DNA from: Apus apus
Taxonomy: Eukaryota > Chordata > Aves > Apodiformes > Apodidae
Length of the DNA stretch: 64,000 nucleotides
Reading direction: 5' to 3'
Assembly: GCF_020740795.1 (NCBI RefSeq)
Contig: NC_067285.1
Coordinates: forward strand, 37,333,318-37,397,317
Shown: positions 1 to 64,000 of the stretch, piece by piece
How positions within the stretch are numbered: the stretch's first letter is position 1
Layout of the letters: each line of letters begins with the position of its first letter
The notes under the pieces: generated by a model
What the model saw: only the letters and a program-made list of their open reading frames with translations
Told to the model about the DNA's origin: nothing
Databases searched by the model: none
Program-made: the position numbers and the translations under genes

Positions 1-3000
1 AGCAAGGTGGGGCTCAGTGGTACCTATGCCATGTGCTCCAGGTGGGGCCAAGACTCACCCTTTCCAAGCAGCAGCCAAAGTTCTCTCCTTCCACACCACC
101 AGATGCTCCTCATCTGAGGCTCCCTTGCATCCTGCTGCTGTCCCTGCTCCTTCTGATGACAAGAGCTGGCAAGATCTGGTTTCTGTTCCATCCCCCCTAC
201 CCTTCAGGGAACAGCCACCTCTCAGGATGCCTATGAGCCCAGGGTGGGTGGCAGCAGAGGTCTCAGAGGACATGACAGGGCTTTGAAAAGGTGGGGATGG
301 ATACAAGGAGGTGAAGACAGAGTAATGGTGAGAAGGCCAGTCCAGGAAGGTCAGGACTGCTCTAAGAGGTGATCTGAAACTGTGTGATTTTGGCTGTATT
401 TCTGGGCCTTGCACAAACCTCCACAGACTTTGATGACAAGAAGTACCACAACTGATAGGTTTAATTTGGCAATACTTGCAAAGTCATGCTGAGAATACTT
501 GTATTGAACGCTGTGCTCAAACCCGTGTTGCTTTACTGCACGAATACTGTATATCAATACCTATAGATCAGGAATAAGTAAGTACGCAGCTTTGTAAGTA
601 TTTAAGTCTCCAGGTGAGGGAACTGCTCTCGTCCTCCCTGCACAGTCAACGTTAACACTTGTCTCAGCCACGGGAGGGATAGTGCTGCCCCCACCCTGCC
701 AATGTAAATCACAGCAACAAAAATACCAATTAAAAAAAGGTACTTTGTCCAAGACGATCTAACATGCCCTGCACGAGAATGTGTTCTAACAGGCTGACTT
801 GAGACTTCCCTGTTAAAAAAAAAAAAAAAAGAAAAAAAAAGTACAGCACAAAAAAAATCTGGATTATTATTATTAAGTATATAGCAAGTCACTTCACATA
901 CATGGTCACAGATCAATTCACCTCTGCTTTATCAAAAAGAAAATGTTTTTAAAGCAGTCCTTGAAAGGAAACAAATCCTTAAAACCAGAAGAGGATCATA
1001 TTGCCTCCAGAGAAGCCAGTGAAGAAGCCTCTTTCTATTTAACTCTTCCCCCATTTTCTAACTCTATAAATAAAGATCAGCATGTTCATCTCTTCAAATA
1101 CCGCTGACATTTCACTTTGCAGTGTCTGTGGAAATAAACAGACTTTTCCTTCTCACTAGCTGAAGTTTGTGTTACCTCTTTTAGTGACAATTAGCAACAT
1201 TAAGAGCAAAGGCAAAATGATGCAGACAGCTGCATGTCTGAATCCCTTGTGTCTAAGAGCTCTGACTCTAAATTTCAGGCTGATTTAATAGTTTTTGTGT
1301 GTGTCTATAATAAACACCAAAGGCAAGCATACATTCACACACACTTTACCTAAAATACTAAGAACTAAGCAATTAAATCCATTCCTAAGAGGATGGACTA
1401 CTCAAGGCTGCTACAGCAACAACGTAGAGGTATTGATGTCTCAATTGTGCCATATTAATATCTGGCACCACAAATATCCCAGTGACATCTGGCCTGTGCC
1501 CTGCCCCAATTTCTCCTCTGCTTCCCCCTTGTTGCCACATCTTTTCCCAGGCTTTTCCCTTCATGGCAGCTCCACTTGTCCCAACTCCTTCTGCTGGCAA
1601 GAGAACGAAGTGCTCCACTAGCTCCTCACTGTCTCCAGCACCAGAACAGGGAGGCTGTGCAGTTTCTCATCCCAAGGGAAAAGATCTTGCAGTCCCACAC
1701 CACGCTGCACTGGAGCCCTGTTCCAGCACCCCAAAACATTGGGGTGAGCAGTGAGACACTGGCCCAGCTAACAGACTAAACCAGGCCTGCTGCTCAAGGA
1801 CAAATGAAAGCCCCCCTGGCACTGGCTCACGACAGCAGCCTAGATAAACTATAGATTAATCTTCCTTGAAATCAGGTAAACAAACATGGCTTGGATTTTC
1901 AAAATTATCAAGCTGTTTCATGCTACAATGAGCTTTGCATACCCAGTGAGACCAGACTTTAGAATTTTCTCCTTGACAATGCTGGAGCTTCAGTGTCCCT
2001 GCAGCCACATGTAACATTCTCAACAGTGTCAGGACAGCTTTGCACAAATACCAGCATCACAGACTGTATCACATGTCACTTCTGTGCAGAAAGTGCAGCC
2101 AGACAGAGGCAGACAAAGCATATTCTTCATAATTTTTGCAAGGTTTATGCCAGAAACATGAGCAGATTATTCTCCAATATGCAAATAAACACAAGTAATT
2201 AATTTAGTGTGCAGGCTTAATTTCAACATGCAGCTGCTACAGTGGAACTGCTTGAAGGAACACAGCAATTCCCTGTGACTTTTAGTATACAGTCTGCTTT
2301 CAGGCTACCACCATGAAAAGAGCAAAAAGAATGTCCTGACCATGGACACAAGATTCCCAGAACATTAACAAATCAAATCTAAAACCATGAAGGTGGCAGA
2401 CATTATTGTACAGTGGGCAATTACTGTGGAGTGGACAATTATTTTGAATATTTGCCCACTACAAATGGACAGTATTAAAGCACTGTTACCAGTGAGAGAG
2501 GGATTACAAAGTTAATGCAAACAATCTAGTTTTATTTTTTTAAGCACTTTGTGTGATATTAGCAAAGTAGTAGGTCTAATGGGAAGAATCATAAAAGAAT
2601 TTCACAGATTGGCAGCCACTCAATAAAACGGCCAAGGAAAGCTCCCTGTAGGCAGCTAAAAAATGATGCTGGTCAATTCACTTGTGCTGTGATGAGCTGA
2701 GAGTTAAGCAGCACCATTCAGAAGTTCAGATCCTGAAGAAGTAACTGGCAGTTCATTTAACACATCAGCTCAGCTGGACAGGCACAGAAAAGCAAACACC
2801 TAACAGCCGTTCCTACCACATAAATCCAGTGCACCTGTATCTTAAATACCACCCATATCTCAGGTTCTTCTCTCTTCTCTACTCCCACCCCACCTTGGCA
2901 CTGAGAAACACTGAGTGAAGGTGGCAGGACAGACTGTCCATACACACCGGGCGGGACCCCCCCACCCCAAAGCCCACATTAGGTTCTTACAGCAACACAC

Positions 3001-3014
3001 CTCCTGCCTTGGAG

Positions 3015-3140
3015 AGTTCTAAAACCCAACTGGACCCTGAGAAACCTGATGTACTTTTGAGGTTAGTCTTGCTCTGAGCAGGAGGTTGGGCTAGAGACTC
3101 CCACAGGTCCCTTCCAACATAAATCTGTCTGTGATTATCA
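3015..3140 (+). mobile_element. CR1 LINE 3' tail fragment
   Basis: A diverged CR1 end: 'gagcaggaggttgggctaga', 'ggtcccttccaac' and a 'ctgtgattatc' tail. Confidence 0.7.
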
Positions 3141-3954
3141 TCTCCATCTTACACTTACTGAGCTCTGTCATTCCCTGTCAAAAACATTGCAGATGCTTTG
3201 AGACAAGACACGTGGCTATACGGGTCTGTCTTCTCAGCATAGATACTCATTTTCTCACAAGAGTTCCCAAAGAAATTCTGAGCACGGTATCAGAATGCAA
3301 ATAATCTACTCCTGATAAACATGCTTCAGGCCCTGTTTTGTTGTTTTGTTGTTTGTTTTTTTTTTAAATGTCCTTTTATAAAGCATCTTTTTACATTTAG
3401 AAAGGGAGAAAACTGAAATAGGAAACTGCACATGGACAAAAACAAAGGCAATATCTGACAAGTCATTTTCTTAATTTGTGGATAATTGCTCATTACTGCA
3501 AAATAAGGTTTTTGCACTGTTTCACAAATAGTAGACTAGAAATCCTAGACCATTACTAAGCATTGGTTTTGACAAGTGTGAGCTTACTCCTAATGCTGTG
3601 AGTCTCCATAAAATCAATTTTCCACTAAATTCATATCCTGGCATCCCAAAAGTACTGGTGGAAACAGAATAACATCTTCTGACAAGTCGTCTAGTAGGAA
3701 TCTTCACATGGTTGCATTCACCTTTTTGTGTCCATTCTTGCTTTTTTCACAGTGCTGCTTTGAACACACCCTACGGTCACATCACCTCTGCACAGCACCC
3801 TGTCCCCCAAGCAGCCACCTTCAGTGTTTTGAGAAGAACAAGGATGCTCCTCTTCCTTCCTCTTAAGTCCTGTTCACTCAACTATAGGCTGAGACCATTG
3901 GGGTTGTTCACAATGAGAAGCTCTGAAGTAGCCACTCTTTGCATGGGGAGGAAC

Positions 3955-4665
3955 AGACGAATACAGCCTGGGTGGAGAACGGATTGAGAGCAGCCCTAAG
4001 GAAAAGGACTTGGGAGTGATTGTGGACGAGAAGCTCAACATGACCAGGCACCATGTCCTGGAGCTCAGAGACCACCTGTGTCCTGGGCAGCATCCCCAGC
4101 AGTGTGACCAGCAGGGCCAGGGAGGGGATTGTACCCCTTTACTCTCCTCTAGTGAGATCCCACCTGGGGTACTGAGTCCAGCTCTGGAGTCCCCAACACA
4201 AGGAGGACATGGAACTGTTGGAGAAAGTCCAGAGGAGGTCATGCAGATGATGGGAGGGCTGGAGTAGCTCTGCTCTAGAAACAGGCTGAGAGAGTTGGTG
4301 GTATTCAGCCTGGAGAAGAGAAGGCTCCAGGCTTCCAGTGCCTGAAGGGGCTCCAGGAAAGCTGGGGAGGGGCTCGGGACAAGGGCAGGGAGCGAGAGGA
4401 CAAGGGCTAACGGTTTTAAACTGGAAGAGGGAAGGTTTTGATGAAACATCACGAGGAAATTCTTCACTCTGAGGGCGGTGAGTCTCTGGAACAGGTTGCC
4501 CAGGGAAGCTGCTGTGGCTGGCCCATCCCTGGCAGTGTTGAAGGGCAGGTTGGATGGGGCTTGGAGCAGCCTGGGCTGGTGGGAGGTGTCCCTGCCCATG
4601 CAGGGGGTGGGACTGGATGGTCTTGAAGGTCCCTTCCAACCCAAACCATTTTATGATCCAATGAA
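3955..4665 (+). mobile_element. CR1 LINE 3' fragment (ORF2 remnant plus 3' UTR)
   Basis: It begins in the ORF2 C-terminal region (traces of 'SSPKEKDLGVIVDEKL' with frameshifts), runs through the 'cagcctggagaagagaaggctccag' block and the 3' UTR, and ends in 'ccttccaacccaaacc' with a degenerate tail. No intact reading frame. Confidence 0.9.
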
Positions 4666-7576
4666 CTAGTAAGACTAAAAATGTATTCCCTAAACACTCA
4701 AAATCCACAGGCCATTGGCACTTCATACTCTTTGCACATTCTCTGTCAGCAGCACAGCTCACCCTGTGCTCCCCAACTCATCAGCCAGCGCTGGATCTTC
4801 TTTCCCATTTAAATCACGCAGACCCTGAGCCCTTATGCACCATCACTAGCCAAGCTGGCTAACAGCTCCTGCCCTGGAAGTGGCCACTCTGAAGCTACTT
4901 TATCAGTGAACAACATGTGCCCTGGGAACCATAAGCCACTGGCAGAGCCAAGCAGGTACTTCTGCAGCAATCACCCTCAAGGCGCTCTCAAGGTCTTTTT
5001 CATCATCGTAACAGCAGGAGTCATTTTTTAAACCTTTCAAATAGTTTTAAATTAACTTCCCTGACAAAGTTTGCCAGAGCAATATAATCTGACTGCATAA
5101 AACTATGCAGAGGAGCAGGGACACAATGGAGACAAAGCAGAGACTTCAGAGCAGAAGAGGAACTATAGCTCCATTTAGATGGAGCTGGTTCATTAGTATG
5201 TAGATTCAAAGCCATTCCCAAGCAGTTATGGAAGTGCTCCCCAAGCCCTCCTAGCAAGCAAAAATCCATTCTGTGCACAAATAGGGCTTTTATAGCTTGG
5301 CACAGTGCTCAACTGTGGAGTCACATTTTTCAGTGCCTGGTAAATTTTTACTTGAAAGTGGCTGGAGAGCTGATGCCAGAAGCCCATATGACATGCCAGC
5401 TCAGTGGCAGAAGGTCAAAGCCCGGTATCAAGAGATTTTATGGAAGTGTTTCAAGACAAACTTCTTAAAAGCACCGAGCTATCTAGGGAGGCACAGATTT
5501 ATACTGCTAGGAAAGCCTAGTAATCATCTTGATGACTCCTTTCCAATCAAGGGGAATATGTTTAACACTATCTTGTGAAAAGCACAGCAGCAGGGTCTCC
5601 CGCTGGTGAGAGCTGCTCCTGTGCCTATTTAACCCTTAGTTATTTTGCTGAAGTTAAGAGTAAAGAAGTGTTAAATGCCAGAGTTTTTGTTCAGGCTCTT
5701 ATCTAAAAAAAATTTAAAAAAAAAAAAAAATGAAAAAAACAAACCCTAACCCAGCAAGCAAAACCAAACAAAAAAACCTCAAAATAGCAAACCCTGAGGT
5801 GCAAAAGGTGTTATTTCATGAATAATAACAACAGAAGTCAGACCCACCAACAACTGAAGACAGCACAGTAGAGTTTAAAGACCAACAGCCCAAATTATTC
5901 CCTTTCTCTATTAATATCTAAAACTATGGCTGCAGGAGAAAGTTAATTTAAAGCGCAAGAAAGACTCAATATTCTCAATTTTTACAGAAGTGGTTTAGGT
6001 TAAGTTAGAGTCAACAATGACCCTGAACAGGTGTCAAGCATGAAGACTTTGAACATACTGGATTCTATCAGCTGTCACCACATCATAAAAAAAAAAGATA
6101 GTAAAGCCCCATCAAAATCTGATCAGTCTGCTCAGGGTCGCCCCTTGCACCCACACAAATGCACTACTAGATCCACTTACAAAAGTAAGCTTGCAGACAC
6201 TCACACACTCTCTCATTAAAGCATTTCAGTTGCCTGGATCTGCCATTTTAATGAATTCAAGCATAAGACTTCAAATTCAATTAGCACAGATCTCCGTGCT
6301 CCCAATAAAAAATCTGCAACTGACATTTAATGTCATTCAACACACAGGAAGCTAAGCTAATGCACTAATGGACCAGCAAGAAATACTGTAAGACACTCCA
6401 AAATGCAATGCTCTTTTTTAGTCAAGGAAATCAAAGGCGTAGGTTGCACTGGCCAGGAAGAGATGACAGCTATTCAAAATCCTCCTGAAACCAGGGCTGC
6501 AAAAGCTCTCCCCTCCAGACACACCACACAGCTTATCTGCAAAGAAGAAAAGCAGCTGCTTTGTACAGTAAGATCTCCTTCCAAACTGCTGGGGCTCAGG
6601 GGCAACCTACCTCATGTAAGGCTGTTTCAGCTCTTCAGACAGGAATTACAACCTGTCCTCCCATTTTTACTCCCATTTCCTTCTGCCTCTTTTTCTGATG
6701 AGGGCTTAGGCAATGCAGCCCTGCTCTCCAGGCCCACACCAGCTGATATGGGAGAGCTACGTTTTCCAAGCCCTGTCCCAGCTGGCTGATAAGGATGCAA
6801 CGTTGCACTCCAAGAAGGAATTCCACTGTCCTGTCTCCTCACTGCACACCCATGCCTCACCCAGCTCGGTAAGAAAGCTGCCAGGTCTCCCACTGCGCTG
6901 CTTCCTGTCTTACAAACACCCAAAGCTCCGAGTCCAGGGATTCCTTTAGGCCTTTTTGCCAAGTGGCAACATGGTTTGCCTTCACTCCAGTTAAATAAAG
7001 CAAGAGACTTCCAAAGAGTTTGGAAATCTGGGAGACAGAAGGCAGAGCACACTGAAAGAGGAAAAATACCTTTAGAGTCACAGTTAAGCAGGGGGAGATT
7101 TATTTTGCTTGTTTAAGCAAATTAACACAAGCAAAACCTACAGCTAGTGAAGATACTTTCAAGATAAAGATCTATTAGTGCTTTCTTTGAGTACAGATGT
7201 GCAATCGGACACCAAAGCAGCACTGCACAGGCTGATAAGGAAGCATTAATAGGACACTGTTCTGCTCCACACAATTCTTGCTGCTCTCATTTGGATGAGT
7301 GAGCTGTAAAGCCCAGAAACAACTACATTTTAGAAGCTGCTTTTCTTTAAATGGCACCTTAAAGTCTCCTAAATGAGAGACTTTTCTCTTGTTCAAGACC
7401 CAGCAAAACAAAGCTTGGATGGTACTTCAAGGACTCTTCCCCTACCCCCTCAACTATATGAACATATTTGATAAGACCAGGAAAAACAGGGACAAACATT
7501 TTAAAGATGTCTAAATACTCATTTATATTCATTAATTATGCACAGCACAGGGAAACCAGTTACACTTCGTAGCTGC

Positions 7577-7644
7577 TTATTAGGATGGATGATATTCTTA
7601 TTAACAAAAATTATTAGGATGGACGATGCTCTTATTAACAAAAA
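7577..7644 (+). repeat. 34-bp tandem duplication
   Basis: 7577-7610 and 7611-7644 match at 31 of 34 positions and sit in direct contact. Confidence 0.9.
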
Positions 7645-9037
7645 TCAAGCCCAAGTAACCTGCACCAAGCACTAAGGTAGATTTTCAAAGGCGTAACATA
7701 TATTTGGGATGAAAGCATCAAAAAAAGCAAGTAGGTTTTGTGCTTTCTTCAGTCTTCTGCATTTCCCCCAGCTTTTTTTTAGGGGTGAGAGGATTTATAA
7801 TTATTAGTTTGAATGATGTTGCACATTTTGGGAATTCCAGCTGTGTTAAAAGCCAGACTTTCCAATCCACAGCACAGGACTCTTGCAGGACATCAGCCTT
7901 TGGAGGGCTGCCTGCCACTATCCATGTGCTGGTGTCCTAGGTGCAAAAAGCCTCCAGTGACACCAAAATCTTTTGGAAAACTCTGACAGTATATGCAAGC
8001 TCAGCTCCTGACCCTCAGGTAAAAAATACCCTCACAAAACCCAGTGTTTTGAGCTCATTTCTACTTCAGAGCGTTGTGTTTTGTTTTTTTCTTTTCACAT
8101 CCAGTTGTTTCTGATGAGTTGCACTCGAAATAGCATTCAGGTGCTCTGCTTTATTTCAGCTAAGAACAGTTTGGATCTACCTTGCTGGGAAGCCTGAGAA
8201 ACCCTCCCTGCACAACACCTAACTCTGGGAATCACACCGTAAGAGAAGGATCTCATGTCACACTCAACAAAACCAGGGTTCACTGCCACATGCAAGCCCA
8301 AATTTTGGTGGTGCTATACAGATTTTTTTTTTTTTCTTTTTCACTCCAAACAGCCCTTTCCTGACATGTTAGGGAACAAGGGCTTGGATTATTTTTGTCT
8401 GAGCATTTTTTACAGGATGTCCTGTTGTCCCAGATAAAACCCCTTTAATTCAGCAACCATTCCTTACAGCCAGACTGAAGTTGCTATTAAATCTAAGTCC
8501 CAGGCCACCCGTATTTAGCACAGCAATTAACCAACATTGAACAACACAGAGCAGCGGCAGCAACCAGAAAATGGGAAGAGTTTTTAAGCTGCCATTACCA
8601 CTAGTGTACGGGATTTTCCTCCTCAAGTTTAGTTCAAGAGAACTCAATAATTAATTAAAAGCAGCACCTCCTCGAGCTTGACAAGCATGGAAACAATAAC
8701 ATACATGGGGGACAGGTACACAAAGGTGCCATTAACCAAGCCACTGCTTTATAAGGATACTGTTAACTCTGAGTAGTAGTCAAATGACATTCATTAATAC
8801 CTCCAAGTGCTGAAAAACATCTGCACATTTTGACTGATTAAACCTAGAAGCATGGCAAGTTTTCACTGAAGGTTAATTAAACGTGGGGAGCCATGCTGTC
8901 TCTAGATGGATATGAAAAATGACAAGAGAAAGACGGTAAATCATTGGAGAATCACAAACCCAACCAGGTCAACACCAGAGCTTCCACTGACTGGAATTGT
9001 AAGGGCATCACATCCCTATTTTATACTGGTTCACAAA

Positions 9038-10067
9038 CAGGCATGGAGGCCAGTGAGGGAACAAGGCATGGAGGCCGGAGAGGGAACAGGCGTGGAGGCC
9101 GGAGAGGGAACAGGCGTGGAGGCCAGCGAGGGAACAAGGCATGGAGGCCGGAGAGGGAACAGGCGTGGAGGCCAGCGAGGGAACAAAGCATGGAGGCCGG
9201 AGAGGGAACAGGCATGGAGGCCAGCGAGGGAACAAGGCATGGAGGCCGGAGAGGGAACAGGCGTGGAGGCCAGCGAGGGAACAAGGCATGGAGGCCGGAG
9301 AGGGAACAGGCGTGGAGGCCGGAGAGGGAACAAGGCAGGGAGGCCAGCGAGGGAACAGGCGTGGAGGCCGGAGAGGGAACAGGCGTGGAGGCCGGAGAGG
9401 GAACAGGCGTGGAGGCCGGAGAGGGAACAGGCGTGGAGGCCGGAGAGGGAACAGGCGTGGAGGCCGGAGAGGGAACAGGCGTGGAGGCCGGAGAGGGAAC
9501 AGGCGTGGAGGCCGGAGAGGGAACAGGCGTGGAGGCCAGCGAGGGAACAAGGCAGGGAGGCCAGCGAGGGAACAAGGCAGGGAGGCCAGCGAGGGAACAA
9601 GGCAGGGAGGCCAGCGAGGGAACAAGGCAGGGAGGCCAGCGAGGGAACAGGTGTGGAGGCCAGCGAGGGAACAAGGCGTGGAGGCCAGCGAGGGAACAGG
9701 CGTGGTGGCCGGAGAGGGAAGAGGCGTGGAGGCAGGGAAGAGGCGTGGAGGCCGGAGAGGGAAGAGGCGTGGAGGCCGGAGAGGGAAGAGGCGTGGAGGC
9801 CGGAGAGGGAAGAGGCGTGGAGGCCGGAGAGGGAAGAGGCGTGGAGGCCAGCGAGGGAACAAGGCGTGGAGGCCAGCGAGGGAACAGGCGTGGAGGCCAG
9901 CGAGGGAAGAGGCAGGGAGGCCAGCGAGGGAACAGGCGTGGAGGCCGGAGAGGGAACAGGCGTGGAGGCCAGCGAGGGAACAGGCAGGGAGGCCAGCGAG
10001 GGAACAAGGCATGGAGGCCGGAGAGGGAACAGGCGTGGAGGCCAGCGAGGGAACAGGCGTGGAGGCC
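9038..10067 (+). repeat. Minisatellite, about 43 copies of a 24/25-bp unit
   Basis: Units are 'ggaggccggagagggaacaggcgt' (24 bp) or a 25-bp form with 'cagcgag' and 'caaggcat/caaggcag'. Variants are grouped: seven consecutive 24-bp units near 9360-9530, a run of 'caaggcagg' units at about 9541-9640, and a 'gaagaggcgt' block at about 9721-9845. A shortened unit occurs at about 9730. The unit lacks stops, so all forward and most reverse frames stay open; this is not evidence for a protein. Confidence 0.97.
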
Positions 10068-10429
10068 AACATTTCCATCCAGGCAGAGCCGAAGGGAGCC
10101 TGAACCTGTTGTCACAGCACCACGCAGCCACCGGCCAACGCGGTACCAGGACGCTCACGCCGCTTCCAGCCCTGCGGACACAGGCTGCCTGCATCAGCAA
10201 ACTCCACCAGCGCCGTGTCAACACGGCAGAGCTCCCACTCTTTTTTTTCCACAGCCCTCTTGTCTCCTCTCTCGCCCTCCGTCGCCTCGCACGCTCACAG
10301 GGCCCGAAGGCGCCGAGGGCCTTCTTTTAACGCAGGGTTTTCACCCAAGACGGAATCCATGAGAAGCCCCAATGGAAACAGGGGCCTCGGAGCACGGTTA
10401 AAGAGACGGCCACACGCACGAGACACCCC

Positions 10430-11120
10430 CAAAAAAATTCCGTGTCACCCAGCCTTGTCAGCCACAAGGGAGCGGGGAGCCCCCCTTGCCTGCCAGGGCA
10501 GCAACAGCCCCGGGCACGCAGCGGGGCTGAGGGTCCCCGAGCCCCCCCCCGGGGGCTGCGGCCCCGACCCGGGGGCTGCCCGGGGTGCGGGGCTGAGGGG
10601 CCGGCAGCTCCCCCCCCGCCCCGGGGTGCGGGAGGGCCCCGCCAACCCTCGGTCCCGGAGCCCCCCCCCCCCCCAGGGCCCGCAGCACGGACGGGACCGC
10701 AGCCCCGCGCGGAGGGGCCGGGAGGAGCGAACCGCTCCAAGGGGGGGTGGGGGGGGCTGAGCGGGCCCGGGCACCCGCAGGGCGTCTCGCGGGGGCTTTG
10801 CGGGGAGGGGGCCCGGGGCTCCGAAGCAGCAGCAGCAGCCCGGCCCCCCGCTCCCACCCGCCGCCGCGGACACCCCCCCCGCTCCCGCTCCCGCTCCCGC
10901 TCCCGGCTGCTCACCGTGCGGCGGGGCGGTGCGGGGCGGTGCGGGGCGGGCGGTCCCGGGGCGGCCCCGCTCCCGCTCCCGGTCCCGGGCGGCGGCGGCG
11001 GCGGCGGGAGGGGCGGGGCGGCCGCACCGCGCGTCACGTGACCGTCGCGTCAGCCCGCGCCGCCATCTTGAGGCGGGAGGAGCGGGAGGGAAGCGGCAGC
11101 TCCCGGGCGGGCTGTGCCCT
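10430..11120 (-). promoter_or_regulatory. CpG island / promoter of an unidentified gene, probably minus strand
   Basis: About 700 bp of very CpG-dense sequence. It holds the 10-bp palindrome GTCACGTGAC (11033-11042, a USF/TFE-type E-box), a CGCCATCTTG YY1-like site (11061-11070), GC boxes and (GCTCCC)n runs. Read on the minus strand there is a good donor, CGCACG|GTGAGC, with intron base 1 at 10914. This suggests a non-coding first exon from about 11050 down to 10915. No protein-coding exon of a known neighbour (GLUD1, SHLD2) could be recognised. Long frames across it on both strands are composition artefacts. Confidence 0.5.
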
Positions 11121-11269
11121 GGGGATGGACGTGTTCCCCAGGGGGGATGGCGGGGCTTGGCTTCCCCCCCAGCCGCTCGTTGAAGGCTCCCAGCCCTGAA
11201 AATCGCGGTTGTTTTTTCCTTAAAAGAAGTCACTTCGCAGCTTTCTGAGCGCGCGTCGCCAGAGAAGGC

Positions 11270-11795
11270 AGAGAATCCCAGGCGGGTTTGGGCTGGAAGG
11301 GACCTTCAAGACCTTCCAGATCCAACCCCCTGCCATGGGCAGGGACACCTCCCACCAGCCCAGGCTGCTCCAAGCCCCATCCAACCTGCCCTTCAACACT
11401 GCCAGGGATGGGGCAGCCACAGCTTCCCTGGGCAGCCTGGGCCAGGGTCTCCCCACCCTCACAGCAAAGAATTTCCTCCTCATGTTCAACCTCCATCTCC
11501 CTCTCCCAGTTTTCATCCATCCCTCTCATCCCATCCCTCCCTGCCCTTGTCCCAAGCCCCTCCCCAGCTTTCCTGGAGCCCCTTCAGGCACTGGAAGGTG
11601 CTCTAAGGTCTCCCTGGAGCCTTCTCTTCTCCAGGCTGAACACCCCAACTCTCCCAGCCTGTCTCCAGAGCAGAGCTGCTCCAGCCCTCTGAGCATCTCC
11701 ACGACCTCCCCTGGACTCTCTCCAACAGATCCGTGTCCTTCCTGTGTTGGGGACCCCAGCCCTGCAGGGGGGTCTCCCCAGAGCAGAGGGGATTG
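11270..11795 (-). mobile_element. CR1 LINE 3' fragment
   Basis: The minus strand reads the usual CR1 3' region, with the tail end at about 11270. It abuts the CpG island and ends in the ORF2 remnant near 11795. Confidence 0.9.
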
Positions 11796-12084
11796 AAACT
11801 GAAGTCCAGCAGCAGCAGAGCTTCCTCCAGACAGACGAGGTGTGAGGAGTTCTCACACCAAACCTAGCAGGCATCCTGGCAGAGCTGGCCCCGGCACAGC
11901 CGTGTCCCTCAGGAGAGGAGGCCGTGCTCCCTGGCAGCACGGGGAGCCAATTCCCTCTCCTCAGGGGAGATGTGATTCAGGGCAAACAGGTCCTGCCCTG
12001 AGAGCTCCAGACCAGAGGGTTCCGTGTTGGAGAAAACTCTGGCGTCTGCTTTTATTTCACTTTCCCAGGGGCTGTTCCTGACTG

Positions 12085-13075
12085 CTGGGCTTCTGCTTTG
12101 TGGTAAGATCCACACCTCTGGGGTTACGAGGATTCAGCTGTTATTAATAAAATCTGACTTCAAATAAAACCACAGGGCAATTTTATCTCGGGAGCGACCT
12201 CCGGACACCGTTTTCTCCAGACAGAAAAAGGCAGAATTTAGTTTCATGAAGACTTAACACCTCACATCTTATTTCAAACCTCACACTTCACAAATTGTGC
12301 CTTGTTAATACGAAATGAATTGGGGTTTTGTTGTGTTTTTTTTTTTTGGGGGGGGGGTTGGGTTTTGTGTTGTTTTTTGGTTTTTGGTTTTTTTCCCCTA
12401 TCCAAATGGTCAAAAGGCTTTTGTGGTGCCCAGAGAGGCTGTGGGGACACCCCTGTGTGCTGAGCTTGGTTTCCTGCAGGTCTGCTCCTCAGCATGGGAA
12501 GATCTGCAGGGTCTGATTAAAACTTTTCCAGTATTTCAGGCATTTGTTATCTCTCCAAGGTGGTTGCTAGCCAGCAGATCATGGAGATAGCAGAGATCCA
12601 GCTCCAACTACCCTTCTCCCAGGCAGTGGGAGGAAGAAAACACGTATGGGAGAGGCTGGAGGTGCTGGTGTGTCACAGGAACATGGAGCAAGAGACAAGT
12701 TTTTGCTGGTCTTGGCACGTAAATCTGAAAAAACCCCCTCATGATTTTTCCTAATCAACAAGTGATTGCAGGTACTACCCAAATGAAACGAAACTTGGAT
12801 AGTAATTTATGCTCTGGGACAGGTGAAACACAGTTGGTGTCCTGCTCCTGGGTGACAAACTACCAAATTCTGCAGTTGCTTCAGATGTAGTTTAGCTTTT
12901 CAGAGGGAAAAATCTCTGTGTAAGGCAGAGCTTCTGCTCACCTTTCTAGTAACTTAAGAGCTCTGGGGACACAAGAAGTCAGCTGTTATTAAAAAAATCT
13001 GAGTTAAAATAGAATCCCAGGGAGCAATCTCTGGACACAATCTTCTCCAGGTAGAAAGAGGGTGGAATTTACTGA
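12085..13075 (+). repeat. Direct repeat pair ~840 bp apart
   Basis: The segments at about 12085-12245 and 12927-13075 share 'cagctgttatta.(t/a)aaa', 'atctga.tt.aaat', 'ggacac..t.ttctccag' and flanking 'gcttctgct' and 'ctctgggg' blocks in the same order. They look like an old local duplication or two copies of an unnamed repeat. Confidence 0.65.
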
Positions 13076-13304
13076 CATTTTTGACCCAATGTGAAAGTTA
13101 CATTTTGAGATCTGCCGAGACCTGCAGCTTGTTACACTCCCTCATCAGTGCTGATGAAGAGGGAACGAGTTTTGCCTGACCTCAGCATCCAGGCAACAGC
13201 TTTTTTACCTGGTTGTGTGTCAGCAGCTCTGGTGGGCTAAATATAAATGCATCTCTTTTTAAAATCTTGAATAGCAAAGCAGAGGCTGAGCGTTGTGCTT
13301 GCCA

Positions 13305-13478
13305 CTGAGCACCCCCAGCTCTCCCAGCCTGTCTCCAGAGCAGAGCTGCTCCAGCCCTTGGATCATCTCTGTGGCTCCTCTGGACTCATTCCAACAGCTC
13401 CATGTCCTTCCTGTGTTGGGAGCTCCAGAGGTGGACACAGTACCCCACGTGGGGTCTCACCAGAGCAGAATAGACTAA
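13305..13478 (-). mobile_element. CR1 LINE internal fragment
   Basis: Only the ORF2 C-terminal and adjoining segment remains ('ccagctctcccagcctgtctccag' through 'ggggtctcaccagagcag'); both the tail and the 5' part are missing. Confidence 0.85.
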
Positions 13479-13652
13479 TATTACACTAACTTAGTTAAAA
13501 TTTCAATAATCTTCTTCATCTCACCACGCTCACCACATCTTCCAGTACAGACCATTTACCCATCACTTCATTTAGGGCATCGCTTGGTACCATTTACTCC
13601 CTGAAGGTGTTTATGACATCACATTGGCTGGTTGCAGAACTTACACAGGTTC

Positions 13653-13780
13653 CATCATTTATTTAGTGGCTTTATCCATGATACCATTTCGCATGACGTG
13701 GCCTCGTCAGCTCAGGGCCTTTGTGATACCCTTTTGGCATCATCTTGGCACCACGTGGCATCATTTATTCAGTGACTTTA
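13653..13780 (+). repeat. Short direct repeat in a degenerate 'catcattta' region
   Basis: The 22-bp segments at 13653-13674 and 13759-13780 differ at two positions. The surrounding 13540-13790 stretch has several weaker 'accattt' or 'gacatcac' echoes, suggesting a decayed tandem repeat. Confidence 0.5.
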
Positions 13781-14704
13781 CACCCACCCTGAAGTTCAGT
13801 GGGGTTTGCATTGACCATGACACTTTTAAAAGCCTTAGAAACAGAAACAGCAGGAGTGGTGGTTGCTCCAGACAGTCCCATGGGGCTTTGTCCCCACCCC
13901 CTGATGGTGGCTAGTGGTCTTCAGGACAACAGAAGTGGCAGCAGCCAAGTGACAAATCAGAATTAATTATGTTGTGAATGGAGTCAAGGAAAGGTGTGTG
14001 GTCTTCACGTGCCGTGGTTTAAAGAAGCTGGAGAGCAGGGCTTTTAATTGCAATGTAAATGGTAAAAGAGACCAAAATGTCCATTTCCAAAGGCTGCAGT
14101 AAGTTCTGAATCAGCTGCTTCGTTCTTCAAGCCAGAGATCAATGGTGAGACAGCATCATCTCAGACCAGCGATACTCTCCAGTTCTCTGCTGCAGACAAA
14201 GAACCATGTAACTGGAAGAGTGTAGAGCTTTCCTCTTGCTCATTTCAGGTCATTAGGAAAATACGTAAACTCATTTCTCTAATTAATCTGGTTTTCATGG
14301 CTGATTGCTCCTGATTAAAACAGCATGTGTCTTCGGGGGAAAATGCGTCAAAATCTGTAACAAAAGGAGAAGCACTTACCAGAGGCAGGGCAATAGCAAC
14401 TGTTTCCCTGTTTCAACAGAAGAGGAAAGAAGAATGAAAAAGAGGAGTGAAATACAGGAAAAGCAGGAAAACCAGACCATTCCAAGGAGACAGCAAGCCA
14501 CCAGTTATCCAGACTGGGCCCATGGTGTTTTCCAGAGGCCAGCAGAGCTTGGTGCAGGGCTGTCCACTGCAGAACATCCCAGCAGAGTGTCCCAGCTGGA
14601 CTGGGCCACTGCTCTCCCAGGGTCACCAGGACTGGATGCATCCATGGGCTTCAGGATGAGAAACAGGAGAGCCCAGGGCACCATCAACTAGAGAGTGTCC
14701 AACT

Positions 14705-15285
14705 AGGAGTGTCCATGAGGTTGGTGAAGGGTTTAGAGGGGAAGCCATACAAGGAGCGGCTGAAGGGACTTGGTCTGTTCAGCTGGAGAAGAGGAGACTG
14801 AGGGGAGACCTCATGGCAGCTCCTGCTTCCTCATTAGGGAAGGAGGAGGAGGAGGCACTGACCTCTCCTCTCTGGTGACCAACGATAGGCCCTGAGGGAA
14901 TGGTAGGAAGATGTGCAGGGGGAGGTTTAGGTTGGACATTAGGAAGAGATTCTTCACCCAGAGGGTGGTGGAGCACTGGAATGGGCTCCCCAGGAAGGCA
15001 GTAATGGCACCAAGCCTGACAATATTCAAGAAACACTTGGACAACACCCTTCAGGGACATGGTGTGAACTTTGGGCTTGTCCTGTTCTGGGGGGGGAGTT
15101 GGACTCAGTGATCCAGGCTGTCTGAGGAGCTGGATGAGCCACCATCCCTGGAGACATCTAAGAAGACAGATGTGGTGCCAGGGGACAGGGTTTAGTGGTG
15201 GATGTGGCAGAGTTAGAGTTAGGGTATTGGTTGGACTTGATGATCTTGAAGGTCTTTTCCAACCAGAGTGGTGCTGTGATACCAC
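14705..15285 (+). mobile_element. CR1 LINE 3' fragment with a compound tail
   Basis: The ORF2 remnant and 3' UTR are followed by two successive CR1-like ends: one at 'gttggactcagtgatccagg' and, about 130 bp later, 'tggacttgatgatcttgaag'. The same arrangement occurs at 27045-27430. Confidence 0.88.
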
Positions 15286-15984
15286 TAGGATACCATGTCA
15301 TTCTTTCAGTGGGTCCGCACGGCATTCCCTTCAGCCCTGTGCCGGGCGTTTCCCATCAGATCATGAAAGGGGTGAGAGGGCATCCTGGGGAAAAGGCTGC
15401 AGTTCAGTCATGCTGCTAAGCAGGTGAGAGTGGAGCCAGTGAGCAGCCCTGGGGCTGGGAGCATGATGGAGCCACTAGTTCCATGTCTCCTGGTGCCTCC
15501 AGCCAGCACCGCGCTTCCCCAGGGCATCCCGAGGGCAGCCGCAGCACATGGCAACCACTGGAGGTTATTCTCCCTGTTCCCATCACTGCTGCTCTTCTTG
15601 GGGAACACCATGTTTTCTTTTCAGGCAGTGGTGAGTTCCCTGAGAACAGCAGCTCCCAGGTTTTTCTCACCTTCATCCCCTTTTCTCCATCATTTTCGGC
15701 TCCGACACTCGGTGCTGCCTCCTCACTCAAGGAGTGAAACCCTGGTCCTGACCAGGCTTGCCAAAACCCAGCAGACATTCCCACACTGTGTGTTGCTCCC
15801 CACCAGAGCAGTCCCCAGTGCCAGTTTGTGGAGCGAATTGGTTTAGCTCTGCTTTTCCCCAGGGGGATTTCAGCACTTGGTGAGTGGAAAAGGAGGAGCA
15901 CGGCTGATGGAGAACCCCTTGTTGGAGGGTCATGAGCAATACAAGGAGCTGCAGACAGCAATGATACACCAGCAGCTCCACAGG

Positions 15985-16482
15985 GCCATTATCTGCAGTA
16001 TTGTGTCCAGCTCTGGAGCCCCCAGCACAAGAAGGGAATGGAGTTCCTGGAGAAATTCCAGAGGAGGCCACGAAGATGCTCAGAGGGCTGGAGCAGCTCT
16101 GCTCTGGAGACAGGCTGGGAGAGTTGGGGTGTTCAACTTGGAGAAGAGAACGCTCCAGGGAGACCTGAGAGCACCTTCCAGTGCCTGAAGGGGCTCCAGG
16201 AAAGCTGGGGAGGAGCTTGGGACAAGGGCAGGGAGTGAGAGGACGAGGGAGAATGGTTTAAAGCTGAAAGAAGGGAGATTTAGGTGAGACATCAGGGTGG
16301 GGAGACTCTGGCCCAGGCTGCCCAGAGAAGCTGTGGCTGCCCCATCCCTGGCAGTGTTGAAGGGCAGGTTGGATGGGGCTTGGAGCAGCCTGGGCTGGTG
16401 GGAGGTGTCCCTGCCCATGCAGGGGGTTGGAACCTGATGATCTTGAAGGTCCCTTCCAACCCAAACCTGTCTGGGATTCTCT
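15985..16482 (+). mobile_element. CR1 LINE 3' fragment
   Basis: Starts in the ORF2 remnant ('ttgtgtccagctctggagccccc') and ends in 'cccttccaacccaaacc' plus a short 'tgggattctctga' tail. The reading frame is broken. Confidence 0.9.
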
Positions 16483-18007
16483 GATCGCTGTGCTCTTGCA
16501 GGCTGTGCAAGGGAGTTTGGATCCGATTTGCTTTGTAACTCTTCTCAAACTGCACCTCACATGCTGCAGCCCTGGATTTTTCCCACGCTGCTGCTCCTTC
16601 AAAAATCTTTTCTTTTCTTTTGTTGTGTTGTGTTTTTTTTTTTTCCCCATGACATTAACATTTACATTAACTGTAAATAAATAAATGGAGACCTGGATTT
16701 GCATGGTTGCTGTGCTGCGTGTCTCTGCTTGCCCGTTTCCTTGTACCACTTGTGCTCATTCCCAAAAGGGTAAGATCCTGGTTTTCCATACGGACTTAGA
16801 CCCCTGGACCAGAGCCAACCCCTCCCAGCCAGCGCTGTGCATCCTCCTCCCTGCAGGCAGGGCCCGGGAGGGCAGGTCCTGCAGCACCAGGCTCTGCAGC
16901 ATTTGTGACAGACACTTCAAACTTCGTGTGCTGGTTTGGTTTGATGGGTTTTTTGGTACCGGGGGAAGGGCCCCAGGGGTGGCTCCGGTGAGAAGCTGAG
17001 AAGCTGCCCCTGCTCCAAACCAGCCAAGGAGCCACTAGAGGGACAAGAGATGCCTCTGCCATGAACACACAAAAGAACTGATGTGAGAGCTGAGCAGAGC
17101 AGCACCTAAAGAAAAGAGAAGAGCTGGGCTGGAGAGGCAGAGGGAGCTGGTGGCTGCTGAGGAAGAAGGGGCAGAAGGTGCCCGAGCAGCAGTTTCCCTG
17201 CAGCCCATGGCGAGATGGCAGCTGTGCCCCTGCATCCATGGAGGAACCTGGTGGGACATGCCCTGGGGGTGCCAGGAAGGGTGAACTTGGCCAGTGGACT
17301 CGGATGTTGTGGCCAGAGGACTCAGATTTGCTGCCCATGGCCTGGGATGGTGCAGCTGTGGAAGCCCCCGGGCAGGGGAGGTGCCTGTTCCCGAAGCCCC
17401 CGGGACTCTGCGGGCTGTGTTTGATTGGTGGGACATTATTATTTTTCCCCTCAAGTTGAGTCTGTTTTGCCCGGGACCTTAATGGGTGAAGATCCCTCCT
17501 TGTCCTTTGTCTCAGCCCAGGAGCTTTGTCCTCCTCACCCCAGAGTGTGTGTGGGGGGGGAGCTGAGTGAGCGGCCCCCGGGGCTGTTCTGTGTTGTCCT
17601 GCTGGGCACAAACCACGACACTTCAGTTACCTCAACCAGGCTGTTGGCAGGAGTTAGCAGAAGATGCAAACCTTGCTCTGTGGAATCAGCAGCACCCATG
17701 TGGGATTTCCCAGGGGCAGTCACACTTGTGCAGGGCAGTGAAATCACAGGAGAGGGGGGAAATGCCTTGGCAAGTGGTCAAGGCTGGAACTGCAGGGAAG
17801 AGCAGGTGTCCTGGGGCAAAGCAGGGTAACAGTTACATTGAAGGAAGAGAAATGGGTATTGGGAGCTTCACAGATGCAGAAGCTGTGAAGTCCCTGCTCC
17901 ATCCAACCATAGTCATTCAGGGATTCTCTGGGTCCATCTGCTGGGAGTAGTTCCCATCCAGCTCCTCAGCAAGACCTGGAGAAGGTCACCTCGAAACTGC
18001 TGTTCTA

Positions 18008-18820
18008 CCATAGAATCATAGGGTTGGAAGTGACCTCTGAAGATCATTCAGTCCAACCCCCTGCTGCAGCAGGAACACCCAGCGCAGGTCACACAGGAAC
18101 GTGTCCAGGTGGGTCTGGAAAGTCTCCAGAGAAGGAGCCTCCACAGCCTCTCTGGGCAGCCTGTCCCTAGGCTCAGCAAAGACGTTTCTCCTCATGTTGA
18201 GGTGGAACTTCCTGTGTTGTCACTTGGTGCCGTTTCCCCTCGTCCTGTCACAGGCACCACTGAACAGAGACTGGCCCATCCTGGACCCTGGGGTCAGATG
18301 TGCCATCACAGGGACCCTGGCAAGGGGGTCTCTGGCCCAACCCTGCTCCCAGCAGGGCCAGCACCGCAGCAGGTCACTGGGTCTATGCATTAGTGAGTCC
18401 ATCCCCAGGGTGGAGATCCTCCCCTGCTGGCATGGGGACAGGCTGTGTCCCTGGGACTGGGCTGTGTCCCTGGGGATGGGCTGTGTCCCCAGGGTCTGCC
18501 AGGGGTTCCCCCTCTGCATTTTGTGCTCCTGCCTCAGGCTCTCACTGTGCCCCTCCTTGCAGAGTCTGGCCCTGGTGGCTTCAGGACCTCTCTGGGCAGG
18601 GGGAGATGCTGTTGCATTTTTACCTCTTGGCCTCCAGCTGAGCAAGCCCAGCTCCCACAGCCTCTCCTCGCATGCCCTGCTCCCACCCACCACTGCCAAG
18701 ATGTCTCCAGACTCTTCTTTGGAGATCCCTTGGAGCCTGAAACTGGTCCCAGTACCCAGATGTGACCTCCCTAGTGCAGACCAGAAGGAAATGTTCCCCC
18801 TGTTAACCTGCTGTCCACCC
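18008..18820 (-). mobile_element. CR1 LINE 3' fragment, older subfamily
   Basis: The minus-strand tail is at about 18008 ('catagaatcatagggttggaag'), followed by 3' UTR and a diverged ORF2 remnant. The left boundary is clear and the right is uncertain. A short 'ctgtgtccctggg' tandem echo sits inside at 18441-18497. Confidence 0.8.
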
Positions 18821-20020
18821 TGTGTCCAGCTGAAAAAATGGGGTGGTGCCTCCAGCTCATCTTCAAGTCACCTCTTGGAGACCCAACACAAGCTGTCTGG
18901 AGTGCAACTGCAGGGCTGTCCACCTCTGCTGGGCCAGAGGATGGCACCTCCACGGTGTCTGAGGAGCAGTGAAACGGTCCCTAGAGGCTCCCAGTCCAGC
19001 TCTCGGGGGGTTTTCTGCTGAGCCCAGAGCTGTTGCAGTCACGTTGTGACAGCTCCTCTTCCTGCTCCATCCCAGGATCTGACCCTGGAGGCCTTTTTTG
19101 TTCCCAGCCTTTATTTCTCCTTCAGCGCAGGTGATTTGGGGAATTGCCATTTCCAAACGGTTTGGGGATTTCTCTCCCAAGCTGGATTTTCTCAGGTCTC
19201 CCTGTAGGGGCAGCACTTGCCTTGCAGGCCAGTCTGGAGGAAGAAAAAGATAGTTTAAAAACGAATTCCTGCTCCTGGGCAGTGCAGCTCTGAGCACAGG
19301 GAGTGACAGCAGCATGAGCCTGGGCCAAGGGGGGTTAGCAATCAGAGTTTCTTCTCATGTGCAACTCTCTGCCCAGAGGGGCTGAGTGATTTACGTCCTG
19401 TGTCACCATCCGAGCTCCGTTCCTCAAACTGGAGTAAGGTCTACAAATCGAGGCCACAATAATAAGAAGAAAAATGTTATGATTGTCTTGATCAAGTGTG
19501 GGCAAGAGTCTTGCTCTGGACTGGAGATCTCCAGAGCTCCCTTCCCAGCACTGCTGCTGTCACGCCACGGGCCAGGGGAATTAAGGACACCATTCAAACA
19601 GAATAAATCCCTGCCTGGGTCCCTCCATCCCTTTCAGGGAAACACCAGTTCCCCTGATAAGACAGACTGAGGTCCTCTTACCTACTGGTTAAACACATAC
19701 AGCAGAGGAATCTGTGGGACACCAGGTTCTCCACATGAGGATGAGCATCAAGCATCATCCCAGCTGCAGTACTAATACTTTTACTGGAACAACTCCAAGG
19801 TACAATAACCTGATGCTGCCCTTAGGCAAGGGAGAAGTGAGGAAGGGAGGACAGAAGCTGATGCTGAGCGTCCCGTTTTGATGGCAAATGTTGGTAACTT
19901 GAAGATGTACAACTGAAATCCAGGTGGAGCTGGCATATATTCCTTGAAGAGAACTGGAAAATTGTATAAACCATAAAAAAAAGTCAGAATCATGCAACCA
20001 CCTGCCTACTGCCAAGTGTG

Positions 20021-20272
20021 GGAGAAAGCTTGATCCCTATGGAGGGAGCCTGATCCCTGGGGAGAGAGCCTGATCCCTGGGGAGAGAGCCTGATCCCTGG
20101 GGAGGGAGCCTGATCCCTATGGAGAGAGCCTGATCCCTATGGAGGGAGCCTGATCCCTGTGGAGGGAGCCTGATCCCTGGGGAGAGAGCCTGATCCCTGG
20201 GGAGGGAGCCTGATCCCTATGGAGAGAGCCTGATCCCTGGGGAGAGAGCCTGATCCCTATGGAGAGAGCCTG
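20021..20272 (+). repeat. Minisatellite, about 12.6 copies of a 20-bp unit
   Basis: Thirteen consecutive units of 'ggag(a/g)gagcctgatccct(at/gg/gt)' keep an exact 20-bp period. Only the first and last units are clearly degraded. Confidence 0.97.
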
Positions 20273-20589
20273 CTCTATTTATGAAGACCATAAAAGAGGG
20301 TATGTACCATGTTTGGCCTCTTGCTGGTATCTAGGGTCACAGCTTTATACATTTCCTTGAAATTCCATGAGTTCAGACCCAATTTTATGGTAACTTCTGG
20401 CTAGGGAAGAGTTCAATGTCATGAACAGTATCTTTTAAGCTTCGAATGCGTCGTAAATCACAGCACAGAAATGTTTGTGTTTGGTTTGGAGTGAGACAGT
20501 GCAAGAAAATCCAATCTGAAGCCCCTAGAGTTGGCCAAGGCAAGGCTTGTTCCTGAAAGGTGCTGAGACACCAGGAAGATTTCCTACAG

Positions 20590-20893
20590 GAAAGGTGGGA
20601 AGGGACTTTGAGCAAGGGCAGGGAATGAGAAGACAAGGGGGGATGGATCAAAACTGGAAGAGGGGAGATGGAGGTGAGACACAAGGAGGAAATTCTGGAG
20701 TGTGAGGGTGGTGAGACCCTGGCCCAGGCTGCCCAGGGAAGCTGTGGCTGCCCCATCCCTGGCAGTGTTGAAGGGCAGGTTGGATGGGGCTTGGAGCAGC
20801 CTGGGCTGGTGGGAGGTGTCCCTGCCCATGCAGGGGGTTGGGAATAGATGATCTTGAAGGTCCCTTCCAACCCAAACCTGTCTGGGATTCTAT
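20590..20893 (+). mobile_element. CR1 LINE 3' end fragment
   Basis: Contains only the 3' UTR from 'gtgggaagggactttgagcaag' to 'cccaaacctgtctgggattctatga'. Confidence 0.9.
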
Positions 20894-21864
20894 GACATCC
20901 CAGTAACCTGGAGGAGACAAAGTGAGACATCACTCTGAGTTTTTGGGTAAAAATGCAGATCATGGAGATGGCACCACCTGAAGCTCAGCTCAACTCAGCC
21001 CCATCCAAAGACAAGCTGCCAGTGGCTTAAAGCCCTCTCACTAAACGGGCTGTGCCCATCAGTGCTGCACCACTGGCTGGGGACAGATTTGGGGCTGGGG
21101 GTTGTCACAGGGCTGTGCCAAACACCACTACCAGTGGTGGCTTTGCTGTCAGACCTGCTGGTGATCATTGTCTTCGCTGCACTCACTTTTATGGGGAGGT
21201 TGCGGCCGTGACCCGCTCCAGTCGTGCCTCCGCTCTGGGCTGGGAGCAATTATCTCCACAGCAGTGATTTGCTGAGTGTGTCACCATTGCCGGGTGTGAC
21301 ACCACTCCTGCGTGTGCACCCTTGGTGCAATAAGGATACATTATGATAAATAAACACCAGCAATAGCTTGCCTGGTGTCACCCACTGCCCCATGTCCCTC
21401 AGAGCTCAGCCTCGTACCCCAAGTGTTGCCATCATCCCTTGACTCCCACTTAACACACAGCAGCAGTAGCACAGGGCTAATAATGACAGTATTTAGCTAA
21501 AATACTAGAGAGCTGTTTTTAACTGAGTGTGGCGGGAGGTTTTGTGATGCAGGAAGGATGTTTGATGTGAATGTTGTGAGATCCATTCCGGCTGGGTGTG
21601 TTCATGAACACAGATGTGATTTGGGTGGCATGCACAGCAGAAATGGAGATCTCATTATCCCTGCAGTCACTGGCACTGCCAGAGGGAACCTGAGGGTCTT
21701 TAATCAGTCACTCTGCATTAGCATAACAGAGTTAATTGCAGTGAAGTAGAAGATGCTGATTAAAAGATTGTTTTCTCCATGTAAGACCTGCGACCTCCCA
21801 GGGCAAAATAACCAGCAGGCCAAGTTCTGCCTCTTGATTTGATGAACCCTTCTCAGGGACAAGG

Positions 21865-22306
21865 ATCTGACAGGGATCCACTGGAGAGAGTCCAAGGGAG
21901 GCTACGAGGATGATGAAGGGACTGGAACACCTGCCTGAGGAGGAAAGGCTGAGAGACCTGGGGCTGTTTAGTCTGGAGAGGAGAAGACTGAGGGGGGATC
22001 TAATGAATGTCTACAAACACATGAGGGCATCAAGAAGGCAGGGACAGCTCTTGTCACTTGTGCCCTGGGACAGGACGAAGGGAAATGGATTCAAACTGGA
22101 GCCCAGGAAGTTCCACCTCAACATGAGGAAGAACTTCTTTCCTGTGAGGGTGACAGAGCCCTGGGACAGGCTGCCCAGAGAGGTGGTGGAGGCTCCTTCT
22201 CTGGAGACCTTCAAGACCTGTCTGGATGCCTTTCTGAGTGACCTGCCCTGGTTTTGGTCCTGCTCTGGCAGGGGAGTTGGACTCAATGATCTCCAGAGGT
22301 TCCTTC
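21865..22306 (+). mobile_element. CR1 LINE 3' fragment, left part of a copy split by an LTR
   Basis: ORF2 remnant and 3' UTR up to 'gatctccagaggttccttc', where the LTR at 22307 is inserted. The tail resumes at 22934. Confidence 0.92.
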
Positions 22307-22929
22307 TGTTAGAAATGAAATGTAGTGTTGATTTTGCATTCGAGTGTTAGAAACATAGTGTCGGGTTTGGTTCACACACACACACATATATACTCTAGTG
22401 TTAGGAATATATAGTTTGTTTGAGATAAGTGAGATATCTGCACATCCCAATGACACCTGGGGTGGTTACTGCCCAAGAAACTGAGGGACTTAATTGGGCT
22501 CCATCTGGGGGATCCAAACACGGAGCAGGATTTATGGCCAAGATCAGACCAAACAAAGCCACTTTTATCTTGCTCCTCGGGGCAGGATGACACCAGTAGG
22601 TATAGATCATTTTGGTGATTGGGAAGACAGTCAAGGGGGCAAGAAAGGTCAGAGTTATACCTTACAAGGTAAAAAGTAACCTGCTAGAATGGAATGTATA
22701 AACGGGGGCAGGAAACTTCTAGGATAATTAGAAGCATCAGATAGGCTGTAAACCCTGGAGTACCCAGCCAGTGGGGAAACAGGGGAGGGAACTTTGCATC
22801 GGAACAGGGAATATAAAGTTATTCACCTTACTTGTTTAGGTCACCCATTCTTGCAAGAGTGTAAATAACCTGTGCTCCTCTGAAGGATCTGTGTGGGGCT
22901 GTTCCTTGGCACGACACACGTTTCTCACA
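22307..22929 (+). mobile_element. Solo LTR of an endogenous retrovirus (4-bp TSD), inserted in a CR1 tail
   Basis: The element starts TGTTAGAAATG and ends TTTCTCACA, flanked by CTTC at 22303-22306 and 22930-22933. Removing it restores an uninterrupted CR1 3' end (ggttc-cttc-caaccc). TATAAA lies at 22812-22817, and a (CA)n(TA)n tract is near 22372-22392. No internal retroviral genes are present, so this is a recombined single LTR. A 4-bp duplication is typical of class I (gammaretrovirus-like) elements; that class call is inferred. Confidence 0.92.
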
Positions 22930-22933
22930 CTTC

Positions 22934-22968
22934 CAACCCTTGACATTCTGTGATTCTGTGATTCTCCT
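22934..22968 (+). mobile_element. CR1 LINE tail, right part of the LTR-split copy
   Basis: 'caacccttgacattctgtga' followed by a repeated 'ttctgtga' tail continues the copy interrupted at 22306. Confidence 0.9.
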
Positions 22969-23397
22969 TCTGCCCACGTCAAGGAGGGAGAAGGTGGCTT
23001 TGCCTCCTGGAAGGCTGGCCTGGAGCTGTGGGTCTTTGCCTACACCTCGCAGCAGGAGGAACAGGGGTGCCCTGGGGGTCTGCCTGGCTTCCCGGCGTGG
23101 GGCTGGGTGGCTACAGACATCCCTCCTTGCGCTGGGAGCAGAGGGAGAGCCCCGCAGGACCATGCTCAGCTCTGCAACACGCCAGCCAGAGGGATCCCTG
23201 TTGCAGGAATGTTCCCAGTCCCAGCGACGGCCCCTGCTGGGGACCGTGCTCACCCACATCTTCCTTTCCCGAGCTGCAGGAGCAGCAGCCGAGGGGACAG
23301 CCCCGGGCTGGGACTGAGCTGTCCCTGCAACCTTCTCCACGCCAAATCCACCACATCACGGACTTAAATCTGCAGCAGGTTCTGTTTGAGCTCCTGT

Positions 23398-23610
23398 TCA
23401 CAGAAGCACAGCATCACCAAGGCTGGAAAAGACCTTTAAGACCACCAAGTCCAGCCTATGACCTGACACCCCCACATCTCCAGACCATGGCACTAAGTGC
23501 CACCTCCAGCCTGTCCTTGAGCACCTCCAGGGACGGTGCCTCCATCACTTCCCTGGGCAGTCCCTCCCAATGTCTGATCACCCTCTCCATGAGGGTGATG
23601 TGCTGTTACC
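23398..23610 (-). mobile_element. CR1 LINE 3' fragment
   Basis: The minus-strand CR1 end ('cagcatcaccaaggctggaaaag' on +) plus 3' UTR 'acctccagggacggtgcctcc'. Truncated soon after. Confidence 0.82.
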
Positions 23611-23814
23611 ACGGCACATCCTGGATCCAGCATTTGCAGAAGCATCATCCCTGTTTATCCTCCACAAAGCTACGTTGCTCTGGGCCACCTCCTGCAGGCT
23701 GGGCAGTGCTGCTTGTGTCCCTGCAGAATATCCAGGGATCAAACACTTCATTCCAGAACATCCAAGATCTGGGCCAGGATCACGCATGATCCTCTTTCAG
23801 AGGATCACAGTGTC

Positions 23815-24300
23815 ACTGGGTGCTGGACCTCTTGGGGTCCTTGCTGGAGCGTGTCCAGAGAAGAGCCACCAAGCTGGTGAAGGGGCTGGAGAGCAAGTCC
23901 TGTGAGGAGAGGCTGAGAGAGCTGGGATTGTTCAGTTTGAAGAAGAGGAGGCTGAGGGGAGACCTCATTACTCTCTACAACTCCCTGAAAGGAGGTTGTA
24001 GGGAGGTGGGAGTTGGGCTCTTCTCCCAAGTGAATAATGACAGGACAGGAGGAAATGGCCTGAAGCTGCTCCAGGGGAGGTTTAGACTGGATATTAGGAA
24101 GAATTTCTTTACCCAAAGAGTGGTTGGACACTGGAAGGGGCTGCCCAGGGAGGTGGTAGAGTCACCATCCCTGGAGGGGTTTCCAAGCCATGTAGATGTG
24201 GTGCTGAGGGACATGGGGCAGTGGTGGGCTTGGCAGGGCTGGGTTAATGGTTGGACTTTATGATCTCAAAGGTCTTCTCCAAGCAAAACCATCCCATGAT
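23815..24300 (+). mobile_element. CR1 LINE 3' fragment
   Basis: ORF2 C-terminal remnant ([20 protein letters not shown] in frame) then 3' UTR and tail 'aaaaccatcccatgattg'. Closely similar to the copy at 33590-34168. Confidence 0.9.
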
Positions 24301-24334
24301 TGCAGCCCTCTGCTGCTCTCAGCCATGCTTCTTG

Positions 24335-24670
24335 CAGAAGAGCCCCCGGAGATGACAGCCCTTTCCATGAAGAAATTGTTCCCAAGATCCAATCTTAACC
24401 TCTCTTGGTGTGACTTGAGGCCACTTCCTCTTGTTCTATCACTTGTTCCTTGGAAGAAGACACCAACCCCCCCTGGCTCCAACCTCCTCTCAGGCAGCTG
24501 CAGAGCCAGCAGGTCTCCCCTCAGCCTCCTGGTCTCCAGGCTGGACACCCCCAGCTCCCTCAACTGCTCCTGCTCAGACTGGTGCTCCAGCCCCTTCCCC
24601 AGCTCCCTTGCCCTTCCCTGGACACCCTCCAGTCCCTCCATGTGAGGGCCCCAAACCCAACGCAGTACAG
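24335..24670 (-). mobile_element. CR1 LINE 3' UTR/ORF2 fragment
   Basis: The minus strand shows 'ggagaccaggaggctgagggg' and ORF2-end remnants. The 3' tail itself is missing. Confidence 0.85.
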
Positions 24671-25154
24671 AGAGCCATGTTCACTGTTGCCAAAATTTCC
24701 TTCCAAAGTAGGTAGAAATAAACCCATATCCCTCCTTGCCCTGGATAGGAAGCCTCACTGGAAGCTTGACATGCTGGGTCTTTCCTTTTGCTGCCACTTG
24801 AAGCCTTTCTTGGATGTTGTCTGAGATGGTCCCTGTATCCTTCTCTGCCAGATGCTCAGGCCACAGCCACGGTCCAGGGATGCTGCTCCCACCACTCTGG
24901 TTGCCCCCCCCCCGTGTCCCAGAGCCACTTCTTACCACTGCAGAGATCACAGATGCCTCAAGATAAATCTCTTTATTTAGCTGTAATTTGACCTGAAATT
25001 GTTGATTTTGAAGATCATTGGGTTCACATCTGGCTGGGCACTCCTGAGAGGTCTCCCAGTCATGATGCTCCCTCTCAGCTGGCTCAGCCTGTTCAGTCCT
25101 ACCTCACCTCCTTGGAAAAGCAGCCCATAGCTGTCATCTTTCTTCTGGTCACTG

Positions 25155-25589
25155 TTATAAATTGAGGTCCAATAATTGACAGGAACCAGTCCTATTAATC
25201 AAATTAGTTTATTAAGCAAGCGGCAGCAAACAAAACAGCGCTGGGCGACCGGGGGAGTCTTTGCTCCGCCAGCGGCGCGCACCCACTTCCCGAAAGTAGC
25301 TGATTATATACTCTTCTGGTTCCCGTATATGTGTCATCCCTGGTATATTCTGTGTCTGAGCGACGTGTTGCTAGGGGGTCGGTCTTATCTCACCTCCTGG
25401 TGGTCGTGAGGCCGAAGGTTCCTCATCTTCATCGGTGTCCTATGGGTGACCCTTTACAGCTTATCGCACAACTTAACTCTTTGAAGTGTTAAAGTACACC
25501 AGATATCTGTGATTCAGATAACATTGTAAGTTTTTACAAGCCTTTAAGAAAACCTGATTTGATTAACAAACTGGATTTTATTTATTACA
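25155..25589 (-). mobile_element. Solo LTR of a second family (5-bp TSD)
   Basis: 435 bp bounded by TGTTATAAATT and TTTATTACA on the + strand, with perfect GTCAC duplications at 25150-25154 and 25590-25594. Read on the minus strand it shows a TATATAATC box (about 25310-25302) and then AATAAA (25213-25208) in the expected order. The 5-bp duplication is typical of ERVL-like elements, which is an inference. It is unrelated in sequence to the other two LTRs. Confidence 0.88.
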
Positions 25590-26034
25590 GTCACGGCCAC
25601 ACATTTTTAGGGTTGGTCTGCTCTGCCTTCAGTTCAAGTCCAAGGACTTCAGTACTGGTCTGTCCTCCTGGGTCTTGCTGCCCTCAGCTGTTCCTGGGCT
25701 TTCCCACAGACCTCCTGTATGAGCTTTAAAAAACAGCTTAGAATAGATCCTGTCCTCCCTTCGGGGACCAGAGCTGTGTGTGGGCACTACAGCATCTCCA
25801 TGGAGAGCAGAGAACAAACTGAAGCAACTTTGCTGACTCCTAATGTCCCCTTTCTGTCTCAGGAAGTAGCTCTTTTTGTTTGTTTCTAAATCATTTGAAA
25901 AGGGGTAGTTAGAAAATCCTGGGTGTCTTCCCTGGGTGAAGCACATCTCATTCGTATAGGAATGGCCATATGGGGTCAGACAAGAAGTCCCATCCATCTG
26001 TGCCAGCACATACAGAGCACAAGACTGCTGCAGC

Positions 26035-26405
26035 AAGACCTGGAGAAGAGAAGGCTCCAGGGAGACCTTAGAGCACCTTCCAGTGCCTGAAGGGGCTCCA
26101 GGAAAGCTGGGGAGGGGCTTGGGACAAGGGCAGGGAGGGGTGGGATGAGGGGCAATGTTCTTAAACTGGAGCAGGGTAGATTTAGTTTAGACATTAGGAA
26201 AAAGTTCTTCCCTGTGAGGGTGGGGAGAGCCTGGCCCAGGTTGCCCAGGGAAGCTGTGGCTGCCCCATCCCTGGCAGTGTTGAAGGGCAGGTTGGATGGG
26301 GCTTGGAGCAGCCTGGGCTGGTGGGAGGTGTCCCTGCCCATGCAGGGGGTGTTGGGACTGGATGGTCTTTAAGGTCCCTTCCAACCCAAACCAGTCTGTG
26401 GTTTC
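26035..26405 (+). mobile_element. CR1 LINE 3' end fragment
   Basis: Starts at 'gacctggagaagagaaggctc' and ends at 'cccttccaacccaaaccagtctgtg'. 3' UTR only. Confidence 0.9.
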
Positions 26406-27044
26406 CCAGTGCTATGCTCAGTGCTGCAGGGCTTCTCAGATGTTCTCTCTGTGTTTAACAGCCTGTGGTTATTTTCAGTTAAAAATAACGTGATCGAAGG
26501 TCCTGGAAGGATTAGCTGGCTCCCCTGTGCCAAGAAGAAGTGCTGACTTTCTGTGTCAGTTCAAAGTTCTTCTCAGCAATGAATTAGCCCTTGCTCAGAC
26601 CACATGTACCTTCCAGGGCTCCTTGACCCTGCTCATGGCTGCTTCAGGAGCCAAATGCCAGCAAGGCACTGGGGAGTCCAGCACAGAGTGCTTCCATCTG
26701 GGAAAAGAAAACCTACCAACGTTACCAAACTACCCAAGAGGAGAGTTCCCATCCCTGGCTGGCACTTCTGCAAAGTGTGTTTTTATAGAGTAAAATATGC
26801 AGAGCCTTAAAATCATGACAGCGAGGTGGTTTCAAGTGCAACCATCATTTCTCCTGATTAAATAACAACTCATAAGAAAAGGGCTGTTTATTAGCAGGAA
26901 GATTTATCATGGCTACAGAAGCCACAAAAGGGTATTCAGGCTGTCACCAGTGGCTTTTGTAGGACCAGAACAGCCCAGACAGGATCTTTAAACACCCAGA
27001 CCACAAGTTCTGTGTCTACTTAAGTCAGAGTAAAACCACCTATG

Positions 27045-27430
27045 GGAGTGGTAGGAAGATGTGCAGGGGGAGGTTTAGGTTGGACATTAGGAAGAGATTC
27101 TTCACCCAGAGGGTGGTGGAGCACTGGAATGGGCTCCCCAGGGAGGCAGGAATGGCACCAAACCCGACAATATTCAAGAAACACTTGGACAACACCCTCA
27201 GGGACATGGTGTGAACTTTGGGCTTGTCCTGTTCTGGGATGGGAGTTGGACTTGGTGACCCAGGCTGTCTGAGGAGGTGGATGAGCCACCATCCCTGGAG
27301 ACATCTAAGAAGACAGATGTGGTGCCAGGGGACAGGGTTTAGTGGTGGATGTGGCAGAGTTAGAGTTAGGGTAGTGGTTGGACTTGATGATCTTGAAGGT
27401 CTTTTCCAACCAGAGTGATGCTGTGATGCC
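27045..27430 (+). mobile_element. CR1 LINE 3' fragment with a compound tail
   Basis: Nearly identical to about 14902-15280, including the doubled 3'-end structure. Truncated at its 5' side at about 27045. Confidence 0.9.
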
Positions 27431-28056
27431 CTGATACCAGTGGCAGCAGCAGAGTGACATTCAAAAATTCCCACAAGATAAACAGCAGCTTTGGCTAAAT
27501 ACAACCAACTGGATTTTACCTTAGGAAAAGCTGAGAGGTAGGTTTGAAGTTCAAGGGTGATGTAAGGACAGACTGAGCCACCGTTTCAAGTGAAGCTGTT
27601 TTGTCAACTTGCTGTGTAAAAACAAGCAACGTCTGTTTGCAGTGAGACACTCTGCTCAGCCCCAGAGCTCAGCTGGAATTCCTCAGGCCAAAATGACAGG
27701 GAAGCTGAAGCAGAGGTTTTCTGAAAGGAACAAGCTGCAACCTTATCGTGGAGGAGGGAACATCTGACAGTGAACAACAAGGCCCTAGGGTCACCTTTTT
27801 AAAAAAAAAAATAATCTTTTTCCAGCCCTGTGATTTCCCAAAAATAGACTCACTCGCCAGGAATGTCACGTTCATCTCACGATATTTATACCTCTACACT
27901 GGATGGGATTTGTTTCCTTATCCTGTTAATGCAGCATGTGATTAGTATCTTTACTGCACACACAGATGTATATTTTCTGTGTCAGAAAGGAAAGCAACTG
28001 GCATTTCCCATTACTGAGTGATAATTGTAGGTGGCTGGTTTTCATAAAGATTAAGG

Positions 28057-28700
28057 AATCACAGAATCACAGAATGCCTTGGGTTGGAAGGGACCTCTGA
28101 AGGTCATCTAGTCCAACCCCTCTACAATAAGCAGGAACATCTTTAACTAGATCAGGTTGCTCAGAGACCCATCAAGCCTGACCTTGAATGTCTCCAGGGA
28201 TGGGGCCCCCACCACCTCTCTAGGCAACCCGTTCCAGTGATCCTCATATTAAAGAACTTAATCCTAATGTCCAACCTAAACCTACCTTCTCTAGCTTGAA
28301 ACCATCACCCCTTGGCCTATTGTTACACGGTCTTGTGAACAGTTCTTCCCCAGCCTTCCTACAGGCCCCTTTCAGGTATTGGAAGATGTCCTAAGGTCTC
28401 CCCAGAGTCTTCTCCTCTCCAGGCTGAACACCCCCAACTCCCTCAGCCTGTCTTCATAAGAGGGGTCCTCCAGCCCTCTGATCATTTTGGTTGCCCTTCT
28501 CTGGACACATTCCAACAGGTCCATACCCTTCTTGTGTTGGGGGCTCCAGAGCTGGACACAGAACTCTAGGTGAGGTCTCACCAGGGCAGAGCAGAGGGGC
28601 AGAATCACCTCTCTCCATCTGCTGGCCACACTTCTCTTGATGCAGCCCAGAAGTGCAGACAGTGCCTGAGCAAAAGGGGATCCAAAGATGAGCTGAAGCA
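28057..28700 (-). mobile_element. CR1 LINE 3' fragment with ORF2 C-terminus
   Basis: The tail is at 28057 ('gaatcacagaatcacagaatg'), then 3' UTR. An open minus-strand stretch at 28701-28372 encodes the end of the CR1 ORF2 protein ([20 protein letters not shown], then a VQRRATKMI motif). This is the best preserved coding remnant of a CR1 here, but it is only about 109 codons. Confidence 0.93.
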
Positions 28701-29354
28701 AAGTGAATTATTATCCTGACATGTTAAATAAAAAGCTTTACAAAATCAATAGGGAGCCATGTGCCATTGACACAACAAATGCAAGAGTGAATTCCAACAA
28801 GGGAAACCTGCCAAAAAGAAAAGATTTTGTCCTGATATCAGTGAAGGAAACAAAGACACTCCATCTGGGTAAATGGCAAGAAAGCCTAAAGAAATAACAA
28901 CTCCCATCCTGCACTATTTCCCCTGTCCTAAAAGCAGTGACTTCAAAATGAGACCCTGCAGCTTATGAAAGTCTGAAGCCTGACTTCAAGCCTTCTGACC
29001 AGAGCAGCTCACTGCCTTCAACAAAGCCCCAGCAGACCCTGGAAGGCCCCAAGGGCAGGAAGAATAAGAACGCTGCAGTTTGACCATCTTATCAAGCAGC
29101 AACTCCCCCCACCTGCAGTTTGTTTCTGTACAAGAGTGGGCACGAAGATTTGCTTCCTTGACCACAGCAGTAACAACAAATAAAAACTTGCCTGGATTGC
29201 TGGTTTAGCCTGCCATGCAGTCTGAGGAAGTGGAGTAACACCCTCTCCCATTTTGCTTCAAAAGAAGCTTTCCCTTCTCTCACAGTGGGGTCGCACTGGT
29301 CCCTCTCTCCTGGGCTGTTCCAGGAGTCTCCCTGACCCCACCCCCAGGATGGAG

Positions 29355-29685
29355 ACCTGAAGGGGCTCCAGGAAAGCTGGGGAGGGACTTGTGACAAGGG
29401 CAGGGAGTGAGAGGACAAGGGAGACTGGATTAAAACTCAAAGAGGGGAGATTTAGGTTAGACACAAGGAGGAAATTCTTTGCTGTGAGGGTGGTGAGAGG
29501 CTGGAAAAGGCTGCCCAGGGAAGCTGTGGCTGCCCCATCCCTGGCAGAGTTGAAGGGCAGGTTGGATGGGGCTTGGAGCAGCCTGGGCTGGTGGGAGGTG
29601 TCCCTGCCCATGCAGGGGGTTGGGACTAGCTGAGCTTTAATGTCCCTTCCAGCCCAGCCCAGTCTGTGATTCAATGATTCTATTA
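29355..29685 (+). mobile_element. CR1 LINE 3' end fragment
   Basis: 3' UTR from 'gaaggggctccaggaaagctg' to 'cagtctgtgattcaatgattc'. Confidence 0.9.
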
Positions 29686-30664
29686 TTTTAGCACTGAAGA
29701 AGGGATCTAGGAGTTAATGCTTGGTGTTTACTTCTCCTCTTGTGTGAGAGCATTGGAAATAGAGTCATCTCTCTGGCTTCCTAATGCCTCACCATCTCTC
29801 ACATCCACCTGAGAAGAAAGTGAAGCTTCACAAAAGAGGGCAGGGAAGAGCAGGCAGAGAAGAAAAATGAGCCAGCAGTGAGTAGTTACCTCCCAAGGAA
29901 GACAAAAAGTTATGAAAAAAGTTATGAATTTAACTAGTCCTTATAAGAAAGACATTTTGAGTGGAACGTAGCTTGTCTCTAGACTTCTTGGAGGCCCTGA
30001 GATTGTAAACAGCCTCTTACATCCATTGGCAGATAAAAGTTAATGTGTTTTTTCCAATGATCAACACTTTAAAAAAAAAAAAAGAAAAAACAGAAAATAC
30101 AGGAATTCAATAGCAGCATCATAAGGATGATTGACTGCCTTAGGATCGGGAGAAATGTCACCAGACAACATTTTATTTGCTGAATCTGTTTGAAAGGTGG
30201 TTTGGTCATGAAGAAAATCTGTCTTGGATGGCTGGTGTAATTTTAGAAAGTTGCTGACCAGCCATGACTGCTCATCTGCTGAATAAACTGGCTCTGTGCC
30301 CCTGTTTCCTGAATGATATAGCGAGACGTGGCACAACAGGGGCTTCACTTCATGCCAGCTCCTGACACTGACATTTTCTGCTGCTCTTTCAGAGCTTTTC
30401 CATCCCTCTTTTCACACGGGGGTGGATGGTGCTGGTCAGGGGAGGTCACACTGCCAGCTTTGTCACTAACATCCCCATTGTCTTGGGCAAGAAGCTGGGC
30501 TGTAACCACGTGCTGCAGGCTTGAACATCTGGTTGGAAGCAGAGCAGCAGAACAGGGCAGAGGAGTGAAGCACGGTGTCTTAGCAGGCTCAGCTCTGCAG
30601 TCAGAGGCAGGCAAACCACCTCATTCCTCTCACTGAGCTGGGTAAATTTATCTTGAGGTCATGG

Positions 30665-31020
30665 CATCCTGGAATGGTTGGGGTTGGAAGGGACCTTATA
30701 GATAATTTACATCCACCTGCCCCTGCATGGGCAGGGACACCTCCCACCAGCCCAGGTTGCTCCAAGCCCCATCCAACCTGCCCTTCAACACTGCCAGGGA
30801 TGGGGCAGCCACAGCTTCCCTGGGCAACCTGGGCCAGGGTCTCACCACCCTCACAACAAAGAATTTCCTCCTAATGTCTCATCTGAATCTCTGCTCTTCC
30901 AGTTTTAAGCCATTACCCCCTTGTCCTCTTGATAGAAGCCCTTGTCAAAAGCCACCCCCCAGCTTTTCTAGAGCTCCTTCAGGTACTGGAAGGCCTCTGT
31001 GAGGTCTCCCTGGAGAGGTT
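30665..31020 (-). mobile_element. CR1 LINE 3' end fragment
   Basis: The minus-strand tail is at 30665-30690 ('gaatggttggggttggaaggg'); 3' UTR runs to about 31020. Confidence 0.9.
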
Positions 31021-33589
31021 ACTGGTCAGGCAGGTCATCTACTCTTACACTGGAAGGCTGTTCCCAGATTAGAAACCTCCCAACATCCAGCCCACATTCA
31101 GTCATGTCCAGTTTGCCCCCATCTGCATGTCTTCAGGCAAGAGGTGCACCACACCAGCAGCTCTTCTGTGCAACCGTTGCCCTTGGGGGAACGTGACTGT
31201 GGTTGGCTGGTGCTGCCTGTGCAGCCTGAACCTTGATCTGTCTCTGCTGACATTATCTCTTCTGACCTGACTCCATCTCATATTTACCATATTGCCACAC
31301 GGATGGCTCACAGCTCCTCATCTCCTCAAGCCCCTCTCTTCCTCTGTTGTTCTGAGCTGATGAGCTTGCCATTTGCTACCAGAGCAGAGTTTTTCATTGG
31401 TAAATTTCCACCCATCTCTGGCTGGTTGTTCTCTATATGGTCACAGTCAAGCTTTGTGCTGTCAGCAGCCTTCATTATGATGGACTTCTGGCCATCCCAG
31501 CCCAAACACAATCCGACAGATCCATAAAAAAGGTTGCCACTGGATTAGTTGTTACACTTCCATGATCCACTCTTGCAACTAGTCCCTTGCCTTGAGCATG
31601 TCACAATCTTGGAGGTTTTTTTTCCTGCCTTCTATTTGGTGAAAATACAACCCAGAAATGTAGCTTTTCAGCACACAGAGCACACATCCACACTGTGTAG
31701 TTTTCTTGTCCTCTTATGTAAAAAAATACCCTGTTATTATTTATTTTTACCCTTGAAAAACCTAGTCTGGCTGGATTTGGAAGGTTTCTGAATATATCTC
31801 TGCCTTTTTCAAACTCCAAGCTGTTCCATGGCCTGTTTGCCATGTGGGATCACACTGCTCAAGAGCTGGAAGGGCTTGACCTGCTCCGGAAAGACAAGCC
31901 CTATCATTATGGGGTTGTCATGCTGATGGGGTTGCCCACACAGGGTGAAGCCACACCACCAGACCAAAAACACTGCTTGCAAAGAGGTCAAACCACTTAC
32001 AGTCCCCAGAGGTTTCCCTGTTTGCTGGGAGAAGCAGCCTTGTGTCACACGGCCTCCTTCCTGAGGAGTTTCAGTGTCATGGAGAATGGAGAGCAGGTTG
32101 TGGCACTCAGGGCTTCAGAGAGCTCCATGTTCCTCACACAGGAGCAAGTGGGACCAAGACCCCAGGGACTGGGTGGCCAGCTGAAAAAGCAGAGTGGCAA
32201 AAGGTCACGAAATCAGAGGTGTAACCACAGTTATAGAGATGCAGTCATACTCAGTATTAACCCAGGTCAAGGGTCTAATGAAATGAATTCTCTTTTTCTC
32301 CTCCACACACAGAAGCTCACGTGCTATATTATGCAGAGTCATTTTCCTCCTGGAACAATTTACAGATCCATTATAGTGGGTAATTATGTAGGAGATGGAA
32401 TTTATGTTCTTCTTGGTGTTTTATAAAACAACCTCAATAGGTTTCAGAACAACCTAGGGCAGTGTTTCCTGAAAACTATGTTATAGGTAGTTGCCTGCTG
32501 GCTTTGTTATAAAAGATGATAAGATAGAAATGACTTGTGGATAGATATGCCTAATATAAACTAAAGAAGATCATATGAAATTATGATGGAGCATTTGGGT
32601 TTGTTCCACTCTGGACCTCTTTTCAGACTGAAATCCAAATTACTTCTCCACACTGGTATTGAAATACTTACTTACAAATTTAGTCCAGCTTTGTAAAACT
32701 AGAAAGCTCCCAGGAATAATTTCTGAGGAACCATGTATTTCTAGAAGAGCTGCACTAGACAAACAATCAAAACACTTCTGTTTGTCTCACTGGTTTTGAG
32801 TTACCACTGTTTTATAGTAAACAATGTCCTTTTTAAAATATATATATATTTTAAAATAATAACTAGTTATCAGACTCATCTCCTTGCAAAAACTTGTGTA
32901 TTTCATGTTCAACCTGAGTCCTTTTCCAGCACAGCTCCACAACCAGTGAAATACATGGGCAATCATTAAGAGTTTGTTTATCTGTTTAATGTGCTAGCAA
33001 TAAAAACGAGGTGCAGTGGGTGTCCCACCTCTTCACTGGAGAGATCATCTTCTGAATAATCTAGGGGTTGCTCCCTGTTCTTTCAGACCCTTATTGTAGC
33101 TTAAAGACAGCAGCAGGATCTTGGTGACACACGCAGCGATAGAAACTGGTATGAAGAATCCTGGTGTAAAATCACCTTGTGCGTGACAACTCCCCTGGAG
33201 TATTTTAAATAGGAAATAAAAGTCTTGGAACTGGTCACATCCCATGCAGAACGGGAAACATACATACTGTGTTTGTTCAAAATGGTCTTTTGCATCCTGG
33301 TAGAGAATCTGACTTTGCTCCTCCTTCCTGAAGTTACCATTTCAAATCCTTCTGGTCTCTAAAGAAGGGACAGAACTTGAACTTAGGTTACAAGTGCCCA
33401 TCTGCCTCTCAGTGCTGTTCTTCTTTGGTCCTTCCCAGCAACTGCCTCGAGATCCCAGTGCAGGAAAAGCAGCCTCCTGTGCAGGGCTCAGGTGAACAGG
33501 CTTTGAACAGCAGCAGAAACACTGAAGCACTCAGTGCTGCAACCAGGGTGCAGCTGGAACAGAGCCCCAGCAGAACAACTGCACGTAGA

Positions 33590-34168
33590 GCCTCTCTCTT
33601 GCCCCTGTGCTGGGCACTGGTGGGGCTGCACCTCAAGCACTGGGTGCAGTTCTGGGCCCCTCACTGCAAGAATGACATTGAGGGGCTGAAGCATGTCCAG
33701 AGGAGCTACCAAGCTGGTGAAGGGGCTGGAGAACAAGTCCTGTGAGGACAGGCTGAGAGAGCTGGGATTGTTCAGTTTGAAGAAGAGGAGGCTGAGGGGA
33801 GACCTCGTTGCTCTCTACAACTGCCTGAAAGGAGGTTGTAGGGAGGTGGGAGTTGGGCTTTTCTCCCAAGTGGATAATGACAGGACCAGAGGAAATGGCC
33901 TGAAGCTGCCCCAGGGGAGGTTTAGACTGGATATTAGGAAGAATTTCTTTACCCAAAGAGTGGTTGGACACTGGAAGGGGCTGCCCAGGGAGGTGGTGGA
34001 GTCACCATCCCTGGAGGTGTTTAAAAGAAATACAGTTGTGGTGCTTAAGGACATGATTTAAGCACTGAAAGGGTACATTAGGTTATGGTAGGGGGATTTA
34101 GGTTATGGTTGGACTTGATGATCTTCCAGGTCCCTTCCAACCAGGATGATTCCATGATTCTATGATTC
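33590..34168 (+). mobile_element. CR1 LINE 3' fragment with ORF2 remnant
   Basis: Begins in the ORF2 C-terminal region (WALVGLHLKHWVQFWAPHC in frame), frameshifts, then 3' UTR to a 'gattccatgattctatgattc' tail. It has a small internal duplication of 'ttaggttatgg' near 34078-34110. Confidence 0.9.
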
Positions 34169-34594
34169 AAGTGAGGTCAATCTGATGACAGCTGACATGC
34201 TTGCTGCTAGGTATTGAGAGATCACACATCCAACCCCTTCTTAGCTGCATGTCTATGAAACAAACAGGACGAAATCCTCACTCTCAACTATCTGCCCTAA
34301 AAGTCTCCATTATGTTTGGTGAAAGTAAACTCTCACACTACAGAGGGCTGAGACTTCAACAAGAGAATTTTCTTTGCATCCTGTACTGTTTCCTTTCCCA
34401 AAGCCACCAGGAAACGTGGCAAGTAGCCCTGCACAGTGTCGCTGTGAGACGGGTAAGTCACAACACTAGTTCAACACAGAGCCCATCATTTCACCCAGAA
34501 ACTTTCAAACAGTTTTTCCTATATTTTCTATCCCCTTTCTTTCTCAGCTTTAAAGCTTTGCCTGCCCTAACTGGAACACAAACAGGTTGCTCAG

Positions 34595-34742
34595 ATAAGT
34601 TGTGCCCCATCCCTGCAAGTGTTCAAGGCCAAGTTGGATGGGCTTGAAACAACCTGGTGTCCCTGCTCTTAAGGAGGGTTGGAACTAGTTGGTCTTTAAG
34701 GTCTCTTCCAACCCAAACCAGTCTCTGATTCTATGATTCTAT
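34595..34742 (+). mobile_element. CR1 LINE tail fragment
   Basis: About 150 bp ending 'cccaaaccagtctctgattc' and two 'tatgattc'-type units. Confidence 0.9.
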
Positions 34743-36507
34743 GAACTGTTTGAGCCTTAGCACATCATTGCATTAACACTTTGGTTTAGTTACTGATGAG
34801 CAGGGAGACAGGTGACATTCATACTTTCCAACAGATTATCACTAGTTGACTAAATACATCATGAAAATCTATTTAGTCAAGGAAAATTCTCAACTGTATA
34901 TAAGCAACAGCCAGACGGTGTGGGCAGGGAGTAAAGTGCCTGAGCTTTCTGTGCCTAAACATAGTCTCCCCAAGACCTTCTATGGACCAAAAGCTAAGCC
35001 CTTTTACTGATACCTGAGATGTCCTTGACAACCTCAAGCCTTGCTTTAGCTGCAAATAATTCAGTTCCCTTAGCTACAAGCTGATAACTGTTCAGTACTG
35101 AGGCATTTTTGCAAATGCTTAGAGCACTGGGGGATGTTTTGCTTGCACATTTGCCCGAGCTGTTTTATAACCCAACGTGTCACAGGCTCACTCAGGCTTT
35201 TCCACCGGATGCCTCTTTGTATTCTTTGCTTTTCTAAGCCCTTCTAAGCTTTTCTGGAGAGGCCATTACAATGCCCTCATGCCGTGCTGCCAGTGATGCC
35301 AGCAGGGTGTGAGGATTATAGCTGGTAAGGGTGCCTCTCTGTTCACTGTTCTGGCTGGATCCGCCCCAGGCTGCAAATGTCACATTCCCTCTGGTTTGAC
35401 TTTTCCACAGCCATGTATTTCCACTTAGAACTCACTCCTGCTGGGAACACATAAGCCATGTTAAAAAAGCATAATGCCCCACAGTGCCCTTGACCCCCAA
35501 AGCACCATCCTTGGCAGCAATGATCTACACCCCTCCTTCTCAGCCCAGTGCTTTGGGTGGAATTCAGCAGCTTTTGGGCAAAAAGCTGAAAAACACCCTT
35601 AAAAAAGCCCACTCACAGTTCTTCTGACACACCATATGGGCCAGTGTGGAGAAGGACGATGAAGCTCATGGTGGATGCCAAGCCCTGCTGAAGCATGAGC
35701 AAAGGGGGGAGTAAGGGTCGATGCTTTAGCATTGCAAGGGGCCATAATTGGCCAAAAATGGGCATTTTTTCCCTCCCATGGGTGCAGCCCCGAGGGTAGG
35801 TAGCACTGCCTGAGGGGGCCTGCTGCCTCACCCAGCATTGCCCCTTGTTGGACAGATGCCCTCCTGAGGCAGGCAGAAGGAGAGAGCCGGCACCTTTAGT
35901 GTTCTGAGGAGCCATAAATGGGTGAAAAAAGGTGTTGTTTTTTTTCCCCATATGGGTGAGTCCTGAGAGTAGACAGTCCAAGCTGAGCTGAACCAGCCAG
36001 GCCTGAGGAGAGCTGCCTCCTCCCCTGCCTCACCTGTGTGGCAGGTGCCCTTCCAAGGCAGGCACAAGGAAGGTGTCGCAGGCTTTAATGCTAAAAGGAT
36101 CCATAAATGCGTGAAAAAGGCTTTTTTTGCCCCACATAGGTGGTGAAGTCCAGAGGGGAACGGTCCAAGCTGAGGGGAGCCAGCACCATTCTCCCCGTAC
36201 CTCACCCAGGACTGTCCCCTTATCTGGCAGGTGCTCTCCCAGGGCAGGCACAAGGAGGGAATCATGGACTTTAGTGTCATGAGGAGCCATAAATGGGTGA
36301 AAAAAGTGAGGTTTTTTTCCCCATGCAGGTGCAGCCCTGAGGGGAGGTAGCCCGGCCTGAGAGGAGCTGCCACCTCCCCTGCGGCTGCCCTCCCAAGGCA
36401 GGCAGGAGGAGGGAATCATGGGCTTTAGTGGTGAGAGGATCCATAAATGGGTGAAAAAGGCATTTTTTTCCCCTACATGGGTGAAGTCCTGAGGGGACAC
36501 AGAGAGC

Positions 36508-37045
36508 CTAAGCTGAGGGGGGACACAGACAGCCCATGCTGAGGGGACACAGACAGCCCATGCTGAGGACACAGACAGCCCATGCTGAGGGGACACAGAC
36601 AGCCCATGCTGAGGACACAGACAGCCCATGCTGAGGACACAGACAGCCCATGCTGAGGGGACACAGCCCAAGCTGAGGGGACACAGCCCAAGCTGAGGGG
36701 ACACAGACAGCCCAAGCTGAGGGGACACAGACAGCCCATGCTGAGGGGACACAGCCCAAGCTGAGGGGACACAGACAGCCCATGCTGAGGGGACACAGCC
36801 CAAGCTGAGGGGGGACACAGCCCAAGCTGAGGGGACACAGACAGCCCAAGCTGAGGGGGGACAGCCCAAGCTGAGGGGGGACAGACAGCCCAAGCTGAGG
36901 GGGGACAGACAGCCCAAGCTGAGGGGACACAGCCCAAGCTGAGGGGACACAGACAGCCCAAGCTGAGGGGGGACACAGACAGCCCAAGCTGAGGGGGGAC
37001 ACAGACAGCCCAAGCTGAGGGGGGACACAGACAGCCCAAGCTGAG
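36508..37045 (+). repeat. Minisatellite, ~24 units of 20-26 bp, nested in a promoter-like monomer
   Basis: About 24 copies of 'ggggacacagacagccca(a/t)gctga' occur with 20-, 22- and 26-bp length variants (loss of 'gaca' or gain of 'gg'). A single related segment, '(a/g)acagtccaagctga' or 'aacggtccaagctgag', is present in the neighbouring monomers, so the array probably expanded from it. The open minus-strand frames across it (repeated SLGCLCP/SAWAV peptides) are a by-product of the unit having few stops. Confidence 0.93.
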
Positions 37046-37105
37046 AGGAGCCGAAGCCGCCACCACCTCCCCGGGCCGCCCCTCGCCTGGCGGGCTGCCT
37101 CCCGG

Positions 37106-37273
37106 GGCAGGCACAAGGAAGGAATCGCGGGCCGCAGGATAACGAGGAGCCCCCCCCGGGTGGGAAAGGCGGGATTTCTGCCCACGATGCCGCCCCCGGG
37201 GGGAGGCAGCGCGGCCCGTCCCGCCCGGGCCGGCCCCTTATCTAGCGGCCCCGCCCTTCCCGCGGCAGCCGCC
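37106..37273 (+). promoter_or_regulatory. MINPP1: MINPP1 core promoter / 5' leader inside a CpG island
   Basis: CpG-dense sequence directly upstream of the ATG. It contains a GC-box-like CCCCGCCC at 37249-37256, a GATA-type TTATCT at 37238-37243, and no clear TATA box. The CpG-rich tract continues through exon 1 to about 37870. The segment is also the last monomer of the upstream tandem array, sharing the 'ggcaggcacaagg' anchor and the 'ccccttatct' block with older copies. The exact start of transcription cannot be seen. Confidence 0.7.
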
Positions 37274-37820
37274 ATGGCGCCGCGCGGGGCCCGCGCTGCT
37301 TTCCCGGCCGCTGCCGCTGCCCTGGTCCTGCTGCTGCTGCCGCCGGCGGGCGCGGGGCTGAGCGGCTACTTCGGCACCAAGTCCCGCTACGAGGAGGTGA
37401 ACCCGCACCTGGCGCGGGACCCGCTGTCGCTGGGCCCCGGCGCGGCCGCCCCGCCGCCCGCCGCCTGCGCCCCGCTGCAGCTCCGCGCCCTGCTCCGCCA
37501 CGGCACCCGCTACCCCACGGCCGGGCAGGTCCGCCGCCTGGCCCGCCTGCACGCCCGCCTGCCCCGCCCGGCCGCCTGCCCCGCCGCCGCCGCCCTGGCC
37601 GCCTGGCCCATGTGGTACGAGGAGAGCCTCGACGGGCGGCTGGCGCCGCAGGGCCGGCGCGACATGGAGCACCTGGCCCGCCGCCTGGCCGCCCGCTTCC
37701 CCGCGCTCTTCGCCGCCCGCCGCCCGCTGGCGCTGGCCAGCAGCTCCAAGCACCGCTGCCTGCAGAGCGGCGAGGCCTTCCGGCGCGGGCTCGGGCCGGC
37801 CCTCGGCCTCGGCGGCGACG
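37274..37820 (+). CDS. MINPP1: MINPP1 exon 1 (coding part)
   Basis: This exon encodes residues 1-182 and the first base of codon 183. It carries the signal peptide, the conserved [14 protein letters not shown] segment just after it, and the catalytic RHGTRYPT motif at 75-82. It is extremely GC- and CpG-rich, giving long Ala/Pro/Arg runs such as the stretch around residues 56-66. It ends in gacg|gtaagt, a consensus donor. Overlapping long frames on both strands here are shadows caused by the base composition. Confidence 0.95.
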
Positions 37821-40800
37821 GTAAGTCCCGGCCGGCCCCGGCCTGCGGGTGCCCGGCGCTCCCGGGGACTCCTGGCGCGCCCTGAGGGGCCCTGGCTCCC
37901 TTCCTGAGGGGCCTCCGTGGGCCTCCCTGCCCTGTGGGGTTCTGATCCTCCCTGAGGGATCCCTGCTCCCTTCCCGAGGGACCTCCGTGGGCCTCCCTTC
38001 CCTGTGGGGCCTCTGGAACCCCTTGGGGGATCCCTGCTCCCTTCCTGAGGGACCTTCCTTCCCTGTGGGGCTTCTGGAATTCCCTGAGGGATCCCTGCTC
38101 CCTTCCCGAGGGACCTCCATGGGCCTCCCTTCCCTGTGGGAGTTCTGATCCTCCCTGAGGGATCCCTGCTCTCTTCCGGGGGGGCTGAGGGATCCCCCGT
38201 TCCTTCCCTGTGGGATCTCTGGTACTCCCTTAGGGATTCCTTCTCCTTTCCTGAGGGGACCCCTCGGCCCTCTCTGAGGGGCTGAGGTAGTGCTGCCCCA
38301 GGCTGAGGGAAGCTGTGGGGCCAGTCCCGTGCCCCCACATCTGGGGGGGCTCAGCACCCCACATCCCCCTCTGAAGGGACACCACTGTGGTGAGGGGACT
38401 GTCCCGGGGAGCGTGGCTGGGTGGCTGGGCCCTGGTCCCCCTGGGGATGGTGGTGCTTCCCTGGGCTGCGTCCCTGAGGCCCACGTTTGCTTTCAGAGGT
38501 GGAGGTGGAAGTTAATGACTCCTTGATGCGGTTTTTCGATCACTGCGCCAAGTTTGTGGCCTTGGTGGAAGAGAATGAGGCAGCAATGTGCCAGGTGAAT
38601 GCCTTCAAAGAGGGGCCGGAGATGAGGAAGGTCTTGGAGAAGGTGGCGAGTGCCTTGTGTTTGCCCGTGGAGGAGCTGAACGCAGGTAATGGGTGCCTTT
38701 TACAGGTGGCTTCAGCTCCAAGTCTGGGTGAGAACTACCTCTGAGACACCACCTGCTTATGCAGAGTAGGTACTGCAAGATACCCTGTAAATCAGAGACA
38801 CAGTCACTAATTAAATGCTTAAGGCTGAAAATGTGTATTGGTGTTCCAGTAATGAATGCTTGTTACTCAGTAGTCAGAAGGAAAAGATGTTTGAAAATAC
38901 CTTTTCAACAGGTGAAATCAACATTTCCTTTGCTTGAAGGGATGCGAGTGTGTTGTTCTTTTAATTCTGCTTTGTCAAGCAGATGTAGCTTTTGTAATGC
39001 CTGTTAGAATTCAAACCCACAAATAACCTCAGGAGAAGGTGGACCTGGATGGCCACGCTGTAACTTCTTCCCCTGCCCAGAGTAGCAGTGCCAGGTTTCC
39101 TTGTGTGGTCAAGTGTTGGGGGAAGCAACCACCCCAAACAGGCATTGCTGTCATTTCCAGCACGTCCCTAAAGCCACAGTCCTGAAGTTGCAGCTCACCT
39201 CTGGTCAAACTTGGCAACTAATGTGGAGCTTGGGTAGTGGTAGTCAAAGACTGGTCTGTGTTGAACAGACACTCCTTCCTTGTGGTGATGAGGACACACA
39301 TTTGATGTGAAGTTTTCCCCTTCTAGCAATTTAATGTGAAAAACTTGCAGTCAGAAACGTAGATTCTGAGTGATCAATCTGTTGAAAGCTTCATTTTGGC
39401 CTTTGGACTGCTGGTTGTTTATTGGAATACATTGCCAAATTTTAGTTGCCTTTCAGAGGCAAGCTGTGAGAAAGTTGCTACTTGTGTAGCAGTGGTTTTA
39501 TCTTTTGCTTTTTTGTCGGATTTATTGCAGATCTTGTTCAAGTGGCTTTTCTTACCTGCTCCTATGAGTTGGCTATAAAAAATGTGACCTCTCCATGGTG
39601 TTCACTTTTCACTGAAGAAGATGCCCAGGTAGGTGTAGGTGCTAAAGGGGAGAGAGATTTGAGAACCCTTCAAAAGATGCCTCCGTGTTCAGATAGAATT
39701 CCTTACACAATCCAAAGTTGTAAGTTATGTGCCCCTTATTCTTCAACCTAGTGAAGCATTTCTTTGGTCTCCGAAGAGCTCTGGATTGATCAAAGCAGCA
39801 AGACTGCTTTGTTCAGACTTAAATATTGGAGCAATTTTGATTTCTCATGGTTAAAATGCCTTTTTCTTTCCTATTGTGCTTAACTCGCATAGTGCTTTTA
39901 CTTCTGTAATAGCTGAAATGCTCTGAACAGCTTTGTTTTGCCTATAATCATATGATAAAATGCCTTGATTCTGAAGGACAGCAAATGAGGCCTTCTAGGT
40001 CCTCCAAGATGTTATGTTTTTTCTTGTGTGTCCAAGAATTCTTGATTTCCTGCAGTGTGTGGTAGCATCATGGCTCCAGGTTGTGGGTTTTTTGTTTTCC
40101 TTCTGTGCCATGATAAAAACTTGGGAATTCTGACTAGGTACTGGAATACCTGAATGACCTGAAGCAATACTGGAAGAGAGGATATGGCTATGACATCAAT
40201 AGTCGCTCCAGCTGCATTTTATTCCAGGATATCTTCCAGCATTTGGACAAAGCAGTGGAAGAGAGCAAAAGGTAAATAAAAAGGCTTTTGTGCTTTGGCT
40301 ATGAGCTCCCTGTGGTTAATCCTGGGTTGGGTTAAGTGTGAATAGATGTTAAGTACTTTGCTTCTAACCGTAGCAATATTAGGGGAGTTTGAGCTAGGAG
40401 AATTTTAGTGGAGAGGTTTACATTTTTAAGAGCAATATTACTTCAAATAGTGATTATTTTTTGCTTCCATTGATGGTCTTGTGCCCATCTAATGTATTTC
40501 CATCTTTTAGCCTACTGATGCACACAGCCCTCCAAGGCATAGTCAGCTGCTGTGTCAGATAGTGTTCCCTTCCTGTGCAGTTTGAGAAGAGGCCATTGAG
40601 TTAAAACAATGAGCTTTCTGTTTAAAATGTCTGTGTTAAAAGTTACTTGTGAAAATAGAAGGTGGTGGCTCGAAAGCATCCTTGTGACATGCTCTGTGAT
40701 CTGCTTACTTCAATATGGAAGTGTTTCTGCATGTGTTTGATTTGAGTCTCTTGCATTATTAAAGCTTTCTGTTCAGATAAAAGGTTCTGGAATGTGATTA

Positions 40801-43800
40801 CAGAACAATAATTATTCCAGATCAATCCAAACACCTAGTGACTCTAGACCAGAACAGGCTGTTGCAGGAACCCAGAGGCCAGAGCTCTAAGAGCAGACCA
40901 GCCTTGTTGTAACAAACCTGCCTTGTAGCCAGGGGAGGGCAGACTGCAGGTGATACACGGAGTGTCCTGTAAGAACAGGAAAAAGGCACTTCTGTCCTGA
41001 AGTTGCTGTGAATGCATTGGGTTTGTTGCATGAATCCACAGTCAGTGGGTCACCTGCCAGCCCCAGAGCACCTCCTAGGATATTTAGTTTCCCATCCTTG
41101 TTCTTTTACAGCAAGGCTGCAGTTCAGGAGCAACACTGTACCTGCAGGAAGGTATTAGGCTTTACCAGTAACTTGTTAGTAGACTGAAAGATAAAATAAC
41201 CAGGTGCCTTCAAAGGATGGTGGTCTGATAAAGTGGTTTGTCTTCATCCATTGCCATGATGTGGCAACAGTCACACTGTGAGAAACATTTGTCGCACCAG
41301 TGAAGAGGCCCAAATAGATCCTTCAGAGGAGCACAGGTTATTCACACTCTTGCAAGAATGGGTGACCTAAACAAGTAAGGTGAATAACTTTATATTCCCT
41401 GTTCCGATGCAAAGTTCCCTCCCCTGTTTCCCCACTGGCTGGGTACTCCAGGGTTTACAGCCTATCTGATGCTTCTAATTATCCTATAAGTTTCCTGCCC
41501 CTGTTCACACATTCCATTCTAGCAGGTTACTTTTTACCTTTTAAGGTAAAATTTTGACCTTTCTTGCCCCCTTGACTGTCTTCCCAATCACCAAAATGAT
41601 CTATACCTACTGGTGTCATCCTGCCCTGAGGAGCAAGATAGAAGTGGCTTTGTTTGGTCTGATCTTGGCCATAAATCCTGCTCCGTGTTTGGATCCCCCA
41701 GATGGAGCCCAATTAAGTCCCTCAGTTTCTTGGGCAGTAACCACCCCAGGTGTCATTGGGATGTGCAGATATCTCACTTCTCTCTTAAACAAACGATTAT
41801 ATTCCTAACACTAGGGTATATAAAAAAAACCACCCCAACACTATGCTTCTAAGACTAAGATGCAAAACAACACTATATTTAATGTCTAACAACACTGTCT
41901 CAGTGGAAAAACAGTAGCAGCAGCACTCCATCCACTGAGCTGCACAGACCTTTGTAGTGTGGTGGGTATAACCATCCCAATGCTTCCTTAAAAGCTGGAG
42001 ATGAGATTCTCTGCTATTTCTGTGTATTGTTTGTTCCTGAGAGCTGGTATCAGTCAGCAGCTGTGAGTTAGTATCTGTTTGATTTTGATCTTAACTTGTG
42101 TGAGTTGGTGTGCTGGGGACAAGTAAAATGGGAACGAAACTGGGCTCTGTTGTGGCATGGACAAAACAAAGGCTTCAGTTACAGGTGGGGACACTTGTGT
42201 TGCAGAATTACCTGTGGTTGCTTTCATGTGCTGGTAATCTTTTTTCTGAGAGCTGCTCCAGGCTCTTTTTTGCATTCGTATAATTAATTTACAGCCTCCA
42301 TGCATGTTCCTAATGCAAGCTGAGGAACTGTGAATTCATAGTTTAGTGATCAGTCACATGAATGAATAGCTTAGCATATAAGTGTGGAAATATAAGTACA
42401 CAACATCAAGGATGTGCTCATAAGATTGTGTAAATGTTGTGCCTTTAAACACTATAGAAACCAATTGATAAGTAGCTTTAATAATCAGCAAATTGAGCTT
42501 TGGTGTTGATAGGTACATGTGGTGGATGTTTTTGCATTCCTAGCATCCATGGACTTCATTTCTATATTCAATATATTAAAGCAGATCTGGCTAACACCCA
42601 GCAGAATTATATTAATGACATATATTTCAGCAACAAATGCATGAATCAGGGGTATGTCAGGCTGTATGTATGTTGGGATTTTGTTTGTGATAACTGGTTG
42701 GAGAACACTTTTTTTTTTCCTTTTAGTTGGCAGACTCAAATAGAAGTAGCATTCACAACTTGGATTGGAGGAACAATCCATAAAGTTGATTATAGCAGAG
42801 AAGACAGCAAAGAAGTTTTGCTCTTTCAAAAGTTTGCTGTCTGAGGTTCCATGTTGGACATTAACAGTGGTAGAAGAGCTGTGTAGTAGGTCAGTTGAAG
42901 TGGTTGGCTTTTTGCTGCCCTTTAGTGTGTGTTTGTTGCATGGCAGTCAGGTGCCTTTCTGATTCGTACCTGTGCTGTGCACCAGCCAGCACAAAGGAAA
43001 CACCTCTGTTCATTTGGCCATGAGAGGGTTAAAACTTGGCAGTTGCAAAGCTTATTTTTGGGAGGAGGTGCTGGGAATGAAAGGTGGGCTGAAGGAGGCA
43101 GCTGTGGTATCTGCCACTCTTCAGCTGAGCTGGATTAAGAAATCAAATGGTCACTGGTGTCTGGAAGTTTCAGGCTTGTGTGGGAGGCAGTGACATCTCT
43201 AGTGTTGGTCTTGGTGGTTATGCTAGATCACCCCTTACATTAACTTCTTCACTGCATCCTTTCTTTGGCCTCCTGGAGAGCTAAATGAAAAACACATTAG
43301 GTCATTAACACCCAACTATGAGCAGGTTGGCAAGTACTGCTGCTGGGATGGCCTCTGTGCTGTGTCTGTCTCTATAAACACAGCAAGTAAGAACTGGGGA
43401 TGAGAAGGTCTGGAAGAAGTGCAGGTTAGCAGAAAAGCAGACAACCAAGACTCTTCACACCCCTCTGTCCTTATGAAATCTGAAAAACAACTTCTTCATG
43501 TAGCTTGACTCATGTAAGGAGAGTGATCAATTTTGTTTGCTTTAGTGGAATTTACTCTTTGAACAGTGACAGCCTTTAAATCTTCAATTCTATGCACTAG
43601 TTAAAAAGGAGCTCTGTGTGTCTTTAAAGGGGTATCTTACATGCAGTTAAGTTTAGTATTAATGAAAACAGTGCCATAGTTGACAGAATCTGTGTCTGTA
43701 CTTATGATTTGTTGAGAACTGGATCAGCAGTCACTAAGTGACAAGGTGGAGCAGGCTGCTTGGGGAAGAGCAGGTGTCTGAGGCAGGTTACTAAAGGGCT

Positions 43801-46800
43801 GCTGTAATTTTGTCCTGTAATTCCATCATGGGGGTTGGGCTAGAAGACCTTAAGGGTCCTTTCCAACCCAGAGCATTCTATGATTCTGCCTCTCAGCTTT
43901 GGCTGCAGAAGTTTGATTGCAGTCTCGGGGGCTCTCGTGTTGTATGGCCACCACAGAGGGAGGCAGGTATTAAGATCCTGCGTTTGTTTAAAGGGCGGGG
44001 ACCCAAAAAACCTTACAAATTCAAAGCTGAGCGAGCTGGGCGGGTAGTCTGCACCACCCGAAGCGGGAAGGGAAAGCTCCCGAAGTGTGTGTGGCCTTGC
44101 AGTCAAGGAGCGTGTCACTCCATCCCGTGACGTGAGGTGGCAGTCTTAAAAAGCACTGAAGACTTGAATAGAACTTGGATTGGGTTACCCGGTGCTCTTA
44201 AGAATGTGTGGAAATCCGCCGCTGCCGATGGATGGGAACAGCTCGGCGTCTCCTCTCATCTGGAGGGCGGATCCGGCTGCCTTTTCCATCTAGGGAGAGT
44301 CTTATCCCAGAACCCGTGGCAATCTGAGAGTAGAGCTGAAAACAAGGAACCATGCAATTAAAAAATACACCCATGTTAATAACTGTAGGAAATGTTTGCT
44401 TGTAGAAATGTGCGTGCATGAGTGTGGCTTCTTTTACAGTATTGTACAATTTCAAGGAAAAAAGGTTAAATATTTTTGCAGTAGTTCATTAGTCAGGGAA
44501 TGAATCTTGGTGACGGTGAAAGACCTTTTAGTGGAATGTTACTTCAATTTGGCAGTGTTTAACATTGATTTGTAACTGGCTGTTTACTTTAAAAAAATTA
44601 GGAAAAACGCTCCAAGTTCGTTCTTTCTGGAAAGCTTACCTGGGCTGTCCAAAAGCAGAAAGGGGAGCAGATCTGTTCCAGCAAGAAGCTAAGGGATCTG
44701 GGTGAGCTCTCCTGCTCCAGACTTGGCAGTGTAGAACAGTGTCGGTAATGCTGCATTTTTGTAACATTCTTTAAGAATTTATATTCAAAGGCTTTGCCCA
44801 GTTTTCAGACCCTGATACAGATGAATTAAAAAGAGGAACTTGGCTTTTATTGTAACCTTGTTTCTTCCATGAACTGTTTCTTGACTTTGCAGTCTGAGTG
44901 CTCACCCAGCTTGGTTGCCTTCTTGGTTACCCTGTTGAAGTTCACTTTCTTCCAGGGTGTCTTCTGCTGATTAGTCTCTACTTGAGAAAATAACGAAGGT
45001 GTTGAAACAATGACTATGCTTATGGCTAATATAGCCCCAACTTCAATTTGAAGTGCAAAAGTTTCAGACATTTTTAGGATCTTTCATCATAAATTCCAAT
45101 AGAATTTTTGGTTTAAACCAGGAATAAATAGTCTCTTCTCTGTAGGTCTTGCTGTGCAGTGAGATGGTCTTGAAAGGGATTCTCCCTATATACATGTCAA
45201 CTGTCCCCATCCAGAGAGCTGGTGGAACAGTGCTGGGACACCTGTCAGTATGCAGGAACTTGGGCCTCATGCTCAGTTTATTGATACTTGTGTTATTGAC
45301 CACCTATTAGCACACCCATGCGTGGACCATATTCCTCTTCACCCTCAGTAGCCAGAAAGTATAAAGGGTAATTTTTCAGGAGAAAAGCATCTACTCTTTG
45401 AGGCTTTACCACGGTCACATTGGCCTTTCAGGACCACGTTCCCTCAGTACCTTCTTACCACTCTGGAAGGAAATGTGCTTACATTCCTAGGGGAAGGTTG
45501 GAGGCCAGGACTCTGTTCCACACACATTTTCCTAATTAACAAAAAAAAAAAATTGTATCGCAAGAGTTGAATATAAAGTTAAACCAGGTGACTTCTAGTG
45601 CTGAAATGGAGCACTTGGGCAGTTGTCTTAGTCCGTAAAGCACTTTATTTTTGTGAAAACATAAGAACTGCATTTTTCCCAAGTCTTCCTGCTATGGATA
45701 GAAAATACAGAGTCATGCTATGCAACTGTGTAGAGAAGCTAATGGAGAAATATTCTTCACTTACTCCTGGGGTTTTCCCCTCACTGGAGCCTGGGCCTCA
45801 CTGCAGGTGTCCCTGCTCCTCAGTGTATTGCTAGAACTGCCACGTGGTGATACCTACCTGCACGTTCACTTGCAGCTGTGCTGCTGTGGAAGAACCCTTG
45901 ACAGACTGCTCTTACCAGTCAGCATTTGTTTAAGTAGTTAGGTGTCCAGTTTCCCAAAGCTGTGGTATTTAGAGGAGCTTTGACATCAGGATGTAGTATC
46001 AGGAGCAGTCGAGGTTTTTCCTTACCTCAGAAGAAGCCTTGAGTTCTTTGTGGCTTTTATGTGGGCTACAGCTAGTGACCAAATCCTGTTCTTTCCCCCC
46101 ACCTAATATGGTGCTGATGCTAGGAATGACCTCAGGCTTTATGGGTCCCCATCCCTCCTCAAGAGGCTTATCTGGTCTGTGTGTTTCATGGGACTGCCAG
46201 CTCACCCCGTGGCTCACTGTTGTCTTGCCTGGCTGGGAGACTGGGCTCACTGAGCTTGGGAGGAGGAAGGGGAAACACTGTGGATGCAGGAGGAAGCCCC
46301 TGTTTCTGCATGGGTATGGATCAGTAGGAAAAGTGTATGTGGAAGGGATAAAGATGGGTGTTGCTTTTCAGCTGTGAGGTGCCCAGGTGAGCTTTACATT
46401 TGTGATCAGGGAGAGCTGTTGTGCCAACAGGAACTGTGTGTATTCATGAGAAATCCATGTATTTTGGTAGTTAATGCAACCCGAAGCAGATAGTCTTTAA
46501 AAAAAATGCTTAACAGCTACACACATGGACAGGAGTGGATTTGAAAATTGGTTGTGGCACGCTCTAAGGATATCAACTATTCATAAAAGCTGTTTTATAC
46601 TTTTTCTTCTAGCTTCAAATATTCAATATGCTTGATCACCCACCCAAGAGGGTGGGTCACCCAGGGGTGACCCACTGTGAGGCTTTGTATGGGGCCACTT
46701 CAGGGGTTTCCCCACCATCTCCCCTGGCTCTCTTGGGTAATGGGAGAGCCTGTGTTGAAAGCTTCTGGGGTAGGTGCTTGTCACCTCTTCTGTTAATTCC

Positions 46801-49800
46801 ATAGTGATATATAACTTGCCAAAATAAAAGCCAAACCACAAATCCCTGCTTGACTTCAGTGTATCTGCTCAGAGAGAGCAGGCATGTGCATGTGATGAAT
46901 GAACTGATCCTTGTGGTAAGATAGTCATCTATTCACAGAATGTGTCAGCTGCACAGTTCAACAGACCACACAATTTACAGTACTGCACCTGAAAAATGTG
47001 CAGGTCTTGAAAATCAGAGAAATGGGATGACTTCTGCTGAAGATGGGGCTTCTGAGTAAAAGGGTTCTTCTAGGGAAACCATGGAATTCTTCATAGTCCT
47101 TGGAGCATGTTCAGCAGCATCCCTGCTTCTGTGTTACTTTGTGTGTTTGCTGACTTCTGTCAGGTACCTGAGCAGTCCAGGGGACCTCCCCTGGGCATGT
47201 GTCCTCATCCATCTGCTTAGAACTGGATCTTTAAAGTGCCTTTCAAACCTCCCAGAACATACTGAACCTCATTAATTACCTAATATACTTGCTAGCTCAG
47301 GATTACTCTGAGAAGATAACTCAGCAGCTTTTATAGAGTCATATCCTTTTATCTAAGGTATTAAAAAAGCAAGAAAAACAATGCCTAGGCAGCTGACACA
47401 CCAATGAACTGGTCTAACCAGTATTCACCCTGTGCAGGAAAGGTTTGAGAAGTGGTGTGACCCCCTTGGTTTTGGCTCCTCATAATGGTTCAAAGTTTAA
47501 CATCAACACGATGCTGCTGCAATGGTGCTTTTCTTCTCTGAGGTTCCTTAAGAACATCGGAGGTGGGATCATTTGGAAAAGAGCCTTTGAAACTGCAGAA
47601 GCTCTGAAATTAGATGAAGTGAGGCTTCGTTAGCTTTTGGGGTTGTGCTGGTGAATTGGTCAGGAACTTCTTAATTTTCATCTGTGGTCAGATCTACTTA
47701 GAGGGGTTACAGTGTGGGTGGTTCAGCAGCTGAAGGTGACACTTGTCTTCCATGGGCCCTGCTCGTGTTCTGCCTAGTGACAGTTGCTTCAGCTTGTTTG
47801 GAAAGGCCCCATAAAATGAATGTGAAACCAATTGCCAGCAATCACTTTCAGACAAGCTCTTAATACTTTAAGACAAAGTTTTATGCACAGTCTTTTTGTC
47901 TCCCTTTAAAGACAGAAATGAGATCAGTGTGCTTTCCCAAGTCATTCACTACTAAGTAGAAGGGAGGAAGAAAGTGAATTGGAGTATCATTAGCAGTTGC
48001 CACGCTGTGGTGTTGAGAACTTTGGTGCTTCCATGTGATGTTGAGTCATTAATTGATTGTAAAGAAGACTGAGTGTGGAAACCTCAGGCCTTCTGTTTAA
48101 TATTAGCTACTGTCTTGCATTTTATCAGTGTTTTGTTGGTTGTGCTTTGCACTCCTGTCTTTCTCAGAAATGAAGGGGCAGTAGTAACCTTTGCCTGTGT
48201 ACAAGCTCTCAGGAGGCAATCTTCCACCATTTCCTCATAATGAAGAGTATTACTCTTGCTATTTTAACCTTGGTGGTGATTTTTATTGTCGTTATTACAT
48301 TACATGTAACCACATATGAACTGGAGTCATGACCCCAGAGACTAAGCAAGGAATGCTTGGATAGTCCTAGAAATCAGATACCCAGTGCTGCTGAGAAATC
48401 AAGTGTACCATGGTAGAGGCTTTGGAAAGCTCAGGGTTATATTGTATAAGGAAGCAGTTTTAATCCTTGTTAAAATAATAAGGTGGGATAGCTGTGAGTG
48501 GGGGAGGATTGCTTTATTTCTCGAGGTGGTTTGGCCTGTCACCATCAGGATTTCTTGAGACTATGGCAGTTGAAATGAAATGAAATCTCAAGTTACAGTG
48601 AGAATGAGCACCTTGTTTATTCGTTCTTTTGCCTTCATGAGATTTTCTTTCCTTCTATAAGACTTCTCTGTGTATGTGTATATGCAGTCCTTTGTTTTCT
48701 GGTCTGGAATTGTGTGTCTTGCTGGGTTTTTATAACTAAGAATTTAACCATATTTTTTGTGATTTACTTCCATAACAAAATTCTGGCTAGTGTCAGCTGG
48801 AAGGTAAAGCCAAACCTTGCTGCAAAGCCAGTCCTGATAGCCAGAATGTTCATTTTTGGGTTTTGTTTCTTAGCATCTATGAAAACTTTTTCTCCTGGGG
48901 GGGGGATGTGTGTGTGAAATCCACTCCCTGTGGAGTGAATAATGCTTTCATCCTATGTAACACTTGTTTTGGAGACTTTAGCAGCATGTTTACATTACTG
49001 GCTTCCTTGCTTAGTAAACTGTAAACTACAGACCACCAGGTTTGGAAGCAGGCCTGTGTGTGAGGGCGGGCAGCTGGGATGAAATGAAAATGTGCCAGCT
49101 GGAGCGATAAGGACTTGAATGAAATAGCTGAAACAACAGCCAGTGAGTGTTGGTTGCAGCCCAGAACCTTGTGGGGGCTGACAGGTGTGATGATTTAAAA
49201 GCAAATAATTATGGAGGGAAGGATGCTATCAAGAGGGACCTTGACAAGCTTGAGAAGTGGGCTTGTGCAAACTGCATGAAGTTCAACAAGTGCAAGGTTC
49301 TGCACCGGGGTCAGGGTAATCCCAAGCAAAATTACATGCTGGGTGGAGAATGGATTGAGAGCAGCCCTGAGGAGAAGGACTTGGGGGTGGTGGTGGATGA
49401 GAAGCTTAGTGTGAGCTGGCGTCGTGTGCTGGAGCTCAGAGACCACCTGTGTCCTGGGCTGCATCAAAAGCAGCAGGTCCAGGGAGGGGATTCTGCCCCT
49501 CTACTCTGGTGAGACCCCACCTGGAGTGCTGTGTACAATTCTGGACCCCCCCAACATGGGAAGGACATTGAGCTCCTGGAGTGAGTCCAGAAGAGGCCAC
49601 AAAGGTGACCTGAGGGCTGGAGCAGCTCTGCTCTGGAGACGGGCTGAGAGGTTGTTCAGCCTGGAGAAGGCTCCAGGGAGACCTCATGGCTGCCTTCCAG
49701 TGCCTGAAGAGGTTCCAGGAAAGCTAGGGAGGAGCTTTGTTCAAGGACTTGTAGTGAGACGATAGGAGGTAACAGATCAAAACTGGAAGAGGGGAGATTT

Positions 49801-52800
49801 AGGTGAGACATCAGAGGAAATTCTTCACTAGGAGGATGGTGAGTCATTGGAACAGGTTGTTCTGAGAAGTCATGGCTGCCCCATCCCTGGCAAGTTGGAT
49901 GGGGCCTTGACCAACCTGATCCAGTGGGAGGTGTCCCTGCCCATGCAAGGGGTTGGGGCTAGATGATCTTTAAGATCCCTTCCAACCCAAACCATTCTAT
50001 GATTCTATGATGATTAAATAAAGGAAGCATGAAAAGGGGAAGGATCAGCATGCATGCAAACAGGGAAGCACAGTCATGATTTCCAATTGCCTTTCAATGG
50101 GTTTCCTTATCAGAAGAAATCAAGCAGCCCAGGTTTAAGGGGTAAGGTTGATACACAGATTAAAAAAAAAAAAGAAATTAAACATACAGGAAATGGAGGG
50201 TAGGAACTGCTGATGGATTTTTCCTAGCAGAGACAGGTCACCAGTGGAGATAGATCTGCAAGGATCTGGGCTGCTCAGCATGTTGTAAATGGCTGGGGAA
50301 AAGAGGTGAAAAGTTAAGTGGCACTGCAAATGCAGCACTTTTATTCAAGGTAAATAAGATAAATTGTTTCTACTGGGAGGATTGTAAAAGAACATGGTGA
50401 GACTAACTGGGCTTGAAAATTGCAGCTCTGTGAAGTAATGCGTGTGGTAAAAATGATCTTATCTGTCAGGTGGAATCTGGGATAACTTACTGCTCAGAAG
50501 CTGAGTTTTGAGTTCATTATAATTGTCTGGAAGTAGCTCCAACTTCTGTAAGCTAACTACAGGTGGTGTTAGATGGGAATACAGAAAATGGAGGAGCATT
50601 ATATTTGACTGTCTTGAGTAATGTGCATTTCTGATACTCTGGTCTGAAAGGATATAGATCATTTGGGAAAAAAAGGAATGGCTTTAATAGTATTGCAAAG
50701 GTGTAAGTAGAAAGGATTAAATGGTACCTAGCACCCACAAAGAGAAAAAAATAAGAACAATGCGTGCAGCTCCTTGCCACAGGATGTTTTGTGTGCTAGA
50801 AAGGTTCTTGGATGTAAGGAAAGACCTGACAAATGATTCATTGCAAGGCCCTAAATTACACAGAGGCCTCATCTGACCCAGGAGATCTCTGAGCTGGAAG
50901 TTGTGGGGCGTCAAAGGAACAGCCTTCTGTCTTCTGTAGGCATGTGGGTTTTGCTGCTGTTCCCATTTGTTGACTGACAGGAGGGATATGAATGTGTCCT
51001 ACAACATAAAAAGACTTCCATGAAGGTGTGTGTGGAGTGGGAGGATATAATAAACTAGTCAAAAGACTAAGAGGAGGGAACAAAGAATGGAGGGGAAGGG
51101 AAGAGAAAGGGGTTGAAGGATCCAAAAGTTTTACAATTTTTAAATGAGGGAATTGGAGGGGAAGGTCCTAAAAACAAGGGGAAAGATGTAGGCAGAACCA
51201 TGAATTTTGGTCAGAAGAGGGACTGTAATGAATGTGCATCTCTTGGCACAGCAAAGGCACAGGTAGGAAAAAGTGTAACATCCTCCTTGCAGAACCTTTC
51301 TGTGGCTTTAGTCCTTTGAGCAGGAAACACAGGCAAGTTTCTGGGTTTGCTAAGTAGCGTTTTGCCTAAGGGGGAAGGGTATGTGTATGTGTGTGCACAC
51401 GTGTCAGGAGCCTGGTCGGAAGAGCTGCAGGCTCACCAGGGCGCACAGGGGAGCGAGGTGTCTTTCAGACTGCACCACCACCATGGCTGTGTGGAGCTGG
51501 TAGTACTGAGCCTGTCCTGTGCCCCTGCTGAATTCCTGCATATCTGCTCACAGTGTGAATTCACAGGCAAGTCCCCCAGTTAAACCTTTTGTCAGTTGGT
51601 TCAGACTTCACCTTGGAGTGGAGAAAACGCCTCCTTTTCAGGACAGTCTCAGTGTGTTTTCTCTGTGGGTGGACTTCTCTGACAGCTAGTGTTGCCATAG
51701 ATTACCTCTTGTCTCATGAAAGCTCAGCCTGTATTGACATGCGCTAGAGCAAGTGACCTGGGCTTTTGAGGGCCACTTGGATGTGGCTTTTGAAAGCCAT
51801 CATCCTCTGGAGCAAGAGGCAGGTTTTTTGTCTTGGCAGACACTTCCTGATGCAGCAAGCCAGCTCTTATCTTTCCTTTGGTTGAACAGTGTGTAACCTT
51901 CTGTTGCACAAACTCTCTTCCTTTTAGACTTTGTTCATGGTATAAATTGATGGCTTGATTTGCTGACCTGTGTGCTGAGAGAGTGTAATCTTCTTATTGA
52001 CTCATTGATGTTCTTCAACAATGAGTAAGAGCAGTAGTCCTGCTTGTAATTGGATCATTAAATTGCGAAAGGACACCTCCTCCAACAATTGGATTGCTAT
52101 CTTTAGGCTAAAATTTGGTAAAAGCTGATCTGCCTTCCAAACAGCTGAACCATGTTAGGGGGAAAAAGAGAACTGGCAGTAATTTGTTATCAAATTGGCG
52201 TCCTTGCTCTAGGAAGATACACAATTAAAAGCATTGGTGGTCATACAGGTAGGCAAGAAACACTCCTTAAAACCCTGCACAGGTAGTGGTGTGCCAGGGA
52301 AGGAGGCAGTTGGTGTTAAATGAGTAATTTGTTTGCTTGTGCAGGGAATCATGTGGTTGTAGTTAGGTTAGCTGTAGGTTTGTATTAAAGTAAATCTGCA
52401 AAACTTAGAGTAAAAATTTTATTTGGTTTACAAAAAAAAATAAAGGGGGAGTTTTTCCTGATACAGCCCTTGATGGGGAACAGCTGTGTGTGCCTGCAGT
52501 GGGTCTGTGCTGCAGTAATACTGGGGCCTCAAGCCTTGGCTTGGTGGTTTGCTGCCCCTCTTTCATGTTCCTGAGGGGAGGAGGCAATGCTCTTTATAAA
52601 TCTTGTGTTCAGTCCAAATCCAGGGTAACTGTAACATGGTCACGGGATCTTCCCATAGCTGGGAAGAGCACAAGTGACTGGGTTCACACCAGGAGCTGGA
52701 GAGATGTACTGAGTGTAGGCACACTCTCCATTCCTCTGTTCCTTGCCTTTGTTTACCATATTTCTAATAGGCTCTAGCTAACTAACCTAACTCCATTTAG

Positions 52801-53457
52801 CACAAGTTACATTTTATTTGAGAGGCAATGCCTTAAATTGGGACAAAATTTAGGAAGCTTAGATGCTTTAAAAAAAGCCTGTAATGTACTGAAATTCCCA
52901 AACAAGTTTTTATTGGCTGTTGGGGTAAAACAAGATCAAAGTCTATTCCTGTAGCCCTTGCTGCTGGCAGCTGGGCAGTGTTGGTGTGTTTGTTTTAAAG
53001 CACAGGCTCTTGCTTATCCCTTGCACTTTTTTCTCTTTTTTCTTTTTTTTTTTTTAGTTCCAAACCCATTTCTTCACCTTTGATTGTCCAAGTTGGACAT
53101 GCAGAGACACTTCAGCCACTGCTTGCCCTTATGGGTTTCTTCAAAGATGAGGAGCCTCTCAAGGCAAACAATTATGTCAGACAAATGCACCGCAAGTTCC
53201 GCAGCGGCCGTATCGTGCCTTATGCAGCCAACCTGGTGTTTGTGCTTTACCACTGTGACCAAGTGAAGACCTCTGATGAAGAGTATCAGGTACAGATGCT
53301 GCTGAATGAAAAATTGTTGTCGTTCCATCACTCAAATGAAACCATCTCTACTTACGCCAACCTCAAGAACTATTACAAGGACATCCTGGAAAACTGTCAC
53401 TTCAAAGAAGAGTGTGAATTACCAAAAGTTAATACTACTGCTGTTGATGAACTTTGA
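37274..53457 (+). CDS. MINPP1: MINPP1, multiple inositol-polyphosphate phosphatase 1 (five coding exons)
   Basis: The gene encodes an ER-lumenal histidine-acid phosphatase that removes phosphates from InsP6/InsP5 and, by family knowledge, from 2,3-bisphosphoglycerate; the chick orthologue was described as HiPER1 in cartilage. The coding sequence joins 37274-37820, 38497-38685, 39531-39628, 40138-40271 and 53058-53457 (547+189+98+134+400 = 1368 nt, 455 aa plus stop). All four introns are GT-AG and the phases 1, 1, 0 and 2 match. Seen in the protein: an alanine/leucine-rich signal peptide (about residues 1-28), RHGTRYPT at 75-82 with nucleophile His76, HAE at 337-339 in place of the HD of classical acid phosphatases, N-glycosylation sequons (NDS 189, NVT 263, plus NET and NTT near the C-terminus), and terminal VDEL for ER retrieval. 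The start ATG has a near-ideal gccgccATGg context. Length fits avian orthologues better than the ~487-aa human protein. Identification is confident; the transcript start is inferred. Confidence 0.96.
37880..38275 (+). repeat. Imperfect ~60-76 bp tandem repeat at the start of MINPP1 intron 1
   Basis: Blocks built from 'tccctgctcccttcc(c/t)gaggga', 'cctccgtgggcctccc' and 'ttccctgtgggg-ttctg' recur five to six times, at intervals of about 76, 69, 61 and 71 bp. The array begins about 60 bp after the exon 1 donor. It is GC-rich and likely variable in length. Confidence 0.8.
38497..38685 (+). CDS. MINPP1: MINPP1 exon 2
   Basis: The acceptor is tttcag|ag and the donor gcag|gtaatg. The exon completes codon 183 (Glu) and encodes [20 protein letters not shown] and onward to the VEELNA segment. 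The helical, charged composition and single cysteines match this region of the phosphatase family. Both boundaries keep phase 1, matching exons 1 and 3. Confidence 0.93.
39531..39628 (+). CDS. MINPP1: MINPP1 exon 3
   Basis: A small exon with acceptor attgcag|at and donor ccag|gtaggt. It encodes [18 protein letters not shown], then an NVT glycosylation sequon and [13 protein letters not shown]. This is the conserved 'C-x-Y-E-x-A ... W-C-x-L-F' stretch that lines the inositol phosphatase fold. It enters in phase 1 and leaves in phase 0. Confidence 0.93.
40138..40271 (+). CDS. MINPP1: MINPP1 exon 4
   Basis: The acceptor is gactag|gt and the donor aaag|gtaaat. It encodes [20 protein letters not shown] and onward through [23 protein letters not shown]. 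The YWKRGYGY segment is typical of MINPP1 proteins. It begins in phase 0 and ends after two bases of a Ser codon, completed by exon 5. Confidence 0.93.
41277..41891 (-). mobile_element. Solo LTR, same family as 22307-22929, antisense in MINPP1 intron 4
   Basis: The reverse complement starts TGTTAGACATT and ends in TTTCTCACA, flanked by ACAC at 41273-41276 and 41892-41895. An 85-bp segment around the TATA box (TTTATA at 41389-41394 on the + strand) differs from the other copy at one base, so the two insertions are closely related. No internal genes remain. Confidence 0.92.
43823..43887 (+). mobile_element. CR1 LINE tail fragment in MINPP1 intron 4
   Basis: 'catgggggttgggctagaag' to 'ccaacccagagcattctatg'. 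Confidence 0.88.
43970..44290. other. CpG-enriched patch inside MINPP1 intron 4
   Basis: Several CpGs in an otherwise CpG-poor intron, with a GC box (gggcggggac), a CRE-like 'gtgacgtgag' near 44127, and 'ccgccgctgccgatgg'. I do not recognise the sequence as a known repeat or exon. Confidence 0.45.
44847..45303 (-). other. Two abutting minus-strand frames of unknown origin
   Basis: Frames 45303-45064 (79 aa) and 45071-44847 (74 aa) overlap by 8 bp, and the second is lysine-rich. A third open stretch without a start lies just upstream (about 45434-45305). An AATAAA follows on the minus strand near 44848. The run could be a frameshifted retrocopy or chance. I do not recognise the protein. Confidence 0.25.
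46638..46673. other. Overlapping double palindrome
   Basis: ACCCACCC (46638-46645) pairs with GGGTGGGT (46650-46657) over a 4-nt loop. GGGTCACCC (46654-46662) pairs with GGGTGACCC (46665-46673) over 2 nt, extendable outward to 11 bp. The second also forms an inverted pair of GGGTCA/TGACCC nuclear-receptor-like half-sites. Confidence 0.8.
49180..50010 (+). mobile_element. CR1 LINE 3' fragment in MINPP1 intron 4
   Basis: The largest CR1 remnant in this window. An in-frame ORF2 C-terminal part ([20 protein letters not shown], then [16 protein letters not shown]) is followed by 3' UTR and a 'attctatgattctatgatga' tail. Sense relative to MINPP1. Broken by frameshifts after about codon 120. Confidence 0.93.
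53058..53457 (+). CDS. MINPP1: MINPP1 exon 5 (terminal coding part)
   Basis: The acceptor follows a very strong pyrimidine tract (about 53027-53055). The exon encodes [20 protein letters not shown], containing the catalytic HAE (residues 337-339), then the C-terminal lobe and a final VDEL. The stop is TGA at 53455-53457. The terminal xDEL implies retrieval to the ER by KDEL receptors, as known for this family. Confidence 0.95.
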
Positions 53458-54349
53458 GGGAGTGAAACCGAGTGGGTGTTCTGCAAACTGATCTCAATTC
53501 TGTCCTGTTGATGTTGTGATCAAGCACTTTGGAGGATTGGCTGCTGCTGTGTTGACTTTCTAAACTCACAGACTGGATGGGGTGTCTCAGTTAGCTCAAT
53601 GCACTGTTTATTTATTTCCTAAGCAGAATTACAAAAACAAATGCTGTAACAGGGATGTTGCTGAGCATTTTTAACAAATAGGTGATGCAAGATGAGGCAT
53701 ACCTGTATGTTTGTGTGCACGAATAAGTCTTTTCATTGGTCCTTCCTCTTATGAATGTGCCATAGATGGATTTAAGAGCTGGGGCAACTGCTGTTTGATC
53801 AGAGCTGAAGGTGGCTGGACTGATTCAGTGCTGCTTTGCACTGCCTGTTTTGCTAGCTGCTGTTTTCCTGTGGCAGACATGAGATCATTCAAACCTGTGA
53901 GCTTTTTTACTCCTTTTCCTGAGTCTCTAGGAGGGAGACAGTAAGTGGTCCTTCTCCACAGCTTCCCAGCTTCTGCCTGGACAGCACCATGCAAGCATCT
54001 CTTTCTTGGGCATTTAAAGCAGGAGGAGTTGTAGTGTTCCTGTGTGTTACCTGCCTGAAAAGGGTCGAGGGGTTCAGGTGTTTAGTCATCATTGACCCAT
54101 CCTGCATAGCAAATTAGTCTCCAGGGTAAGTAAATTATTTTTAAAATAACCTGAAAAGTTAGGGAGTGGGAAATAGCCATTCTTCTTTTAAGGTGTTCTG
54201 GGAGATGCAGCAGTTGTTCTCTATGTAATCTGGTGTGTCCTTTCACTTCACACCATCCACTTCTTCTGTTAAAAATTTGGGCTAGGACATTCAGGGAGGG
54301 CTCTGCTATGGCTGTGAGCATCTTGATCTTGTTCAAGTGCTGACACTTT

Positions 54350-54412
54350 TTCTCTGGTTGGAGTGGACCTCTGAAGGTCTCCAGCCCAGCCTCCTGCTTG
54401 GAGTGGAATTAC
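54350..54412 (-). mobile_element. Possible CR1 tail remnant
   Basis: 'ggttggagtggacctctgaag' followed by 'cagcccagcctcctgcttgg' resembles a decayed minus-strand CR1 end. Weak. Confidence 0.4.
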
Positions 54413-56624
54413 TGTTTGCCCTAAATCCGGGAAGGGTTTGAGCTGTAAAAAGGATCTGGCTGAGACTTCTAGCTTTAAGGTACACAATGTGGTGTCACTT
54501 ACCATGTGATGCCTTATATGTGTGATGTGCCACCTTGTTCTTGAAATGAACCTGGTTCTAAAGGAATTGCATACGAGTACTGGTGACCTTTTAAAGTAGC
54601 TTTGTTCACTTGCTACTGAAATTTGGAAGGTATTTTAGAGTTCTACAGTGTGGCAGAAAAAGAAGAAATGAAAGCTGTCCAGAAATGTCTGAAATCAATG
54701 TCAGATAAAAACTGCTTCATCGTCCAGAAGGAACTGGCTGTGTGCACATGCTGTGCCCTGGCAACTGAGGCTGTGGGATTCTGGTGCTGGATGCTCCCAG
54801 TGTGGACTTGCACTCTGCAGTGAGTGTTCCAGAGCTCACTCTGTAAAACCAAGCCTAGTTGGCTGTGTTTACTGGGAGGGGGTGGGAGGTTGGTGTAAGC
54901 AATTACCATGCGGTATCAGCTGCACTATAAACTTTGATACCCTCACTTGCTTCAGGGTAACCTCTTTTTCTAGCTTCACCTTCAGAACAGGAGCTTAACT
55001 ATTGCCAAAACAAAAATGGAAAGCCAAACTGGCTCAAAGTTGAGTTAAACTTGGTATATAATTTCTTTTTCTTGGGGACTGGGGTTTCTGTCACTTTTTT
55101 TTTTAATATGGCTGGTTTAAAAGCATTTAAGGCTTGCATATCTGTAAGTTAAGGGCTCTTCCCCACGTTGGGACAGCAGGCCCTGTTGCATTAGTGCAGC
55201 TCTTTCTGTGGAGACCATGGTTCTGATCACTGAGGATACGGGTTAAAACTGGTGGATATTTCAGCATAGACATCCCAGTGAAATACTGTGGTTGCTCTGC
55301 AGATCTTTTTCTGGTGGAATAGTTAGGGAGGAGTATTGATGCTGAAACAACTGTAGGAATCTAGGTCAGGATAATTGTCAGCACCAGCATATGACTTTTA
55401 CTGCTCCATCAGCTTTGCGAGTCTCCATGATCTTACCTTGAGACTGTCATCTGGTCATAGTTACTGTGACAGATGCTGTTACAAGCTTTATTGCAACATT
55501 TGAGGCTAACTGCAGAGAAAGGAACCTTTGTTTAAAGGCACTTAAGTTTGGTAAGTAGCTTGATCCTGAGATGATTCATGATTTGAACAGAAGGGATGAA
55601 AGCCTTGGAGACAGATGAATGGAGGATTTCAGTTTGTCAGTTCAGTGACGCTGGTTTTAGGACATCATGTTTGTTAAAAGATAACATCCTCCTTCCTTAT
55701 GGAGGTGGAATACTTGCACTTGGCTGCTTTTTTGATCATGTGCCAGGTGAGGTGGAGGAACCAAAAAATTCCTTCTACCATGAAGCATGAGTTTCTTCTC
55801 CATTACCCAGCTGATTGTGTGCTTGAATTCCATGTAGAGGACATGGAATTTCCTATTTTGCCTTGAAGTACCAGTCCACGTAAATATCTTTGGTGGCTGT
55901 CAGAAATTAACTGGAAAAGAAAATGAGCTGTTTGGTTTCTGCTCTGTACTTAAAGGATGAGCTGACTCACTTCCCTAGCAGAACTGGAGGCTGAATGTGG
56001 AAACTTTGTGCAACTGTAGCTGTGAAGTGTTTGGGCATCTAAGTGTTCCAGGCACTTGTTCACATGACCCATTCTTACTGTTAGGGAGGTGACTTCAGTA
56101 TGACCCTTTTCTTTAGTAAATCTATACATGTATTTATATACTAAAGAGGAGAACTGAAATGGATCAAAACATTGCTGTGAAGTTGGATGCTGGCTCAGTG
56201 AGCAGCGTTTGAACAGGCTGCCATATCTTGTGGCACTGCAGGTTACCACGTCCTGAAAAAGTCCTGCAAGAAAAATGATGCTTTCTCCTCCTTCACTTGA
56301 CTCTGGACTAAACACCTCATCTCAGTCATCTCCTAAGGACTTTGTTTGCAATCTTTCTCAAACTGGAAGCTCTCATGGATGAAAAATACCGACAGTGCTC
56401 TTGGATGCTGGCCTTAAATATATTTGAAATGTATTTTATTTTGCTCAATGTCTAAAGCTTAACTAATCTTTCTGGCAAATTACTTTTGTCCTCTTCGTAA
56501 GTACTGCTGTTTTAATTCTGGTTGGCATCAAGCTGTCAAATCGCTGGACTCAGTGCAAATTTGTGATGACATGTTCCTAACTGGATGAATTCTGAGAACT
56601 TGTTATGGATTTTTAGTGCTGTGA

Positions 56625-56630
56625 AATAAA
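56625..56630 (+). terminator. MINPP1: Candidate poly(A) signal for MINPP1
   Basis: AATAAA in 'gtgaaataaaactgcac', with GT-rich sequence downstream. It is the first canonical signal I found after the stop codon. Confidence 0.5.
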
Positions 56631-56650
56631 ACTGCACACTTTCTTCATCT

Positions 56651-59600
56651 CTGTTTTATGAGCAGTAACAATGACATGATCTTTAGTGTCCTGGCTGTGT
56701 TCTGCTTCAAAATATACTTGGTAGATGGCTGTTACTTGCATTGGGGTCTCATTGTTCTAAGTCACCAGATTGTTTGGTGATTAATATAAAATGCCCTAAT
56801 TAGGTTTTTAATCTCTCATTTTGAGATGAGTGAAATTTTACCTGTTTACAGGAGCCCTGGCTTTGAAAACAACAATAGTGTTCTGAGAGGGTTTTTGCAG
56901 CTATTACTACAGCATCCAAATGTGTGGAAGTGTCCTGCATTTTGAGGTGGGGTGAGGGCTGCACAGTGTTTTTTGTGCAGTCCAGAACCTGCTGCAGTGT
57001 GATTTTTCTAAATATTGTCACTCAAGAGATTGACACTGCTGATTTGATAACTAATTAGCAGTGTACATCATGCAACACTTTGTAGCCTGTCATTTCTTGT
57101 AGGTGTTTAGCAGTAGAGCCTGGTTATTGAGCATCCATTATCTGCTCAGTTTGTTAATTCTCTGTAATTAACCTCTACAGGCTCATGTGCAGAGGGTGCA
57201 GTGCTGCTGGGACTGGAAGGGCATCATCTTTGATCAAGGGCTGTTTCTTCATTTTCAGAAGTATTACCCTGTAAAGACAATTTGAAATAGAAAACAATTT
57301 ATGCTGTTTTGGTGAAAACAAACGAACCACCTCCCTCCAAACTAGGAAAAGGAGTGAAGTGTCTCTAAGATACCAAACCAATGTATAACCTTTTAGGGGA
57401 AGAGCATGACCACCCTCCCACCTCCCCATCCCTTTATTTTGATATATAATATATTAAATGCTAATTTTGTTAGTTTTCTAACTTTTCAAAAGGCAGTTAG
57501 TATTAGCAGGTGTTAGTTTGCAGTTGCTGGTATGGCAGAAATAATGGTTTATCTTTGAATTGTTAAATTCTTGCTTTCTTGGACTTGAAGTTATAGCCTA
57601 ATATATAGGAATAATTTCAAGCCTGGCCATCTTAAAAGACTGGCCTTCCTGAACTGCAGTGAAGTTTTCTGCTGTCCTTCACAGTCTTCCAAGGGTAGTC
57701 AGTTATGGGCCACCAGAAGAGCTACATACAAATGCAAGCAGGACACATTGGTGAGCCCCCAAAAGCCTGGTGCCAGGAGGAGTGAGCCAGGGAGAGCTTG
57801 TCACTGATTCCTGGGGACGTAGTTCTTCCCCACCCTCCCTCCTCTTAGGATTTAAATTGGTTGCCTCAAGGCCAGCTGCCCTTTGTCACCTGTGTCCTGT
57901 GACAGAGGAGAGGCCACACTTTGCTTTTGTGCTTGTAGCAGTTGGGTTTCATTGCTTTAAAAGTCATGTCTGGTTTTTGTGCTGCTCTTATTGGTGGGGG
58001 TGTGTTTCGTCTTTGATATGCTGCCACTTTCAAATTCATCTTCAGCAACTCCTGGGTATCCAGTTCAGCTTTGGAGTGCTGCCTGCCTGCCTGATTTCTC
58101 AGGATTTGTGGTCCAGTAAGTAGAAAGCTATTCCTAAATTGCTTTGTTTCTGCTGTTGATAAAGTTTCTGCAGAGGGTTTTCATTGCCTGTGAAATATCT
58201 GCCAGGCCAGAGCTGGGTTCTGCTTCCAGGTCTGATACAGGTAGATGTTTGTAGAGGCCAAACAGCTTTTTTCCCCCTCCCCTGTTTGCTTCCAGAAGTA
58301 GAAAAGGAAGCTTCTAAATAGATTAACCTGCATATACAGCTTTTTTACAGAAAGAGGAACCAGGTTGTAGCAGGCTGAAGGTCCTCTAGCCTGGTGACCT
58401 CTGGCTGTGGGTGGGATGTGGTGCCTAAGCAAACTCACAGGGGTAGAGCAAATATTTCTGTACACTCCCAGTTACCAGCCAGTTCTGGCTTCAAGGGGGT
58501 TTGAGTGAAGGAAGGCGGGTTTGAGTTTAAATAGAGTTCCTAATGAGCTCCTCTCCTGCAGAGCTCTCCCTTTGCTTCCCCAACTCAAAGCCTGAGTTTT
58601 CCGTGTGGTGGGACGTGGCGGATGGTAAAGCTCAGCTCTGGGAAGGCCCAGCCCCTCTCATTTCCATGAGCCTACTAGGCTGGAAATTCACTTCCATTTC
58701 TAGGAGCTGTGATTTTTAAATATAGCAATAGCTTTCTGACATGCCCAATCAGCAAAGTTAGTTACTTTATGTAAATGCTGTAGCTTGGCAGGTGTTCTGG
58801 AGCAGCTCAGTCCTCCGTGTGATACAAATCTTGTTCCAGTGTTGTTTTCTTCTCAACACCAGCAGTTTTTCTCTTTCCTTGGAGCATTTTTACTGGGAGA
58901 GATGTTGAACACTTGTTCGCTTTGCATCCTACCTGTGCCACTTATGACCTGTATTTTCTTTTCTCCAGATGGGAGAGGCCCATCTTGCTTATTTGTTCGT
59001 GCTGAGATCATTCTGTTCTTCTAATTGTTATCATGGCTGCTTTTATTTTTGGCTTGGTTTTACCCTGTGCCTATAAATAGCATTCACTGGACCAGGCTTG
59101 CACACAAGTATTGAAGGTGAGGATGCCCCATCAACTTGAAAAGGGGTGAAACAATGATTCCTTTAAAGTTTTCTACCTTCTTATTTTACACACCCCAAAT
59201 TGCATCCCATTTCTTTCCTTGATCAGTGGGTGTCACTTGTTTCTCAAAGATGGCACTGTCCTCCATGGATAAAATATTCCTCCTTCTTGGTGCTAGAGGC
59301 TATTTACTGCTCTCTGAGCATTTTGGTTATGTAAAAATACCTGTAAAAATTAGAACAATGTTGTATTATAATATTTATGAATATCCTACATCATGTCTTT
59401 TTAAATTATGGTAATTTTTAATGAATAACTGGTTTGTTGGAATAAATTTACAAGAGAAATGGTAGAGGGAATATTTTTAAAGAGTAAGTTGCACTGCTTC
59501 AAAGCATGGCATTATAGGAAAATAAGATAGAAAGGAGTGTTTGAGAGGTCCTCTACTCCTTCCCCCTGCCCTCTGTGGCTTCCTCTATCCTGCTGATGGT

Positions 59601-62600
59601 TTCTCACCTGTTGTTCAGCACATCTGCTATGTGGTGCTAGCTGCACTTTCAGTAACCACCACTTTTTTTGCCCTCATTCCCTGTGTATTGAACAGTGCTG
59701 GACTCAGATCTGGCCCTGGTAGGACTCTGCTGGATACCGTTTTCTAGCTGTAGAGTGACTTATCCTCAACATCTGGTTTTCCAAGTTCTGTGTCTGTGCT
59801 TTCTTTGCCTTTTATCATAGAATGGTTTGGATTTGGAAGGATCACCCAGTTCCAACCCCCCTGTCATGGGAAGGGACACCTTCCACCTCCCACTTCATGG
59901 ATGTAGGTATCACTGTGTCACTCGAAAGAGCAGCTCAAGGCTTTTCTAGCCCATGTTGCAGTCTGGTTTCTCCACGTTTCATTTCAGCTGTAGAGCAAAA
60001 CTGGCTTGTGTGCATCCATTCCAAGGTATTACCTCAGTGCTGGCTTCTTCATGCCTACCACGAGCTTGATCATTGTTCTGGCATTTTTCTGGTAATTAAA
60101 GGTCAAGCAGCGTATCTGTAATCACTGTCCCCTCTTGCAGAGAGATAGGTTGGCCAAACAGCTCAGCCCAAAGTCCATGGAGATGGCTCTTAACCCTCTA
60201 TGACCACCCTGTTGTACTTCTTCATTTCATACTTTTAATGAGGTGCACGTTATTTAATGGATGTGAAGCATTACTCCTGGCTTGCAGAGCGAGGGATGAC
60301 TGGCAGTCAGGTGGCCACGGTGCTGTTCCAAGGCACACCCCACAGCAATCCTGACGTTGCAGGGGTGGAGGTTCCATGGGCTGTCACCTGTCCTCCACAG
60401 CCACTGCTTTGCAGAGTGTCTTTCACAACCGGATCCACCTATTGATTTTAAAAAACCAAACCCCATAGCTGCTAGTTCCTGGTCTATCTGCCAAAACAGA
60501 GATTTGAAAAGCTTTTGTCTTTTCATTTCCAAGCCTATAGCTTTACACTTGGCCTTTGTGTCTGAATTCTCTCCTCCCAACTTATGCTCATTGACCTGCC
60601 TGGCAATTTTGGAGGTGCTACTTGCATCTCACTGCAGTCATTGCTTTGCCAGATCTGATAGGTTGATCCTTCTTTATCTCTCCTCCTCACCTGACTCACT
60701 GCTGCTGTGTTCTGGCTCTTGTTTTCACTGCGGCTCTCTTGAACATGAACGACCACAATCATACCTGGTTTTCCAGATGAGGTCTTACAAATGGCTCACC
60801 CTCTTGGGAAGGTTAATAATTATGTGAGTGAGGTTTTTATCTTTATTTGGTTGGCTGAGGGCCGTTTCTTGTGGCACTGTGGAGATTTTGGGCATTGGCC
60901 CTCATCTTCTGCCACAGAACATTTTCCCCAGATGTCAAAGGTCATTTCTTGTGCATGGATTTGTGCATAACAGATTTGTTATTAATTCTGTTCTGCATTG
61001 CTCTCTTTGCCTGCATGTCTGTGCTCCTATGAACCAGTCCTGCTGTACAAACCCCAGTGCCAGGGGCCTTGTGCTTTCAGTCCTCTCAAGCATGGAGCAT
61101 GTGCCAAGTCCTGCTGTGGCTTGGCTGTGCAGGAAAGCCTTTGGGGTTCAGATTTCACTGCACAGAACCCAGAATTACAGGGCTGCTCTTCAGCCCTCAG
61201 AGGCCTTTGTGTGGCAAAGAATAGCATGTCTGTCCTCTGCAGGGAATGCAGGCTCTGCCCTGTGGCCACCAGCCTGGGTGTTTGGGTTTACAGCTGAGCT
61301 CTCCAGGGATTGCTTATCCAGCTAATATCAGAAAGTTCTCCTGCTGCCTTTCTTCTTCTGGAGCTGAGGTCTGGTGAGATGCTGGTCTGGTCTGTGTTGC
61401 TCTGCAGCAGATCTCCCCTGTCTTTGTGCTGTCTGATTTCCCCTCATCATGTAAAATTGGTAGTGAATATCACTCCCAGTGTGACATGGCCTGACTGTCC
61501 TGTGCCCGTGTGCCCTACATCCCTGGTCAGACAGGAAAGAGATAGTAAATCAAATGGGTTCTTGACAAGTAAAGTCCTTTTTAATTGTTTAGTTTTCTTT
61601 TCCAGAAGGTGCAGCATCTGCTGATTCAAACCAGCTTTTTGCCTGAGGCTCAAGATGGGTGTAAAAGCCAAATCTGGAGGTGGTGCTTTGACTTCCAGCT
61701 GAATGAGGCAAGACAAAATTAACTGCAGAGGCTCAGGAGATCTAGTTCTTAAGCTCTCATGTGCAGCCTTCAGACCAGAAAACTAAACAGAAGGAGACAG
61801 CTTCCATGGTAAATGAGGAATTGTTTCCATTCCATATGACGATGGAGAGCTTTCAGGCTGTCCTCAACTGTGTCATGATTCTTGGTGCCACTTAGTTTGC
61901 TGTTGCATGAATGTCAACTGACATTTGATCCTGCTGAAAGTGGAAGGGCTGTTAACCTGTTTTGAGAGAGAGACTTTACCTCCTTAGGTTCTTCCCAGGT
62001 AGTTCAGTCTGACTGACCAGGTTACCTGCCAGGTGCCCCCTGTGGATACCCCAAAAGTCCTCAGTTGGCTTGCTGTGGAAGTCCAGTGGCTGTGCATAAT
62101 GTTGGACTTGGGGTGAGAGGTTATTGGATGGGGATGGGAAAGATGTTTTTTATCTTCAAGTCAGGGAAGCATAATGGGAGGGTGGCTAAATGGATGTAGA
62201 TGCTTCATAAAAGCTGAGCAGAGGGTGGCTGGTGTGGGTGGAGAATAGAAGTGTCCAGTGTGGTCTGCACTACTTCCCATTGCCTTGGAGAGAGATGGGC
62301 TGAGCTCTGAGCCAGAGATTCCACAGATTCCTGTGGAAACCCCGGTGGAAAGACAAGAGGAGCGATATAGGTCACAATGCAAGAAAGCGGGGTGAACAAA
62401 TTAGCAAAATTCTCTTGTCTCCATCTCCCTTTCCTAAACTGACAAGAGGGGCTGAGAGGCTGGTTAGCAGTGTGACTCCAGGTGAATTGCTCTGCTGGAG
62501 CCTGAACAGAACTGAACTCCCAGTCAGAGAAGGCTGCTGTGCGGTCAGGTTTCTTGGTTTCTTTTCAGCAAGCACAACATGCCTTGTACTTGCTCTTTTG

Positions 62601-64000
62601 GTTCAGTGCACTGTATTATTTTAACTTGTAATGGCTTTTTAAAGGTGGACTTGGAGGGAGGGAGGGCAGCTCACTGAAGCACACCTTGAGACACCCTCAG
62701 CCTCAAGCCATCCAGTACTTAGAAATGCAGGGCCCTCCACCACTCAAGGATGCTCTGTTTAGGGAACTGAGCTGGTGGGAACCTCTGAACTGCCTTTCCC
62801 ATCTGCCTTCCAGCTGGACATGGGGTGAGCCAACAGACAATGGTGTGATGAGAAGTTTCCACGGCCCTTTATGAAATGTCCTGGTAGAACATGTTGGTTC
62901 TTCTGGGCCCAGTATGTCCCTTCTCCCTCATGACAGCAGCAAAAGGGTGGTTTGGTCAAGTCCACTGGGCTGCAGGTGCTCAAGATGTGCTTGTTCTCAT
63001 GGCTCTTTGCTTGTTCCTCCTCTGTCCCAGTGATTCAGTTGATGTTTGAGGTTCATGGGAGGAGATATCACTCGCTGTTCCTCCTGCCAAGGGACTCCTG
63101 GCACACAGTTGGCAGTGTGTGCTTGGGTATTTTCCCAGTGGCTTGAAGGAAACAGCTGAGAAGAAAATAAACATTAATTTCTGGTATTTCATGGTATGCA
63201 ATGTGGATTTTCCAAGACACTACTTCTCATGCAGAAAATCAACGTGTTTGGATAAATCACCCAACATAACAATTAGTTACAATAACTAGTAAATAACACC
63301 TTGTTGTTGTTTTTTTTTTTTTTTTAGAGCTTGTTGCCTATAGTTACAGATAACTTTTCTGGGAGAGTGGTAAAAAGACTTCTCTGTGGTATTCTAGAAA
63401 TGACAAACTTGAGCTGAAGTTGACCAAACCTGAAGTCTCACAGAAGTTTTCCCTGACGTGGTTTCCTGTTGAAATGGTCACTTATCTTGGCAGGTGGCAC
63501 CTTGCCTGGGAACCTGTGTAGCAAATTACACTAGGAAATGGCACAGAGAAAGAGTGCTGGAATTCAGTAGTGATTCTAAGTCGTCTGTCCTTGTGCAGGA
63601 GTAAAGAGGGTTGAAAGTGGGTGAACAGCAAAGCCAGCAAATACTGTGGGGTTGTGCTTGTTGTTCTTGGGTTGTGCTTGGTGCTGCAGAGCTCGTATTC
63701 GTAACTGCCCAGAGACAGAGAGAGAGGCAGGTAGAAGCTGCTCTCATGCAGTGCAAGAGAATTGTGATGAACTTAGACTTCAAAATGTTGTGATAGGAGC
63801 CAACTTTGCTACCTGCCTGCCTGTGCAGGCAGTGAAAAGGCTGAGTTTTCTTGGCCCTTCCCTAACCTCTCTTGTCTCTCCTTTGATCGTGACTGCCTTG
63901 GTGACAGTTTTATCTACAAAGATACCAGGCTGGTTATCTCATGCCTTATTATGTGCTAACCTGCTTCTGGAATAAGGCATAGGAGTCTTTTAACCTCCTT
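56651..64000. other. Downstream intergenic region, no supported gene
   Basis: Seven kilobases with only short chance frames and a CR1 tail remnant (59815-59895). A poly-T run lies near 63308-63326. In other vertebrates PAPSS2 follows MINPP1, but none of its coding exons is recognisable here. Confidence 0.6.
59815..59895 (-). mobile_element. CR1 LINE tail fragment
   Basis: 'tcatagaatggtttggatttg' followed by 'ccaacccccctgtcatgggaag' and 'ggacacct'; the match then stops. Confidence 0.85.

Follow-up and report, generated by a model that had tools for sequence, protein, structure and literature searches.

The question raised by this locus is whether the promoter of MINPP1 in Apus apus is a member of a tandem repeat family and, if so, whether the promoter or the array came first. 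Our analysis covered a window of 64,000 nucleotides (the whole stretch of DNA under study), which sits on a 115.5-Mb contig, and the genome searched comprises 1.10 Gb in 110 contigs. The gene was identified as MINPP1 by matches of exon 1 (E 7.3e-11) and of the last coding exon (E 4.5e-9) to Pfam PF00328 (His_Phos_2), and a query of the joined exons found its best matches in bird MINPP1 proteins (412 proteins with E ≤0.001 among 7998 scored candidates, the best 120 of the 412 being listed). The analysis confirmed that the MINPP1 promoter is the sixth and last unit of a head-to-tail array that starts at about 35682. The units are numbered u0 to u5 in their order along the DNA (Table 1), and all of them lie on the same strand, head to tail and in regular order.

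Table 1. Positions in the window of the array units, the minisatellite, the CpG island and the MINPP1 exons considered here.
Feature	Position	Strand	Remarks
u0	35682..35846	+	most diverged upstream unit; bounds from all-unit profile; two CArG-like boxes (35742, 35752)
u1	35852..36040	+	upstream unit; A-type of probable A-B dimer
u2	36041..36226	+	upstream unit; B-type
u3	36227..36380	+	upstream unit; A-type; top-scoring match to promoter
u4 left part	36381..36512	+	B-type; CpG-poor
24-bp minisatellite	36489..37049	+	24.4 copies (TRF); splits u4; 0 CpG in 36509-37045
u4 right part	37041..37089	+	CpG-rich; within CpG island
u5, MINPP1 promoter unit	37090..37256	+	alignment, shuffles, profile
CpG island	37021..37980	+	spans promoter, exon 1 and start of intron 1
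MINPP1 exon 1, coding sequence as tested	37274..37819	+	RHGTRYP present; splice site GTAAG starts at 37821; Pfam and bird proteins
MINPP1 last coding exon	53080..53457 (start approximate)	+	HAE motif, C-terminal DEL; Pfam and translation

The original prediction had given a spacing of about 155-190 bp. This describes the upstream units, which follow each other at 189, 186 and 154 in an ungapped 93-nt family that joins five units (u0 is absent from it), and it breaks down at the last step, where the spacing is 709 because the 24-bp minisatellite interrupts u4. Two details of wording had to be corrected as well. The 'ccccttatct' block had been placed in every copy and its core is exact at only one upstream place, and the motif in the promoter reads gggtgggaaaggc and not gggtgaaaaaggc.

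Aligned with the upstream DNA, the promoter (37060-37272) reached a score of 105 with an identity of 0.706 across 194 columns; u3 scored 105 against it when taken with its flanks and 86 alone. With a promoter of 78% GC, and with a leader extension at chance level (see below), such likeness might be put down to shared GC-rich composition only, an explanation to which we give virtually no chance and which is refuted by shuffles, GC-rich tiles and a profile match. None of 1000 dinucleotide shuffles of the promoter came to 105 (mean 28.8, maximum 48), so that the promoter is closer to the units than shuffled sequence is, and 1000 shuffled arrays compared with the promoter gave a maximum of 46. Real control tiles drawn from the rest of the window on both strands reached at most 49 (0 of 1236 at 105), and those with GC above 0.65 (n = 61, none at 105) at most 44. 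The match also survived removal of the anchor, with one of 500 shuffles equalling it for 37126-37272 and none of 500 for 37160-37272 and for 37200-37272; the pieces 37060-37105 (24/500) and 37236-37272 (52/500) are weaker on their own. A profile built with nhmmer from u1, u2, u3 and the left part of u4, from which the promoter was excluded, matches the promoter at E 2e-6, u0 at E 1.8e-17 (35682-35833) and also pieces of the minisatellite, and its best match outside the array in the 64 kb has an E of 0.48. The claim that a tandem array has the promoter as its last unit is thus borne out by an alignment score above all shuffles and tiles and by the profile match.

The repeated unit had further been suggested to take in the 5' leader, which ends at the ATG (37274), and this is not supported, with the leader (37246-37285) at chance level in shuffles. 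Its best score against the five unit starts was equalled by 464 of 2000 shuffles, the score obtained without u5 among the unit starts by 216 of 2000, and an anchored leader extension at four unit starts by 58 to 404 of 1000. Coding exon 1 was rejected as array-like as well, the score of 37273-37480 being reached by 397 of 500 shuffles.

The composition of the units bears on their history. The promoter unit has a ratio of observed to expected CpG of 0.81, compared with 0.06-0.25 for the upstream intervals and 0 for the minisatellite, near the end of which the CpG island begins. CpG state tracks position rather than unit, since the right part of u4, which falls in the island, is CpG-rich and the left part CpG-poor. 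At the CpG columns of the promoter, TpG or CpA stands in 39 of 73 upstream cells, vs 58 of 621 in the remaining columns. A mixture of TpG and CpA is seen in 4 of 15 CpG columns vs 3 of 127 others (p 0.0024), and five alignment settings retain the pattern (p 0.0002-0.015), where all p-values assume independent columns though the units are related and are guides only. Across these settings 3-5 of the 13-15 promoter CpG columns are mixed, with TpG and CpA in different upstream units, and 7-8 of the 13-15 have either an upstream CpG or both TpG and CpA. GpC control columns are without the pattern (single-transition cells 8-14 of 85-94, mixed columns 0-1 of 17-19). From promoter to u3 we counted 29 GC-to-AT transitions vs 6 AT-to-GC. 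The excess of TpG and CpA and the mixed columns at promoter CpGs make it probable that the ancestral unit was rich in CpG and that the copies outside the CpG island decayed separately. At two promoter CpG columns each of the five upstream units has TpG, and at a third each has TpT; these columns could equally represent CpG gains in the promoter.

We infer from the CpG-decay pattern that copying ran from the promoter to the array. The head-to-tail amplification originally proposed for promoter and leader together is in this sense upheld for the promoter segment, and it fails for the leader in the shuffle tests. An old local amplification of the promoter segment, with upstream units that would now be mostly inert, is the most likely account, and we consider the following full sequence of events, from amplification through CpG decay, a dimer step and a minisatellite to slippage or unequal exchange at the island, reasonably probable. 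A CpG-rich segment of about 150-190 bp beside MINPP1 would have been duplicated head to tail to give six units, and a two-unit block would probably have been copied in a later step. Units outside the island may have been methylated in the germ line, each then losing CpGs independently through deamination, and only DNA within the present CpG island (37021 onward) would have kept them. A 24-bp piece within the fifth unit would have expanded to about 24 copies and so moved the promoter to about 0.5 kb from the older units. The likely engine would be slippage or unequal exchange at the CpG island of the promoter, such islands being where recombination in birds concentrates.

The opposite order would have an array of other origin come first, the MINPP1 promoter taking over its last unit and, as part of the same joint reading, GC-biased gene conversion adding GC and CpG within the island. 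An unrooted tree, which is compatible with either direction of copying, places the promoter next to u3 at the end of a long branch (0.40-0.42), and the support is weak (42 and 54). This position inside the unit tree would suit an array that came first; the branch of u0 is as long as that of the promoter. A CATAAA- or CATAAT-type stretch occurs in all five upstream units and is absent from the promoter, and some CpG columns show an identical non-CpG in 5/5 upstream units; both speak for this order. Gene conversion that favours GC in birds is described in part of one report (PMC12047795). This order of events nevertheless seems unlikely to us, since at 3-5 of 13-15 promoter CpG columns one upstream unit has TpG where another has CpA, which points to an ancestral CpG, and no source family was found elsewhere among the genome matches listed, within the limited sensitivity of the searches.

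Searches of the genome with u2, with the promoter and with u3-u4 returned only this locus among the matches listed, with a single candidate place for each query, the counts being lower bounds. The promoter query returned only itself and none of its five neighbouring units, u2 returned u3 and u4 only (u0, u1 and the promoter were missed), and u3-u4 returned only u1-u2 at 72% and u2-u3 at 67% (u0 and the promoter were missed). Since the queries failed to return neighbouring units, diverged copies would be missed. At this search sensitivity near-identical copies elsewhere in the genome are unlikely, and a dispersed satellite or transposon family was not found at the limited sensitivity of the three genome queries. 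A scan for an 18-base piece gave no match in viral contigs, in line with expectation for DNA of a bird. Elsewhere in the window there are reading frames, for example 21871-22350 and 23790-24263, which we take to resemble the end of the bird CR1 reverse transcriptase. No description of a MINPP1 array of this kind was found among the papers listed in a literature search that mostly excluded subscription journals.

Within the amplification of the promoter segment, which we prefer, the units point to two probable secondary steps. Two copies of the minisatellite consensus match u1 (35971-36003) and u2 (36153-36183), with 0 of 500 shuffles as good in each case, and u3 (36337-36365), with 1 of 500; there is no match to u0 (171/500) or to u5 (437/500). 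Because the consensus matches u1, u2 and u3, the 24-bp minisatellite most likely grew out of a segment of the unit. A later copying step of a two-unit (A-B) block is probable, given site patterns in the upstream units of 9 ABAB, 4 AABB and 2 ABBA, a grouping of u2 with u4 in the tree at a support of 92-94, and the matches of the u3-u4 query to u1-u2 (72%) and u2-u3 (67%). Against the dimer step, there is only a small excess of ABAB, and the pairwise identity of u3-u4 (0.820) is as high as that of u1-u3 (0.816) and u2-u4 (0.821).

Birds are described as lacking PRDM9 and as recombining more at CpG islands and at features that resemble promoters (PMC5519329), and a zebra finch study describes recombination as raised at the same kinds of site (PMC12047795). 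Since bird recombination is raised at CpG islands, slippage or unequal exchange at the MINPP1 island is plausible. Of the four strong tandem arrays (TRF score > 300) in this one window, three lie in or at CpG islands, one of these islands being largely array itself, and this is consistent with a recombination engine. A second 24-bp array of different sequence (9036-10067, 42.7 copies) largely makes up the CpG island at 9071-10490, and a further island lies at 10601-11320. A 71-bp array (37880-38177) occupies the start of MINPP1 intron 1 at the downstream edge of the promoter's CpG island, and its units and those of the upstream minisatellite both contain CTGAGGG. A 20-bp array of 12.6 copies (20020-20272) lies away from every CpG island called in the window. 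As a base rate we compared 200-bp tiles with 1.5-kb flanks at 10 other CpG islands, a small sample with 3 islands from the window and 7 from two of 20 stretches (the other 18 had none). The best likeness to a flank was 66, at the edge of the other 24-bp array, vs a promoter score of 105 that comes from 213 bp compared with 836 bp. In the base-rate set-up the intron 1 array gave the MINPP1 island a score of 153 on the downstream side.

It had also been suggested that the upstream units serve as extra regulatory copies or decoys. This is unproven, with upstream CpG ratios as low as those given above, an absence of the GC-box motifs tested and a CArG conservation not above chance. The GC-box motifs tested between 35600 and 37900 were absent from u0-u3 and from the left part of u4, the first being found at 37076 in the right part of u4. 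The CArG consensus, the binding site of serum response factor (SRF), is CC(A/T)6GG. Five of the eight perfect matches in the 64 kb lie within the array, two of them in u0 and one each in u1, u3 and u4, and the box of u2 is off by one base. One could imagine that the upstream units were retained as a regulatory array, for example as an SRF-bound CArG cluster or as minor start sites, and the clustering of consensus boxes in four of the five upstream units would agree with this. The CArG window is moreover the most conserved of 94 gap-free windows of 10 columns (2 differences vs a mean of 8.9). Column shuffling, though, equalled this conservation in 1105 of 5000 trials for 10 columns, 541 of 5000 for 14 and 356 of 5000 for 16, so that it is not significant by column permutation and was rejected as proof of function. 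Common descent accounts for a repeated box, the promoter is without one, the upstream CpG ratios stay low, and the only paper listed that mentions both MINPP1 and serum response factor deals with viral hepatitis and liver cancer. A retained regulatory array thus appears improbable. We judge the upstream units to be for the most part inert and the chance that they form a functioning upstream element to be small. A promoter among decayed copies would be unusual for an ordinary gene promoter, and a present function of these copies is most likely absent. A bolder variant, in which the promoter would keep copying itself upstream at a recombination-prone island, the older units losing their CpGs but nearly all retaining a CArG box, and the array would be an SRF-responsive upstream element of MINPP1, comparable to rDNA spacer promoters, strikes us as very doubtful.

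The closest kind described so far is the spacer promoter of rDNA, the copies of which lie in head-to-tail order. In Drosophila and others, core promoter copies in spacer subrepeats precede the gene, as at MINPP1, and the copies, at a Pol I locus that is itself multicopy, reportedly increase transcription (PMC1215480). MINPP1, unlike rDNA, is a protein gene with decayed copies that are known here from sequence alone. The resemblance would accordingly be one of anatomy only, and we claim no membership for the MINPP1 array. Promoter-proximal GC-rich minisatellites are a known kind, and like them the 24-bp array of MINPP1 directly adjoins a CpG island promoter; unlike them, it is nested in a longer repeat, and the promoter is one copy of that repeat. 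Erosion of CpG islands is likewise known from promoters that were duplicated or silenced, and the MINPP1 upstream units share with it the change of CpG to TpG or CpA outside the protected island. Unlike in other cases of such erosion, the working and the eroded copies stand in one array at MINPP1, and the decay can therefore be followed from column to column.

The locus thus sets a live promoter beside probably dead copies of it, so that CpG loss outside the island is laid open at single columns. If such arrays were common beside CpG islands of birds, they would form a sequence footprint of promoter recombination in the absence of PRDM9.
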